Positions 1-64,000 of a stretch of 64,000 bases of DNA are shown here, in pieces (positions within the stretch are counted from its first letter, which is position 1; every line of letters starts with the position of its first letter). The DNA comes from Planotetraspora kaengkrachanensis (lineage in GTDB: Bacteria; Actinomycetota; Actinomycetes; Streptosporangiales; Streptosporangiaceae), in contig NZ_BONV01000004.1 of assembly GCF_016862895.1 (NCBI RefSeq), positions 124,001 to 188,000 of the forward strand, given 5' to 3'. Under the pieces are notes generated by a model. That model was not told where the DNA came from, did no database searches, and saw only the letters and a program-made list of their open reading frames with translations. A program made the position numbers and the translations under genes.

Positions 1-386
1 CGCTCGAAGCGCAGCGGCTGATGGGCGATCTCGCGAGGCCAGGGCGTCACCGCCGGGCGCGAGATGTCCGGCACCACCAGGGAGTTCCATATCGATGGCG
101 GCACCGCCTGCATGTAGGCGGAGTTGTGCCACGGCCGGACGTGCGTGTGCCGGGGAGCCTGAAGTTCCCGCATGTTGTCGTCGGAGGAGGTACCGGGACC
201 ACAGGGGACGGCCGCGGCGGGCTCGACGTTCAACTCGACCATGCGCAACTGGTTCTGGAGCCGCGCGAGGTCCTTGCGCGCCTGATCGAGAGCCTCGAAC
301 TGAGCCGTCACATAGCCGGCGATGCCGGGGACGACTGCGGACAGGACGGCTGCGGACGCGAGAGTCACCATCACCCGCTTGGACAT
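1..386 (-). CDS. Membrane-anchored protein of unknown function, C-terminus cut by window edge
   Basis: The minus-strand frame opens with ATG at 386 and stays open to base 1, so about 128 residues are seen and the end is missing. The N-terminus (MSKRVMVTLASAAVLSAVVP) is a basic start followed by a hydrophobic stretch, which suggests a signal anchor or signal peptide. A short charged stretch with heptad character follows (about residues 29-52, EALDQARKDLARLQNQLRMV) and could be a coiled coil. The rest is Pro/Trp-rich. Codon third positions are strongly G/C, as expected for a real gene here, and a G-rich Shine-Dalgarno-like stretch lies upstream of the ATG. I do not recognise the family. Confidence 0.6.
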   Translation of the reverse strand, partial: MSKRVMVTLASAAVLSAVVPGIAGYVTAQFEALDQARKDLARLQNQLRMVELNVEPAAAVPCGPGTSSDDNMRELQAPRHTHVRPWHNSAYMQAVPPSIWNSLVVPDISRPAVTPWPREIAHQPLRFE

Positions 387-547
387 GACCTGCCGCCCCC
401 CGCCAGCTCCGATTACGACAGCGCGGGCAATATGCCCGGTCAGCTGTACTGAGACACGATTCGTAGGCGAACGTGTACTAATCGTTGCTTCGTGAATGCC
501 TGCCGTTGTCCCTGCAAAGGCACTCCGAGGTCGGTAGCCTCGGGTCT

Positions 548-1084
548 GTGGCACATGTGACTCATGAGCAGCTGGATCGACTGCTCGAACAGGCGCTCCT
601 GCTCGATGACCACGGTGCTCTCGCATCCCAACTCGACGCGCTGGCCCAGGGCTACGAGTCCGGCGAGGTGTCGAGGGCGGCGATTCTCGTGCTGGCCGCG
701 GAGGAGTGGCGTCAGGCGGGCCAGCCCGTGAACGCTCTCGAGCGGTTCAGGAGCGCGGTCGACGACGGGGGTGATGTGCTGATCGATCCCCGTTCCGGCA
801 TCGCCGACACGCTCTTCGAGCTAGAACGTTCCGAGGAGGCCCGGGACGTCATCGCGGACATCAAGGCCGGCCCCTGGAACCCGGCCACGGCACTCACCGT
901 GGCCGAGACGCTGGTGGCGTACGGAGATCTGCAGGAGGCCCACGAGTGGGCCACCGAGGGGGTCCGCGCCTGCGCGTCGGGCACCACGATGCGGGAGGTG
1001 CTGCTGCGCACCCGTTACCGCATCCGGGTCGACCTCGGACTGCCCGAAGACGATCTCGACGCCCTGCTCGACGTCACCCGCTGA
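548..1084 (+). CDS. Tetratricopeptide-like repeat protein
   Basis: The product is about 178 residues, soluble and almost wholly helical. Paired helices with TPR-like spacing include the stretch around ALERFRSAVDDG and the one around EAHEWATEGVRACA. No catalytic motif is visible, so a protein-protein interaction role is inferred. Starts at 485 (ATG), 548 (GTG) and 557 (GTG) are all possible; 548 is chosen because the residues before it look non-homologous, but no strong ribosome binding site settles it. It is transcribed towards the convergent secreted-protein gene, with a hairpin terminator between them. Confidence 0.6.
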   Translation: MAHVTHEQLDRLLEQALLLDDHGALASQLDALAQGYESGEVSRAAILVLAAEEWRQAGQPVNALERFRSAVDDGGDVLIDPRSGIADTLFELERSEEARDVIADIKAGPWNPATALTVAETLVAYGDLQEAHEWATEGVRACASGTTMREVLLRTRYRIRVDLGLPEDDLDALLDVTR

Positions 1085-1167
1085 ACCCCGGCCGGCCGCC
1101 GCTGGACCCCGCGTCCGGGGCGGCCGCGAAAGACCGTGACGCCCGCGGGATGGCTGTTTGCATGAAA

Positions 1168-1194
1168 AAGGGGCCGCGCGGCTTACGGCCCCTT
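1168..1194. terminator. Bidirectional hairpin terminator
   Basis: AAGGGGCCG (1168-1176) pairs perfectly with CGGCCCCTT (1186-1194) around a 9-nt loop. An A-run precedes the stem and a T-containing tail follows it. It lies between the convergent TPR-like gene (ends 1084) and the secreted-protein gene (ends 1247), so it can serve both strands. Confidence 0.75.
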
Positions 1195-1246
1195 CTGTCC
1201 CGGCCGCTGCGAAGGCGCACGGCCGGGATGTCCTCTGTGCCTGCGG

Positions 1247-2326
1247 TCAGGGCAGGATCGTGCTGTCGGTCGCGTTGTTGGCGAGCTTGGTCACCGAGCG
1301 TGCGTCCGCGGCCTTGGCGAGCGCGGGAGCGGTGAGGTCGTTGGGGACGGCGCCGTTCCCATGCGTCGGCGCCTTCGGGTGCACGACGCCGGTCCGGCTG
1401 TCGGCTCCCTCGATGGAGCGGGCCTTCGCGCCCCCGTCGTGGCGGCGGCCCTGATCCGCGTGCTTGCCCTTGGCTCCGGCGTTCTTCTGGGTCTCGGCGT
1501 CACGCGCGGCCTTGCCGGGACCGGCCGGCTTCGTCTCGCCCGGCTGGGTGACGGCCGGCGGCACCTTGTGCTGGGGGCGGCCGTTCGGATGCGCGGGAAG
1601 GAACTCGGCGCCCGAACGGGATGACGACTTGTCGTCCTTGCCTTGTCTCTCCGCGTGGCGGCCCTTGGGGTTGTGCTCGGTCCTGGTCATCGCGGACTCC
1701 GGCGTGCACGACTGGTGCGTCACGCTCGGCCGCGCCGGGGCGATGGCCATGAGCGGTACCGCGGGCGTCTTCGTCGCCGGCTGTGCGGCCGCGGCCGCGG
1801 CGGAGGCCCCCATGGCGGCCTGCTTGGCCACGGACTGCGCCGCGTCCACCGCCGGAGCGGGGTTCGGCATCTCGGCGGGGACGCCCTTCGCCACGGACTG
1901 CGCCGCCGACCCGGCCGCGGACTCCGCGGCCGACTGGGCTCCCGCGGGAGCCCTCCTGCCGTCCGGGACGGCGGGCAGCAGGGTCGACGCGTCGGGCGCG
2001 GCCGGAAGCGTCCTCGGACGGCCCGGGGCGGACTTGCCCGCGGCGCCCTGAGCCGTGCCGCCCTTGACCGGGGTGGACGGCCGCCCGGGCAGCGACGTGA
2101 GGCCCTGCCCGGCGGCGGCTCCGGCGGTGTCGGCGATGCTGAGCACTCCGTTCGGCGGCGTGAGGGTGCTCAGGTCCGCCGGCGAGCTCTGCTTCTGCGG
2201 CTTGCACGGAGCGGACACGGTCGCGCCGTCCGCCATCGCGTGACCGGTCGCGAGCCAGCTCACCCCCGCGGTGACCGCCGCCAGAACGACGCACCGCCCC
2301 CGCATACTTCGTGATGTCCTGGACAT
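1247..2326 (-). CDS. Secreted Ala/Pro-rich low-complexity protein
   Basis: The product is 359 residues. The N-terminus has a basic start, a hydrophobic core (about residues 12-27) and a likely signal peptidase site after AMA (about residue 32). The mature part is dominated by Ala, Pro, Ser, Lys and Gly, with repeated AAQS/AAES-type motifs in the middle and a Lys/His/Gly-rich second half; it ends TDSTILP. A ribosome binding site (GGGGGAC) precedes the ATG at 2326. No enzymatic domain is visible, so a cell-wall or extracellular structural role is only a guess. It lies behind clpB on the same strand but with 97 bases of its own upstream DNA. Confidence 0.6.
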   Translation of the reverse strand: MSRTSRSMRGRCVVLAAVTAGVSWLATGHAMADGATVSAPCKPQKQSSPADLSTLTPPNGVLSIADTAGAAAGQGLTSLPGRPSTPVKGGTAQGAAGKSAPGRPRTLPAAPDASTLLPAVPDGRRAPAGAQSAAESAAGSAAQSVAKGVPAEMPNPAPAVDAAQSVAKQAAMGASAAAAAAQPATKTPAVPLMAIAPARPSVTHQSCTPESAMTRTEHNPKGRHAERQGKDDKSSSRSGAEFLPAHPNGRPQHKVPPAVTQPGETKPAGPGKAARDAETQKNAGAKGKHADQGRRHDGGAKARSIEGADSRTGVVHPKAPTHGNGAVPNDLTAPALAKAADARSVTKLANNATDSTILP

Positions 2327-2423
2327 CCACGTCCCCCTGGTTGCTTACGGTATTCCGACGAACGCCGAACGTAGCAGCGAGGGAAAACGCGGGGGTCGGC
2401 TTGCCTCAATGGTGGGGAAGACC

Positions 2424-5009
<2,586 letters not shown>

Positions 5010-5037
5010 ATGTGTTCGATGCCCTCGCTTCGGAAGA

Positions 5038-5385
5038 TCAGGCAGGAGGCAGTTCGTAGCGGATCAGCGCCCGCATCATGGCCAGCTCTCCCCTGAGCCG
5101 GGCCACCTCGTCGCGCAGGCGCATGGTCTCGGTTTCGAGTTCGAGGATGCGCTTGATGCCGGCCAGGTTGATGCCGTCTTCCTGGGAGAGCCGCTGGACC
5201 TCGCGCAGCAGCACGATGTCCCGGGTTGAGTAGAGCCGGCCGCGCCCCGCCGACCGGCCCGGGCTCACGAGCCCGAGCCGGTCGTACTGGCGCAGGGTCT
5301 GCGGATGCAGTCCCGACAGCTGGGCGGCCACCGAGATCACATAGACCGGGGTGTCGTCGGACAGGTTGAAGAAGTTGGCATCCAT
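5038..5385 (-). CDS. hspR: Heat-shock transcriptional repressor HspR (MerR family)
   Basis: HspR represses the dnaK operon by binding HAIR inverted repeats, using DnaK as co-repressor (known from Streptomyces and Mycobacterium). The 115-residue protein has a MerR winged helix-turn-helix starting at [20 protein letters not shown], the YDRLGLVSP wing and the GRLYS turn. A C-terminal helix (about 75-110) is rich in Glu/Arg/Leu and fits dimerisation. It starts 4 bases after the dnaJ stop and sits between dnaJ and clpB, the classical position. HAIR sites upstream of dnaK imply autoregulation. Confidence 0.96.
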
Positions 5386-5389
5386 CGGC

Positions 5390-6580
5390 TCACTCGCTTC
5401 TGGCCTGCTTGATCAGCTCGTCACGGAGGTCGGCGCCCTCCGTCGCGTTCCTGAACTCCTCGAGCGCCGCACGGGCCTTGTCGTCGAGGTCCTGCGGAAC
5501 CGCCACCTGGACGGTGACGAGCAGGTCGCCCTTGGTGCCGTCCTTGCGGGCGGCGCCGCGGCCGCGGACGCGGAACGTGCGCCCGTTGGGCGTGCCCTCC
5601 GGAATTCGAAGCGTCACCGGCATCCCGCGAAGGGTCGGAACCTTGATCTCGGCTCCGAGCGCGGCCTCCGGGAAGGTGACGGGAACGTTGATCGTGAGGT
5701 TCTCTCCGCTGCGCCCGAAGACCGCGTGCGGCTTCACGTGGACCTGCACGTAGAGGTCGCCCGCGGGGCCGCCGTTCTCACCAGGCGCGCCCTTTCCCTT
5801 GAGCCGGATCCGCTGGGCGTCTCCGACGCCGGCGGGGATCCTGGCCTGGATGGTCCGGGTGCTCTTGCCGCGCCCGCTTCCCTCGCAGACCGGGCAGGGG
5901 TCGTCGACCAGGAGGCCCCGGCCGCGGCACTCGCGGCAGGGCTCGGAGAAGGCGAAGTTGCCGAGGTTGCGGCTGGCCGCCCCGGTGCCCTCACACGTGG
6001 GGCACACCCTGGGCGTGGTGCCCGCCTTCGCGCCCGTGCCGCCGCACGCCGTGCAGGCCGACGAACTGGTCAGTCTGAGGGACACCGTGGTGCCGTCGAC
6101 CGCCTCGCTGAAGGAGAGGGTGACCTCCGACTCGATGTCCTGGCCGCGACGGGGCCGCTGCGTGGTCGTGCGCGTCGCGCCGCCGCCGCGGTTGAACAGG
6201 CCGCCGAACAGGTCGCCCAGGCGCTCGCCAGTACCGGACTGCGGACCGTGACCGGTGCCGCTGCCCGAGAACAGGTCGCCGAAGTCGAAGTTGAAGCCGC
6301 CGCCCCGCTGGCCGCCCGCGCCGGCGTAGCCCCCGAGGCCCGAGCCGAACAGCGTCCTGGCCTCGTCGTACTCCTTGCGGCGCTTGGCGTCGGACAGGAC
6401 GTCGTAGGCCTCGGAGACCTCCTTGAACTTCTCCTCGGTCTGGGTGTCGCCCTGGTTGGCGTCGGGGTGGTACTTGCGGGCGAGCTTCCGATAGGCCTTC
6501 TTGATGTCCTCGCCACTCGCGCTCTTGGGCACACCAAGGACGGCGTAGTAGTCCTTCTCCAAGTAGTCCTTGGTGCTCAT
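5390..6580 (-). CDS. dnaJ: Chaperone protein DnaJ
   Basis: DnaJ is the Hsp40 co-chaperone that delivers substrates to DnaK and stimulates its ATPase. The 396-residue protein has a J domain with HPD at 38-40, a Gly/Phe-rich linker (about 80-125), and four CxxCxGxG zinc-finger motifs ([32 protein letters not shown]). The C-terminal substrate-binding domains follow. A ribosome binding site (GAAGGAAG) precedes the ATG. A 79-base gap containing a strong hairpin separates it from grpE, whereas hspR follows after 4 bases. Confidence 0.97.
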
Positions 6581-6617
6581 CTATCGCTTCCTTCACACGA
6601 AAAGGGAGTCGTTGGCC

Positions 6618-6649
6618 GCCTCTCCCGATCTTGCCTGATCGGGAGAGGC
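6618..6649. other. Perfect 13-bp intercistronic hairpin between grpE and dnaJ
   Basis: GCCTCTCCCGATC (6618-6630) pairs perfectly with GATCGGGAGAGGC (6637-6649) around a 6-base loop. It lies in the 79-base gap between the grpE stop and the dnaJ start, in operon direction. No T-run follows directly, so partial termination, RNA processing or 3'-end protection of dnaK-grpE mRNA are all possible. Confidence 0.75.
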
Positions 6650-6659
6650 TTCCGGTTGT

Positions 6660-9254
<2,595 letters not shown>

Positions 9255-9258
9255 ACGT

Positions 9259-9279
9259 CTTGAGTCTATGAGGCTCAAC
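9259..9279. promoter_or_regulatory. HAIR operator 2 (HspR binding site)
   Basis: CTTGAGT (9259-9265) matches the HAIR arm perfectly. After 7 bases comes GCTCAAC (9273-9279), which matches 5 of 7 positions of ACTCAAG. It lies just upstream of the -35 element of dnaK. Several HAIR sites at the dnaK promoter is the known arrangement in Streptomyces. Confidence 0.75.
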
Positions 9280-9399
9280 CCCGCTACACGCGGAATTCTT
9301 CCCGATCACGGCAAGGATTCGCCGACGGGGTCACAGTCTGCCCGGCCTGGCCGTACCAGCGGATATCGGCAGGTCGGCAGGGGTTCGCCGGGAACGGCG

Positions 9400-9861
9400 T
9401 CAGCGGGCGCCGTCGACCACTTCGCGGTCCCCGAGCGGGGTGGGGAGGCGCACCCGCGTCTGCTTCTGGATCGCGATCTCGATGCAGACCGCGTCGGGCT
9501 GACGCCGGTCATGGCCTTCCCAGAGTGTGACCGTGACCGTCTTGGCGGTCTCGGTCACGTCGACCCGGTCGAGCATGTTGCACGGCTCGACCCCCGACCA
9601 CCAGACGACGTCCAGGGCCGTGCCGTCGTCCGTGGGCGTCGCGCTGATCCAGGGGACCTTGCGGGGGTTGATCGTGTCGCCCACCGGTGTGACGGCGGAC
9701 AGAGACGGCGTCGCGCCGCCACTCGCGGGGGCGCTGGAGCTGACCGGGCCGCCGGTGTTCGCCGGAAAGCCGGTCGGCTGGCCCGGAGAGGCTGACGACG
9801 ACGGCGTCTCGCCGCAGGCGACCACCATGAACACGAGTGCCGCGATCCAGAGCTTTCCCAT
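9400..9861 (-). CDS. Predicted lipoprotein of unknown function
   Basis: The product is 153 residues. The first 15 residues are a short hydrophobic signal ending in a lipobox (VVAC, Cys16 lipidated). A Ser/Pro/Gly-rich linker (about 20-60) follows, then a compact domain of about 90 residues rich in beta-branched residues, with a WEGHDRR stretch and two cysteines (in EPCNML and AVCIEI) that could form a disulfide. I do not recognise the domain. It is transcribed away from the neighbouring ABC exporter. Confidence 0.75.
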   Translation of the reverse strand: MGKLWIAALVFMVVACGETPSSSASPGQPTGFPANTGGPVSSSAPASGGATPSLSAVTPVGDTINPRKVPWISATPTDDGTALDVVWWSGVEPCNMLDRVDVTETAKTVTVTLWEGHDRRQPDAVCIEIAIQKQTRVRLPTPLGDREVVDGAR

Positions 9862-9944
9862 ACCTCGTCAACGGTCGAGGGGCCCCCGGGGTTCACCCGG
9901 CTGTTCCAAGGTTCACCCCCCGGCTTTTCGGGTCCGGCCGGCTG

Positions 9945-9973
9945 TTGACGGGCGACCCGCCAGGGCTTAATTT
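9945..9973 (+). promoter_or_regulatory. Promoter of the ABC-2 exporter, likely leaderless
   Basis: TTGACG (9945-9950) and TAATTT (9968-9973) are 17 bases apart. Only 6 bases separate the -10 from the ATG at 9980, so transcription should start at or next to the start codon. No ribosome binding site is visible upstream of the ATG, which supports a leaderless mRNA. Confidence 0.65.
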
Positions 9974-9979
9974 CAACGC

Positions 9980-10708
9980 ATGATGAATTTACCCGGGCCC
10001 GCGATAGCCGTACGGGATCTGCGGGTCTCGCGCGGCGGCGTCGAGGTCCTGCACGGGATCGACTTCGAGGTGCCGCGCGGTCAGGTGACGGGGCTGCTCG
10101 GCCCCAGCGGTTGCGGTAAGACCACGTTGATGCGCGCGATCGTCGGCGTGCAGATCGTGACCGGGGGCGAGGTGACGGTGCTCGGCCGTCCCGCCGGCGA
10201 CCCCTCCCTCAGGCGCTCCGTGGGCTATTCGACGCAGAGCCCGGCGGTCTACCGGGACCTGACGGTGGTGGAGAACCTCCGCTACTTCGCGGCCGTGCTG
10301 AACGCCCCGAGGTCGGACGTGGACCGGGTGATCGAGGAGGTCGGTCTCACCGACGTGGCCGGCCAGCTCGGCGGAACACTCTCGGGCGGTCAGCTCAACC
10401 GGGCCAGCCTCGCGGTTGCGCTGCTCGGCAGCCCCGAACTCGTCGTCCTCGACGAGCCCACGGTCGGGCTCGACCCGGTCCTGCGCCAGGAGCTGTGGCT
10501 GCTGTTCCAGGGCATGGCCGACCGCGGGGTGACGCTCATCGTCTCCAGCCACGTCATGGACGAGGCCGCCAGGTGCCAGCGGCTCATCGTGATGCGCGAG
10601 GGGGAGATCCTCGCCGACGACACCCCCCACGACCTGCGCGAGCACACCCGCACGACGGATCTGGAAGAGGCGTTCCTGCGTCTCATCGAGGAGAGGACGG
10701 CGGCATGA
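9980..10708 (+). CDS. ABC transporter ATP-binding protein (ABC-2/DrrA-type exporter)
   Basis: This is the ATPase subunit that powers the permease encoded next to it; such pairs export drugs, lipids or polysaccharide precursors, and the substrate here is unknown. The 242-residue protein has Walker A GPSGCGKTT (about residue 38), the ABC signature LSGGQ (about residue 134) and Walker B VVLDEPTVGLD (about 155). The H-loop lies in VSSHVMDEA. Its stop overlaps the permease start (ATGA). ATG ATG at 9980 fits a leaderless transcript. Confidence 0.92.
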   Translation: MMNLPGPAIAVRDLRVSRGGVEVLHGIDFEVPRGQVTGLLGPSGCGKTTLMRAIVGVQIVTGGEVTVLGRPAGDPSLRRSVGYSTQSPAVYRDLTVVENLRYFAAVLNAPRSDVDRVIEEVGLTDVAGQLGGTLSGGQLNRASLAVALLGSPELVVLDEPTVGLDPVLRQELWLLFQGMADRGVTLIVSSHVMDEAARCQRLIVMREGEILADDTPHDLREHTRTTDLEEAFLRLIEERTAA

Positions 10709-11439
10709 ACCCGGCGATCACGCTCGCGACGGCGCGGCGGATCCTCACCCAGCTGCGCCATGACCACCGCACTGTGGCGCTGATGGCCTTCGTGCCCACC
10801 CTCGTGATCATCCTGCTCTACTACGTGATCGACGATCAGCGCTCGTTCGGCGCGTGGGCGCCGATCCTGCTGTGCGTCTTCCCCTTCCTCGTGATGTTCC
10901 TCGTCACCTCGATCGCCACCCTGCGGGAACGGACGTCGGGCACGCTGGAGCGGCTGATGGCCACGCCACTGGGCAAGCTCGACCTCCTCCTCGGGTACGG
11001 CATCGCGTTCGGCCTGATGGCCTGCGTCCAGGTGGCCATCGCGCTGGCCGTCTCGCTGACGTGGCTCGGGTTCGACCTGGCCGGACCCTTGTGGTCGCTG
11101 GTCCTGATCGCCCTGCTCAACGCCCTGCTCGGCACGGCGCTCGGACTGCTGTGCAGCGCCTTCGCGCGCAGCGAGTTCCAGGCCGTGCAGTTCATGCCGG
11201 TCGTCATGATCCCCCAGCTCCTGCTCGGCGGGATCCTGGTCCCCCGCGACCAGATGGCGACCGTCCTGGAATGGGTCTCCAACGTGCTGCCGATGTCGTA
11301 CGCCATCGAGGGGATGAAGGTCGTCGTCATGAACGGCGAACTCGGCGGCGAGTTCTGGCGGGACGTCGCGATCGTCGCGGGCTCCGCACTGCTCGCCCTC
11401 GTCCTCGGCGCGGCCACCCTCCGCCGCCGCACCCCCTGA
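10705..11439 (+). CDS. ABC-2 type transporter permease
   Basis: This 244-residue membrane protein is the partner of the preceding ATPase. It begins MNPAITLATARRILTQLRHD, the usual cytoplasmic helix of ABC-2 permeases. About six membrane segments follow, with the LRERTSGTLERLMATP stretch of the coupling region after the second. The start at 10705 overlaps the ATPase stop by 4 bases; the open frame extends further upstream but only inside the ATPase gene. Substrate unknown. Confidence 0.9.
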   Translation: MNPAITLATARRILTQLRHDHRTVALMAFVPTLVIILLYYVIDDQRSFGAWAPILLCVFPFLVMFLVTSIATLRERTSGTLERLMATPLGKLDLLLGYGIAFGLMACVQVAIALAVSLTWLGFDLAGPLWSLVLIALLNALLGTALGLLCSAFARSEFQAVQFMPVVMIPQLLLGGILVPRDQMATVLEWVSNVLPMSYAIEGMKVVVMNGELGGEFWRDVAIVAGSALLALVLGAATLRRRTP

Positions 11440-11463
11440 CGTCCGCGACAGCCGTACGGAGGG

Positions 11464-12258
11464 TCAGCCCGAGGCGAGCTGGCGGCTGCGGTCGCGAGCC
11501 GCCTCGATGGCGTCGAGGAACGCGGCGCGGACCTTGTGGCGCTCGAGTTCGGCGATGGCGGCGATCGTCGTGCCGCCGGGAGAGGTCACGGCCTCACGGA
11601 GGATCACCGGGTGCTCGCCGGAGTCGCGGAGCATGATCGCCGCCCCGACGATCGACTGGGTGACCATGTCGAGGGCGGCGGCGCGGGGCATCCCCAGCAG
11701 GATGCCCGCGTCGACCATGGCCTCCACCAGATAGAAGAAGTAGGCGGGGCCGCTGCCGGACAGCGCGGTGGCGGCGTCCTGCTGCGACTCGGGGATCCGC
11801 AGGACCTTTCCGACGGGTGACAGGAGGTCCTCGGCTTTTTTGAGGTGGGCCTCGGACGCGTGCTCGCCCGCGGAGATGACGCTCATGGCCTCGTCGACCA
11901 GCACAGGCGTGTTCGACATGACCCTGACGACGGGCACGTCGCCGCCGAGCCTGGCCTCGACGAAACCGGTCGTGATGCCCGCCGCGACCGAGATGACCAG
12001 GCTGTCGGGGGACACGTGCGGGGCGATCTCGGTGAGCAGGCCCGCCATGTCCTGCGGCTTGACGGCGAGGATGAGGGTCCGGGCGCTCTTGGCCGCCTCG
12101 GCGTTGTCCGTCACCCGCACGCCGTACCGCTCGCGCAGGGCGTCGGCACGCTCCGGGCGCCTGGCGGTCGCCGTGATCTCGTGTGGCCGGAGCCCGGCCC
12201 TGACCAGCCCGGACAGGAGGGCCTCGCCCATCTTGCCGGTTCCGAGAATCGCGATCAT
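11464..12258 (-). CDS. proC: Pyrroline-5-carboxylate reductase
   Basis: ProC reduces 1-pyrroline-5-carboxylate to L-proline with NAD(P)H, the last step of proline synthesis. The 264-residue protein starts with a Rossmann fold (MIAILGTGKMGEALLSGLV). It has the family motif RVMSNTPVLVDEAMS around residues 115-130 and the C-terminal dimerisation domain with ALSGSGPAYFFYLVEAM, followed by VTSPGGTT, which form the substrate site. It is convergent with the ABC permease gene, 24 bases apart, and follows the MFS gene on its own strand by 45 bases. Confidence 0.96.
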   Translation of the reverse strand: MIAILGTGKMGEALLSGLVRAGLRPHEITATARRPERADALRERYGVRVTDNAEAAKSARTLILAVKPQDMAGLLTEIAPHVSPDSLVISVAAGITTGFVEARLGGDVPVVRVMSNTPVLVDEAMSVISAGEHASEAHLKKAEDLLSPVGKVLRIPESQQDAATALSGSGPAYFFYLVEAMVDAGILLGMPRAAALDMVTQSIVGAAIMLRDSGEHPVILREAVTSPGGTTIAAIAELERHKVRAAFLDAIEAARDRSRQLASG

Positions 12259-12303
12259 GGCATCGTCCTCACCGCTAGAACCAGGTTGGCAGCCTACCGA
12301 CGG

Positions 12304-13563
12304 TCAGGCTCTGCGGAGGTTGCGGATCGCGGGCACGCTCAGCAGTACCGCGATGCCGGCGAGACCCACGCCGAAGCCGAACAGGAGCACGTGATCGGCT
12401 CCCACCCGCTCGGAGACCGGACCGGAGAGCGCCTGCCCGATCGGCATGCTGAGGACCGAGCCGCCCACCTCGTAGGCCGTCACGCGGTTGAGGACGTCCG
12501 GGGCGACCTTGGTCTGGATGCTGGTGGCCCACATGACCGACCAGAAGGCCCACGCGGAGCCTGCCAGGGCGAACCCGGCCGCCATCACGCCGGCGGGCAT
12601 CCGGGTGGCGACGACCAGCGGCTCCAGGAAGAACGCGGTCATCACGACGGCTCCGGTGGCGAGCGGCCGGGCCGGTCTGACGTACATCGCGATCATGCCG
12701 CCGAGGATGGTGCCCGCGCCGACGGCCGACATCATCCAGCCGTAGGCCGACCTGCCCAGGTCCTCGGTGACGAGCGAGGCGCCGAGGGGCACGAGCGGGC
12801 CGAAGACCACCACGCCGTAGACGGCCCAGACGAGGATGACCGCCCACATCCACGTCCGGGAACGGAACTCGTCCCAGCCCTCGCGCAGGTTCCTGAGCAT
12901 CGAGGAGCCCGCGGCGATCGACGCGGCCGGCCGTACGCGCAGAGACAGGATGCAGACGGCGCTCACCGCGAACGTCCCGGCGTTGACCGCGTAGACCACG
13001 CCGGCGCCGCCGAAGACCACGAGCACGCCGGAGAGGGCGGGCCCGAAGAGCTGAGCGATGGCGTCGGCGACCCGCAGAGTGGCGTTCGCCCGCTGCACGT
13101 CGGCGGAGATCTGGGGCACCATGCTGCCGACGCCGGGCTGGAACATCGCGGCGGCCGCGCCGCTCAGCGCCGAGAGCCCGATGAGCAGCAGGAGAGAGGG
13201 CGTTCCGGTCAGGAAGCTGATCGCGATGCCGGACTGGGTGACGATGCGCACCAGGTCGGCGCCGATCATCATGCGCCGGGCGGTGAACCGGTCGGCGAAG
13301 ACGCCACCGAACAGGATGAGGGTGCCGAGGGGCGCCATCCATGCGGCGAGGACGAAGCCGACGCCGGTGGGCCCGTATCCGGCGCCCAGCACGCCCAGGG
13401 AGACGGCGACGGGCAACATCGCGTCCCCGAGGATGGAGACGGCCCGGCCGACGAAGTAGAGCGCGAAGTCCCGCGTCCACAGGGCCGGCCGCTGCTCTTT
13501 CGCCGCGGTCTGTACGGCCTGTGCCAATTCGCCCCCCGATGTCCGTTCGCCGCCGGACATCAT
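12304..13563 (-). CDS. Major facilitator superfamily transporter
   Basis: The 419-residue protein has about 12 predicted membrane segments. A loop-2/3 signature resembling the MFS motif (GVFADRFTARRMMIGADLVR) lies about residues 75-95 and a long central loop separates the halves. It resembles proton-driven MFS exporters of the enterobactin-exporter/DHA3-like group, so drug or metabolite efflux is inferred. Starts at 13563 and 13560 are adjacent ATGs. The upstream DNA is the first 53-bp repeat locus, shared with the divergent adaptor gene. Confidence 0.88.
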   Translation of the reverse strand: MMSGGERTSGGELAQAVQTAAKEQRPALWTRDFALYFVGRAVSILGDAMLPVAVSLGVLGAGYGPTGVGFVLAAWMAPLGTLILFGGVFADRFTARRMMIGADLVRIVTQSGIAISFLTGTPSLLLLIGLSALSGAAAAMFQPGVGSMVPQISADVQRANATLRVADAIAQLFGPALSGVLVVFGGAGVVYAVNAGTFAVSAVCILSLRVRPAASIAAGSSMLRNLREGWDEFRSRTWMWAVILVWAVYGVVVFGPLVPLGASLVTEDLGRSAYGWMMSAVGAGTILGGMIAMYVRPARPLATGAVVMTAFFLEPLVVATRMPAGVMAAGFALAGSAWAFWSVMWATSIQTKVAPDVLNRVTAYEVGGSVLSMPIGQALSGPVSERVGADHVLLFGFGVGLAGIAVLLSVPAIRNLRRA

Positions 13564-13589
13564 GCCAGATTGGAAAGTTTCTTAATCAA

Positions 13590-13759
13590 AGGGGTTTTCC
13601 CTGGATGCGGCCTTTAAGGGCCGGGGGGTGACACCTTGATTCGCATGATCACGCGAGGCGTTCTGGCAGGTGGCGGTGGATGCGGCCGAATTCACGCATG
13701 ATCACGATTGGCGTTTTCCCTGGTGGGCGGCCGAGATCACGAAGGGGTGCATGATCACG
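13590..13759. repeat. 53-bp-period repeat array A (core GCATGATCACG)
   Basis: The 11-mer GCATGATCACG occurs at 13643, 13696 and 13749, exactly 53 bases apart each time. The DNA between cores is diverged but alignable: GGCAGGTGGCGG in the first unit matches GGCAGGTCGGCGG of array B, and TTTTCCCTGG recurs at about 13604 and 13714, suggesting a decayed unit before the first core. A partial core (GATCACG) lies near 13735. It fills the divergent intergenic region between the MFS and adaptor genes. Confidence 0.85.
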
Positions 13760-13790
13760 CGGAGGGGAAGGGGGTTGTTGACCATCCGTT

Positions 13791-13796
13791 TACGAT
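13791..13796 (+). promoter_or_regulatory. Candidate -10 element for the adaptor gene (leaderless start)
   Basis: TACGAT is 7 bases before the GTG at 13804, the spacing expected if transcription starts at the GTG. No ribosome binding site precedes the GTG. No clear -35 is visible at the usual distance. Confidence 0.4.
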
Positions 13797-13803
13797 TGAT
13801 CGA

Positions 13804-15192
13804 GTGACGCCACGTCGCGGAATCCTTCCGCTTCTCGCCGTTCTCCTGGCTGCGGGGTGCACCTCAACGGAGCCCCCGGCCGTCCAGATCGCACAGGTCA
13901 CCCGCGCGTCGGTCAGTGAGGTGATCGAGGCCCCCGCGACGGTCGGCGCGCGTGCCACCGCGGCGCTGACCACTCCCGCGTCCGGCACGATCTCCAAGCT
14001 CTACGTGGCGGACGGCGACACCGTCAAGAAGGGACAGATCCTCGCGAGGATCAGCTCTCCCCAGGCCAAGGACCAGCTCGAGCAGGCACGCAAGGCCGAC
14101 AAGCAGGCCTCGCGGCCGATCTCGGCAGGGGGCGTGTCCACGTCGGTCCGGCTCCCGCCGCTGAAGGTGCCCGCGAGCCTCGACGCCCGCGTCGCCCGTG
14201 ATTTCGCCAGAGCCAGGAAGGCGGCGGCGAAGGTCGAGGACCCGGCGATCAAGGCGCAACTCCTGGCCGCCATCGACGCGGCGCAGACCCAGCACAAGGC
14301 CCAGCGGCGCGCGCTCGACCAGGTGGTCACCGGCCTCAATCGATCGGTCGGCCAGGTGGTCGCGCAGGTGAGCGGCCAGCTCGGCGCCGGGCTCAGCGGC
14401 CTGACGGCGTCGATGTCGTCGCTCCAGGCGGCCTCGCGGTCGCAGACCAGGGCGGCGGTGAAGGCGGCCGAGCGGACCGTCGACGGCCTGGCCATCAAGG
14501 CCCCGTTCGCCGGGGTGGTCACGTTGGGCGGCGCCTCATCGGGAGGCGGCACGGCGGACCTGAGCGGCCTGCTCGGGCAGCTTCCCGCCGGGCTGGCCGG
14601 CGGGGCGGGCGCGGCCGCCCCGGCCCCGAGCGGGCGCTCCGGCGGAGTCGTGGCGACCGGGGTCCCGGTGGCGGCGGGAGACACCATCGTGACGGTCACC
14701 GACGTGTCGGAACTCGTCCTGTCCGCCGACGTGGACGAGACCGACGTACTGCTGGTCGAGAACGGGACGCCCGCGGAGGCCGAGTTCGACGCGGTCACCG
14801 GCGCCACCTACACGGCCACGGTGACGGGCGTCGGGGTCACGCCCAAGGAGGGGACGACCGGCGGGGTCAGCTATCCCGTGCGCCTGCGGCTCGGCGACGG
14901 CGTCTACGACGACCAGAGCCCCGCCCCGGCGCCCAAGCCCGGCATGAGCGCCGTGGTGCGGCTCACCGTACGGCAGGCGGCCGACGCGACGGCCGTACCG
15001 GCCTCGGCGATCGTGACGAGCGGCAGGGAGTCGATCGTCTGGGCGGTGCGCGACGGCAAGGCCGAGCGGCGCGTCGTCAAGCTCGGCGCCCAGGGCGACG
15101 CCACCGTGCAGATCGTCAGCGGGGTGTCGCCCGGTGAGCGGGTGGTCGTCAAGGGCGCGGACACCGTCCGCCAGGCGCAGACCCTGCCATGA
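13804..15192 (+). CDS. Membrane-fusion/adaptor lipoprotein of a MacAB-like exporter
   Basis: The 462-residue protein is a HlyD/MacA-family adaptor. From GTG 13804 it begins with a lipoprotein signal and lipobox (LLAAGC, Cys19). A biotinyl-lipoyl-like segment (SGTISKLYVADGDTVKKGQI) follows, then an Ala/Lys/Gln-rich helical hairpin (about 80-225) and the second lipoyl half (DGLAIKAPFAGVVTLGG). The C-terminal beta-barrel region carries NGTPAEAEFDAVTGATY. The open frame extends to 13708, but those residues fall in the repeat array. Its stop overlaps the ATPase start. In a Gram-positive it probably acts on the outer face of the membrane. Confidence 0.88.
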   Translation: MTPRRGILPLLAVLLAAGCTSTEPPAVQIAQVTRASVSEVIEAPATVGARATAALTTPASGTISKLYVADGDTVKKGQILARISSPQAKDQLEQARKADKQASRPISAGGVSTSVRLPPLKVPASLDARVARDFARARKAAAKVEDPAIKAQLLAAIDAAQTQHKAQRRALDQVVTGLNRSVGQVVAQVSGQLGAGLSGLTASMSSLQAASRSQTRAAVKAAERTVDGLAIKAPFAGVVTLGGASSGGGTADLSGLLGQLPAGLAGGAGAAAPAPSGRSGGVVATGVPVAAGDTIVTVTDVSELVLSADVDETDVLLVENGTPAEAEFDAVTGATYTATVTGVGVTPKEGTTGGVSYPVRLRLGDGVYDDQSPAPAPKPGMSAVVRLTVRQAADATAVPASAIVTSGRESIVWAVRDGKAERRVVKLGAQGDATVQIVSGVSPGERVVVKGADTVRQAQTLP

Positions 15193-15938
15193 CGACCGAA
15201 CCCTCCGCCACGCCGCCTGCGGCGTTCGAAGCGATCGGGCTGACCAGGTCGTACGACCTCGAAGGCGTGTCCGTCGACGCCCTGCGCGGGGTGGACCTGC
15301 GGATCGAGCAGGGCGAGTTCGTGGCCATCGTCGGGCCTTCGGGCTCGGGCAAGTCCACGCTCATGCACCTGCTGGGCTGTCTCGACCGGCCGACGTCGGG
15401 CGTCCTGCGGGTGGGCGGAGTCGACGTCTCGACCCTCGACGACACCCACCTGGCCGAGTTGCGCAACCAGACCATCGGCTTCGTCTTCCAGTCCTTCCAC
15501 CTGCTCGCCCGGACACCCGCGCTCGACAACGTGGCGCTGCCCCTCGTCTACCGGGGAGTCGGGAGATCGGAGCGGCGGGCACGGGCAGAAGCGGCGCTGA
15601 CGGCCGTCGGGCTCGGGCACCGGCTGGGTCACCGTCCCTCCCAGATGTCCGGCGGCGAGCAGCAACGGGTCGCCATCGCCCGCGCGCTCGTGGGCGATCC
15701 CCAGGTCGTGCTGGCCGACGAGCCGACCGGCAACCTCGACACGCGCAACGGCGAAGAGGTGATGAACCTCCTCGAACACCTCAACGCCGACAGTGGGGTG
15801 GCCGTCGTCCTCGTCACGCACGAGGCGGACGTCGCGGGCCGGGCCCACAGGCAGATCCACGTCCGCGACGGCCTCATCGAGCTCGACTCGCGATCCCGTA
15901 CGGCGCCTGCCGCCACGACCGAGGGGGACGCGGGATGA
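15189..15938 (+). CDS. ABC transporter ATP-binding protein (MacB/LolD type)
   Basis: The 249-residue ATPase has Walker A GPSGSGKST (about residues 49-57), the family-typical NQTIGFVFQSFHL Q-loop, signature MSGGEQQR (about 150) and Walker B VVLADEPTGNLD (about 172). These features define the MacB/LolD/FtsE group rather than the ABC-2 group. It lies between the adaptor and the permease with ATGA-type overlaps on both sides, so the three make one mechanotransmission-type exporter. Substrate unknown. Confidence 0.94.
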   Translation: MTTEPSATPPAAFEAIGLTRSYDLEGVSVDALRGVDLRIEQGEFVAIVGPSGSGKSTLMHLLGCLDRPTSGVLRVGGVDVSTLDDTHLAELRNQTIGFVFQSFHLLARTPALDNVALPLVYRGVGRSERRARAEAALTAVGLGHRLGHRPSQMSGGEQQRVAIARALVGDPQVVLADEPTGNLDTRNGEEVMNLLEHLNADSGVAVVLVTHEADVAGRAHRQIHVRDGLIELDSRSRTAPAATTEGDAG

Positions 15939-17119
15939 GGACGGCGGAGGCGCTGCGGATGGCGCTGGAGGCGCTGCGGGTCAACCGGCTGCGCAGCACG
16001 CTGACCATGCTCGGCGTGATCATCGGCGTCCTGGCGGTGGTGATCCTCGTCGCCATCGGCACGGGCGCGAAGAACGCGGTGGAGAAGGAGATCGCCGGGC
16101 TCGGCAGCAACATCATTCTCGTCGTCCCCGGACAGGTCGGCCTGGGTGCCGCTCCCACGCAGAGCCGTCTCGACCTGACGGACGTTGCCTTCGTCCGGCG
16201 CGTCGTCGGGGACCCTTCGAAGGTCACGGTGGCCGTCAACTCGGGCGAGCCGGTACGGGTCGGCCGCAACGAGGTGTTCGCCACGCTCACCGGCACCGAC
16301 GAGAACATGCCGAACATCTTCGATCGGCCGTTGCGCCGTGGCCGCTACATGAGCGCGACCGACGTCGAGACCCGCCGCCGGGTGACCGTTCTCGGCGCTG
16401 AGGTGGCGGCGAAGCTCTTCGGCGACGTCGACCCCATCGGACGGCAGGTGACGATCGCGGGCGTCAGGTTCCGGGTGATCGGGATCTACGAGACCGTCGG
16501 CTCGACGTTCGGCGTCGCCAGGGACCAGGAGGTGCACGTCCCCGTCACCACCGCCCAGCGGCTCATCGGGCTGCCGCGGATCAACGGCATCGCGGTCGGC
16601 GCGTCGGGCCCGGACGAGATCGAGTCGCTCCAGAGCAGGGTGGTCGCGGCGCTGGACGCCCGCTATCCGGACGAGAAGTTCTCCGCCGTGACCCAGACGC
16701 AGCTCCTGGGCACCATCGGCACGGTCCTCAGCATGCTGACGGGCGTCCTGGCCGCCATCGCCGGGATCTCGCTGCTGGTCGGGGGCGTGGGGGTGTCCAA
16801 CATCATGCTCGTCAGCGTGCGGGAGCGTACCAAGGAGATCGGCCTGCGCAAGGCTCTCGGCGCCCGTCAGCGCGACGTCCTGTGGCAGTTCCTGATCGAG
16901 GCCGTGCTGCTCACGACGATCGGCGGGCTGATCGGCATCCTGCTCGGGGTCGGCGGAGCCCTGCTGATCCAGGCGCTCTCACCGGTTCCCGCCGCGATCA
17001 CGTGGTGGTCGATCGCCCTGGCCTTCGGCGTCTCCGTCGGGGTCGGGGTGTTCTTCGGCGTCGCCCCCGCCAGACGGGCGGGCCGGCTGGATCCCGTGGT
17101 CGCCCTCCGCTCCGAGTGA
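15935..17119 (+). CDS. MacB-like ABC transporter permease
   Basis: The 394-residue permease begins MRTAEALRMALEALRVNRLR and has one N-terminal membrane helix (about 22-45). A periplasm-type MacB domain follows (about 50-260), then three C-terminal helices of the FtsX fold. KEIGLRKALGARQRDVLWQF is the classical FtsX/MacB cytoplasmic loop. The start at 15935 overlaps the ATPase stop by 4 bases; a longer frame upstream lies inside the ATPase gene. Confidence 0.93.
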   Translation: MRTAEALRMALEALRVNRLRSTLTMLGVIIGVLAVVILVAIGTGAKNAVEKEIAGLGSNIILVVPGQVGLGAAPTQSRLDLTDVAFVRRVVGDPSKVTVAVNSGEPVRVGRNEVFATLTGTDENMPNIFDRPLRRGRYMSATDVETRRRVTVLGAEVAAKLFGDVDPIGRQVTIAGVRFRVIGIYETVGSTFGVARDQEVHVPVTTAQRLIGLPRINGIAVGASGPDEIESLQSRVVAALDARYPDEKFSAVTQTQLLGTIGTVLSMLTGVLAAIAGISLLVGGVGVSNIMLVSVRERTKEIGLRKALGARQRDVLWQFLIEAVLLTTIGGLIGILLGVGGALLIQALSPVPAAITWWSIALAFGVSVGVGVFFGVAPARRAGRLDPVVALRSE

Positions 17120-17163
17120 TCCGTGTGGGTCCCTGCGGCCCGTCGTGCGGTAGCGTCGCGGGC

Positions 17164-18327
17164 ATGAGTCAGGCGGTGCGGGTCGTCTGGGACGACGCTC
17201 TGATTTCCTACGACTTCGGGCCGGGTCACCCCCTCGCCCCCATACGGGTGGAGCTGACCATGGCGCTCGCCCGCGGCCTCGGAGTACTGGACGCCGTCGA
17301 GATCACCGGCTGCGCCCCCGCCACCGACGAGGAGCTCGCCCTCGTTCACAACCGCGACTACATCGACGGGGTCAAGGGGGTGTCCGCCACCGGCCGCCCC
17401 AATCTCCGCTGGGGTCTCGGGACCCCGGACAATCCCGCGTTCGCGGGGGTTCACGAGGCCTCTGCCCTGGTCGCGGGGGCCACCCTGGAGGCGGCGAGAG
17501 CCGTATGGACCGGCGAGACCGAGCACGCGCTCAACGTGGCCGGAGGGCTCCACCACGCGATGCCCTTCAGCGCGAGCGGCTTCTGCGTCTACAACGACCC
17601 GGCGATCGCCATCGCGTGGCTGCTCGCCCAGGGGGCGACCAAGGTCGCCTACGTGGACGTGGACGTCCATCACGGCGACGGCGTCCAGGCGGCCTTCTAC
17701 GACGATCCGCGCGTGCTGACGATCAGCCTGCACGAGAGTCCCACCACGCTCTTTCCCGGGACGGGCTTCCCCCGGGAGACGGGGGCCGAGGGCACCGCCG
17801 TCAACGTCGCCCTGCCGGCGGGGTGCGGCGACGGCGGCTGGCTGCGCGCCTTCCACGCCGTCGTCCCCCCGCTCCTGCGCGAGTTCGCCCCGGATGTCCT
17901 GGTGACCCAGCAGGGCTGCGACAGCCACGCCCTGGACCCGCTCGCCCACCTCATGCTGAGCCTCGACGGGCAGCGCGCGGCCTACGCGGAGCTGCACCGG
18001 CTCGCGCACGAGACCGCCGGGGGGCGGTGGATCGCGACCGGGGGCGGAGGCTACGAGCTGGTGCAGGTCGTGCCCAGGGCCTGGACGCACCTCATCGCCG
18101 AGGCGGCGGGCTCGCCCGTCGACCCCGCGACCCACACGCCGCAGGACTGGCGCGACCTGGTGAAGCAACGGACCGGGGAGACGGCGCCGCTGACCATGAC
18201 GGACGGCCGACACCCCGCATACCAGGACATCGCGCGGGGATACGATCCAGCTGACGCCATCGACAGGGCGATCCTCGCATGCAGGAACGCGGTGTTCCCC
18301 TTCCACGGACTCGATCCGATGCCGTAG
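17164..18327 (+). CDS. AcuC-type histone deacetylase family protein
   Basis: The 387-residue protein is a zinc-dependent class I deacetylase-like enzyme of the acetoin utilisation AcuC group. Visible active-site motifs are GGLHHAMPFSASGFCVYND (the His-His dyad) and VDVDVHHGDGVQ (a metal ligand Asp and His). A third region, QQGCDSHALDPLAHL, supplies the second Asp, and GGGGYE the substrate Gly-Tyr. In bacteria such enzymes deacetylate acetyl-CoA synthetase or small amides; which applies is not shown. No acuA/acuB is nearby. The start at 17164 is 45 bases after the permease stop. Confidence 0.93.
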   Translation: MSQAVRVVWDDALISYDFGPGHPLAPIRVELTMALARGLGVLDAVEITGCAPATDEELALVHNRDYIDGVKGVSATGRPNLRWGLGTPDNPAFAGVHEASALVAGATLEAARAVWTGETEHALNVAGGLHHAMPFSASGFCVYNDPAIAIAWLLAQGATKVAYVDVDVHHGDGVQAAFYDDPRVLTISLHESPTTLFPGTGFPRETGAEGTAVNVALPAGCGDGGWLRAFHAVVPPLLREFAPDVLVTQQGCDSHALDPLAHLMLSLDGQRAAYAELHRLAHETAGGRWIATGGGGYELVQVVPRAWTHLIAEAAGSPVDPATHTPQDWRDLVKQRTGETAPLTMTDGRHPAYQDIARGYDPADAIDRAILACRNAVFPFHGLDPMP

Positions 18328-18388
18328 CCCCGCCGACTGGAGCCGAGACCGCAGGAATCATGACGAGACCAGGAGAGCTGTAGCGATT

Positions 18389-19186
18389 GTGACCCGTCAG
18401 CCCGCCTCCCCTCCTCCCACCCGCGCCGAGCTCAGCGATCATCTGGTCCGGACGCGGATCGCGGGCGAGGTCGCGACCAGCCGTGAGAACAACCTCGACC
18501 ACTACCGGTCGCTGGCGCTGCGCGACCCGCACTACATGTTCGGCCTGAGCCTGTCCGCCCGATGGGCGTTCGCCGACATCCTCGAGCTCATGGCCAAGAA
18601 GACGGGCGTGGTCGCCGATCCCCGTCACCGCGAGGGCCAGGACACCATCGACCCGGAACGGACAATCGACGCCCTGGAGGAGATGGGCGACCGCATCGCC
18701 GGGGTGCTCCGCCGCGGCGGAGCCCGCATCATCGTCGCCACGGGGCACCCGACCGGCCTGCTGATCGTCCATCTGGCCCTGGCCCGGTTCGTCGTCGATC
18801 ACGGTGCGACGCTGCTGACTCCCGCCGAGGGATGGAGCTACACGTACGGCGGGCTCGGGCGGCGCAGGTGGATCCGGTATCTCGACGGCGTGGCCATGCT
18901 CGACGACCGGGGGAACCTGGTCCACACGCACGACCCGCATCCCATGCGCGCGATGCTGGCGCAGGAACGCCCGGACTTCGTGATCGCCGATCACGGATGG
19001 GCGGGAGCGGCCGGCGAGGCGGGCGTCGAGACGGTCGGATTCGCCGATTGCAACGATCCCGCGCTCTTCGTCGGGGAGGCCGAGGGCAAGATCGCGGTGG
19101 CCGTGCCGCTGGACGACAACGTGTTACCGCGCCATTACGGTCCGCTCACGAGCTATCTGCTGGAACGGATCACTCAGGGGTTGTGA
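18389..19186 (+). CDS. Conserved actinobacterial phosphatase-like protein
   Basis: The 265-residue protein from GTG 18389 (AGGAG 13 bases upstream) is soluble. Features are a GGARIIVATGHPTGLLIVH loop near residues 111-130, a YTYGGLGRRRWIRYLDGVAML segment, HTHDPHPM (about 175) and VIADHGWAGAAGEAG (about 200). Such proteins are often labelled phosphatase in actinomycetes, and the His/Asp-rich motifs would suit metal binding, but I see no textbook catalytic signature. It follows the deacetylase by 61 bases, probably in one transcript. Confidence 0.7.
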   Translation: MTRQPASPPPTRAELSDHLVRTRIAGEVATSRENNLDHYRSLALRDPHYMFGLSLSARWAFADILELMAKKTGVVADPRHREGQDTIDPERTIDALEEMGDRIAGVLRRGGARIIVATGHPTGLLIVHLALARFVVDHGATLLTPAEGWSYTYGGLGRRRWIRYLDGVAMLDDRGNLVHTHDPHPMRAMLAQERPDFVIADHGWAGAAGEAGVETVGFADCNDPALFVGEAEGKIAVAVPLDDNVLPRHYGPLTSYLLERITQGL

Positions 19187-19497
19187 CCCCAATCCGGACC
19201 ATCCAATTCGGGCATTTCGCGCCCGCTTTTCCACCAGACTGTCGACCGTTTGCCAACTTTTTTGTGATCCTGGGCGACTCTAATGTGAGGGAAGTTGGTC
19301 CGTTCCAAGAGTGAGGCGAAGGGCACGACCCGGCTGCTGCCAGCGATTTCCTCGGTTTTGACGGCATAAGGCTCTAGTCGCGGATGGAATGGGGGGTTTG
19401 CCGACATGGAGTCCGGACTTACGCTGACAGCAGTACACGTGCGTGAGCGATGGCACCAGTGGGGATAACCCGGAAACACGTGCGGAAGAGGCGTCCG
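19187..19497. other. Non-coding region upstream of the small helix-turn-helix gene
   Basis: These 311 bases hold no convincing gene; an AT-richer patch at about 19245-19290 stands out. TTGCCG followed after 16 bases by TACGCT near 19397-19424 is a possible promoter for the helix-turn-helix gene, but it is weak. I see no clear terminator or operator. Confidence 0.4.
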
Positions 19498-19701
19498 ATG
19501 GGTGCAGGCGAAAGACCTCTCAGCGAGGTGAAGTTTCTGACGGTCGCAGAAGTTGCCACCGTCATGCGGGTGTCCAAGATGACGGTGTACCGGCTCGTGC
19601 ACTCGGGCGAGTTGCCGGCCATCAGGGTCGGCCGATCTTTCCGAGTGCCTGAGCAGGCCGTCCACGACTACTTGAGGGACGCGTTCATCGAGGCTGGATG
19701 A
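19498..19701 (+). CDS. Small helix-turn-helix (excisionase/BldC-like) DNA-binding protein
   Basis: The 67-residue protein consists almost entirely of a MerR/excisionase-type helix-turn-helix: FLTVAEVATVMRVSKMTVYR, then LVHSGELPAIRVGRSFRVPE (wing), then a final helix. ATG 19498 is chosen because AAGAGG lies 6 bases upstream; an ATG at 19450 in the same frame has no such site. It lies just before the bS22 gene near bldN. A DNA-binding regulator is certain; its targets are unknown. It differs from the BldC at 43970-44191. Confidence 0.85.
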   Translation: MGAGERPLSEVKFLTVAEVATVMRVSKMTVYRLVHSGELPAIRVGRSFRVPEQAVHDYLRDAFIEAG

Positions 19702-19860
19702 ACGCGCCCGCCGGCCGACACCGTGGCTCCGCGGAGCCCATGGTGTGTCGCAGGCCACGCGGGACCCCTGAAGGGGCGATCTACCATGGATCGCCGGTAG
19801 GCTGTTGAGCCGGTGTGCGTTCGCGCGCCGGTTCTGACACCACCTTCACCTGGGGGTCCC

Positions 19861-19959
19861 GTGGGCTCTGTGATCAAGAAGCGCCGTAAGCGCATGGCCA
19901 AGAAGAAGCACCGCAAGCTGCTCAAGAAGACTCGCATTCAGCGACGTAACAAGAAGTAG
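19861..19959 (+). CDS. Small ribosomal subunit protein bS22 (AURKAIP1/COX24 domain)
   Basis: GTG 19861 to TAG 19959 encodes 32 residues, beginning [20 protein letters not shown] and ending RRNKK. More than half are Lys or Arg. This closely matches the tiny actinobacterial protein found in the mycobacterial 30S subunit as bS22, homologous to mitochondrial mS38. It binds rRNA near the decoding centre. It is easily missed by gene finders because of its size. It sits between the helix-turn-helix gene and the epimerase gene. Confidence 0.93.
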
Positions 19960-20030
19960 TAGATACGGCGCGCGCACCGGTCCCGAGGGACCGGGCCACC
20001 GTTGGAAGTCCCCCATCCTGCGAGGCGACG

Positions 20031-21053
20031 TTGACCCACACCGTGCTCGTCACCGGGGTCTCTCGCCATATCGGCGCCCGAGTGGCCGGAGCTCTCGCAG
20101 CGGATCCGGGGATCGGACGGGTGATCGGCGTGGACACGGTGCCGCCGCCCGGCCTCACGCGTGGCGGCGGAGCACTGCTCGGCCGCACCGAGTTCGTCCG
20201 GATCGACCTGCGGACCCCCGATATCGCCCAGGTCATCTCGGCCGAGGACGTCGACACCGTCGTGCACATGAGCCTGGTCAGCGAGCCTGCCAAAAGCCGC
20301 TCGACCATGATGGAGCACAACGTCATCGGCACCATGCAGTTGCTGGCAGCCTGCCAGCGATCGGCGACGGTGCGCAGGGTGGTGGTCCGTTCGACCACGG
20401 CGGTGTACGGCTCCTCGCCCCATGCCCCGGCCGTGTTCACCGAGGACACCGAGCCCGTCGACGTGCCGCACAGCGGCTACGCCAAGGACGCCATCGAGGT
20501 CGAGGGCTACGTCCGCGGCTTCGCCCGGCGGCGCCCGGACGTGGTGACGTCGACCCTGAGGCTCGCCAACCTCATGGGGCCGCACGTCGACTCGCCCCTC
20601 ACCCGGTACTTCTCGCAGCCGGTGTCGCCGACGGTCTTCGGCTTCGATCCCCGGCTGCAGTTCGTGCACGAGGACGATGTGGTCGAGGTGGTGCGCCGGA
20701 TGACGGTCGAGGACCGTCCCGGCGTCTTCAACGTGTCGGGCGACGGGGTCCTGTTGTTGTCCCAGTGCGTCCGGAAGGCCGGCAGGACCGCCGTCCCGGT
20801 CCCGTCTCCCGCCTTCGGGCTGCTCGGGATGCTGGCGCGGACCTCGGGCCTGGTCGACTTCTCTCCTGAGCAACTCGCGCTGATGAGCCACGGCCGGGTC
20901 GTCGACACCACCCGGCTGGCCGGCGCGCTCGCCTGGAGGCCCAAATTCAGCACGGCTGCCGCCTTCGACGACTTCTTACAGTCGCGCGGCATGAGCGCCG
21001 ACAGGCCGGCCGCCCTGGTCGACTGGTTGTCCGGCCTGGCGACGAGGCGGTGA
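20031..21053 (+). CDS. NAD-dependent epimerase/dehydratase (extended SDR)
   Basis: The 340-residue protein begins THTVLVTGVSRHIGARVAGAL, a Rossmann nucleotide-binding loop of the extended SDR type. DTVVHMSLVSEP and VRSTTAVYGSSPHAPAVFTE match later family positions. At the usual YxxxK site the sequence is YAKDA, so the catalytic Lys four residues after Tyr is absent; activity may be altered. The start is TTG 20031 with GAGG upstream. The stop overlaps the acyltransferase start (GTGA), so the two are translationally coupled. Substrate unknown. Confidence 0.85.
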   Translation: MTHTVLVTGVSRHIGARVAGALAADPGIGRVIGVDTVPPPGLTRGGGALLGRTEFVRIDLRTPDIAQVISAEDVDTVVHMSLVSEPAKSRSTMMEHNVIGTMQLLAACQRSATVRRVVVRSTTAVYGSSPHAPAVFTEDTEPVDVPHSGYAKDAIEVEGYVRGFARRRPDVVTSTLRLANLMGPHVDSPLTRYFSQPVSPTVFGFDPRLQFVHEDDVVEVVRRMTVEDRPGVFNVSGDGVLLLSQCVRKAGRTAVPVPSPAFGLLGMLARTSGLVDFSPEQLALMSHGRVVDTTRLAGALAWRPKFSTAAAFDDFLQSRGMSADRPAALVDWLSGLATRR

Positions 21054-22006
21054 ACGCAATTTTCGCTTCCGATACGCCTTCCGAGGAAGGCGCACGGATC
21101 ATCCCGATTTCCGCGGCCCGGGGGACGCCCCCGCCCGGCCCCTCCGACGAGGCGGACCCCACGAGTCCGGTGGACGAACGGATCGCCGAACTGCTCGCCC
21201 TCCTCAGACGCAGGGTCGTCGGAGACTACGAGGTCGACGAGTTCGGCTTCGATCCCGAGCTCAACGACAAGGTCCTGCTCGAGCTGATCCGGCCGATCTA
21301 CCGGCACTGGTTCCGGGTGGAGACGCTCGGCGTCGAGAACGTCCCCGCCGACTCCGGCGCGCTGGTCGTGGCCAACCATTCGGGCACGCTTCCCGTGGAC
21401 GCGCTCATGATGCAGGTCGCGCTGCACGACGAGGCGCACCGGGCGGTCCGCCTGCTCGGCGCCGACCTGGTCTACCAGCTGCCGGTCCTCGGGCACCTGT
21501 CACGCAAGACGGGACACACCCTGGCCTCCCGCGAGGACGCCGACAGGCTGTTGCGCAAGGGCGAGCTCGTCGGGGTCTTCCCCGAGGGCTTCAAGGGCGT
21601 GGGCAAGCCCTTCTCGCAGCGTTACAAGCTCCAGCGGTTCGGCCGCGGAGGCTTCGTGACCTCGGCCGTCCGCGCGGGCACGCCGATCGTGCCCTGCGCC
21701 ATCGTCGGAGCCGAGGAGATCTACCCCAAGATCGGTGACTTCTCCACCCTGGCCAGGGTGCTCGGCCTGCCGTACCTGCCGATCACGCCGTTCTTCCCCT
21801 GGCTGGGCCCGCTCGGGCTGATCCCGCTGCCCTCCAAGTGGCTGATCGAGTTCGGTGAGCCCATCCGCACGGACCAGTACGATCCCGAGGACGCCGACGA
21901 CCCCATGCTGGTGTTCAACCTGACCGACCAGGTCCGCGAGGCCATCCAGCAGCAGCTCGACGCGTTGCTGCTGCGACGTGGCCCCGCCTTCCCGCCGTTC
22001 TTCTGA
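21050..22006 (+). CDS. Lysophospholipid acyltransferase family protein (PlsC-like)
   Basis: The 318-residue protein has an acyltransferase domain beginning around residue 95. The His motif reads ANHSGTLPVDAL, with more residues between His and Asp than the usual HX4D, as in a divergent actinobacterial subgroup. FPEGFKGVGKP matches the Glu-Gly motif and VPCAIVGAEEIYP a later motif. An Asp/Glu-rich N-terminal extension precedes it. It should acylate a glycerolipid at the membrane. GTG 21050 overlaps the epimerase stop. It is convergent with the HAD gene, with a hairpin between. Confidence 0.88.
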   Translation: MNAIFASDTPSEEGARIIPISAARGTPPPGPSDEADPTSPVDERIAELLALLRRRVVGDYEVDEFGFDPELNDKVLLELIRPIYRHWFRVETLGVENVPADSGALVVANHSGTLPVDALMMQVALHDEAHRAVRLLGADLVYQLPVLGHLSRKTGHTLASREDADRLLRKGELVGVFPEGFKGVGKPFSQRYKLQRFGRGGFVTSAVRAGTPIVPCAIVGAEEIYPKIGDFSTLARVLGLPYLPITPFFPWLGPLGLIPLPSKWLIEFGEPIRTDQYDPEDADDPMLVFNLTDQVREAIQQQLDALLLRRGPAFPPFF

Positions 22007-22020
22007 CGGGATCAGATCTT

Positions 22021-22043
22021 CTGGCGGGATCAGAGCCCGCCAG
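22021..22043. terminator. Hairpin terminator between convergent genes
   Basis: CTGGCGGG (22021-22028) pairs perfectly with CCCGCCAG (22036-22043) around 7 bases. It sits in the 48-base gap between the acyltransferase stop and the HAD stop. There is no T-run, as is common for high-GC actinobacterial terminators. Confidence 0.65.
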
Positions 22044-22054
22044 GGAGACAGGGC

Positions 22055-22921
22055 CTAGCTCGAGCGGTAGTGCCGGCGAAGCGCGATGCCCGCCGCGACG
22101 CCGCCGGCGATGGCTCCCGCCGTCGCCGCGATCGGCAGGCCGATCATCGTGGCCTTCCGCCCGGTACGGAAATCACGGACCTGCCAGTTCTGGTCCCTGG
22201 CGTACTCCCGAAGCTCGCTGTCGGGATTGATCGCGTAGGGGTGGCCGACGAGCGACAACATGGGCAGGTCGTTGGCCGAGTCGCTGTAGGCCGAGCAGCG
22301 TGACAGGTCGAGCCCTTCGCGCCGGGCCAGCGCCCGGACGGCCTCGGCCTTGGCCGGTCCGTGGAGGAGGTCGCCGACGAGCCTGCCGGTGTAGGCGCCC
22401 TCCGCGGTCTCCGCGACCGTCCCGAGGGCTCCAGTTAGTCCCAGCCGCTGGGCGATCACCCGGGCCAGTTCGACGGGCGTCGCGGTGACCAGCCACACCC
22501 GCTGGCCCGAGTCCAGATGGGACTGAGCCAGGGCGCGGGTGCCCGCCCACACGCGGTCGGCCATAACCTCGTCGTAGATCTCCTCGCCGAGCCGTACGAC
22601 GTCGTCGACCTTGAGGCCGGCGACGAAGGCCAGGGCCATCTCCTTGGCACGTGCGATGTGCTCGGGGTTCTCGTTGCCCCAGACACGGAACCAGGCCTGG
22701 CCGGCGGCGAACTTCATGAGGTCGCTCGTGGTGAACAGGCCGCGTGCGGCGAGTCCCCGTGCGAAGTGATAGATCGAGGCGCCGCGCATCATCGTGTTGT
22801 CGACGTCGAAGAAGGCCGCCGCGGTGGGGTCGGGGATCACCTCTGGAGCCGAGACGGCCGCGGCCGCCGCCACTTCACCCGCGATCTCCGCCGCGTCCCG
22901 TCGTCGCAATAGCCGCCTCAT
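22055..22921 (-). CDS. HAD-IB family hydrolase
   Basis: The 288-residue protein has HAD motif I as FFDVDNTMMRG (Asp39 nucleophile, Asp41). Motif II lies in VWLVTATPVELARVIA and motif III/IV as SRCSAYSDSANDLPMLSLVG. This pattern is that of the SerB/HAD-IB group, which removes phosphate from phosphoserine or lipid-phosphate-like substrates. The C-terminal stretch (about 262-283, TAGAIAGGVAAGIAL) looks like a membrane anchor, so a membrane-linked substrate is plausible. It lies next to a PlsC-like acyltransferase on the opposite strand. Confidence 0.9.
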   Translation of the reverse strand: MRRLLRRRDAAEIAGEVAAAAAVSAPEVIPDPTAAAFFDVDNTMMRGASIYHFARGLAARGLFTTSDLMKFAAGQAWFRVWGNENPEHIARAKEMALAFVAGLKVDDVVRLGEEIYDEVMADRVWAGTRALAQSHLDSGQRVWLVTATPVELARVIAQRLGLTGALGTVAETAEGAYTGRLVGDLLHGPAKAEAVRALARREGLDLSRCSAYSDSANDLPMLSLVGHPYAINPDSELREYARDQNWQVRDFRTGRKATMIGLPIAATAGAIAGGVAAGIALRRHYRSS

Positions 22922-22986
22922 GGCACATCAGCTTAACCGTCCCGGGTTGCCCCTAATGGGAGCAAGCGCGCACGGTCCGGCTCGTG

Positions 22987-23670
22987 TCAACGCCCGGAAA
23001 ACGCGAACATATCGATGTATCGCAGGTATTTGCTCGCCTTCTTGCGATTGGCCGCATCGAGCTTCGGCAGCAGCGACTCGACGGCGTCGCGCTGCTCCCT
23101 GGCGAAGCGCCGCGCCTCGGTGCTCACGGCCTTCCCGTGCCGCTCGACCCGGCCCAGAGCCGCCCTGGTCGTGGACTCCATGTCCTCGAGGGTCCGTTCG
23201 ATGAGCTCGTCCCGTCCGGGATCCGGTGTCGAGTAGCCCGCCAGGGACGCGGTCTCGGCCGCCCGGAGGCGGGCGGCGCCCAGCTCGCGGTGCGTGCGCT
23301 CCTCGCCGGAGGTCATGGAAAGCAGCGTCGACTCCGCGGCCCGCTTGAGCGGGTAGAGCGGCTCGCCGGGGACGGAGTGGTAGGTCCCGACGCCCGTGCA
23401 GAACATGCCGATCAGCAGCACTCCGAACACGAGCGCGGGACGGACCCGCACGAACAGCGACCGGCGGCGCACCCGAGGCCGCTCGGCCGGCGGCGCCGAC
23501 GCGGGCACCCGTTCCTCGACGTGGGTCCGCAGGAGTTCCGCACGGAGGCCGGCGCGGAACTCGGGACTCGGGCCGCTGAGGAAGGCGCTGAGCTCCGCGA
23601 GGCGCGTGGTCACCTGGCCGTCGCGTGCCGTCCGTCCGCGCAGCCGGCGCGAGGCTCGCCAGCAGCTCAT
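22987..23670 (-). CDS. rsbN: DUF5667 membrane protein, probable anti-sigma factor of BldN (RsbN-like)
   Basis: From ATG 23670 (GGGAG 8 bases upstream) the product is 227 residues; TTG 23727 in frame would add 19. A soluble N-terminal half (about 1-85) precedes one membrane helix (ALVFGVLLIGMFCTGVGTY). The DUF5667 domain follows, with PLYPLKRAAES, repeated Glu/Arg/Ala helices and RYIDMFAFSGR at the end. It is directly downstream of the bldN-type sigma gene; in Streptomyces that position is held by rsbN, whose product sequesters BldN at the membrane. The assignment rests on position and topology. Confidence 0.8.
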   Translation of the reverse strand: MSCWRASRRLRGRTARDGQVTTRLAELSAFLSGPSPEFRAGLRAELLRTHVEERVPASAPPAERPRVRRRSLFVRVRPALVFGVLLIGMFCTGVGTYHSVPGEPLYPLKRAAESTLLSMTSGEERTHRELGAARLRAAETASLAGYSTPDPGRDELIERTLEDMESTTRAALGRVERHGKAVSTEARRFAREQRDAVESLLPKLDAANRKKASKYLRYIDMFAFSGR

Positions 23671-23754
23671 GAGTAATGCTCCCGCCATCCCCCGTCTGAT
23701 CCACCCCTGCCCCATGCCCAACGACAAGACGGGGCGGGGGTTACGGGAGTGGCG

Positions 23755-24396
23755 CTAACCGAGATCCTTCGGTAACGACCTGGCCAGCGCCTTGATCGCC
23801 CGGAACTGTAAGGCCTTGATCGCGCCGCTCTTCTTGCCCATCGCAACGGCCGTCTCGGCGAGGGACATCCCGTGGAGGAAGCGAAAGATCACGCAGGCCT
23901 GCTGCTCGGGCCCGAGCTGCTTGATCGCCTGCATCACGCGCTCGTTCACCATGTTCGTGACGACGGCGTTCTCGGGGATGTGCGGCCCGTCAAGGGGCCG
24001 GTCGAAGACCTCGGCGGTGGTGACCTCGAGCCGGTTGCGGCCCGACTTGAAGTGGTCGGTCACGAGGTTGCGGGCGATGGTGACCAGCCAGGCGCCGAAG
24101 TCGCGCCCCTGCCAGGTGAAGTCCGAGATGCCCCGCAGGGCGCGCAGGAAGGTCTCGCTGGTGAGGTCCTCCGTCTGCGCGTGGGTGCCGACCCGGAAGT
24201 AGATGTAGCGGTACACCAACTCCAGGTAACGGTCGTAGAGAACGCCGAAGGCCTCGGTGTCTCCGGTTTTGGCGCGCAGGACCAGCTCCCGCATCTCCTC
24301 GTCCTCGCCTGCGGCGGGGTCGATGAAGCGAGCTGGAGACGATGCTCCGAGGGCGGCTGGAGGGGCCAGCCCGGCCAACGGCCACGTGTTCGGCAT
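23755..24396 (-). CDS. bldN: ECF-type RNA polymerase sigma factor, BldN-like
   Basis: From ATG 24396 (AAGGGA 8 bases upstream) the product is 213 residues; an in-frame ATG at 24465 is less likely. After a Pro/Ala-rich N-terminal extension it has sigma region 2 (FGVLYDRYLELVYRYIYFRV, then AQTEDLTSETFLRAL and ISDFTWQGRDFGAWLVTIAR). Region 4 has the helix-turn-helix MSLAETAVAMGKKSGAIKAL. Region 2.4 and the flanking residues match BldN of Streptomyces closely. BldN drives developmental genes, including chaplins and rodlins. An N-terminal pro-sequence is typical of the family. Confidence 0.92.
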   Translation of the reverse strand: MPNTWPLAGLAPPAALGASSPARFIDPAAGEDEEMRELVLRAKTGDTEAFGVLYDRYLELVYRYIYFRVGTHAQTEDLTSETFLRALRGISDFTWQGRDFGAWLVTIARNLVTDHFKSGRNRLEVTTAEVFDRPLDGPHIPENAVVTNMVNERVMQAIKQLGPEQQACVIFRFLHGMSLAETAVAMGKKSGAIKALQFRAIKALARSLPKDLG

Positions 24397-24483
24397 CCGG
24401 TGTCCCTTGGGGGAAGGGGAGTCGGCGTGCTCGAACACTCTAGAAATCATCGGCGGATTACACAATCCGTCTGATCGTCGCAG

Positions 24484-24496
24484 TCACCATACGTGA
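24484..24496. promoter_or_regulatory. BldD-like palindrome upstream of bldN
   Basis: TCACCATACGTGA matches both outer half-sites of the BldD box (TNAC...GTNA in 13 bases). The central bases differ from the consensus C-A/T-G at two of three positions. It is 88 bases before the bldN start. BldD is an established direct repressor of bldN in Streptomyces; that it acts here is inferred. Confidence 0.45.
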
Positions 24497-24560
24497 CGGA
24501 ACTTGTTCCTGATCGCGGTGGTCCGGGGCTTTTGGGGGTCCGGCTACCCGTCAGGCGGCA

Positions 24561-26117
24561 ATGTCCGGCAGCATGGGTTCCACCATGGGAGTCCTTGTCG
24601 CTTTCTTAGCCCTCGCCGGCGCGCTGACCGCCGGGATGACCACCGCCGTCCTCATCGGGCGCCTCCGTGAGGAACCGACGGGCTGGTTGATCGCCTGGAG
24701 CGTCGCCACAGGTGCGCTGACCCTGTCACTGGCGACGATCGGGCTCGGTCAGCTCGCGGGCTTCGGGGCCGCGATCTTCCGGATCTCCCAGATCACGGGA
24801 TCCCTGCTCGCCCCGCTCTGGCTGGCGATCGGCCTCCTTCAGCTCCTGGCGGACAAGGGGTCCTCCCGCTTCGGCGGGTGGCTGATCGGCTCGGCCCTGA
24901 CGGTCGTCGGCGCGGTCATCATGCTGCTCGACCCGGTGGCGGGGACCTTCTCCAAGGACTTCCCCGACGCCGCCGCGCACTGGGACATCTGGCCCGAGTA
25001 CCTGCTGCACGGCGTCCACGGCCTCGTGATCGTCATGTTGCTGATCTCGCTGGCCGTCGCCCTGCTGAGCTGGCGTGACGGCGACGACTACGACATAGAC
25101 AACATGCAGGCCACGGTCGTGCTGGCTCCCGCGGGCATGCTGCTGTCCGGCGCGCTGGCGCTCGGCCTTCCCTCGATCCTGGTCGTGATCCTCATGGCGG
25201 CCTCCGCCGGAGGCGTCTGGTACGCCGTGTCCCGGCCGCTCGCGCCGTACGAGGAGGACGACGAGGAGGACCACGAGTCCGAGGAGTGGTCGGGACGCTC
25301 CCGGCGCTCCGCCGACCGGCACGAGCCGCAGGCGGCCCCGCCGATCCCGCCGGCGCCCCACCGCTCGGGCCTGGGCGACCTCGTCGCCGAATACCAGGCG
25401 AAGGAGGAGGCCGAGCTCGACTTCGCGAACCGCATGCAGCCGATGGACGACTTCGGCCGTCCCCGCCCCGACGAGTTCGCCAACCGCATGCAGCCGGCGG
25501 ACGACTTCGGACTCCGCCCGCGCCCCGACGAGTTCGCGGGCCCGGAGACCGGCCAGCTGATCATGCCGGACGCGTACGCCCAGCCTCGCCAGGCCGACTT
25601 CGGTGCTCCCGTAACGCCGCCTGCGGAGGCCCCGCATGACATGCCCGCCACCGGCGTCATGTTCCCCGTGGTGGACAACCCGGCCTTCCCTCCGGCCGCC
25701 GCGGCGGCGTTCGGCTCGGCCTTCGGCGCGGCGGCAGGCGGGGGCGTCTCGGCCTCGCGCGCGGACTCCTCGGTCAAGCCCGCGGCCGGCATCTACGGCA
25801 TCCTCACCGTCTTCACCCTGATGGACGGTTCGGGCGAGGCGTTCGACAAGCTGGCCGAGGAGACGGTCGAGGCCGTCCTGCGCAACGAGCCCGACACGCT
25901 GGTCTTCATCTGCCACGCCGTCAAGTCGGCCCCGCTTCAGCGCATCGTCTACGAGCTCTACCGCGACGAGGTGGGCTTCTCCGAGCACCAGCGCCAGCCG
26001 CACATGGAGCGGTTCGCCACCGAACGTCAGTCGCTGGTGCTGGCCACCAACGTGATCGAGCTCACCCTGAACGCCGCCAAGGTGGTGCCCCTCCCCGGGA
26101 GCGCCTACCGGGTCTGA
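24561..26117 (+). CDS. Multi-pass membrane protein fused to a C-terminal ABM-like domain
   Basis: The 518-residue protein has an N-terminal membrane part of about 7 helices (about 8-215). A cytoplasmic disordered linker follows (about 220-400), starting with a Glu/Asp-rich block and containing a duplicated DEFANRMQP / DDFG.RPRPDEFA motif. The C-terminal domain of about 105 residues (from GIYGILTVFTLMDGSGEAFD, about 409) resembles the antibiotic biosynthesis monooxygenase fold, with KSAPLQRIVYELYRDEVGF and EHQRQPHMERF. ABM domains are dimeric ferredoxin-like barrels; membrane tethering is unusual. Function unknown. It is divergent from bldN. Confidence 0.75.
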   Translation: MSGSMGSTMGVLVAFLALAGALTAGMTTAVLIGRLREEPTGWLIAWSVATGALTLSLATIGLGQLAGFGAAIFRISQITGSLLAPLWLAIGLLQLLADKGSSRFGGWLIGSALTVVGAVIMLLDPVAGTFSKDFPDAAAHWDIWPEYLLHGVHGLVIVMLLISLAVALLSWRDGDDYDIDNMQATVVLAPAGMLLSGALALGLPSILVVILMAASAGGVWYAVSRPLAPYEEDDEEDHESEEWSGRSRRSADRHEPQAAPPIPPAPHRSGLGDLVAEYQAKEEAELDFANRMQPMDDFGRPRPDEFANRMQPADDFGLRPRPDEFAGPETGQLIMPDAYAQPRQADFGAPVTPPAEAPHDMPATGVMFPVVDNPAFPPAAAAAFGSAFGAAAGGGVSASRADSSVKPAAGIYGILTVFTLMDGSGEAFDKLAEETVEAVLRNEPDTLVFICHAVKSAPLQRIVYELYRDEVGFSEHQRQPHMERFATERQSLVLATNVIELTLNAAKVVPLPGSAYRV

Positions 26118-26187
26118 TCACGCGCGGCGGTCCCCGGCTCCGGAGCGTCGCTCTCGCCGTCCTGCCGACGAGGTGAAAATCACAAAA

Positions 26188-26436
26188 TCACACGGCCAGC
26201 GCCGCGCGGAGGCGCGTCTCGTTCACCCGCCAGTAATCATGCTGGACGCCGTCGACGAGGACGACGGGGATCATCTCCCCGTATTCGGCCAGGTCGTCGG
26301 GGGAGGCGGTGATGTCCCTCTCCTCCCACGCCACACCGACATCCTGCGCCACTCGCTCGACCACCGCGCGGGCGTCGTCGCACAGATGGCAGCCGGGTTT
26401 GCCGAGCAGAGTGATCCGGTGATCCTTCGGGGACAT
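26188..26436 (-). CDS. Glutaredoxin-family protein
   Basis: The 82-residue protein is a compact thioredoxin fold with the redox motif CHLC (Cys16-Cys19) after strand ITLLGKPG. The cis-proline lies in EMIPVVLVDG and the C-terminal helix in WRVNETRLRAAL. It probably reduces protein or mycothiol disulfides in the cytoplasm, mycothiol being the usual low-molecular thiol of actinomycetes. It is divergent from rex across a 180-base gap with a Rex operator. Confidence 0.88.
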   Translation of the reverse strand: MSPKDHRITLLGKPGCHLCDDARAVVERVAQDVGVAWEERDITASPDDLAEYGEMIPVVLVDGVQHDYWRVNETRLRAALAV

Positions 26437-26512
26437 GGCCCCAGGATATGCCTGTGCGCGCGGGTCGGATTCGCTACCGGGCCGTTGGCCTGGGACAGTT
26501 AACGGACGCTCA

Positions 26513-26534
26513 CTTTGTGCGTAGCTTCACAAAG
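26513..26534. promoter_or_regulatory. Rex operator (ROP) at the rex-hem promoter
   Basis: CTTTGTG (26513-26519) and CACAAAG (26528-26534) form a perfect 7-bp inverted repeat with 8 bases between. This fits the Rex consensus TTGTGAANNNNTTCACAA except in the inner two bases of the left arm. A plausible promoter (TTGTGC at 26515, TAATGT at 26539, 18 bases apart) overlaps it, so Rex binding would block RNA polymerase. It indicates autoregulation of rex-hemACD, as in S. coelicolor. Confidence 0.87.
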
Positions 26535-26616
26535 GCACTAATGTGATGTTCATCCGTCGCATCCGCTCGTGCGGCCGGGGACGCACCGGCCGTCCGTCCC
26601 CCTGGAGCACCGGCAC

Positions 26617-27345
26617 GTGACACGCCGTATTCCGCAAGCACGCGATCGTGGCATTCCCGACGCGACCGTCGCGAGACTGCCGCTCTATCTGCGTGCCCTC
26701 AACGGGCTGGCCGAGCGCGGAACGCCGACGGTGAGTTCCGAGGACCTGGCGGTGGCCGCGGGCGTGAACTCCGCGAAACTTCGCAAGGACCTGTCCCACC
26801 TCGGCTCGTACGGCACGCGGGGCGTCGGCTACGACGTCCAGTACCTGATCTACCAGATCTCACGTGAGCTTGGTCTCACCCAGGATTGGGCGGTCGCGAT
26901 CGTAGGAGTCGGTAACCTCGGTCGAGCGCTCGCCAACTACGGCGGGTTCGCCTCCAGGGGATTTCGCATAGCGGGCCTCCTGGACGCCGATCCCGCGGTG
27001 GTGGGTGACCGGATCGCCGGTCTCGTCGTGGAGCACACCGACGAACTGGAGTCCGTGATCGCCGGACGCGCGGTCTCGATCGTGGTGATCGCCACGCCGG
27101 CGACCGCGGCGCAACATGTCTGCGATCGGGTCACGGAGGCGGGCGTCACGAGTATTTTGAACTTTGCGCCTGTAGTGCTGAATGTGCCTGAGGGCGTGGA
27201 TGTCCGTAAAGTCGATTTATCTATCGAGCTGCAGATTCTTGCGTTCCACGAGCAGCGCAAGGCCAATGGAGGGCCCATCATGGCCGAGGAGTGGCCGGAC
27301 GGGGTTGAACAAGTGAATGAGCGATCGATCGGAGCGAGCTCATGA
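26617..27345 (+). CDS. rex: Redox-sensing transcriptional repressor Rex
   Basis: Rex senses the NADH/NAD+ ratio and represses respiratory genes until NADH rises. The product is 242 residues from GTG 26617 (GGAG about 9 bases upstream); an in-frame GTG at 26569 is weaker. The winged helix includes DATVARLPLYLRALNGLAE, then VNSAKLRKDLSHLGSYGTRG (recognition). The Rossmann domain has VAIVGVGNLGRALANY and the C-terminal helix SIELQILAFHEQRK. The stop overlaps hemA (ATGA), making a rex-hemA-hemC-hemD operon. Confidence 0.96.
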   Translation: MTRRIPQARDRGIPDATVARLPLYLRALNGLAERGTPTVSSEDLAVAAGVNSAKLRKDLSHLGSYGTRGVGYDVQYLIYQISRELGLTQDWAVAIVGVGNLGRALANYGGFASRGFRIAGLLDADPAVVGDRIAGLVVEHTDELESVIAGRAVSIVVIATPATAAQHVCDRVTEAGVTSILNFAPVVLNVPEGVDVRKVDLSIELQILAFHEQRKANGGPIMAEEWPDGVEQVNERSIGASS

Positions 27346-28700
27346 GCCTCCTCGTCGTCGGGCTGAGCCATCGCTCCGCTCCCGTGGCGCTCCTTGAGCG
27401 CGTCACGGTCAGCGGCGACGCGCTCGACAAGCTCCTGCACGACGTCGGCCAGAGCGAGCACGTGTCCGAGGCCCTGGTGGTCTCCACGTGCAACCGGGTC
27501 GAGATCTACACCGACGTCGATCGGTTCCACGGCGGCGTGACCGCGATCAGCGACCTGCTGAGCGCGCACTCCGGCGTACCCCAGGAACAGCTCGGCAGGC
27601 ACCTCTACGTGCACTACGAGGACCGCGCGGTCCAGCACCTGTTCAACGTCACCTGCGGCCTCGACTCGATGGTGGTCGGCGAGGGCCAGATCCTGGGGCA
27701 GTTCCGCTCCGCCCTGCGGCTCGCCCAGACCCAGGGCACGGCGGGTTCCACGCTCAACGAGCTCGCGCAGCACGCGCTGCGCGTCGGCAAGCGCGCGCAC
27801 ACCGACACCGACATCGACCACGCCGGGGCCTCGCTCGTCGGCGTGGGCCTGACGCTGGCCGAGCGGGTGATCGGCCCCATCGCCGGCAAGCGGGCCCTGG
27901 TCGTCGGCGCCGGCTCGATGAGCGCCCTGTCCGCCGCCACCCTCTCCCGTTCCGGCGTCACGGACATCGTCATCGCCAACCGCACCCACGCCCGGGCCGT
28001 ACGGCTGGCGGAGACGGTCGGCGGCAGGGCCGTCCACCTGGCGGATCTGCCCGCGGAGCTCGCCCAGGCGGATCTGGTGATCTCCTGCGTGGGCGCAGGA
28101 TCCCGCGCGGTCACGGCCGAAATGGTCGCGACCGCGATGGCCGCGCGCGAGTCCGGCGGGCTGTTCCTCCTCGACCTCGCGCTCCCGCACGACGTCGACC
28201 CCGGTGTGCGGGCCATTCCCGGCGTGACGCTCGTCGACCTGGAGTCCATGCAGCAGGCCGGCCTGGGCGCGGGCACCGGCGACGGCGGTCACTCCGAGGC
28301 GATCGCCGCGGTCAAGCGGATCATCGCCGAGGAGGTCACCGCCTATCTCGACTCCGAGCGGGCCGCCAAGGTGACCCCGACGGTGGTGGCGCTGAGGAGC
28401 AAGGCCGCCCAGGTTGTCGAGGCGGAGATCGGCCGGCTGATGTCGCGGCTGCCGACCCTGGACGCGCACATGCGCGACGAGATCACCCAGACCGTGCGAA
28501 GGGTCGTCGACAAGCTGCTCCACGAGCCGACCGTGCGGGTGAAGCAGCTGGCCACCTCTCCTGGCGGCGATCACTACGCCGAGGCGCTCCGAGAGCTGTT
28601 CGACCTCGATCCGAAGGCGCCTGACGCCGTCGCCGGCATGGAGCTCGGCACCCTCGACGCCGACCGCCCGGTCGCCGACGGCAAGGGGGCGGGACAGTGA
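27342..28700 (+). CDS. hemA: Glutamyl-tRNA reductase
   Basis: HemA reduces Glu-tRNA to glutamate-1-semialdehyde with NADPH, the first step of the C5 tetrapyrrole pathway. The 452-residue protein starts MSLLVVGLSHRSAPVALLER and has catalytic Cys50 in STCNRVEIYTD. The NADPH domain has LVVGAGSMSALSAATL, and a C-terminal dimerisation helix follows. It overlaps rex and hemC by 4 bases on each side, so the chain is translationally coupled and controlled with rex. Confidence 0.97.
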   Translation: MSLLVVGLSHRSAPVALLERVTVSGDALDKLLHDVGQSEHVSEALVVSTCNRVEIYTDVDRFHGGVTAISDLLSAHSGVPQEQLGRHLYVHYEDRAVQHLFNVTCGLDSMVVGEGQILGQFRSALRLAQTQGTAGSTLNELAQHALRVGKRAHTDTDIDHAGASLVGVGLTLAERVIGPIAGKRALVVGAGSMSALSAATLSRSGVTDIVIANRTHARAVRLAETVGGRAVHLADLPAELAQADLVISCVGAGSRAVTAEMVATAMAARESGGLFLLDLALPHDVDPGVRAIPGVTLVDLESMQQAGLGAGTGDGGHSEAIAAVKRIIAEEVTAYLDSERAAKVTPTVVALRSKAAQVVEAEIGRLMSRLPTLDAHMRDEITQTVRRVVDKLLHEPTVRVKQLATSPGGDHYAEALRELFDLDPKAPDAVAGMELGTLDADRPVADGKGAGQ

Positions 28701-29608
28701 GCGCCGCCCTGCGTCTCGGGACGCGCAAGAGCCTGATGGCGACCACGCAGTCGCAGTTCGTCGCGGACCGGCTGACCGGCCTGACCGGCAGGGACGTCGA
28801 GCTCGTCGGCATCACCACGTTCGGCGACGTCACCAAGGCCCACCTGACCCAGCTCGGCGGCACCGGCGTCTTCGTCAGCGAGCTGCGCGGCAAGCTGGTC
28901 GACGGCGGCATCGACTTCGCGGTGCACTCGCTGAAGGATCTGCCCACCGCGGTCGACGAGCGGATCGTGATCGCGGCCATCCTGCCCCGTGACGACCCGC
29001 GTGACGCGCTCGTCAGCAACGCCAAGCTCGCCGACCTGCCCTCCGGATCGAAGATCGGCACGGGTTCGCCGCGAAGAGTCGCACAACTGCGCGCCTTGCG
29101 GCCCGATCTCGATTACCTCCCCATCAGAGGCAACGCGGACACGCGCATCGGCAAGATCGCCTCGGGCGAGTTCGACGGTGTCGTGCTGGCCGCCGCAGGC
29201 CTGGAGCGGATCGGGCGGGACAGCGAGATCTCCGAGATCTTCGATGTTGACGCCATGCTCCCGGCCCCCGGGCAGGGCGCCCTCGCCGTCGAGTGCCTGG
29301 CCTCCCGTACAGACCTGATCGAGTTGCTCGGCGTCCTCGACGACCCGCGTACGCGGGCCGCCGTGACGGCCGAGCGTTCGGTCCTCGCAGCCCTCGAGGC
29401 CGGTTGCGCGGCACCAGTAGGTGCTTTCGCGTCCGGTGACGGGCACATTCTCAATCTGACCGCAGTCGTCGTCGCCGCTGACGGCGTCCGGTCAGTGCGC
29501 AAGTCCGCCTCCGGACCTCCTTCGGCGGCCATGGACCTGGGCCGTGATCTCGCGGCCGCCATGATCGCCGAGGGGGCCGACACGTTGATGGGGGAGCAGT
29601 CCCATTGA
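28697..29608 (+). CDS. hemC: Hydroxymethylbilane synthase (porphobilinogen deaminase)
   Basis: HemC joins four porphobilinogens into hydroxymethylbilane using a dipyrromethane cofactor bound to Cys237 (in LEAGCAAPVGAFA). The 303-residue protein has the substrate-binding motifs VHSLKDLPTAVDE and IGTGSPRRVAQLRALRPDL, then PAPGQGALAVE. It starts with GTG overlapping the hemA stop and ends overlapping hemD. Confidence 0.97.
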   Translation: MSAALRLGTRKSLMATTQSQFVADRLTGLTGRDVELVGITTFGDVTKAHLTQLGGTGVFVSELRGKLVDGGIDFAVHSLKDLPTAVDERIVIAAILPRDDPRDALVSNAKLADLPSGSKIGTGSPRRVAQLRALRPDLDYLPIRGNADTRIGKIASGEFDGVVLAAAGLERIGRDSEISEIFDVDAMLPAPGQGALAVECLASRTDLIELLGVLDDPRTRAAVTAERSVLAALEAGCAAPVGAFASGDGHILNLTAVVVAADGVRSVRKSASGPPSAAMDLGRDLAAAMIAEGADTLMGEQSH

Positions 29609-31194
29609 GCTCCGCGAACCGCAGTCCGCAGGCCCGTTCCGGGTTCGTCGCCTTCGTAGGCGCCGGGCCGGGTGACGAGAACCTGCTCACCTTGCGTGGC
29701 GCCGACCTGCTGGGCAGGGCCGACGTCGTCGTCCTCGATCAGGCGGCGTACGGCTCGCTGCTGCGCCACTGCCGTGCGGACGTGGAGGTCATGGACATCT
29801 CCCCGGACGCCGCGGAGAACTCGGTCTCACTGAGGACGATCCAGCACGCGAAGGCGGGACGGACTGTGGTCCGGCTGTGCCAGGGAGACCCGTCGTTCTT
29901 CTCCTCGGTCGCCGACGAGGTCGCGGCGTGCGCCAAGGCGGACGTCGAGTTCGAGATCGTTCCCGGTGTGCCGCCCGCCACGGCGGTGCTGACCTACGCG
30001 GGCATCCCGTCGGCGCCGGGCGTGCCCGAGTTCCGAGTCGTGGACGCGACGCAGGTCGACGACTGGGCGCCGCACGCCGCGTGCACGGGCACCCTGGTGA
30101 TCTACAACGGCGTCACGGAGGCCGTGCCGATCGGCAAGGCCCTGATCGCGGCCGGAAAGCCGGACTCGACCCCGGTCGCGGTCACCAGCGACGGAACCAC
30201 GACCGAGCAGTACACGGTCGTGTCGTCGCTCGGCCGGCTCGGCCCTGATCTCAAGCACGCGGGCATGACGGAGCCGGCGCTGATCGTCGTGGGCGACGCC
30301 GTCACCGCGCGCGAGAAGCTGTCGTGGTTCGAGACCAAGTCGCTGTTCGGCTGGCGGGTGCTCGTCCCGCGCACCAAGGAGCAGGCGGAGGGCCTTTCCG
30401 ACCAGCTCCGGTCGTACGGAGCGGTGCCCGAGGAGGTCCCGACCATCTCGGTGGAGCCGCCGCGCACCCCGCAGCAGATGGACAGGGCGATCAAGGGCCT
30501 GGTCACGGGGCGCTACGAGTGGGTGGCCTTCACCAGCGCGAACGCGGTGAAGGCGGTCCGGGAGAAGTTCGAGGAGTACGGCCTGGACGCCCGGGCCTTC
30601 GCCGGGCTCAAGGTCGCCGCCGTGGGAGAGGCCACCGCCCAGTCCCTCGTGGACTTCGGCGTGAAGCCCGATCTCATGCCCACCGGCGAACAGTCGTCCG
30701 AGGGACTGCTCGCGGAGTGGCCTCCGTACGATTCGATGCTGGACCCGATCAACCGCGTCCTGCTGCCCAGGGCCGACATCGCGACCGAGACGCTGGTCGC
30801 CGGGCTCACCGAGCTCGGCTGGGAGTGCGACGACGTCACGGCGTACCGGACGGTCCGTGCCGCGCCCCCGCCCGCGCCCATCCGCGAGGCGATCAAGGGC
30901 GGCGGCTTCGACGCGGTGCTGTTCACGTCGTCCTCGACCGTGCGGAACCTGGTCGGCATCGCGGGCAAGCCGCACAACGTCACGGTCATCGCGGTGATCG
31001 GCCCGCAGACCGCCAAGACCGCCGAGGAGTTCGGCCTGCGTGTCGACGTGATGGCGGACAAGCCGTCGGCTTCCGCTCTCGCCGCCGCGCTCGCGGACTA
31101 TGGTGCCAAGCAGCGGCACGCCGCCATCTCCGCGGGAGAGGTGCCTCGCCGGCCCTCCCAGACCCGCAGGGGCGCCCGGCGCCGCGTGAAGTGA
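29605..31194 (+). CDS. hemD: Fused uroporphyrinogen-III C-methyltransferase / uroporphyrinogen-III synthase
   Basis: The 529-residue protein fuses two enzymes. The N-terminal half (about 1-250) is SUMT/CobA-like: FVGAGPGDENLLTLRGADLL, then VVRLCQGDPSFFSS, which methylates uroporphyrinogen III towards siroheme and cobalamin. The C-terminal half (about 260-510) is HemD: RVLVPRTKEQAEGLSDQLRS and WVAFTSANAVKAVREKFEEY, which closes the macrocycle. A basic tail follows. The start is TTG 29605, overlapping the hemC stop by 4 bases. Fusion of this kind is common in actinobacteria. Confidence 0.94.
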   Translation: MSSANRSPQARSGFVAFVGAGPGDENLLTLRGADLLGRADVVVLDQAAYGSLLRHCRADVEVMDISPDAAENSVSLRTIQHAKAGRTVVRLCQGDPSFFSSVADEVAACAKADVEFEIVPGVPPATAVLTYAGIPSAPGVPEFRVVDATQVDDWAPHAACTGTLVIYNGVTEAVPIGKALIAAGKPDSTPVAVTSDGTTTEQYTVVSSLGRLGPDLKHAGMTEPALIVVGDAVTAREKLSWFETKSLFGWRVLVPRTKEQAEGLSDQLRSYGAVPEEVPTISVEPPRTPQQMDRAIKGLVTGRYEWVAFTSANAVKAVREKFEEYGLDARAFAGLKVAAVGEATAQSLVDFGVKPDLMPTGEQSSEGLLAEWPPYDSMLDPINRVLLPRADIATETLVAGLTELGWECDDVTAYRTVRAAPPPAPIREAIKGGGFDAVLFTSSSTVRNLVGIAGKPHNVTVIAVIGPQTAKTAEEFGLRVDVMADKPSASALAAALADYGAKQRHAAISAGEVPRRPSQTRRGARRRVK

Positions 31195-31290
31195 GTGAGC
31201 GGGATGACGCGCCCGGACCGGATGCGTTGCACCGCATGACGGGCCTCGACGTCATCGTGAGGCCTTCCGAACCCGAGCGGAGAGTCCACA

Positions 31291-32313
31291 GTGAACGCGC
31301 GTTCCCGCAACCTCCCGCCGGCGACTGACATGGCTCAGTTCCCGGTCGCCCGGCCACGCCGCCTGCGCCGTACGGCACCGCTCCGCCGCATGGTCGCGGG
31401 GACGCGGCTGCATCCGGCCGAGCTGATCCTCCCCTTGTTCGTCAAGGAGGGCATCGACGAGCCGCAGCCGGTGGCGTCGATGCCCGGCGTCGTCCAGCAC
31501 ACGCGCGACTCGCTCCGCAAGGCCGTCCACGAGGCGGCGGAGGCGGGAGTGGGCGGCGTCATCCTGTTCGGCGTGCCGGTCCACAAGGACGCCAGAGGCT
31601 CGGCGGCCGACGACCCCGAGGGCATCGTCCAGGTCGCCCTGCGCGATCTGGCGGCCGACATGGGCGACCAGCTGGTCCTGATGACCGACACGTGCCTGGA
31701 CGAGTACACCGACCACGGCCACTGCGGCCTGCTGACCGAGACCGGCGAGGTGGACAACGACGCCACCCTGGAGCGGTACGCCTCGGCCGCGGTCGCACAG
31801 GCGGCCGCCGGATCTCAGGTGATCGCGCCGAGCGGCATGATGGACGGGCAGGTCGGCGCGATCCGCGCGGCGCTCGACGCCGAGGGCTTCGCGGAGATCC
31901 CGATCATGGCCTACTCCGCGAAGTACGCCTCCGCCTTCTACGGGCCCTTCCGCGACGCCGCCGAGTGCGCGCCGCAGTTCGGCGACCGCAACGCCTACCA
32001 GCAGGATCCGGCAGGGCCGATCGGCGAGGCGCTGCGCGAGGTGCGACTCGACCTCGCCGAGGGCGCGGACGCCGTGATGGTCAAGCCGGCGCTGGCCTAC
32101 CTGGACGTCCTGAGCCAGGTGCGCGCCCTCGTGGAGGTGCCGGTCGCGGCCTACCAGGTCAGCGGCGAGTACGCGATGGTCGAGGCGGCGGCGGCCAACG
32201 GCTGGATCGACCGGGAGCGGATCATCATGGAGTCGCTCATCGCCATCCGGCGGGCCGGAGCCGACCTGATCTTGACCTACTGGGCCACGGAAGTCGCCCG
32301 GACACTATCCTGA
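31291..32313 (+). CDS. hemB: Delta-aminolevulinic acid dehydratase (porphobilinogen synthase)
   Basis: HemB condenses two 5-aminolevulinates into porphobilinogen. The 340-residue protein has Schiff-base lysines in [15 protein letters not shown] and in [13 protein letters not shown]. The metal loop reads [17 protein letters not shown]: two Cys remain where zinc enzymes have three, so the metal may be magnesium. GTG 31291 has GGAGAG upstream; ATG 31330 is an alternative without one. It follows hemD by 96 bases. Confidence 0.96.
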
Positions 32314-32396
32314 CCGTCCATTACGGGGGGTCGCCCTGCGCCGGTGTGGGGCGACAGGGCATTATCGGGAGCACGTTCCTTGTGGGGAGGGGCACC

Positions 32397-33041
32397 ATGG
32401 TGGGGGTACCGCTGGCTCGTCGCACGAAACGGCGTGCGCACCGAGCGCCGCGGAAGATCACATCGGTGCTCGAATACGCCCAACTCGGCTGGCCCGTGTG
32501 CGTGGGCGCCCATCCGCTCGACGAAGGCGGCCGGGCCTGTTCCTGCGACCGCGTCGGATGTCCCGAGCCGGGGATGCACCCGCTGTCGCCCGCCTGGCAG
32601 ATGCAGGCCACGACGGACACGGCGTTGCTGACCCGATGGTGGGAGATGGAGCCGCAGGCCAACGCGATCCTTCCCACCGGCAGGGTTTTCGACGTATTCG
32701 ACGTGCCCTCGACGGTGGGCCTGCCCGCCCTCGCCGCGATGGACGCCGCGAGTTTCGAGACCGGCCCGGTCGCCGCCAACGGCGACCGGGTTCTTTTTTT
32801 CGTCGCGACCCGTGGCGCCCCCGACGACGAGGACGAATGGTGGTCCTGCCACCTCGACGCGGACCCGGAGACCATCGACAGCACCCCCGGCCTGCGCTGG
32901 CACTGCCGGGACAGCTACGTCCTGGCGCCGTCGTCGACGTTGCCCAACGGCGGAGCGGTGACCTGGATCAGGCCCGCGGACGGGCGCCCGCTGCCCGACC
33001 CGCTGCGCGTCCTCGACTGGCTGGCCGACGCCTTCGAGTGA
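32397..33041 (+). CDS. Stand-alone bifunctional primase/polymerase (prim-pol) N-terminal domain protein
   Basis: The 214-residue protein starts at ATG 32397 with GGAGG 7 bases upstream; the open frame continues further upstream but only inside hemB. The prim-pol N-terminal pattern is visible: [14 protein letters not shown]-like opening, a Cys-rich segment [20 protein letters not shown] (about 50-68), [17 protein letters not shown], and a hydrophobic core through about 180. No helicase or other replication domain is attached. Such small proteins recur in actinobacterial genomes, but their job is not established. It lies between hemB and hemL. Confidence 0.75.
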
Positions 33042-33084
33042 TCCGGTACGGTCCCCGGTCGCACCGGCCCCTAATCTGGGGAGC

Positions 33085-34374
33085 GTGACTCGAACGCAAT
33101 CCTCCGAGGCCCTGTTCGCCCGCGCGCGCGAGGTCGTCCCCGGCGGCGTGAACTCGCCGGTGCGCGCCTTCGGCGCCGTCGGCGGCACTCCCCGGTTCAT
33201 GGCCGCAGGTCAGGGGCCTTACATCACCGACGTGGACGGCAACCGCTACGTGGATCTCGTGTGCTCCTGGGGCCCGATGATCCTCGGGCACCGGCATCCC
33301 GCCGTGGTGGAGGCAGTGGAGGAGGCCTTGTCGCGGGGGTTCTCCTACGGGACCGCCACCGAGGGCGAGGTCCTGCTGGCCGAGGAGATCGTCTCCAGGA
33401 TCGAGCCGGTCGAGAAGGTCCGCCTGGTCAGCTCGGGCACCGAGGCCACGATGTCGGCCGTACGGCTCGCGCGCGGATTCACCGGGCGATCGAAGATCAT
33501 CAAGTTCGCCGGCTGCTACCACGGCCACGTAGACGCCCTGCTCGCCTCGGCGGGCTCCGGGGTGGTCACGTTCGGCCTGCCCGACACTCCCGGGGTGACG
33601 GGAGCCTCGGCCGCCGACACGATCGTCCTGCCGTACAACTCGATCGAGGCCGTGGAGGAGGCGTTCCAGGCGTCCGAGATCGCCTGCGTGATCACCGAGG
33701 CCTGCCCGGCGAACATGGGCGTGGTGCCGCCGGCGGAGGGCTTCAACCGGCGCCTTCGGGAACTGTGCACCGAGAACGGCGCCCTGCTCATCATGGACGA
33801 GGTCCTGACGGGATTCCGGGTCTCCGCCGAGGGCTGGTACGGCATCGACCCCGTCGAGGCGGATCTGATGACCTTCGGCAAGGTGATGGGCGGCGGGCTG
33901 CCCGCGGCGGCGTTCGGCGGACGTGCCGACGTGATGGCCGCTCTCGCGCCCGAGGGGCCCGTCTACCAGGCAGGGACGTTGTCGGGCAACCCGCTCGCCT
34001 GCGCCGCCGGACTGGCCACGCTGCGGGCCTGTGACGAGGACGTGTACGACCGGTTGGACGCCTCCGCCCTGGTGATCGGCCGGGCCGCGTCCGACGCGCT
34101 GGCCGCCGCGGGGGTCCCGCACCGGCTCCAGCGGGCGGGCAACCTCTTCTCGATCTTCTTCACCGACCAGCCGGTCACCGACTTCGCGTCGGCCCGGCAG
34201 CAGAACACCGACGCCTACCGGGCCTTCTTCCACAGCATGCTCGACCAGGGCGTCTACCTGCCGCCGTCGGCCTATGAGGCGTGGTTCCTGTCGGCGGCCC
34301 ACGACGACGAGGCGCTCACGCGCGTCGCCGAGGCCCTTCCGGTCGCAGCCAAGGCGGCCGCGCAGGCCGCCTGA
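33085..34374 (+). CDS. hemL: Glutamate-1-semialdehyde 2,1-aminomutase
   Basis: HemL converts glutamate-1-semialdehyde to 5-aminolevulinate with pyridoxal phosphate; with HemA and HemB it completes the C5 route here. The 429-residue protein starts [16 protein letters not shown]-like. It has [17 protein letters not shown] and [26 protein letters not shown], and the PLP lysine in [17 protein letters not shown] (Lys266). It ends 3 bases from the convergent Uma2 gene. Confidence 0.97.
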
Positions 34375-34377
34375 GCG

Positions 34378-35013
34378 TCATTTGACCAGCGCGCCGAGAT
34401 CGATGTCGATGGGGAAGGGCACGGGCACGGCCAGCCGTTCGTGATGGATGCCGGTCAGGCCGTAGGAGCCGGTGGCCGGATCGATCTCGTAGACGTACAC
34501 GACCGGCCGTCCGTCGTCCTCCTCGACCCGCCAGAAGTGCGGGATGCCCGCCTCGCCGTACCGCTGGGGCTTGGTCTTCCGGTCGCGGTCGACGGAATCC
34601 GGAGAGACGACCTCGATGACCAGACGGACTTCGGAGGGGACGTAGAAGGTCCGTTCATCGTCGGCCGCCGCCTCCGCGGTGACCACGAGGACGTCGGGGC
34701 ACGGGCGCATTCGAGGCCCCACCTTCACGTCCATCTGGTCGACGGCGACGAGCTGCCCGGGCGCCTGGGCGTCGAGTCGCTCCGTCAGCCCACGGGCCAC
34801 ACGCTGGTGGAAGCGCCGCCGGGGGGACATGAAGACTAGGGCTCCATCGATCAGCTCGACGTGCTTGAAGAAGTCGGGTTCACCGTTCGGGCCTTCCGGC
34901 GGCAGGTGATCGAGGTCGTCGGCCGTCCAGCCCCGGGCAGACGGCGCGGGCCAGTACTCGAGTGCAATGCTGCCACCGACCGCGGCATCGCTGTCGTTAC
35001 TTGACGTAGCCAT
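34378..35013 (-). CDS. Uma2 family endonuclease (PD-(D/E)XK fold)
   Basis: The 211-residue protein starts at ATG 35013 (GGAGG 8 bases upstream). The Uma2/DUF820 pattern is clear: FFKHVELIDGALVFMSPR, then RPCPDVLVV (catalytic Asp), VRLVIEVVSPDSVDRDRKTK (Glu and Lys region), KPQRYGEAGIPHFWRVE. The fold is that of restriction-like nucleases. The role of the abundant actinobacterial Uma2 proteins is not known. A longer frame to 35607 lacks homology-like sequence and is rejected. Confidence 0.9.
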   Translation of the reverse strand: MATSSNDSDAAVGGSIALEYWPAPSARGWTADDLDHLPPEGPNGEPDFFKHVELIDGALVFMSPRRRFHQRVARGLTERLDAQAPGQLVAVDQMDVKVGPRMRPCPDVLVVTAEAAADDERTFYVPSEVRLVIEVVSPDSVDRDRKTKPQRYGEAGIPHFWRVEEDDGRPVVYVYEIDPATGSYGLTGIHHERLAVPVPFPIDIDLGALVK

Positions 35014-35075
35014 TCCGCTCGCCTCCGTGTTCTTCGCGCATTCTCTCCTGGTTGAGCGACACGGGGGCGGGTGGA

Positions 35076-36062
35076 TCACGGAATGGGACGGTCGCTCGGC
35101 TCGGCAGAGGGCGGTACCAGGACAGAGTCGGGCCGTGAGGCTGCGCGGCGGGCTCTGGCGCGGACGACGAGTGTGCGCAGGTAACCGGCGCCGGCCGGAG
35201 ACCCTGCCGCCCGTGAGGGTCGCGCCGGCCGCCTGCCGGCGTAGAGCAGCCCGGCCACGATCAGGACGCCCGCCGCGACGGTGACGGGGGAGATCGGCTC
35301 GCCGGTGAACAACGCGGCCGACGACAGACCGAAGATCGGGACGAGCAGCGCGTACGGCGCGACCACCGAGGCGTCGTACCGCGCGAGGAGCAGGCCCCAC
35401 ACGCCGAACCCGCCCAGGGTGGAGATGATCGCGGTGTACAGCACGGCGGCCACGCCCTCGACGCTGAAGACGCCCAGCGAGGAGGGTCCCTCGACCAGTA
35501 CGGCCAGCACGAGCAGGGGCACCGAGGACACGGCGCTCACCCAGATCATGAAACGGAGCGAGTCGGGAGGCGCGGCCTTCCGCATGACGACGTTGCCGAG
35601 GCCCCACGCCGCCGCGGCGCCCAGGCAGAGCAGGAACGCGCCGAGGGGGACGCCGCCGGTCAGTTCCACCGTGAGCAGGGCGAGGCCGCCGAAGGCGAGT
35701 GCCGTGCCGTACACGCGGCGGGTTCCGAGGCGCTCACCGAGCAGTGGCACCGCGAAGGCCGCGGTGAAGATCGCCTGAACCTGGATCACCAGGGACGCAA
35801 GCCCCGGGGGCATGCCGGCGTGCATGCCCAGGAGGAGCAGGCCGTACTGGGCGACCCCGAGGGTGGCACCGGTCGCGAGCACCCAGCGCCAGGGCGTCCG
35901 CGGGCCCCCGGCGAACAGCACCGCGGGGAACGCGGCCAGGAGGAAGCGGAGCGCCGCGTACATGAGCGGCGGATAGTGCCTGAGCCCCGCGTCCATGACG
36001 ACGAAGTTGAAGCCCCAGACGGCCGCGAGGCCGACCGCCAGGGCCACGTGACGAGCGCGCAT
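35076..36062 (-). CDS. EamA family (DMT) transporter
   Basis: The 328-residue protein has about 10 membrane segments in two EamA halves, starting MRARHVALAVGLAAVWGFNF. The repeat signature recurs around LVIQVQAIFTAAFAVPLLGE and YALLVPIFGLSSAALFTGE. A basic tail of about 40 residues ends it. Members export amino acids or other metabolites; the substrate here is unknown. No Shine-Dalgarno precedes ATG 36062, but the small gene 36086-36217 ends 24 bases upstream, so coupling is possible. It is divergent from the LysR gene. Confidence 0.88.
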   Translation of the reverse strand: MRARHVALAVGLAAVWGFNFVVMDAGLRHYPPLMYAALRFLLAAFPAVLFAGGPRTPWRWVLATGATLGVAQYGLLLLGMHAGMPPGLASLVIQVQAIFTAAFAVPLLGERLGTRRVYGTALAFGGLALLTVELTGGVPLGAFLLCLGAAAAWGLGNVVMRKAAPPDSLRFMIWVSAVSSVPLLVLAVLVEGPSSLGVFSVEGVAAVLYTAIISTLGGFGVWGLLLARYDASVVAPYALLVPIFGLSSAALFTGEPISPVTVAAGVLIVAGLLYAGRRPARPSRAAGSPAGAGYLRTLVVRARARRAASRPDSVLVPPSAEPSDRPIP

Positions 36063-36085
36063 GCGCTGGTGGGGGATGCGGGGCG

Positions 36086-36217
36086 TCAGCGGGAGGCGGC
36101 GGGGCGACCGGTCCTGCTGTGCCGCGCGTTGTTCGCCAGCGTCTCCAGGTACGACATCTCGGAGAGGGACGGACGGGACGGCTTCGTGAAGAGCTTGTTG
36201 AAGATTCGCATGTCCAT
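36086..36217 (-). CDS. 43-residue small protein upstream of the EamA transporter
   Basis: ATG 36217 (a second ATG at 36211) to TGA 36086 encodes 43 residues, starting MDMRIFNKLFTKPSRPSLSE and ending HSRTGRPAASR. Almost every codon ends in G or C, as in real genes here, while the overlapping frames do not show this. The protein is basic with a hydrophobic start and a SYLETLANNAR helix. It lies 24 bases before the EamA start, opposite LysR. I do not recognise a family. Confidence 0.65.
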   Translation of the reverse strand: MDMRIFNKLFTKPSRPSLSEMSYLETLANNARHSRTGRPAASR

Positions 36218-36272
36218 ATCTTCGCATCGCTTAATAGTTGAGTACAAGAAAGATTTTCTAAGGCCGATGCTT

Positions 36273-36278
36273 TAGACT
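36273..36278 (+). promoter_or_regulatory. Candidate -10 of the LysR gene in an AT-rich divergent region
   Basis: TAGACT ends 7 bases before the ATG at 36286, the spacing for a leaderless transcript. The surrounding 36215-36275 is strikingly AT-rich for this genome and should hold promoters for both LysR and the small-protein/EamA operon. No clear -35 is seen. Confidence 0.4.
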
Positions 36279-36285
36279 GGCTTAC

Positions 36286-37194
36286 ATGTTGGATCTCAAC
36301 CGGCTGAAGGCCCTGCACGCGGTGGCCGTCTACGGTTCCGTGGGAGCCGCCGCCGAGGCCCTGATGGTCACCCCCTCGGCGATCTCCCAGCAGCTCGCCA
36401 AGCTGGAACGAGAGACCGGCACGGTGCTCGTGGAGCGCAACGGGCGAGGCGTGAAGCTGACGGACGCGGCCGGCCTGCTGGCCGACCACGCCGAGAGGAT
36501 CCTCGCCCTGGTGGAGACCGCGGAGGCCGACTTCGAGGCCCTGCGCGGCTCCGTGGTGGGGAGACTCACGATGGCGGCCTTCCCGACCGCGGCCCGCGGC
36601 ATCCTCCCCCGCGCCCTCACCCGGTTGAAGAAGGACCATCCCGACCTCGCCCTGCTGGTCTACGAGCGTGAGCCCGAGCGGCAGCTCAGGGACGTCTCGC
36701 GCGGTGAGATCGATCTCGCCGTGGTCCAGGACTGGCTCAACCGGCCGATGGCGATGCCCGACGGCCTGTCCCGCGCTGCGCTCATGGACGACATCGCCGA
36801 CGTCGTCGTCCCCGCCGACCATCCGCTGGCGGGCAGGCGCGAGGCGCAGCTCGCCGACCTCCCCGGCGACAGCTGGATCAGCTCGTCCCCGGGCACCGTG
36901 TGCCACGACTTCCTGAGTTTCCTGCTCCGTTCTGTCGAGAGGGAGCCGGAGATCGTCTGCATGGCGGACGAGTACCCGACCCAGATCGCCCTGGTGGCCG
37001 AGGGGCACGGATGCGCGCTGATCCCGCGCCTGGGGCGAGGTCCGCTGCCCGAGAGCGTCGGCGTGGTGGCGGTCCAGCCCCGGCCGGTCCGGCGGCTCTA
37101 CGCCGTGTGGCGCACGGACGCGGCACGCCGCCCCGCGATCCGTGCGGCGGTTGAGGCCCTGCGTGCCTCGTGCGCCGATCTGGATGCCGGGTAG
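36286..37194 (+). CDS. LysR family transcriptional regulator
   Basis: The 302-residue protein has an N-terminal winged helix-turn-helix (MLDLNRLKALHAVAVYGSVG, then AEALMVTPSAISQQLAKLER) and a C-terminal periplasmic-binding-protein-like effector domain (about 90-295). It is divergent from the small protein/EamA transporter, the classical arrangement in which a LysR protein controls the neighbouring exporter. The effector is unknown. Confidence 0.94.
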   Translation: MLDLNRLKALHAVAVYGSVGAAAEALMVTPSAISQQLAKLERETGTVLVERNGRGVKLTDAAGLLADHAERILALVETAEADFEALRGSVVGRLTMAAFPTAARGILPRALTRLKKDHPDLALLVYEREPERQLRDVSRGEIDLAVVQDWLNRPMAMPDGLSRAALMDDIADVVVPADHPLAGRREAQLADLPGDSWISSSPGTVCHDFLSFLLRSVEREPEIVCMADEYPTQIALVAEGHGCALIPRLGRGPLPESVGVVAVQPRPVRRLYAVWRTDAARRPAIRAAVEALRASCADLDAG

Positions 37195-37206
37195 TCTGTC
37201 TTCGCC

Positions 37207-37845
37207 ATGACTGAGAGCACGATCGTTCATCTCCTGCGCCACGGTGAAGTGCACAATCCCGACGGCATCCTGTACGGCAGGCTGCCCGGCTACCCGCTGT
37301 CGGCCAACGGCAGACAGATGGCCGAACTGGTCGCCAAGGCGGTCGGCGGACGGGACATCGTGGAGATCTGGAGCTCGCCGATGGAGCGGGCCCAGGAGAC
37401 CGCCGCCCCGTCGGCCGAGGCACTGGGCCTCGAGGTCAAGATCGATGAGCGGCTGATCGAGGCCGCCAACGTCTTCGAGGGCATGCGCGTGGCGGGCGGC
37501 GACGGCGTCTTCCGCAACCCGCGCCACTACCAGCACTTCAGGAACCCGTTCAAGCCCTCGTGGGGAGAGCCGTACGGCCAGGTGGTCGCCCGCATGACGT
37601 CGGTCGTCGACGACGTGCGCGAGCGGGTGCACGGTCACGAGGCGCTGCTCGTCAGCCACCAGCTGCCCATCTGGGTCACCCGTCTGGCGGCCGAGGGCAG
37701 GCGGCTGTGGCACGACCCGCGCCGCCGTCAGTGCGCGCTGGCCAGCCTCACGAGTTTCACGTTCGAGAACGGCCGCCTCATCAGCGTCGGTTACAGCGAA
37801 CCCGCGGGTTCCCTGCTCAGGGGCAATCCCGTTCCTGGAGCCTGA
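37207..37845 (+). CDS. Histidine phosphatase family protein (phosphoglycerate mutase-like)
   Basis: The 212-residue protein has the RHG motif in VHLLRHGEVHNPDGILYGRL, ELWSSPMERAQETA-type second motif (here IVEIWSSPMERAQETAAP), and the second His in VSHQLPIWVTRLA. It dephosphorylates a small molecule or acts as a mutase; the substrate is not shown. It precedes the cytochrome c maturation genes by 75 bases, a linkage also known in Streptomyces. Confidence 0.93.
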   Translation: MTESTIVHLLRHGEVHNPDGILYGRLPGYPLSANGRQMAELVAKAVGGRDIVEIWSSPMERAQETAAPSAEALGLEVKIDERLIEAANVFEGMRVAGGDGVFRNPRHYQHFRNPFKPSWGEPYGQVVARMTSVVDDVRERVHGHEALLVSHQLPIWVTRLAAEGRRLWHDPRRRQCALASLTSFTFENGRLISVGYSEPAGSLLRGNPVPGA

Positions 37846-37872
37846 CCCGGCGGCCCGAGCGACCTGTGTGGT

Positions 37873-37894
37873 CGGTAGAGTGACAGCTCTACCG
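37873..37894. other. Hairpin between the phosphatase gene and the cytochrome c genes
   Basis: CGGTAGAG (37873-37880) pairs perfectly with CTCTACCG (37887-37894) around 6 bases. It lies just before the AAGGAG of the thioredoxin-like gene. It could be a weak terminator or a processing site. Confidence 0.5.
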
Positions 37895-37920
37895 GCTGTA
37901 GTGCAAGGAGATCTCCTCCC

Positions 37921-38484
37921 GTGACCGCCAAGAGCCTGCCCGTGATCGCCGCTCTGGCCGTGACAGCCCTCGCGGGCTGCGCGGGCGGTCAGTCGTCCCA
38001 GTCGCCCGGCGACACGCGGTTCGTGGCGGGCGACGGCAAAGTCCAGGTGTTCCCCGTCGCCGACCGGCACCAGGCCCCCGCCATCGAGGGCGCCACGATC
38101 GACGGCGCGACCGAGAAGGTCGCCGCGGGCAAGGTCTACGTCCTGAACTTCTGGGCGTCCTGGTGCGCCCCCTGCCGGGCCGAGGCGCCGGTCCTCAAGG
38201 ACATCGCCGCCAAGACGAAGGCCTCGGGCGTGCAGTTCGTCGGGATCAACTTCAAGGACCTGCAGGCGTCCGCCCAGGCCTACGACCGCACCGTACAGCC
38301 CGGCTATCCCAGCATCTTCGACAAGACGGGCAAGGTGCTGCTGTCGTTCCAGGGCACCGTCCCGCCGGCGGCCATCCCGTCCACGCTGATCATCGACAAG
38401 CAGGGACGCATCGCCGGCCGCGCGCTGGGCGGCGTCAAGTACAACGAACTGCTCAGCGCCGTCACCAAGGTGAGCGATGAGTGA
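37921..38484 (+). CDS. resA: Thiol-disulfide oxidoreductase, ResA/TlpA-type lipoprotein
   Basis: The 187-residue protein has a lipoprotein signal with lipobox LAGC (Cys20) and a thioredoxin fold with the redox motif [14 protein letters not shown] (Cys82, Cys85). It works outside the membrane, reducing the heme-binding cysteines of apocytochrome c with electrons from CcdA. GTG 37921 has AAGGAG 10 bases upstream. The end overlaps the ccdA start by 8 bases. Confidence 0.92.
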
Positions 38485-39208
38485 TCTCGGCGGAACCGTC
38501 GCGACCGGTTCGCTGGTGCTGGCCCTCCCGATCGCGTTGCTGGCCGGCCTGGTGTCGTTCGTCTCCCCGTGCGTGCTCCCCCTGGTCCCCGGCTACCTGT
38601 CGTACGTGACGGGCATGAGCGGCGACCCGAAGCGCAGCCGCATGGTGCTCGGGAGCGCCCTGTTCGTGCTCGGCTTCGCCGCCGTGTTCGTGCTCGGCGG
38701 CGCGCTTTTCGGCGGCGTCGGCGGCGTCCTGCTGGGGAACTCCCAAGTGATCACCCGCGTGCTGGGCGTGCTGACGATCGTCCTGGGCCTCGTCTTCATG
38801 GGGCTCATCCCCGGGCTCGAGCGCGAAGTGCGGATCCGCCGCTTCCCGGCGGCGGGCCTCGCCGGCGCCCCGCTGCTCGGGGTGGTGTTCGGGCTCGGCT
38901 GGACGCCGTGCATCGGGCCCACGCTGGCCGTGGTGCTCACCCTCTCCGTCGACCAGGGCAGCGCCCTCAGGGGCGCCGTCCTCGCCTTCGTCTACGCCCT
39001 GGGCCTCGGGCTGCCGTTCGTGCTGGCCGGGCTCGCCTATCGCAAGGCGCTGCACGCGTTCAAGGCGGTGCGCCGCCACACCGTGGTCATCACGCGTGTG
39101 GGCGGTGCCATGCTGGTCTGCGTGGGCCTGCTCCTCGTGACCGGGATCTGGGGCGACCTCATCGCCGGCCTGCAGGGCTGGGTCGGCGGATTCGAGCCGG
39201 TGATCTGA
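38477..39208 (+). CDS. ccdA: Cytochrome c biogenesis protein CcdA
   Basis: The 243-residue membrane protein has about 6 helices. Cys in [16 protein letters not shown] and in [16 protein letters not shown] are the conserved redox pair of the CcdA/DsbD family. It passes reducing power from cytoplasmic thioredoxin to the ResA-like lipoprotein. It overlaps the upstream gene by 8 bases and the resB start by 1. Confidence 0.96.
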
Positions 39209-40851
39209 TGACTCTGCCACCCGACACCGAGACGGCGGGAACGCCCGAGGCGTCCGTCGCGATCGAGTCGGCCCCCAAGGAACCGCCGCGCCCCGTCGGC
39301 CTCGGCGTGGTCGGCTGGCTGCGCTGGGGCTGGCGCACGCTCACCTCGATGCGCACGGCGCTGATCCTGCTGTTCCTGTTCGCGCTCGGCTCCGTGCCCG
39401 GCTCGATCTTCCCCCAGAGGGGGGTCGACCCGGACAAGGTGGCGCAGTACTTCCAGAACTCGCCCACCGAGGCCGAGTGGCTGGACCGGTTCCAGCTCTT
39501 CGACGTGTTCACGGCGCCGTGGTACGCCGCCGTCTACCTGCTGCTGTTCGTCTCCCTGGCCGGATGCGTGCTTCCGCGCGCCCTGGTGCACTTCAAGGAG
39601 ATCCGCCGCAAGCCCCCCGCCGCCCCGCGCAACCTGCTGCGCCTGCCGTACGGCGAGGCCTTCGAGGGGGAGCTGACAGTCGAGCAGGCGGCGGCGAAGC
39701 TGCGGAGCAGGCGGTTTCGCGTCGTCACGGGCCCGGACTGGGTCGCGGCGGAGAAGGGCTACCTGCGTGAGACCGGGAACCTCCTGTTCCACGTCGCGCT
39801 GCTCGCCCTGCTGTTCGCCGTCGGCGCCGGCGGCCTGTACGGCTACCGCGGCAACGTGCTGGTGGTCGAGGGCGACGGCTTCGCCAACACCGTCGCGGCC
39901 TACGACCGGTTCATGCCGGGGCAGCGCGTGTCGGCGGAGTCGCTGACGCCGTTCTCGTTCACGCTCAAGGACTTCCAGGCGTCGTACGTCGGCGCGGGGG
40001 AGAAGATGGGGCAGCCGCTGGACTACAGCGCGAAGCTGTCCGTGCAGGACACCCCGTCGTCGCCGCCCCGCGACGTCGACCTCAAGGTCAACGACCCGCT
40101 CGACGTCAACGGCACGCTGACCTACCTCATCGGGCACGGGTACGCTCCCACGTTCAAGGTGACCGACGGGAAGGGCCAGGTGGCCTTCGACGGGCCCGTG
40201 CCGTGCCTCGTCGACGACCAGGCGACCTACACCTCCGAATGCACCATCAAGGTGCCCGACGCCCACCCGACGCAGCTCGGGTTCGTCGCGCGGTTCCTGC
40301 CGAGCACCGTGCCGAACGGGAGCGCCTGGGTGTCGGTCTTCCCCGCCGCGGTCAACCCGACGGTGCAGCTCATCGGGTCCTTCCAGGGCGACCTCGGGCT
40401 CGACTCGGGACAGCCGCAGTCGGTCTACGTCCTCGACACCGACAAGCTGAAGCCGCTCGGCAAGATGTCCGCGACGCCGCCGAAGCCGCTCGCCCTCGGT
40501 GAGACGCGTGACCTGCCCGACGGCGCCGGGAAGATCCAGTTCACCGGCGTCAAGGAATGGATCACTCTGCAGACCACGCACGACCCCGGCCGGCTCCCCG
40601 CGCTGGCCGCCGCCGCGGCCGCGGTCCTCGGTCTCGTGTTCTCCCTGATGATCCGCAGGCGCAGGGTCTGGGTCCGGGTGACGGACCGGAAGGTCACGGT
40701 GGGAGGATTGACCCGCACGGAAGGCGATGTCGGCGGCTTCTCCGAGGAGTTCGCCGAGCTCGTCTCCCTCCTCCGTGGCTCCCAGGATTCTCCGGCACCT
40801 CAGGCCGGGCCAGCACCAGTTGAGCCGAGCACCGGCCCCGACCAGGAGTAG
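39208..40851 (+). CDS. resB: Cytochrome c biogenesis protein ResB (CcsB1/Ccs1)
   Basis: The 547-residue protein is one of the two parts of the system II heme-lyase. Membrane segments lie at about 45-65 (MRTALILLFLFALGSVPGS), 100-120 and 190-205, with a large extracytoplasmic domain (about 210-455) and a last helix (about 465-485). The ATG at 39208 shares one base with the ccdA stop. An Asp/Glu-Pro-rich tail ends it. Confidence 0.94.
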   Translation: MTLPPDTETAGTPEASVAIESAPKEPPRPVGLGVVGWLRWGWRTLTSMRTALILLFLFALGSVPGSIFPQRGVDPDKVAQYFQNSPTEAEWLDRFQLFDVFTAPWYAAVYLLLFVSLAGCVLPRALVHFKEIRRKPPAAPRNLLRLPYGEAFEGELTVEQAAAKLRSRRFRVVTGPDWVAAEKGYLRETGNLLFHVALLALLFAVGAGGLYGYRGNVLVVEGDGFANTVAAYDRFMPGQRVSAESLTPFSFTLKDFQASYVGAGEKMGQPLDYSAKLSVQDTPSSPPRDVDLKVNDPLDVNGTLTYLIGHGYAPTFKVTDGKGQVAFDGPVPCLVDDQATYTSECTIKVPDAHPTQLGFVARFLPSTVPNGSAWVSVFPAAVNPTVQLIGSFQGDLGLDSGQPQSVYVLDTDKLKPLGKMSATPPKPLALGETRDLPDGAGKIQFTGVKEWITLQTTHDPGRLPALAAAAAAVLGLVFSLMIRRRRVWVRVTDRKVTVGGLTRTEGDVGGFSEEFAELVSLLRGSQDSPAPQAGPAPVEPSTGPDQE

Positions 40852-40853
40852 AG

Positions 40854-41816
40854 ATGCCGTCCGAGGTCAATACGGGACTCGCCACCCTGAGCGATCAGCT
40901 CATTCTGGCGACCGTCCTCCTCTATCTCGTCGCCATGATCGGCTACGCCCTGGAGCTCGCCTTCGGCCGGGTGCGCACGGTCTCCGCCGCGAAACGCGAA
41001 CCGGTCGCGGTGGGCGCGTCCGTGTCCTCCGGCTCGGGCGGGGTTCTGCCGGAGGCCGAGAGCCCGCGTGAGCCGGAGCCCGAGCCCTGGGCGATAAAGG
41101 CGGGTGGCCTCGCCGTCGTCCTCACGTGGATCGCATGGGCGGCCAACCTCGCCGGCATCCTCACCCGGGGCATCGCGGTGGACCGCTGGCCCTGGGCCAA
41201 CATGTACGAGTTCGTGGTGGCCATCTGCTTCGCCGCGGTGACTGCCTTCCTGGTGCTCATGACCCGCCAGCCGATCCGGTTCCTCGGCGCCTTCGTCGCG
41301 CTGACGGCCGCGCTCGGGCTCGGGTTCGCGGTGCTCTTCCTGCACGTGCAGGCGGGGCCGGTGATGCCGGCGCTGCACTCCTACTGGATCGCCATCCATG
41401 TCACGGCGGCCATCGTCGCCAGCGGACTGTTCATCCTCGCCGGCGTCTGCGCCATCCTCTACCTGATCCGCAACGACGGCCGGGCGTCGGTCCTGCCGAG
41501 CCGCAAGGACCTCGAGCGCATCACGCACCGCGCGATCGTGATCTCCTTCCCCATCTGGACGTTCGCCGTCATCGCCGGCGCGATGTGGGCCGACCGGGCC
41601 TGGGGTCGTTACTGGGGCTGGGACCCCAAGGAGGTCTGGGCGTTCATCACCTGGGTGGCGTACGCCGCCTACCTGCACGCCCGCGCGACGGCCGGATGGC
41701 GGGGCAAGGCCGCGATCATCGTGTCGCTGGTGGCGTTCGCCTGCCTGCTGTTCAACCTGATCGGCGTGAACATCTTCTTCAGCGGCCTCCACTCCTACGC
41801 CGACGTCCCCAACTGA
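40854..41816 (+). CDS. ccsA: Cytochrome c biogenesis protein CcsA/CcsB (heme handling)
   Basis: The 320-residue membrane protein carries the heme-handling WWD-type motif WGRYWGWDPKEVWAFITW (about 255-270) with conserved His residues in flanking loops (VQAGPVMPALHSYWIAIHV, GLHSY). With ResB it moves heme across the membrane and attaches it to cytochrome c. It follows resB by 2 bases. It is the last gene of this operon, and array B begins 13 bases downstream. Confidence 0.95.
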   Translation: MPSEVNTGLATLSDQLILATVLLYLVAMIGYALELAFGRVRTVSAAKREPVAVGASVSSGSGGVLPEAESPREPEPEPWAIKAGGLAVVLTWIAWAANLAGILTRGIAVDRWPWANMYEFVVAICFAAVTAFLVLMTRQPIRFLGAFVALTAALGLGFAVLFLHVQAGPVMPALHSYWIAIHVTAAIVASGLFILAGVCAILYLIRNDGRASVLPSRKDLERITHRAIVISFPIWTFAVIAGAMWADRAWGRYWGWDPKEVWAFITWVAYAAYLHARATAGWRGKAAIIVSLVAFACLLFNLIGVNIFFSGLHSYADVPN

Positions 41817-41829
41817 CCCTCCCCTTGGG

Positions 41830-41970
41830 TGTGATCATGCAGAGGTTGATGTCGTGATCATGCACGGATTCGTGGATGTGGCCTCTGGCGTGCGCCGACG
41901 GCATTCGTGATCATGCAAGGGTTCGCAGATGGCCCCTCCGACGTGCGTCGATGGTATTCATGATCATGCA
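41830..41970 (-). repeat. 53-bp-period repeat array B, left arm (minus orientation)
   Basis: The core, read as CGTGATCATGC, occurs at 41830 (first base T), 41853, 41906 and 41959 (second base A). The last three are exactly 53 bases apart; the first is 23 bases before the second, a truncated unit. The 53-base units at 41853 and 41906 are similar over their full length, both ending in ATT before the next core. They are the reverse complement of the right arm. Confidence 0.9.
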
Positions 41971-42040
41971 TCAGTCGTCGTGAGCACGCCTGTCGCATGC
42001 ACGCTGCCATGTCGTACGGCCAGGGCGCGCGGTCGGTCGT

Positions 42041-42211
42041 GCATGATCACGAAAGATGTCTCCGCAGGTCGGCGGTGCACCGGGCGAAAGTGTGCATGAT
42101 CATGAACAGGAGATGGGCAGGTCGGCAAGGGTGCCGACGAACCTGAGCATGATCACGCCTACGGGGAGGGGCAGGTCGGCGGGGGTGTCGCCGAATCTGT
42201 GCATGATCACG
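42041..42211 (+). repeat. 53-bp-period repeat array B, right arm (plus orientation)
   Basis: The core GCATGATCACG occurs at 42041, 42094 (GCATGATCATG), 42147 and 42201, with spacings of 53, 53 and 54. Each unit also contains GCAGGTCGGC about 25 bases into it and ends in a variant of CGAATCTGT just before the next core. The last core lies 10 bases from the end of the PLDc_N gene. About 70 bases without a good core separate it from the left arm. Confidence 0.9.
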
Positions 42212-42220
42212 CGGAGGGGG

Positions 42221-42550
42221 TCAGTCTTCGTCGCGGAGGCGGCGTTCCAGGTGACGGAGGAACTCGGGGTCGTCGTCGGGGCCCTTCGGAGCCTCGGCCC
42301 GGGGCGGTGCCGGAGGCATGCCTGAGGACGGCGTTCCGTAGATGTGACGCGCACCAGGGACCGTGTCGCCGATCCTGGGCCGTCCGAGCAGCAGCCACAA
42401 CAGGCCGCCCAGCGCCGCGAGCAACACCACGATGATGACCCAGAGGATCTTCGGCAGTCTCCGGACCTCCTGCTCGGGGCTCGTGATCACGTCGAACAGG
42501 CAGTAGAGCCAGAAGGCCAGCAGCGCTAGACCGATAACCACGCTAGGCAT
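42221..42550 (-). CDS. PLDc_N (phospholipase D nuclease N-terminal) domain membrane protein
   Basis: The 109-residue protein has two close membrane helices, MPSVVIGLALLAFWLYCLFD and [20 protein letters not shown], separated by the conserved ITSPEQEVRRLPK turn that defines PLDc_N. The second half is a Pro-rich, then acidic and basic cytoplasmic tail ending EFLRHLERRLRDED. No nuclease domain is attached. ATG 42550 or GTG 42556 could be the start. Function unknown; it is probably a small membrane adaptor. Confidence 0.85.
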   Translation of the reverse strand: MPSVVIGLALLAFWLYCLFDVITSPEQEVRRLPKILWVIIVVLLAALGGLLWLLLGRPRIGDTVPGARHIYGTPSSGMPPAPPRAEAPKGPDDDPEFLRHLERRLRDED

Positions 42551-42686
42551 GCCCACACGTTAAGCCATATGGCCATGTGATCGTGTTTTCGCGGCGATAG
42601 CCGTACATCATTTCCGGGTGACGCGGCCAGAACGGCAACGTACGGTGGACCGGTAGAACGCGAGCGCGCGACACATGAGAGGTGCG

Positions 42687-43628
42687 ATGTCGGAGCCGGG
42701 CGACCGGGGACGCCACCGGCGGGGACCGCGGTGGTGGCAACGCGGGCCGTACGCGTCGTCGCACCGGGACACCCGAGAGGCTCGGGAGACGCGCGAGGCC
42801 AGAGAGTCGCGGGAGACCAAAGAGGCCAGAAAGCCTCGAGACGTCCGCGAGATGTGGGACTTCCAGGACCTCGACGCCCCCGGGCGGTTCATCGAGCATC
42901 CGGTCGAGAAGGTCCACGCGGTGACCGCTCCCGTCGTGGACGACCGGCCGCAGTACACCTGGCGCGACTTCGAGCTGGACGACCAGCCTGTGCGCGCCGA
43001 GCCGCATCGCCCGGACGCGCCCGACCTGAGGGACGGCCGGCGCCACTGCGGTCCCCTGGAGCGCGTGCTGTTCCGTCAGTGGGACGCCATGGACGGACCG
43101 CCCTCCGCGGACGCCGTACGGGCCGTGGACGGCCTCGCACGCCTTCCTGAAGGACTCAAGGCGAAGCTGGCCATCGGGCTCGACGGCATCTACATCGGCC
43201 GCGGAGGCGTGCCCGATCTCGACGACATGGGCTACCTGCGCGGGGCGCCGCTTCCGTCCGGGCGGGCCACCTGGGACATCTGCGCGGGCGCGTACGGCGA
43301 TCGCAAGATCGTCGTCGGTGACCGGCCCTCGCCGACGCCCGACGTGATGATGCACGAAGTCGGGCATGCACTGGACGACGTGGACGCGAGTCCGGGAGAG
43401 TGGGTTTCGGACTCTCCGGAGTTCGCCGCGCTGTACGAGGACTGCATGCCGATGTTCGCCTCGGCGTTCCACCGGCAACCCGGCGGTCTCGGACGCAAGG
43501 AGTTCTTCGCCGACGCGTTCGCGGCGATCGCGTCGCGTCAGCGGCCGGCTCTGGTGGACATGCTCGGCGGCGACACCCGGACCGCGCTCAACGTCATGCT
43601 GTTCTTCAACAGGCGCTATGGAATCTAG
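42687..43628 (+). CDS. Putative zinc metallopeptidase with HEVGH motif
   Basis: The 313-residue protein starts at ATG 42687 (GAGAGG 4 bases upstream). After a basic Trp-containing start it has a charged repeat block with a TREARE/ARESRE/EARKPR rhythm (about 28-50). A globular part follows, ending in MMHEVGHALDD (His223, Glu224, His227) and, 45 residues later, RKEFFADAFAAIA (Glu272 as a third zinc ligand). This order resembles ATLF-like/PPEP zincins. No signal peptide is seen. A 78-residue gene follows after 10 bases. Confidence 0.72.
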   Translation: MSEPGDRGRHRRGPRWWQRGPYASSHRDTREARETREARESRETKEARKPRDVREMWDFQDLDAPGRFIEHPVEKVHAVTAPVVDDRPQYTWRDFELDDQPVRAEPHRPDAPDLRDGRRHCGPLERVLFRQWDAMDGPPSADAVRAVDGLARLPEGLKAKLAIGLDGIYIGRGGVPDLDDMGYLRGAPLPSGRATWDICAGAYGDRKIVVGDRPSPTPDVMMHEVGHALDDVDASPGEWVSDSPEFAALYEDCMPMFASAFHRQPGGLGRKEFFADAFAAIASRQRPALVDMLGGDTRTALNVMLFFNRRYGI

Positions 43629-43638
43629 GTGAAACGGG

Positions 43639-43875
43639 ATGTACGTGATCCGGCTCGGTGACGGGACACTCCGCGTGCCTCGATCACTGACCAGCGATGA
43701 CGGGCGCCTGATCGGCAACGCGTACGTCGAGATCGCTCCGGGGGAGCCCGACTACGACCGATGGGCGGCCGAGTCGATCACTGAGGCGGAGGACGCCGAA
43801 CGGCGTCGCCGCTGGCAGGAGGAGAACGACCAGTTGGAGCGGGAGTTCCTGGCCTTCAAGGCCGAACAGGACTGA
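43639..43875 (+). CDS. Small acidic protein paired with the HEVGH protein
   Basis: The 78-residue protein begins MYVIRLGDGTLRVPRSLTSD, a small beta-rich unit, and ends in a highly charged helix (about 45-78, ITEAEDAERRRRWQEENDQL) likely to form a coiled coil. It starts 10 bases after the peptidase-like gene, so it is almost certainly co-transcribed and may bind or restrain it. I do not recognise the family. A strong terminator follows. Confidence 0.7.
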   Translation: MYVIRLGDGTLRVPRSLTSDDGRLIGNAYVEIAPGEPDYDRWAAESITEAEDAERRRRWQEENDQLEREFLAFKAEQD

Positions 43876-43914
43876 GTCCGATGCGCGCCCGGGCAGGACA
43901 GGCCGGGCTGACTC

Positions 43915-43952
43915 GGTGATCCTGCGCTATCCGGGTAGCGCGCAGGATCACC
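43915..43952. terminator. Strong bidirectional terminator before bldC
   Basis: GGTGATCCTGCGC (43915-43927) is the exact reverse complement of GCGCAGGATCACC (43940-43952), giving 13 bp; a GCTA/TAGC pairing can extend it with a small bulge. It sits between the small acidic gene (ends 43875) and convergent bldC (ends 43970). Confidence 0.85.
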
Positions 43953-43969
43953 CGGTGCTGGTACTTGCG

Positions 43970-44191
43970 TCAGATCCGCGGTGATTCGCCATTCGGCCGG
44001 TCGGCCGTGAGGACGTCCTCCCCGCGAAGGAGGGCGTGCACTTCCGACTCGCGGAATCGCCTGTGCCCACCGGGCGTACGGATGCTGCTGATTCGTCCCG
44101 CCGCGGCCCAGCGTGTCACGGTCTTCGGGTCGACCCGGAAGAGGGCGGCAACCTCTCCAGGGGTCAGCAGTCGCTCGCTGCTACTCTCCAC
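43970..44191 (-). CDS. bldC: Developmental regulator BldC (MerR-type helix-turn-helix)
   Basis: The 73-residue protein from GTG 44191 (GGGGGAG upstream) has LLTPGEVAALFRVDPKTVTR, then SIRTPGGHRRFRESEVHALL, nearly the same as Streptomyces BldC. BldC binds DNA as head-to-tail cooperative chains on direct repeats and holds back sporulation. A longer frame from ATG 44209 is possible but its start lacks a ribosome binding site. The upstream gap of about 260 bases, shared with the DUF4229 gene, is AT-rich in part (TATGAT near 44322). Confidence 0.94.
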   Translation of the reverse strand: MESSSERLLTPGEVAALFRVDPKTVTRWAAAGRISSIRTPGGHRRFRESEVHALLRGEDVLTADRPNGESPRI

Positions 44192-44451
44192 AATCTCTCC
44201 CCCTCGCATCCCGCGTCCTGCAGCGGGGCGGACAGGTAACCAGTGTGCCGAGCGAAGCCTGATTTATCCGTGGTTTTCGTAGAAGATCACGGGTTGTTAC
44301 CGGCTCAGTGCCCGATTGTTATATGATAGAGCCTCTTTGGGACGCTCATGGGTGTTTCTTTACAAAAGCGCCTTGTTGTGAACACTAGCAGTGCTCGCGC
44401 CCGATGCGAAGAGAGACCTACATCTCGGGAAGGTGACGTAACCTCGACGCT
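44192..44451. promoter_or_regulatory. Divergent intergenic region of bldC and the DUF4229 gene
   Basis: About 260 bases without a gene. It is AT-richer than its surroundings at 44290-44375. TATGAT (44322-44327) is a possible -10 on the plus strand, but its -35 is unclear. TAACCT (44439-44444) ends 7 bases before the GTG of the DUF4229 gene and could be its -10 with a leaderless start. Confidence 0.4.
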
Positions 44452-44661
44452 GTGCATCCGGTAGTCGTTTACACCCTTTCGCGCATCGGCTTGTTCGCCG
44501 CTGCCCTCGCCGTCCTGTACCTCGTCGGGTTGCGCACGTACGCCCTGCTCGCCGCGGCTTTTCTGGTCAGCGGCGTCATCAGCTACGTGCTGCTGTCGAA
44601 ACAGCGTGACGCCCTCAGCGAGCGGATCACCAGGAAACGCGGAGGATCCGAGGAGAACTAG
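44452..44661 (+). CDS. DUF4229 small membrane protein
   Basis: The 69-residue protein is two membrane helices (ALAVLYLVGLRTYALLAAAF and AFLVSGVISYVLLSKQ) with a basic tail ending KRGGSEEN. This matches DUF4229, a small actinobacterial membrane family of unknown function. The start is GTG 44452 with no clear ribosome binding site. Its last 4 bases overlap the end of the convergent beta-propeller gene. Confidence 0.85.
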   Translation: MHPVVVYTLSRIGLFAAALAVLYLVGLRTYALLAAAFLVSGVISYVLLSKQRDALSERITRKRGGSEEN

Positions 44662-45899
44662 GTCGTCGGGAACATGCCGATCCGGGCATGGTACTCATGT
44701 CCAAGGGTGGTCGTGTCGCTTCCCACCAAAAGGCCCTTCTTTACAGTCAGGAACGCCTTTACCCCGATTCCCCTTTCTCGCGTGGGGTTCCAACTTTGCG
44801 CCTTGCCGGTCACCGGGTTGATCGCCCCGATGCCCTCGCGGCTGACCGAACCCGGCCCGGCGCTGTCGGCCCCCCGCGGGTTGTCGAGCCAGCGCTGGTG
44901 GCCGCCGACGTACACGGCGGATCCGCTGATCGCCACGGCGTAGAGGGAGTCGCCTCCGGTGAGGTTCACCCAGGTCGGGCGCACCTGATCACCCTTGGCG
45001 TACGTCTCGAACCGGGCGGCGGAGTCGCACAGTTTCGTGGTGCCGGGGAAGGGGCCGCCGGTCGTGACGACCACGAAATACTGCCCGTCGGGTGAGATGT
45101 CCAGCCCGCGGACGTAAGAGGGGAAGTTCGGCTTGCACGCCGCGGCGTACACCTCGGTGTGCCAGTCGGCGACGCGACCTGTCGTGAGATCTATCACCCC
45201 GAGCTGGGGCCGGCGCAGGCCGTCGAGGGCCGCGAACGACCCGTCGACCACGAGCCGGTCGTGGCCGGCCGCCATGGCGTAGACCCTTGGGCCGGCGCCG
45301 GGGCCGCCCGACGGGGTGACGGTGAAGGCCGGGTCGACGGCTCCGGTCTCCACGTCGACGCGGGCCAGCGCCGTCCGCATGCTCAGGCCGATCCTGACGA
45401 AGTCGCCGCCGACGTAGAGCTTCGAGCCCTGACGTACGAGGCTGGCGACGTCGCCTCCGTAGGCGGGCGCGTAGAAGGTCGGCACCGGCGAGCCGTCGTC
45501 CACCCGCAGCCGGACCAGCGCCCGCTGGGGGCCGTTGAAGGAGCCGCCGACGAAGACGCTGCCGTCGGGGCCGGTGGCCAGCGAGGTCACGGGCCCGTCG
45601 AGGTCGGGGGCGAAGGTGCGCGAGACCCGTCCGGAACCGAGGTCGAAGGCGAAGATGTTGGCCCGGGGGATCTCCGCCGTGCCCCTGGCCTCCTGGACGG
45701 CGCTGAAGCTGCCGCCGACGACCACGGTGTTCCCGACGAGGGCGAAGGCGTTGACGATGCCGTCGAGCACGTGCGGGGTCGAGTCGACGGGGTTCGCCGA
45801 CACCACGCGGGGCTGTCTCATGCCGGCCTGGGCGGGGACGGCGGACAGGAGGACGAGGGCCGCCGCCGCGAGCAGTGTGGTTCTGGCGAACATTCCCAA
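44658..45899 (-). CDS. Secreted beta-propeller repeat protein
   Basis: The 413-residue protein has a signal peptide (ARTTLLAAAALVLLSAVPAQA, cleavage near residue 25). At least five blades follow, each with a VVVGGSF-like strand: VVVGGSF, VFVGGSF, LYVGGDF, LVVDGSF and VYVGGH. This matches extracellular beta-propeller repeats of the DUF5122 type. It probably binds a ligand or protein at the cell surface; no catalytic residues are evident. It is convergent with the DUF4229 gene and divergent from menG. Confidence 0.88.
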   Translation of the reverse strand: MGMFARTTLLAAAALVLLSAVPAQAGMRQPRVVSANPVDSTPHVLDGIVNAFALVGNTVVVGGSFSAVQEARGTAEIPRANIFAFDLGSGRVSRTFAPDLDGPVTSLATGPDGSVFVGGSFNGPQRALVRLRVDDGSPVPTFYAPAYGGDVASLVRQGSKLYVGGDFVRIGLSMRTALARVDVETGAVDPAFTVTPSGGPGAGPRVYAMAAGHDRLVVDGSFAALDGLRRPQLGVIDLTTGRVADWHTEVYAAACKPNFPSYVRGLDISPDGQYFVVVTTGGPFPGTTKLCDSAARFETYAKGDQVRPTWVNLTGGDSLYAVAISGSAVYVGGHQRWLDNPRGADSAGPGSVSREGIGAINPVTGKAQSWNPTRERGIGVKAFLTVKKGLLVGSDTTTLGHEYHARIGMFPTT

Positions 45900-45994
45900 A
45901 GTTCTAGCAGACGCAGCGTAATCAATGAACTACGTTCCGCTCATCGCGCAACGGTGGTGAGAGGCCTCCCGACGGGCCGCCTAGGCTTGCGTGC

Positions 45995-46732
45995 ATGACG
46001 CGCGCATCGCTGGACAAGCAGCCGCACGAGGTCGCCGCGATGTTCGATCGCACGGCCCGGCGGTACGACCTGGTAAACGACGTTCTCTCGCTGGGCCAGG
46101 ACCGCCTGTGGCGCAAGGCGACGGCGGACGCGATCGACGCCGGTCCCGGCGAGTTGGTGCTCGACCTCGCGGCGGGCACAGGCACGTCGACGGACGCCTT
46201 CACCTTGCTGGGCGCACGGGCGATCGCCTGCGACTTCTCGCTCGGCATGCTGAGGACCGGGGTGGCCAGGAGAGGCGGTTCCGGCCTGTACGGCGGAGGG
46301 GTCAGGGGGGTCAGCTTCGTCGCCGGAGACGCCCTGCACCTGCCCTTCGCGGCCGGCGCGTTCGACGCCGCGACCATTTCCTTCGGGCTGCGGAACGTCG
46401 CCGACACGACGCAGGCGCTGCGTGAGATGCTCAGGGTCGTCAAGCCGGGCGGGCGCCTCGTCATCTGCGAGTTCTCCCGGCCGCCGATGAAGGCGTTCGA
46501 TCTCGTCTACTCGCAGTATCTGATGAAGCTGCTGCCGCCGGTGGCGAGGGCCGTCAGCTCGAATCCCGACTCCTACGAGTACCTCGCGGAGTCGATCCGG
46601 GCGTGGCCCGATCAGGCGGCGCTGGCGGCCATCATCCAGAAGGCGGGGTGGGAGAGAGTCGCCTGGCGCAACCTTTCCTTCGGCATCGTCGCGCTCCATC
46701 GTGCGGTCAAGCCGGGCGCCGTCAATCCTTAG
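45995..46732 (+). CDS. menG: Demethylmenaquinone methyltransferase
   Basis: MenG methylates demethylmenaquinone with S-adenosylmethionine, the last step of menaquinone synthesis. The 245-residue protein has [20 protein letters not shown] (UbiE/MenG signature), the SAM motif [14 protein letters not shown], then [20 protein letters not shown] and [15 protein letters not shown]. In an organism with complex I and no ubiquinone genes nearby, menaquinone is the expected electron carrier. It ends 56 bases before the Rex operator of the next operon. Confidence 0.95.
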
Positions 46733-46768
46733 CCTCACCCCCTCTGACATTGTCCGGCGGATAAGGGT

Positions 46769-46774
46769 TAGACT
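46769..46774 (+). promoter_or_regulatory. Candidate -10 of the reductase-nuo operon
   Basis: TAGACT lies 13 bases before the Rex operator, so transcription would start just upstream of the operator and bound Rex would block it. The best -35 candidate is CTGACA at 46744, with a long 19-base spacer. Confidence 0.4.
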
Positions 46775-46787
46775 TCGGCGCGACAAG

Positions 46788-46807
46788 TTTGTGAAGAGGT
46801 TCACAAA
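46788..46807. promoter_or_regulatory. Rex operator (ROP) upstream of the reductase-nuo operon
   Basis: TTTGTGAA (46788-46795) and TTCACAAA (46800-46807) are perfect inverted repeats with 4 bases between, an exact match to TTGTGAANNNNTTCACAA. It lies 55 bases before the geranylgeranyl reductase start. In S. coelicolor Rex represses nuo through such a site. Confidence 0.93.
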
Positions 46808-46861
46808 GGCACGAAGGTCCAAAACCCTCGGACCTTCCTTCCTCGGACAGGACAGGTCCCC

Positions 46862-48133
46862 GTGAGCGAGCAGGTCCGCGCACAGCGGAGAGCAGCGGAA
46901 GCCGACGTCATCGTCGTCGGTGCCGGCCCCTCGGGGGCGACGGCCGCCTTCTTCCTCGCCAGAGCCGGGTTGAACGTCCTGCTGCTGGAGAAGACCCGGT
47001 TCCCCCGCGAGAAGGTGTGCGGGGACGGGCTCACGCCTCGGGCCGTCAAGGAACTCATCGGGATGGGCGTCGACATCGACGGCCCCGGCTGGATCAGGAA
47101 CAAGGGCCTGCGGGTCGTCGGCGGCGGCCTGCGCCTCGAGCTCGACTGGCCCGACCTGCACAGCTACCCCGACTTCGGGCTCGTGCGCACGCGGATGGAC
47201 TTCGACCAGATCCTCGCGGAACACGCGGAGCGCAACGGCGTCACGCTCATCCAGGGGATCACCGTCACCGGGCCGGTCCTCGACGAGCGCAGCGGCCACG
47301 TCGTCGGCGTGACGGCCCGCAAGGACGGCGAGGACGTCACCTACGGAGCCCGCCTGGTGGTCGCCGCCGACGGCAACTCGTCGCGGCTGTCCCTGGCCAT
47401 GGGCCTGCACAAGCGCGAGGACCGCCCGATGGGCGTCGCGGTGCGGACCTACTACACGAGCCCCCGGCACGACGACGACTATCTCGAGACGTGGCTGGAA
47501 CTCTGGGACGGCGACCGTCTCCTGCCGGGCTACGGCTGGATCTTCCCCGTCGGCGACGGCACGTCCAACGTGGGGCTGGGCCTGCTGAACACCAGCGCGG
47601 CCTTCAAGAACATCGACTACCGCGACCTGCTCAGGCGCTGGGTCAAGAACATGCCCGCCGAGTGGGGCTACACCGAAGAGAACATGGTCGGGCAGATCAG
47701 GGGCGCGGCACTGCCGATGGCCTTCAACCGGCAGCCCCACTACACCCGGGGTCTCATGCTCGTCGGCGACGCCGGCGGCTCGATCAACCCCTTCAACGGC
47801 GAGGGCATCGCGTACGCCATGGAGACCGGCAGGACGGCGGCCGACATCATCGTCCAGGCCCTGTCTCGGACGACTCCGGCGCAGCGTGAGCGTGTACTGC
47901 GCGAGTACCCGCGTATCCTCAAAGACGTCTATGGCGGATACTTCACTCTTGGGCGGCTGTTCGTCGAGGCGATCGGCAAGCCCGGGGTGATGAAGTTCGC
48001 CACGCGGCACGGGCTTCCACACCCGACCCTGATGAGATTCGCTCTGAAACTCCTCGCTAATCTCACAGACCGTCGGGGCGACGCCTCCGACCGCATCATC
48101 AACGCCCTTTCCAAGGTGGCTCCGCCCGCATGA
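46862..48133 (+). CDS. Geranylgeranyl reductase family flavoprotein (menaquinone side-chain reductase, MenJ-like)
   Basis: The 423-residue protein has an FAD dinucleotide fold (DVIVVGAGPSGATAAFFLA), the family motif REKVCGDGLTPRAVKEL, and GDAGGSINPFNGEGIAYAME for FAD binding. Members hydrogenate isoprenoid double bonds; in actinobacteria they partly saturate the menaquinone side chain. Its position between menG and nuoA, with a Rex site in front, and with a polyprenyl synthase after nuoN supports a menaquinone role. GTG 46862 is the start; nuoA follows after 148 bases. Confidence 0.88.
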   Translation: MSEQVRAQRRAAEADVIVVGAGPSGATAAFFLARAGLNVLLLEKTRFPREKVCGDGLTPRAVKELIGMGVDIDGPGWIRNKGLRVVGGGLRLELDWPDLHSYPDFGLVRTRMDFDQILAEHAERNGVTLIQGITVTGPVLDERSGHVVGVTARKDGEDVTYGARLVVAADGNSSRLSLAMGLHKREDRPMGVAVRTYYTSPRHDDDYLETWLELWDGDRLLPGYGWIFPVGDGTSNVGLGLLNTSAAFKNIDYRDLLRRWVKNMPAEWGYTEENMVGQIRGAALPMAFNRQPHYTRGLMLVGDAGGSINPFNGEGIAYAMETGRTAADIIVQALSRTTPAQRERVLREYPRILKDVYGGYFTLGRLFVEAIGKPGVMKFATRHGLPHPTLMRFALKLLANLTDRRGDASDRIINALSKVAPPA

Positions 48134-48279
48134 ACTCCGTCACAGCAGCAATCTCCGGCGATCTCGTGCCGACTCGTGAGACCGCTGCCACATCCGGCGT
48201 CCGTACGCCGGACCGGGGATCGCCTGTGCCGGGGCTCGCCGTGACTGTCCCATTCCACCGACCAAGCGAGGACATGTAG
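48130..48279 (+). CDS. Possible 49-residue ORF between the reductase and nuoA
   Basis: ATG 48130 overlaps the reductase stop (ATGA) and the frame ends at TAG 48279, within the nuoA ribosome binding region. The codons end in G or C only about 70% of the time, below genes here, so it may be chance. If it is translated, coupling to nuoA is possible. Confidence 0.2.
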   Translation: MNSVTAAISGDLVPTRETAATSGVRTPDRGSPVPGLAVTVPFHRPSEDM

Positions 48280-48281
48280 CC

Positions 48282-48641
48282 ATGGAGCTGTATGTGCCGA
48301 TTCTGGTGCTCGCGGTCCTCGCGGCGGGATTCGCCGTGTTCTCCGTGGGTATCGCGCCCTTCACCGGGCCGAAACGCTGGAACCGCGCCAAGCTGGACGC
48401 CTATGAGTGCGGCATCGAGCCCACTCCGCAGCCGGTCGGCGGTGGGCGTTTCCCCCTGAAGTACATGATCACGGCGATGCTGTTCATCGTGTTCGACATC
48501 GAGATCATCTTCCTCTATCCGTGGGCGGTGGCCTTCGACAGGCTCGGCGTGTTCGGGCTGGTCGAGATGGTGCTGTTCATCGTCACCGTCCTCGTGGCGT
48601 ACGCCTACGTGTGGCGCCGTCGCGGCCTCGATTGGGATTAG
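48282..48641 (+). CDS. nuoA: NADH-quinone oxidoreductase subunit A
   Basis: Subunit A of complex I, a membrane-arm subunit near the quinone site. The 119-residue protein has three membrane helices and the conserved [19 protein letters not shown] loop with its Cys, then [26 protein letters not shown] precedes the ATG. It begins the nuoA-N run; nuoB follows 2 bases later. Confidence 0.97.
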
Positions 48642-48643
48642 CC

Positions 48644-49195
48644 ATGGGTCTTGAAGAGAAACTTCCGAGCGGGTTCGTCCTGACCACCGTCGAACAGGTG
48701 GCGGGCTGGGCCCGGAAGAACTCCGTCTGGCCGGCGACCTTCGGCCTCGCGTGCTGCGCGATCGAGCTGATGGCGACGGGTGGGCCCACGCACGACCTGG
48801 CGCGGTTCGGCATGGAGCGCGCCTCGGCGTCGCCCCGCCAGGCCGACCTGATGATCGTGGCCGGCCGCCTGTCGCAGAAGATGGCGCCCGTGCTCCGCCA
48901 GATCTACGACCAGATGGCCGAGCCCAAGTGGGTCATCGCGATGGGCGTCTGCGCGTCCAGTGGCGGCATGTTCAACAACTACGCCATCGTGCAGGGCGTG
49001 GACCACGTCGTGCCCGTCGACATCTACCTGCCCGGCTGCCCGCCGCGGCCCGAGATGCTGATCGACGCCATCGTGAAGCTGCACGACAAGATCCAGAACA
49101 TGAAGTTCGGCGCGCACCGGGCCAAGCAGATCGACGAGCTCGAGCTCCAGGCGCTGCGGACGCTGCCGCTGATCGACCAGGGAGCCGACAGATGA
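48644..49195 (+). CDS. nuoB: NADH-quinone oxidoreductase subunit B
   Basis: NuoB holds the last iron-sulfur cluster, N2, which hands electrons to menaquinone. The 183-residue protein has Cys37-Cys38 ([10 protein letters not shown]), Cys103 ([12 protein letters not shown]) and Cys132 (GCPPRPEML), the full N2 ligand set. ATG 48644 follows the nuoA stop by 2 bases; longer frames upstream overlap nuoA. Its end overlaps nuoC (ATGA). Confidence 0.97.
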
Positions 49196-49872
49196 GCACC
49201 GACAACCTCCCTGAGGTTCCCGGGGCGACGGCGGAGGAGACGCCCATCGCCCGCACGGGCATGTTCGGCGCCGAGGGCAGCGGCGACACCTCCGGATACG
49301 GCCGCCTGGTCGTCCGGCGCCCCGCGAAGGCCTTCTCCCAGCGGCCGTACGGGTCGTACTTCGACGAGATGGCCGACGCCCTGGAGCCCGACTTCGGCGA
49401 CGCGATCGAGCGCGTGGTCGTGGAGCGGGACGAGGTCACCTTCCACGTGGCCCGTGAGCGTCTGGTGGACGTGCTGCGGCACCTCCGCGACGACCCGGCG
49501 CTGCGGTTCGAGCTGTCGCTCGGCGTCTCCGGCGTCCACTACCCGGACGAGACCGGCAGCGAGCTTCACGCGGTCTACCACCTCTGCTCCATCACGCACA
49601 ACCGGCGGATCAGGGTCGAGTCGTCCTGCCCCGACGACGACCGGCACATTCCCTCCACCGTTCCGGTCTACCCGACGCACGACTGGCACGAGCGCGAGAC
49701 CTACGACTTCTTCGGAATCGTCTTCGACGGCCACCCGGCGCTGACCAGGATCGAGATGCCGGACGACTGGGAGGGCCACCCCCAGCGCAAGGACTACCCG
49801 CTGGGCGGCATCCCGGTCGAGTACCGCGGCGCAGAGATCCCCGCGCCGGACCAGAGGAGGTCGTACTCGTGA
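49192..49872 (+). CDS. nuoC: NADH-quinone oxidoreductase subunit C
   Basis: A peripheral-arm subunit next to NuoB and NuoD. The 226-residue protein has a variable N-terminus and the conserved [18 protein letters not shown] motif near residue 165, then [20 protein letters not shown]. It overlaps the nuoB stop by 4 bases. A 55-base gap precedes nuoD, the longest in the nuo run after the nuoA leader. Confidence 0.96.
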
Positions 49873-49927
49873 GGGAGCACATCAGTGCCGCCTGTCAGGA
49901 GTCGGCGAGCGCAGCGAGGAGAGCGTC

Positions 49928-51247
49928 GTGACGAGCACCACTGAGACCGAAGGCCGGGTCTACGACGTCGCCGGTCAGGACTGGGACGAGCTGGTCGAGA
50001 CCGTCACGGACTCGGCCGAGGAGCGCCTGGTCATCAACATGGGGCCGCAGCACCCCTCGACCCACGGCGTGCTCCGCCTCGTGCTGACGCTCGACGGCGA
50101 GACGGTGACCGAGGCCCGCACGGTGATCGGTTACCTGCACACCGGCATCGAGAAGAACATGGAGTTCCGCACGTGGACCCAGGGGGTCACGTTCGTCACT
50201 CGCATGGACTACCTGTCGCCGATCTTCAACGAGACGGCGTACTGCATGGGCGTCGAGAAGCTCCTCGGGATCACCGACAGGATCCCGGAGCGGGCGCAGG
50301 CCATCCGGGTCATGATGATGGAGCTCAACCGGATCTCCTCGCACCTCGTCGCCATCGCGACGTTCGGCCTGGAGCTGGGCGCGACGACGCCGATGCTCTT
50401 CGGCTTCCGCGAGCGTGAGATGGTGCTCGACCTGTTCGAGTACATCACCGGTCTCCGGATGAACATGGCCTACGTACGGCCCGGCGGCGTGAGCGTCGAC
50501 CTCCCCGCGGGGGCGGTGGACAAGATCGGCGAGTTCCTCAAGGTGATGCCTTCGAGGATCAAGGAGATGCGCAAGCTCCTCGACGCCAACCCGGTCTACA
50601 CCCGCAGGACCAAGGACGTGGCCTACCTCGACCTGACCGGCTGCATGGCGCTCGGGATCACCGGGCCGATGCTGCGGGCGGCGGGCCTGCCCTGGGACCT
50701 GCGCAAGTCCCAGCCGTACCTGGGCTACGAGACCTACGAGTTCGACGTCCCGACGGAGAACACCTGCGACGTGTACGGCCGCTATCTCGTCCGCGTGGCC
50801 GAGATGGAGGAGTCCCTCAAGATCATCGAGCAGGCGCTCGACCGGCTCCAGGGCCCGCTGAAGAACGGCCCCGTGATGATCGAGGACAAGAAGATCGGCT
50901 GGCCCGCGCAGCTCGCGCTCGGCCCGGACGGCTTCGGCAACTCGCCCGACCACATCGCGCACATCATGGGCAGCTCGATGGAGGCCCTGATCCACCACTT
51001 CAAGCTGGTGACCGAAGGTTTCCGGGTCCCGGCCGGCCAGGCGTACGCGGCGGTCGAGTCGCCCCGCGGCGAACTCGGCGCTCACGTGGTGAGCGACGGC
51101 GGGACGCGCCCCTACCGGGTGCACTTCCGCGACCCGTCCTTCACGAACCTGCAGGCTGTGCCCGCGACCTGCGAGGGCGGCATGATCGCCGACGTCATCT
51201 CGGCTGTCGCCTCGATCGACCCAGTCATGGGAGGTGTGGACCGGTGA
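49928..51247 (+). CDS. nuoD: NADH-quinone oxidoreductase subunit D
   Basis: NuoD forms the quinone-binding cavity with NuoB. The 439-residue protein has the conserved [36 protein letters not shown] and a C-terminal arm ending in [11 protein letters not shown]-like residues ([19 protein letters not shown]). Start GTG 49928. It overlaps nuoE by 4 bases. Confidence 0.97.
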
Positions 51248-51924
51248 GCTACGCACCTGAGGTCCGCGAGCGTCTGGAGACGGACGCCAAGGAGATCATC
51301 GGCCGCTACCCCAAGCCGCGGTCGGCGCTGCTGCCGCTGCTGCACCTGGTGCAGAGCGAGGACGGTTACGTCTCCGACGACGGTCAGGAGTTCTGCGCGG
51401 AGATGCTCGGCCTGTCCAAGGCCGAGGTCGTCGGCGTGGCGACCTTCTACACGATGTACAAGCGCAAGCCGTCCGGTGAGTACAACGTCGGCGTCTGCAT
51501 CAACGCGCTGTGCGCCGTCATGGGCGGCGACCAGATCTGGTCGGAGCTCAGCGAGCACGCGGGCGTCGGCCACGACGAGACGACCGAGGACGGCAAGATC
51601 ACGCTGGAGCGGCTGGAGTGCAACGCCGCCTGCGACTTCGCGCCCGTGATGATGGTCAACTGGGAGTTCTTCGACAACCAGACGCCTGAGTCGGCCAAGC
51701 AGCTCGTCGACGACCTGCGCGCGGGCAAGGAGGTCGTCCCCACCCGCGGGCCCGGACGGCTCTGCTCGTTCAAGGAGGCGTCGCGGGTCCTCGCGGGGTT
51801 CCCCGACGGCCAGGCCGGCGACGGCCCGGCGGCGTCCGGCCCCTCGCTCGAGGGCCTGAAGATCGCCAAGGCCAACGGCTGGGAGGCGCCCGCCGCCGAC
51901 GGAGGACCGGTGAACGACCGATGA
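51244..51924 (+). CDS. nuoE: NADH-quinone oxidoreductase subunit E
   Basis: NuoE carries the 2Fe-2S cluster N1a. The 226-residue protein has the ligands in [14 protein letters not shown] (C-X4-C) and [13 protein letters not shown] (C-X3-C). It works with NuoF in NADH oxidation. Short overlaps with nuoD (GTGA) and nuoF (ATGA) suggest coupled translation. Confidence 0.97.
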
Positions 51925-53207
51925 CACAGCTGACGCCGGTTCTGACGCGGAACTGGGACCTGCCCAACGCCTTCACGGTGGACGGCTACGGCGAGTACGC
52001 GGCCGCCAAGAAGGCGCTGAGCACCGACCCGGACGCCATCATCCAGATGGTCAAGGACTCGGGTCTGCGCGGCCGAGGGGGAGCGGGCTTCCCGACCGGA
52101 ATGAAGTGGGGATTCATCCCGCAGAACGACGGCAAGCCGCACTACCTCGTGGTCAACGCGGACGAGTCCGAGCCCGGGACCTGCAAGGACATCCCGCTGA
52201 TGATGGCCAACCCGCACTCGCTGGTCGAGGGCGTCATCATCACCGCCTACGCCATCAGGGCCAACTACGCGTTCATCTACGTCCGCGGCGAGGTCCTGCA
52301 CGTGATCCGCCGGGTCCAGGCCGCGGTCCGCGAGGCGTACGAGAAGGGCTATCTCGGCAGCGACATCTTCGGCTCGGGATACGACCTCGAGGTCGTGGTC
52401 CACAGCGGCGCAGGGGCGTACATCTGCGGCGAGGAGACGGCACTGCTCGACTCGCTGGAGGGATACCGCGGCCAGCCGAGGCTCAAGCCGCCGTTCCCCG
52501 CGGTCGCCGGCCTGTACGCCTCCCCGACCGTGGTCAACAACGTCGAGTCGATCGCCAGCGTGCCCAGCATCGTGGCCAACGGCGCCGACTGGTTCGCCGG
52601 GATGGGCACGGAGAAGTCCAAGGGCTTCGGCATCTTCTCGCTGTCCGGCCACGTGACCAGGCCCGGCCAGTACGAGGCGCCCCTCGGCATCACGCTGCGC
52701 GAACTGCTCGACATGGCCGGCGGCATCCGCGAGGGTCACGAGCTGAAGTTCTGGACGCCGGGCGGGTCGTCCACCCCGATCTTCACCGCGGAGCACCTCG
52801 ACGTGCCCCTCGACTTCGAGTCGGTCGGGGCGAAGGGCTCCATGCTCGGCACCCGGGCGCTGCAGATCTTCGACGACACCACGTGCGTGGTCCGCGCCGT
52901 CCTGCGCTGGACCGAGTTCTACGCTCACGAGTCGTGCGGTAAGTGCACTCCGTGCCGTGAGGGCACCTTCTGGCTCAAGCAGGTGCTCAAGCGGCTGGAG
53001 AAGGGTCAGGGCACCGAGGACGACCTGACCACGATCACCGACATCGCCGACAACATCCTGGGCCGCTCGTTCTGCGCCCTGGGCGACGGCGCGACGAGCC
53101 CGATCCACTCGTCGGTGAAGTACTTCCGCGAGGAGTACCTCAAGCACTTCGAGATCGGCGGTTGCCCGTTCGATCCCGCCGCGTCAACTGTGTGGGGTAA
53201 GGCATGA
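51921..53207 (+). CDS. nuoF: NADH-quinone oxidoreductase subunit F
   Basis: NuoF binds NADH, FMN and cluster N3. The 428-residue protein has [18 protein letters not shown] (NADH/FMN loop), [13 protein letters not shown] (FMN), [18 protein letters not shown], and [13 protein letters not shown] with a later Cys in SFCALGDGA for cluster N3. It overlaps nuoE and nuoG by 4 bases on each side. Confidence 0.97.
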
Positions 53208-55612
53208 CAGTACAGACAACCTCGGCGGGGGCGGTCGAGCAGCCGGTCGACCTGGTGACGCTCACCATCGACGGTTTCCAGATCAGCGTCCCGAAGGGGA
53301 CCCTGATCATCCGGGCGGCCGAACTGCTGGGCATCCAGATCCCGCGGTTCTGCGACCACCCGCTGCTCGAGCCGGCGGCCAACTGCCGCCAGTGCCTGGT
53401 GGACATCACCGACGCGGGCAACGGCCGCGGCTTCCCGAAGCCTCAGCCGTCCTGCGCCATCGAGGTCGCCCAGGGCATGGTCATCCAGACCCAGCTCACC
53501 TCTCCGGTCGCGGAGAAGGCGCAGCGGGGCGTGATGGAGATGCTGCTGCTCAACCACCCGCTCGACTGCCCGGTCTGCGACAAGGGCGGCGAGTGCCCCC
53601 TGCAGAACCAGGCCATGTCGAACGGCCAGGGTGAGAGCCGCTTCGTCGAGGAGAAGCGCACCTTCGAAAAGCCGATCGCGCTGTCGACCGAGGTGCTGCT
53701 CGACCGCGAGCGCTGCATCCAGTGCGCCCGCTGCATCCGGTTCTCCGACCAGATCGCCGGCGACCCGCTGATCGACTTCTTCGACCGCGGGGCCAAGGAG
53801 CAGGTGGGCGTCGCCGACGGCGAGCCGTTCGAGTCCTACTTCTCCGGCAACACCGTGCAGATCTGCCCGGTCGGCGCGCTGACCGGCGCGGCGTACCGGT
53901 TCCGGTCCCGGCCGTTCGACCTGGTGTCGACGCCGAGCGCCTGCGAGCACTGCGCCTCCGGTTGCGCCCAGCGCACCGACCACCGGCGCGGCAAGGTCAC
54001 CCGCCGCCTGGCCGGCGACGACCCGCAGGTCAACGAGGAGTGGAACTGCGACAAGGGCCGCTGGGCCTTCCAGTACGCCACGCAGTCCGACCGGCTCAGG
54101 ACACCGCTGATCCGCGACGAGTCCGGCATGCTGGTCCCGGCCTCCTGGCCCGAGGCGCTGAGCGTCGCGGCCGAAGGTCTGGCCAGGGCACGCGGCAAGG
54201 CCGGCGTGCTGGTCGGCGGGCGGCTGACGGTCGAGGACGCCTACGCCTACAGCAAGTTCGCCAGGGTCGCCCTCGGCACCAACGACATCGACTTCCGCTC
54301 CCGCCCGCACTCCGAGGAGGAGGCCCGCTTCCTGGCGCACGCCATCGCGGGCAAGGGCATCGAGGTCTCCTACGCCGACCTGGAGAAGGCCCCGGCCGTG
54401 CTCCTGGCGGGGTTCGAGCCCGAGGAGGAGTCGCCCATCGTCTTCCTGCGCCTGCGCAAGGCCGCGCGGAAGAAGGGCCTCAAGGTCCACGCCCTCGCGC
54501 CGTTCGCGTCGCCCGGGCTGGCCAAGATGAAGGGGTCGCTCATCCGCACGGCCCCCGGCGCCGAGGCCGAGGTGCTCGGTGACCTGGTCGCCACCGCCGG
54601 CGACCTCCTGCCCGCCGGATCGATCATCCTCGCCGGTGAGCGGCTCGCCACCTCCCGCGGCGCCTTCTCCGCGCTCGTACGGCTGTCGCAGGCGGCCGGC
54701 GCGCGGATCGCGTGGGTGCCGAGGCGGGCCGGCGAGCGCGGCGCCCTCGAGGCGGGGGCCCTGCCGGGCCTGCTGCCGATCGGCCGCCCGGTCGACGACG
54801 AGACCGCCCGCACCGAGGTCGCCAGGGCCTGGGACGTCGCGTCCCTGCCCGGCACTCCCGGCCGTGACACGGCCGAGATCCTCGACGCGGCGCTGAACGA
54901 CCAGATCGAGGCGCTGGTGGTCGCGGGCGTCGACCCGTACGACCTGCCCGACCCCGCCAAGGCGCTGGCCGCCCTGGAGAACACGCCCTTCATCGTCAGC
55001 CTGGAGATCCGGGCCAGCGCGGTCACCGACAGGGCCGACGTGGTCCTGCCCGTCGCCGCCGTGGCCGAGAAGGCCGGGACGTTCGTCGACTGGGAGGGCA
55101 GGGGCCGCTCGTTCGGTGTTGCCACGCCCGTCACCGGAGTCATGAGCGACCTGCGGGCCGTCGTCTCCATCGCCGACCAGATGGACGTCCACCTGGGCCT
55201 GCCGGACGCGGAGGCCGCCCGCCGCGAGCTCGCCGCGCTCGGCGCCTGGCGGGGCTCCCGCCCGGCCGCCCCGAGCGTCACCGGCGACCCGGCCGGCGAG
55301 CCCGAGGCCGGCCAGGCGCTGCTGGCCACCTGGCACCTGCTGCTCGACGAGGGACGGCTCCAGGACGGCGAGCCGTACCTGGCCGGGACCGCGCGCCGCG
55401 CTGAGGCGCTGATCTCCGAGACCACCGCCGCCGAGATCGGGGCGGTCGACGGCGGGAAGATCGTCGTCGGTGACGACGCGATCCTGCCGGTGCGCATCGC
55501 GGACCTGCCCGATCGCGTCGTGTGGGTGCCGTCGAACTCGGCCGGCCTGTCCGTGACACGCGACCTGCGTGCCGTGGCGGGCGACGTCGTAACCATCGGG
55601 AGCGTCTCGTGA
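53204..55612 (+). CDS. nuoG: NADH-quinone oxidoreductase subunit G
   Basis: NuoG is the largest peripheral subunit with several iron-sulfur clusters. The 802-residue protein has an N-terminal 2Fe-2S region ([20 protein letters not shown]), [32 protein letters not shown] and CPVGALTG for the 4Fe-4S clusters. [17 protein letters not shown] with a later Cys in [10 protein letters not shown] is the extra N7 cluster site. The C-terminal part is molybdopterin-oxidoreductase-like but lacks cofactor residues I recognise. It overlaps nuoF and nuoH by 4 bases. Confidence 0.97.
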
Positions 55613-56967
55613 ACAACCCCGCGCCCAATCTGAGTGACTTCGGCCACGACCCACTGTGGCTGTCGATCATCAAGGCTCTCTTCATCTTCGTGTTCCTGAT
55701 GGTGGGCGTGCTGCTCAGCGTGTGGACCGAGCGCAAGCTCATCTCGCGCATGCAGCACCGCTACGGCCCCAACAGGGCGGGCAAGTTCGGCCTGCTCCAG
55801 ACGGTGGCCGACGGCCTGAAGATGGGCCTGAAGGAAGACCTCATGCCACGCACCGTGGACAAGGTCATCTACTTCCTGGCCCCGGTCATCATCGCCGTGC
55901 CGGCGTTCCTGGCCTTCTCCGTCGTGCCGTTCGGCCCGATGGTCTCGATCTTCGGCGTGCGGACTCCGCTGCAGCTGACCGACCTGCCGGTCGCGGTGCT
56001 GCTGGTGCTGGCCATGGCCTCGATCGGCGTGTACGGCATCGTGCTCGCCGGTTGGGGATCGCGCTCGCCGTACGCCATCCTGGGCGGTCTGCGCTCCAGC
56101 GCCCAGGTGGTCTCCTACGAGATCGCGATGGGCCTGTCGTTCGTGGCGGTCTTCCTGCAGGCGGGCACGCTGTCCACCTCGGAGATCGTCGCGAAGCAGG
56201 CGGGCGGCGGGACCTGGGACATCTTCGGGCTGCACATCCCGACGCCGTCCTGGTACGTCTTCTCGCTGCTCCCGTCGTTCCTGATCTACGCGATCACGAT
56301 GCTGGGCGAGACCAACCGCGTGCCGTTCGACCTCCCCGAGGGTGAGGGCGAACTGGTCGGCGGCTTCCACACCGAGTACTCCTCGTCGCTGAAGTTCGCC
56401 ATGTTCATGCTCGCCGAGTACGTGAACGTCTTCACGGTCTCCGCCGTGGCGATCACGCTGTTCCTCGGCGGCTGGCACGCGCCGTGGCCCATCTCGATCT
56501 GGGACGGGGCCAACACCGGCTGGTGGCCGATGCTCTGGTTCTTCGGCAAACTGGTGCTCGCCTTCTGCTTCTTCGTCTGGGTGCGCGCGTCACTGCCCCG
56601 CGTCCGGTACGACCAGCTCATGGCCTTCGGCTGGAAAGTGCTCATCCCCCTCAACCTCGCGTGGATCCTGCTCGCCGCCACCTTCAGGGCGCTGCGGCTG
56701 CCCGAGGCCGACCGGGCGACCATCCTGGCCATCGGCGCTGTGGTCGTCATCGGGGCGTTCGCCATATGGCTACGCTTCGACACGGCGAACCAGCGGCGTA
56801 GAGAGAGCCGGGCCGCCGAGATCGAGGAGGAGTTCGAGGAACTCCGCGAGGAGCCGACGGCCGGAGGGTTCCCCGTTCCGCCGCTCGACCTGCCGCACTA
56901 CCACGGAGTCGTGCCGGCGGCGCGCCTTCACCAAGAGGCCAAGGAGGTGACCAGTGGGAGCAACTGA
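55609..56967 (+). CDS. nuoH: NADH-quinone oxidoreductase subunit H
   Basis: NuoH links the membrane arm to the peripheral arm and forms part of the quinone chamber. The 452-residue protein has about 8 membrane helices, [20 protein letters not shown], and [21 protein letters not shown] charged C-terminal tail of about 70 residues is longer than in enterobacterial NuoH and is common in actinobacteria. The start is GTG 55609, overlapping nuoG; the end overlaps nuoI by 14 bases. Confidence 0.96.
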
Positions 56968-57469
56968 TTGGCTGAACCCGATCAAGGGATTCGGCGTCAC
57001 CTTCCACCACATGTTCAAGAAGCCGGTGACCGTCAACTATCCGGAGGAGAAGCGGCCCACCGCGCCGCGTTTCCACGGGCGGCACCAGTTGAACCGGTGG
57101 CCGGACGGCCTGGAGAAGTGCGTCGGCTGTGAGCTGTGCGCGTGGGCCTGCCCCGCGGACGCCATCTTCGTCGAGGGCGCGGACAACACCGACGAGGAGC
57201 GGTTCTCGCCCGGCGAGAGGTACGGCCGCACTTACCAGATCAACTATCTGCGGTGCATCCTGTGCGGCCTGTGCATCGAGGCGTGCCCGACCCGGGCGCT
57301 CACGATGACCAACGAGTACGAGTTGGCCGACTCGAGCCGCGAATCGCTGATCTTCACCAAGGAGATGCTCCTCGCTCCGCTCGGGCCGGGTATGGAGCAG
57401 CCGCCCCACCCCATGCGCCTCGGCGAGACCGAGGAGGACTACTACCGGTTGGGTCGTAGCAATGGGTGA
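56954..57469 (+). CDS. nuoI: NADH-quinone oxidoreductase subunit I
   Basis: NuoI carries clusters N6a and N6b between NuoG and NuoB. The 171-residue protein has the two ferredoxin motifs [12 protein letters not shown] and [12 protein letters not shown]. Start GTG 56954 lies inside the nuoH end; the last 8 bases overlap nuoJ. Confidence 0.97.
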
Positions 57470-58268
57470 ATCCATCACGTTCTGGGTGCTGGCGGTCGTC
57501 TCGGTGACCGCCGCGCTCGGGCTCGTCTTCAGTCGCAGGGCCGTCTATTCGGCCCTGATGCTCGGCGTCGTCATGTTCTCGCTCGCGGTGCTTTACGCGG
57601 TGCAGGACGCGCCGTTCCTGGCCGCGGTGCAGATCATCGTCTACACCGGCGCGGTCATGATGCTGTTCCTGTTCGTGCTCATGCTCGTCGGCGTGGACTC
57701 GTCCGACTCGCTGGTCGAGACGATCAGGGGCCAGCGGTTCTGGGCCATCGTGGCCGGGCTCGCCTTCGCGGCCCTGCTCGGGCTCGGAATCGGGAACGCG
57801 GTGTTGTCGGCTCCCAAGGGCCTGGCCACCGCCAACCAGGCGGGCAACGTGCCGTCGCTGGCCGAGCTGATCTTCACGCGGCACGTGTTCGCCTTCGAGG
57901 TGACCTCGGCCCTGCTGATCACCGCCGCGCTCGGCGCGATGGTGCTGGCCCACCGGGAGCGCAGCGAGCCCAAGCCGACGCAGAAGGACCTCTCGCGGGC
58001 CCGCTTCGTCCGGTTCGGCCAGCTGGGCCGCAACCCCGGGCCGCTGCCCGGACCCGGCACCTACGCCCGGCACAACGCCATCGACATGCCGGCGCTGCTG
58101 CCTGACGGCTCGGTGTCGCCGCTGTCGGTCAACCGCGTCGTCGCCCGGTACGAGGCAGCCGAGGGCACGTTGCCTCCGGAGGTCGAGCGGATCCTCCAGG
58201 AGGAGGCCGTGAGCGAGCGGACCAACGGGCAGACAGCCCGGCCGCTCGGCGAGGAGGACGGCAAGTGA
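57462..58268 (+). CDS. nuoJ: NADH-quinone oxidoreductase subunit J
   Basis: A membrane-arm subunit. The 268-residue protein has five membrane helices, including [20 protein letters not shown]-like and [20 protein letters not shown], followed by a hydrophilic tail of about 100 residues (about 165-268) that enterobacterial NuoJ lacks. It overlaps nuoI by 8 bases and nuoK by 4. Confidence 0.95.
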
Positions 58269-58561
58269 CAACCCATTACCTGGTGCTCTCCGCGCTGCTG
58301 TTCTCGATCGGCGGCGTCGGCGTGCTCGTACGGCGCAACGCCATCGTCGTGTTCATGTGCGTCGAGCTCATGCTCAACGCCTGCAACCTGGCGTTCGTCA
58401 CCTTCGCCCGGCAGAACGGCAACCTGGACGGCCAGATCATCGCGTTCTTCGTGATGATCGTCGCCGCCGCGGAGGTCGTGATCGGCCTGGCCATCATTGT
58501 GACGATCTTCCGAACCCGCAGGTCCGCGTCCGTCGACGACGCCAGCCTGCTGAAGTACTAA
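58265..58561 (+). CDS. nuoK: NADH-quinone oxidoreductase subunit K
   Basis: A small proton-path subunit. The 98-residue protein has three membrane helices with conserved Glu in [17 protein letters not shown] and in [22 protein letters not shown] 58265 overlaps nuoJ; nuoL starts 3 bases after its stop. Confidence 0.97.
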
Positions 58562-58564
58562 GAG

Positions 58565-60469
58565 GTGGCCGTGGAACCCGCTGAGATCATCCAGCACTCC
58601 GGCGGAGTGATCGGGGCCTCCTGGCTGATGATCGCTCTGCCCCTGTTGGGAGCGGCCGTTCTCCTGCTGGGCGGGCGGAGGACCGACAAGTTCGGTCATC
58701 TGCTCGGCGTCGCCATGTCCGTCGCGTCTTTCGTCGTGGCGGCACTGGCCTTCATCCAGCTGCTGGGCTTCGCGCCCGGCGAGCGCCGCAGGGGAGTCGA
58801 GCTCTACGACCTCATCCCCGGCATCGCCAAGGTGGGACTGCTGATCGACCCGCTGTCGATCTCGTTCTGCCTGCTGATCACCTTCGTCGGATCGCTGATC
58901 CACATCTACTCGATCGGCTACATGGCGCACGACCCGGCCCGGCGTAGGTTCTTCGCCTACCTGAACCTGTTCGTCGCGGCGATGCTCGTGCTCGTGCTGG
59001 CCGACAACTACCTCGGCCTGTACGTCGGGTGGGAGGGCGTGGGCCTCGCGTCGTACCTGCTCATCGGGTTCTGGCAGCACAAGCCCACCGCGGCGGCTGC
59101 GGCCAAGAAGGCCTTCATCGTCAACCGCGTCGGCGACTTCGGCCTGGCGATCGGCATCTTCACGATCTTCGCGACCTTCCACTCCCTGTCGTACCAGGGC
59201 GTGGCGGAAGGCATCGCGAAGGGCGGGTCGATCCCGTTCACGGCCATCGGGCTGCTGCTCCTGCTCGGCGCCTGCGGCAAGTCGGCACAGCTTCCGCTGC
59301 AGTCCTGGCTTCTGGACGCCATGGAGGGCCCGACCCCGGTCTCGGCCCTCATCCACGCGGCCACGATGGTGACCGCGGGCGTGTACCTGGTGGTGCGGTC
59401 CGGCCCGATCTTCCAGGCCACCGACACCGCGCAGCTCGTCGTCACGATCGTCGGCGTTGCCACGCTCCTCGCCGGTGCGATCATCGGTACCGCGAAGGAC
59501 GACATCAAGAAGGCCCTGGCCGGTTCGACGATGTCGCAGATCGGCTACATGATGCTGGCCGCGGGCATCGGCCCGGCGGGCTACGCCTTCGCGATCGCCC
59601 ACCTGATCACGCACGGCTTCTTCAAGGCCGACATGTTCCTCGGCGCCGGATCGGTCATGCACGCCATGAACGACGAGGTGAACATGAGGAAGTACGGCGG
59701 CCTGCGGAAGGTCATGCCGATCACCTTCGTGACCTTCCTCATCGGCTACCTGGCGATCATCGGGTTCCCGCTGCTGTCCGGTTACTTCACCAAGGACGGC
59801 ATCATCGAGACCGCGATGGAGCACAACGCGATCCTGGGCTGGCTCGCCGTCCTGGGCGCGGGCATCACCGGCTTCTACATGTCGCGGCTGGTCTTCATGA
59901 CCTTCTTCGGCAAGAAGCGCTGGGAGGCCGACGCCCACCCGCACGAGTCGCCGGCCGTCATGACCTGGCCGCTGATCATCCTGTCGATCGGCGCGGTCGT
60001 CCTGGGTGCCTTCCTGGTCCTGGGCAACCGGTTCATGATCTTCCTGTCGCCCGCCGTCGGACAGCCGGAGGAGCTGCCCTCCTTCCACCCGTTCAGCGTG
60101 ACCGGACTCGCCACGCTGGCGCTGGTCGCCGTCGGCGCGGTGTTCGCCTGGATGAGGTACGGCTCCGCCGAGGTGCCCGTGGTGGCGCCCCGCGGTTCGT
60201 TCCTCACCACGTTCGCCCGTCGTGACCTGTACGGCGACGCGCTCAACGAGGCGCTGCTCATGCGTCCGGGCCAGTGGCTCACCCGCCTGGCGGTCTTCTT
60301 CGACAACCGTGGGGTCGACGGGCTGGTCAACAGCCTCGCCGCCCTCATCGGAGGGTCGTCGGGCCGCCTGCGCAGGATCCAGACCGGATTCGTGCGCTCG
60401 TACGCGCTGTCGATATTCGTCGGTGCCGCCGTCCTGGTCGGCGCCTGGTTCGTCGTAGGGAACCTGTGA
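58565..60469 (+). CDS. nuoL: NADH-quinone oxidoreductase subunit L
   Basis: NuoL is the distal proton-pumping antiporter-like subunit with the long lateral helix. The 634-residue protein has the [20 protein letters not shown] motif and [20 protein letters not shown], typical of the family. Its GTG 58565 is in GTGGCCGTG. It overlaps nuoM by 3 bases. Confidence 0.97.
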
Positions 60470-61974
60470 TGCCCTGGCTCTCAATTCTGATGGGCGTGTC
60501 CGTCCTGGGCGCGCTGGGCGTGACCCTTGTCCGAAACGACAAGCTCGCCAAGCAGTTCACGCTCGGGGTGTCGCTCATCGTGCTGGCCCTGGCCGTCGCG
60601 ATGGCCGTCCAGTTCAGCCCGAACGGCGACAAGTTCCAGTTCACCGAGAAGTACGACTGGATCCCCGACTTCGGGGTCCACTACGCGGTGGGCGTCGACG
60701 GCATCGCCCTGGTGCTGATCCTGCTCTCGGTCGTCCTGGTGCCGATCGTGGTGCTCGCCTCCTGGCATGACGCGGAGGCCGGCAAGCGGTCGGTCCGGAC
60801 GTACTTCTCGTTGATGCTCGTGCTCGAGGCGATGATGATCGGCGTCTTCGCGGCGACCGACGTCTTCCTCTTCTACGTCTTCTTCGAAGCCATGCTGATC
60901 CCGATGTACTTCATGATCGGGTCGTACGGCGGTGCCCAGCGGTCCTACGCGGCCGTGAAGTTCCTGCTGTACTCGCTGTTCGGCGGGCTCCTGATGCTGG
61001 TCGCGGTGATCGCGCTCTACTCGATCGCCGGGAAGAACACCTTCATGTTCCCCGACCTCGTCGGGACCATTCAGGACGTGACCACGCAGAAGTGGCTGTT
61101 CCTCGGCTTCTTCATCGCCTTCGCGATCAAGGCTCCGCTCTGGCCGTTCCACACCTGGCTGCCCGACGCGGCGGCCCAGGCCCCGGCCGGCGCCGCGGTT
61201 CTGCTGGTCGGCGTCCTGGACAAGGTCGGCACGTACGGCATGCTCCGCTTCTGCCTGGAGCTGTTCCCCGACGCGTCGAAGTACTTCACGCCGCTGGTGA
61301 TCACGCTGTCGGTGATCGGCATCGTCTACGGCGCGATCGTGGCGATCGGGCAGACCGACATGAAGCGGCTCATCGCCTACACGTCGGTCTCGCACTTCGG
61401 CTTCATCGCGCTCGGCGTGTTCGCCATGACGACGAACGCCGGCGCGGGGGCGACCCTCTACATGGTCAACCACGGCTTCTCGACCGGTGCGCTCTTCCTG
61501 ATCGCCGGCTTCCTGATCCAGCGCCGGGGTTCCCAGTTCATCGCCGACTACGGAGGCGTGCAGAAGGTCGCGCCCGTGCTCGCGGGGACGTTCCTCGTGG
61601 CCGGACTGTCCAGCCTGTCGCTGCCCGGCCTGAGCACCTTCGTGAGCGAGTTCATGGTGCTGGTCGGCACGTACCAGAAGTACCTCGTGCCCGCCGTGAT
61701 CGCCACGACCGGCGTCATCCTGGCCGCGATCTACATCCTGTGGATGTACCAGCGGACGATGAACGGCCCGACGGCCGAGTCCGTCAAGCACCTGCCTGAC
61801 CTCAACGCGCGCGAGAAGTGGGTCGTCGCGCCTCTGGTCGCGTTGCTGCTGGTGTTCGGGTTCTATCCCAAGCCCCTGCTCGACGTGATCCATCCCGCGG
61901 TCAAGAACACGCTGTCCAGTGTTCCGGCGACCGACCCGGCCCCTGCCGTACAAGTTGCCGAGGAGGCCAAGTGA
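60469..61974 (+). CDS. nuoM: NADH-quinone oxidoreductase subunit M
   Basis: A second antiporter-like subunit. The 501-residue protein has FFEAMLIPMYFMIGSYGG, WPFHTWLPDAAAQAPAGAAV and TDMKRLIAYTSVSHFGFIAL, all family signatures. The start is ATG 60469; the longer frame upstream lies inside nuoL. It overlaps nuoN by 4 bases. Confidence 0.97.
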   Translation: MPWLSILMGVSVLGALGVTLVRNDKLAKQFTLGVSLIVLALAVAMAVQFSPNGDKFQFTEKYDWIPDFGVHYAVGVDGIALVLILLSVVLVPIVVLASWHDAEAGKRSVRTYFSLMLVLEAMMIGVFAATDVFLFYVFFEAMLIPMYFMIGSYGGAQRSYAAVKFLLYSLFGGLLMLVAVIALYSIAGKNTFMFPDLVGTIQDVTTQKWLFLGFFIAFAIKAPLWPFHTWLPDAAAQAPAGAAVLLVGVLDKVGTYGMLRFCLELFPDASKYFTPLVITLSVIGIVYGAIVAIGQTDMKRLIAYTSVSHFGFIALGVFAMTTNAGAGATLYMVNHGFSTGALFLIAGFLIQRRGSQFIADYGGVQKVAPVLAGTFLVAGLSSLSLPGLSTFVSEFMVLVGTYQKYLVPAVIATTGVILAAIYILWMYQRTMNGPTAESVKHLPDLNAREKWVVAPLVALLLVFGFYPKPLLDVIHPAVKNTLSSVPATDPAPAVQVAEEAK

Positions 61975-63524
61975 ACGGCACCATCCCGGCGCCGACCATC
62001 GAGTACGCCCAGCTCGCTCCGATGCTGGTCGTCTTCGGCGCGGCGATCGTGGGCGTTCTCGTGGAGGCGTTCGCTCCGCGCTACCTGCGCTCGGCGATCC
62101 ACGTGCCGATCACCCTGCTGTCGCTGGCCGGCGCTTTCGCGCTGACCATCTGGCAGGTGGTCAAGGGGGTTCCGACCAAGCCCGCCGCCATGGGCGCGGT
62201 CGCCGTCGACGGCCCGTCGTTGTTCATCTGGGGCACCATCTTGGTGCTCGCCTTCGTGAGCGTCATGCTGATCAACGACGAGGGCCACTTCGTCGCAGCG
62301 GCCGCGGCCGTCCCGGGATCGGCGGAGGAGGAGCAGGCCCTGCACGAGGGGGCCGGCCACACCGAGGTCTACCCGCTGGCGCTCTTCGCGGTCGGCGGAA
62401 TGCTGCTCTTCCCCGCGGCCAACGACCTGCTGGTCATGTTCGTGGCCCTGGAGGTCATGTCCCTGCCGCTGTACCTGCTCTGTGGCCTGGCGCGCCGCCG
62501 CCGGCTGCTCTCGCAGGAGGCCGCGGTCAAGTACTTCCTGCTGGGCGCGTTCTCGTCCGCCTTCTTCCTGTACGGCACGGCCCTGCTGTACGGCTACGCC
62601 GGTTCGATCGACCTCGCCAAGATCAGCACGTCGCTGAGCGTCATCGGCGGTCAGGAGACCCTGCTCTACATCGGCGTCGCCATGCTCGGCGTCGGCCTGC
62701 TGTTCAAGATCGGCGCCGCGCCGTTCCAGGCCTGGAAGCCGGACGTCTACCAGGGCGCGCCGACCCCGGTCACGGCCCTGATGGCCTCGGGCACCCTGGT
62801 GGCCGCCTTCGGCGCGCTGCTGCGGGTGTTCTGGGTCGCCCTCGGCGGTCTCGACTGGGACTGGAGCCCGGTCCTGTGGGCAGTGGCGATTCTCACGATG
62901 ATCGTGGGCGCGATCCTCGCGATCACGCAGACCGACATCAAGCGGATGCTGGCCTACTCGTCGATCGCGCACGGCGGCTTCCTGCTGGTCGGCGTGGTCG
63001 CGACGGGTGCGGCCGCCGGGCAGAACTCCAAGGCCCTGTCGGCGATCCTCTTTTACCTCGTGGCCTACGGATTCACCACGGTGGGCGCCTTCGCGGTGGT
63101 CACCATGGTCCGTGACGCGGGTGGCGAGGCCTGGCACCTGTCCCGGTGGGCGGGGCTCGGCAAGCGGTCGCCGCTGCTGGCCGGCATCTTCGCCTTCTTC
63201 CTGCTCGCCTTCGCCGGAATTCCGCTGACCAGTGGTTTCTTCGGGAAGTACGCCGTCTTCCAGGCGGCCGTGTCAGGGGGCGCGCTGCCGCTGGTGATCG
63301 TCGGCGTGGTGGCGTCCGCGGTGGCGGCGTTCTTCTACGTCCGCGTCATCGTGCTGATGTTCTTCAGTGACCCCTCCGCCGACGGCCCGTCGGTCGTGCT
63401 GCCGTCGCGGGGTACCGCGGCTGTGGTCGGCGTGGCCGTATTGGCTACCGTATTCCTGGGGGTCTACCCGCAGCCTGTGCTCCACCTGGCGCAGAACGCT
63501 GCTCAGTCGCTGTTCATCCGTTAG
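61971..63524 (+). CDS. nuoN: NADH-quinone oxidoreductase subunit N
   Basis: The third antiporter-like subunit. The 517-residue protein has LLVMFVALEVMSLPLYLLCG, APFQAWKPDVYQGAPTPVTA and TDIKRMLAYSSIAHGGFLLV. Start GTG 61971 overlaps the nuoM stop. A polyprenyl synthase gene follows after 12 bases. Confidence 0.97.
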   Translation: MNGTIPAPTIEYAQLAPMLVVFGAAIVGVLVEAFAPRYLRSAIHVPITLLSLAGAFALTIWQVVKGVPTKPAAMGAVAVDGPSLFIWGTILVLAFVSVMLINDEGHFVAAAAAVPGSAEEEQALHEGAGHTEVYPLALFAVGGMLLFPAANDLLVMFVALEVMSLPLYLLCGLARRRRLLSQEAAVKYFLLGAFSSAFFLYGTALLYGYAGSIDLAKISTSLSVIGGQETLLYIGVAMLGVGLLFKIGAAPFQAWKPDVYQGAPTPVTALMASGTLVAAFGALLRVFWVALGGLDWDWSPVLWAVAILTMIVGAILAITQTDIKRMLAYSSIAHGGFLLVGVVATGAAAGQNSKALSAILFYLVAYGFTTVGAFAVVTMVRDAGGEAWHLSRWAGLGKRSPLLAGIFAFFLLAFAGIPLTSGFFGKYAVFQAAVSGGALPLVIVGVVASAVAAFFYVRVIVLMFFSDPSADGPSVVLPSRGTAAVVGVAVLATVFLGVYPQPVLHLAQNAAQSLFIR

Positions 63525-63536
63525 GAGCCCAGTTCT

Positions 63537-64000
63537 ATGGCCGCGCCGCCCGTTGTGGACATCCCTCAGATCGACGAGCAGCTGGCCGTGGACCTCGCTA
63601 ACGGCCTGGCGGCAGTGGAGAAGATGCTCCGGTCGTCCGTGGAGAGCGAGGACGCCTTCGTCACGGAGGCGTCCAAGCATCTCATCGAGGCGGGCGGCAA
63701 GCGTTTCCGCGCCACGCTGATGCTCCTGGCCGCGCAGTTCGGCAATCCCGACGCCCCGGGCGTGGTGCCCGGGGCCGTCGTGATCGAACTGACCCACCTG
63801 GCCACCCTGTACCACGACGACGTCATGGACGAGGCGCCCGTACGGCGCGGCACTCCCTCGGCCAACGCCCGGTGGGACAACACCATCGCGATCCTGACCG
63901 GCGACTACCTCTTCGCGCAGGCGTCGGAGATCCTCGCCGACCTGGGCACCGAGCTCATCCGGATCCAGGCGCGCACCTTCTCCCGCCTGGTGCGGGGGCA
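63537..64000 (+). CDS. Polyprenyl diphosphate synthase, C-terminus cut by window edge
   Basis: From ATG 63537 (AGGAG 9 bases upstream) about 154 residues are visible. EAGGKRFRATLMLLAAQFG is the family entry motif. The first Asp-rich motif, HDDVMDEAPVRRGTPSANAR, binds Mg and substrate diphosphate. TGDYLFAQASEILADLG follows. Such enzymes build the C35-C50 chain of menaquinone. It is 12 bases after nuoN, so it probably ends the Rex-controlled operon. The second DDxxD lies beyond the window, and chain length cannot be read. Confidence 0.93.
   Translation, partial: MAAPPVVDIPQIDEQLAVDLANGLAAVEKMLRSSVESEDAFVTEASKHLIEAGGKRFRATLMLLAAQFGNPDAPGVVPGAVVIELTHLATLYHDDVMDEAPVRRGTPSANARWDNTIAILTGDYLFAQASEILADLGTELIRIQARTFSRLVRG

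Follow-up and report, generated by a model that had tools for sequence, protein, structure and literature searches.

The repeat locus at positions 41830-42211 of the window, by which we mean the whole 64,000-nucleotide stretch analysed here, belongs to a family of extragenic elements found throughout the genome, each consisting of one or two arms of oriented sites. We propose, at a probability of roughly one half, that these elements arose as mobile repeats and were exapted as protein-binding arrays in helical phase, which probably form barriers where genes end. The window's genome (G000; 8.77 Mb in 96 contigs) holds 567 adjacent core pairs at the ~53-bp period (pattern GATCATGCN{37,43}GTGATCATGC; 272 on the + and 295 on the - strand), against 0 pairs for the reversed-pattern control. 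Sampling beyond the window covered 780 kb of G000 (contigs C1 and C3), 382 kb of G001 and stretches of further genomes, and many of the family counts given below include orthologous loci of related species. In 400 kb of C1, which contains 13 array loci, and in 382 kb of a relative, the commonest same-strand distances between cores were 53, 106 and 159 bp. The preliminary description had named a chance density of its 11-base core, or a spacing that collapses as copies are added, as findings that would tell against it; neither was seen in these stretches.

Architecture of the window locus and its family

The window contains the following array parts and neighbouring genes:

40854..41816, + strand: left neighbour, ccsA-like gene (Pfam Cytochrom_C_asm, E 5.4e-46)
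41830..41840, + strand: outer extra core, one mismatch (TGTGATCATGC), 23 bp outside the + arm and 13 bases past the ccsA stop
41853..41863, + strand: + arm core 1, exact
41885..41894, + strand: B-box position of unit 1, CTGGCGTGCG, degenerate here (consensus C(C/T)GACCTGCG)
41906..41916, + strand: + arm core 2, exact
41938..41947, + strand: B-box of unit 2, CCGACGTGCG
41959..41969, + strand: + arm core 3, innermost, CATGATCATGC, one mismatch
41970..42040, no strand: inter-arm centre, start distance core to core 82
42041..42051, - strand: - arm innermost core, exact
42064..42073, - strand: - arm B-box, GCAGGTCGGC as read on the + strand
42094..42104, - strand: - arm core, one mismatch
42117..42126, - strand: - arm B-box, GCAGGTCGGC as read on the + strand
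42147..42157, - strand: - arm core, exact
42171..42180, - strand: - arm B-box, GCAGGTCGGC as read on the + strand
42201..42211, - strand: - arm outermost core, exact; PLDc_N gene 3' end 9 bp away
42221..42556, - strand: right neighbour, PLDc_N gene (Pfam E 4.5e-09), convergent with ccsA
13643..13759, - strand: second array, a single arm with exact cores at 13643, 13696 and 13749 (spacings 53, 53), between divergent MFS and HlyD-like neighbours

All seven cores of the preliminary description lie where it placed them, with spacings of 53 and 53 bp in the + arm and 53, 53 and 54 bp in the - arm. Its near-invariant core holds for five of the seven, which are exact, those at 41959 (CATGATCATGC) and 42094 being one base off, and Pfam matches bear out the convergent ccsA and PLDc_N neighbours. 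The eighth core, at 41830, lies outside its list, and the second array was not mentioned in it. With up to two mismatches allowed, the 11-mer matches the window 76 times against 23.0 expected, a count reached by 0 of 100 shuffles. An Rfam scan of the window at gathering score gave 0 matches, as did a distant blastn comparison (E up to 0.01) of 451 bp of the locus with plasmid and phage collections. Among viral contigs, the pair pattern matched one, a tandem repeat of low GC content (~0.42-0.43) that lacks the array architecture.

Loci of the family have either a single arm or two, a + arm and, after it, a - arm that faces it, with 2-6 cores per arm. Among 140 loci, 63 counted as having two arms and 77 as having one, some of the latter because the locus is cut at the end of a sampled stretch or its arms lie more than 450 bp apart. 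Orientation is nearly uniform: 81 of the 82 neighbouring arm pairs within 450 bp (a count that keeps orthologues and overlapping stretches) run + then -, one runs + then +, and none runs - then +. The phase is also strict: 293 of 312 spacings in the Planotetraspora group measure 53 bp, 13 measure 52 and 6 measure 54. The oriented core has the consensus (C)GTGATC(A/T)TGC and is adjoined by a lineage-specific box and then by a weaker B-box, (C/T)GACCTG. Building the consensus of the 53-bp unit, as had been suggested, from 75 G000 units gave CGTGATCATGCAC(A/G)GGTTCG, a variable stretch, C(C/T)GACCTGCG and preferences for A, C and C before the next core. The GACCTG box lies 32 bp (about three turns) after TGATCA, and the next TGATCA 21 bp (about two turns) further on. 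As 53 bp is about five helical turns, successive cores share one face of the helix. The outermost core of an arm is flanked by C-rich sequence, and the box that normally follows a core is missing after the innermost one. At G000 C1:28555-28614 and at similar outer ends, extra cores stand ~30 bp apart and repeat GTGATCATGC(A/C)CAGGTTCGACCCCCTTGGC; they have the appearance of truncated units, and their spacing is like the 30 bp seen in G373, a genome from outside the family.

The distance between facing arms is also structured. Among 75 short inter-arm totals (GTGATCWTGC..GCAWGATCAC) from three genomes, 69 fall at 23-24 (25 cases), 30-31 (17) or 34-36 bp (27), and among longer ones 45-46, 51 and 56-58 bp are commonest; interiors of equal length are unrelated in sequence. 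When periods from 4.6 to 12.9 were scanned against uniform-length nulls, the short lengths (n=75) gave a best period of 5.7, equalled by 0 of 2000 nulls, and the longer ones (n=47, G003 left out) one of 5.8, equalled by 5 of 2000. For the longer class, G000 and G001 alone gave no significant period (688 of 2000 nulls), and G004 alone gave a different one, 4.6 (35 of 2000 nulls). We read the inter-arm lengths as stepping by about half a helical turn, although this is not secure for the longer class, and steps of half a turn instead of a full turn are not simply explained.

Gene context, relatives and age

The arms lie predominantly downstream of genes. Outer arm ends within 400 bp of a gene, as called by a simple codon-usage finder and not from annotation, face its 3' end in 130 cases and its 5' end in 49 (identical copies removed, orthologues kept). 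Arms lie a median of 15.5 bp from the gene 3' end, and the TGA stop codon coincides with the TGA of the first core in 34 of the 130 cases. The gene context of 62 loci from four groups, with 20 unassigned loci dropped, was convergent in 29, tandem in 32 and divergent in 1, compared with background intergenic pairs of 61:229:60 in G000 C1 (chi-square 41, P ~1e-9). An array between divergent genes at C3:360556 was dropped from this count, its gap exceeding 400 bp. The elements are thus extragenic and gene-downstream and avoid divergent regions, as do REP/REPIN elements. Of 38 single arms between tandem genes, 24 have the sense and 14 the antisense orientation (antisense in 4 of 7 in G000), and one conserved array lies inside an apparent operon, at the junction of the xdh Fe-S subunit gene and a deaminase gene. 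Neighbouring genes, where looked at, are unrelated in function. The idea that separated arms enclose a cargo was dropped, as the genes between them look ordinary, judged by eye from their sequence.

A stricter unit pattern matched 24 stretches in named records, 22 of Planotetraspora (P. mira, P. thailandica, P. phitsanulokensis, P. silvatica and one further species) and 2 of Microbispora, the window's own records perhaps being left out; from these matches we take genus g1 to be Planotetraspora and g30 to be Microbispora. All five g1 genomes carry arrays (146 to 721 pairs). The pattern GTGATCWTGN{41,45}GTGATCWTG was found in 5 of 64 other genomes of the taxonomic family (G062 541, G079 208, G074 57, G211 47, G090 2), with 0 matches for the controls, and gave 0 pairs in Microbispora G069, G071, G082 and G083; G212 has 231 pairs and G070 has 29 triple matches. 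The B-box is common to all these lineages, and the box after the core differs between them, being ACAGGTTCG in g1, of TTCCC type in G062, TAGTTTGTCGCA in the Microbispora outer unit and RAATTCTCGCA or AGAAACTCGCA in g51. Two other patterns were also searched: one matched 65 of 341 family genomes, outside g1, g24 and g30 mostly by single coding-like 59-bp hits that we take to be ctaD-like, and a triple GTGATC pattern matched 22 of 256 genomes, in many of them through single hits or repeats of another kind. Across the class, 394 genomes were sampled for exact GTGATCATGCA pairs at a distance of 49-63 bp, and 5 have them, namely G000, G070 and, outside the family, G373 (33), G432 (25) and G491 (1). 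Nine loci outside the family were viewed, of which six have + cores followed by - cores and three a single orientation; several begin just past a gene, and their spacing is loose (30, 49-61 bp), which indicates that the phasing is not universal. Related arrays thus occur in Microbispora, in two further genera and, loosely spaced, in three other families.

Some neighbouring observations concern other repeats. In G090, a genome almost without 53-bp arrays, GATCATGC-like sites cluster at ~15-17 bp (C95:6555-6611), perhaps a different geometry of the same sites. Family f6 carries an apparently unrelated 55-bp tandem repeat (GTGATCGCAAGCGCGGCGAAGCCGG...) at G422 C1:1694412-1694910 and G533 C1:123429-123654, and G448 a 27-bp tandem repeat (GTGATCTCCGCGTTCCGCGGCGCGCTC) at C2:256786-257088 and 1130823-1131098.

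Comparison of orthologous loci shows where the sequence is constrained. In 35 orthologous unit pairs of G000 and G001, for which at least 0.55 identity in the variable part was required, the core has diverged by 2.9%, the next box by 15%, the B-box by 17% and the rest by 37%, the core figure being somewhat favoured because units were found by their cores; the mapped flanks are 9% apart. The corresponding values for 13 units of G000 and G002 are 1.4% (core), 13.7% (box), 16.7% (variable part), 13.8% (B-box) and 22.4% (tail). G002 has only 146 array pairs against the 567 of G000. Its flanks at the compared loci are 86-98% (mean 94%) identical to those of G000; of 13 G000 loci, 3 keep their span in G002 (117, 117 and 174 bp), 7 are shortened and 3 are coreless, meaning no core within two mismatches, although one of these still spans 452 bp. 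At one locus, ~500 bp in G000 correspond to ~17 bp between both stop codons in G002, and at one aligned locus the species differ by exactly one 53-bp unit. Some genomes have lost intact arrays.

The xdh Fe-S/deaminase junction illustrates both persistence and loss. It holds arrays in G000, G062, G079 and G211, two decayed cores (GTGATC, 46 bp apart) in Microbispora G069 and one in G082; no array or core was seen in G071, and in G006, G204, G206, G213 and G090 the two genes nearly abut. At least this site thus predates these genera. Other sites are genus-specific: at three convergent Microbispora array loci the orthologous G000 gene pair lacks an array, and of 11 flanking genes with a homologue in the sampled part of G000, 5 have an array next to them in that genome, and all 5 belong to the xdh locus. 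The three array-less G000 junctions are at C1 93868-93966, 228925-228996 and 341035-341225, and two of them show GC-rich inverted repeats by eye.

Possible mobile origin, RNA structure and proposed protein binding

The suggestion of a REP-like or transposable element in the preliminary description holds in part. In favour of mobility are dispersed copies in G062, the 3'-end location and the patchy presence. Between loci, 42 of 6061 unit pairs in G062 are at least 80% identical in the variable part, compared with 0 of 3335 in G000. In the longest 25 of 124 alignments, whole two-arm loci of G062 match one another over 256-329 bp at 66-87% identity, in either orientation. These alignments begin no more than 20 bp from the left outer core in 19 cases and stop no more than 20 bp from the right outer core in 16, with both true of 11. 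Such dispersed whole-locus copies suggest that the origin was probably mobile. Membership of the RAYT-driven REP family is not supported, as five of eight array genomes lack a Y1 match: PF01797 (RAYT-type Y1) at E 1e-6 gave 0 matches in G000, G002, G062, G074 and G079, with matches in G004, G211 and G212 and also in 6 of 7 genomes without array pairs. A miniature mobile origin is thus likely, although for most of these genomes the RAYT route does not apply, and the G000 copies are old.

A purely selfish miniature mobile element is the strongest rival, although we consider it unlikely. Several transposases bind multiple sites at each end, and the facing arms would then be the multi-site ends recognised by a mobilising enzyme, with no host function, their 3'-end placement reflecting where insertions are tolerated. 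This would accommodate the G062 copies in either orientation, the rule that arms run + then - and never - then +, and a patchy presence that includes the three Microbispora loci whose G000 counterparts are array-less. It sits less well with G000, where no two units from different loci reach 80% identity, yet cores and spacing are intact at orthologous fixed loci. Moreover, 61 two-arm loci gave no signal of target-site duplication (longest flank match 1.84 versus 1.80 when shuffled; 133 of 300 shuffles as high), although old duplications could have decayed; 77 of the 140 loci were scored one-armed, and no transposase was found.

Alternatively, the element could act as RNA, the facing arms forming a long transcript stem that serves as a bidirectional terminator or as an mRNA 3'-end protector, which we regard as improbable. 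A cruciform or RNA stem had been suggested for the window locus and is possible there: its RNA folds at -208.8 against a shuffle mean of -174 (z -6.5; 0 of 100 shuffles as low). However, any facing arms with a common motif fold in this way. Single G000 units also beat mononucleotide shuffles (mean z -2.16; -0.51 in Microbispora, -1.02 in G062), in 12 of 20 Microbispora loci with two arms the central cores stand 15 bp apart and form near-perfect palindromes with very short loops, and the 3'-end location, as well as the inverted repeats at two of the three array-less G000 junctions, would suit an RNA element. Against this, position-matched similarity between arms exceeds the cross-locus background clearly only in Planotetraspora outer units (0.643 versus 0.557), with no excess in Microbispora (0.597 versus 0.603) or G062 (0.488 versus 0.480). 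Mirror-image pairing of arms, which by eye reached 0.91 and 0.85 at a few loci, was therefore not retained, and a Microbispora permutation result of 0 of 2000 for arm pairing is explained by the position-specific consensus. RNAalifold found no within-unit pairing beyond core with core, and its column-shuffled controls matched or undercut the observed energy in 40, 40 and 6 of 40 runs; a within-unit hairpin seen by eye (CAGGUUCG/CGACCUG) was not supported in this comparison. An intrinsic-terminator scan of 41750-42290 gave 0 matches, with little power as 0.1 were expected in shuffles. Single arms and a strict 53-bp spacing are not needed for a stem. The weak arm complementarity and the restriction of RNAalifold pairing to the cores suggest that the main constraint is probably something other than an RNA stem.

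Two further explanations carry little weight. Operator clusters of a conventional transcription factor regulon would fit the near-palindromic conserved site and its genus-specific neighbouring box, but an operator reading is very improbable given the depletion between divergent genes (1 of 62), the arms at gene 3' ends, the very many loci and the functionally unrelated adjoining genes, where examined. Neutral tandem-repeat noise of VNTR or MIRU type, or a CRISPR array, is hardly credible: the exact one-unit difference between species and the 12 of 101 Planotetraspora arms that pass a simplified CRT-like rule speak for it, whereas cores stay conserved while units diverge, the "spacers" share the B-box, inverted arm pairs sit at gene ends, and Tandem Repeats Finder reports 2.2 copies only at the window locus.

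We favour the reading as exapted, phased protein-binding arrays. The strict phase within arms, the stepped inter-arm lengths, the oriented sites and the conserved core together point to a nucleoprotein array at the DNA level, and the earlier suggestion of sites suiting a protein along one DNA face agrees with the spacing, core conservation and inter-arm steps. We propose the following hypothetical scenario, in which (i) the elements would have begun as miniature mobile DNA and been kept for protein binding; (ii) a putative trans-acting DNA-binding protein would cover the arms cooperatively; (iii) covered arms would form barriers at gene ends that limit read-through and the spread of supercoils, chiefly between convergent genes; and (iv) loss of the putative protein would let the arrays of a genome vanish together. 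From its position, a barrier at gene ends is the most likely function. The array inside the apparent xdh/deaminase operon, the antisense orientation of 14 of 38 single arms between tandem genes and the window array between divergent genes argue against it. A fuller version, to which we hold more tentatively, is that RAYT-independent miniature mobile DNA was domesticated as an insulator system with facing phased arms and one dedicated protein, whose box specificity would have drifted in each lineage and whose loss would have led to joint decay. If this is true, the GTGATC(A/T)TGC core in four families of the class would mark an ancient, unnoticed DNA-binding factor, and the barrier reading, if it holds, would show phased nucleoprotein boundaries separating bacterial genes. 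Pairs of close relatives with and without arrays would allow the putative partner protein to be sought by comparative genomics and pull-down.

Comparison with known repeat systems

Dispersed extragenic repeats are common in bacteria, the best-described being RAYT-linked hairpins. The present family has an unusually ordered architecture, in which helically phased arms face each other at the 3' ends of genes, and the window's own genome lacks a Y1 match. MITEs have inverted ends and dispersed whole-element copies, and resemble the arrays in the terminal inverted repeats (the outer cores of two-arm loci) and the dispersed G062 copies; the arrays differ in having no target-site duplication signal, no parent transposon recognised among the genes between separated arms, arms of several phased sites and, in G000, mutually unrecognisable copies. 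The MIRU and VNTR loci of mycobacteria are intergenic tandem units of ~50 bp, likewise in an actinobacterium, but array units are not near-identical, conserve a phased core and form two facing arms. BIMEs bind gyrase or IHF and, like the arrays, are composite and extragenic with proposed protein-binding sites; they alternate the orientation of their REPs, whereas here the sites of an arm run in the same direction and the arms face each other. The available text on BIMEs describes them as mosaic arrays of REPs (PMC2817692).

REP/REPIN elements are described, in the portions of the sources available, as numerous short extragenic repeats in inverted pairs, patchy between relatives and placed downstream of genes, between convergent or unidirectional ones (PMC3116915, PMC3733652), with GTAG or CGTC as REP tags (PMC3733652). 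To judge from those portions, the arrays share the abundance of short extragenic repeats, the inverted pairs, the gene-downstream placement and the patchiness. By the same portions, they differ in that each arm is a 53-bp phased direct repeat instead of a 20-40-bp hairpin, the core is GTGATC(A/T)TGC with neither a GTAG nor a CGTC tag in the consensus, the units have diverged outside the boxes, and five of the eight array genomes gave no Y1 match. The accessible parts of the literature yielded no description of these arrays; the matches listed for the core string on either strand are, to judge by their titles, primer or vector strings.

The arrays also resemble CRISPR loci, as a regular repeat with variable intervals, some arms of which pass a CRISPR-finder-like rule. 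They differ in their short core, the B-box shared by the intervals, the inverted pairs and the many copies at gene 3' ends. The arms that passed the simplified rule, 12 of the 101 Planotetraspora arms with at least three cores, suggest that part of the CRISPR counts published for five Planotetraspora species (4, 15, 3, 18 and 64 in the available text of PMC11431748) represents such arrays, and CRISPR counts in these genomes may thus be inflated.
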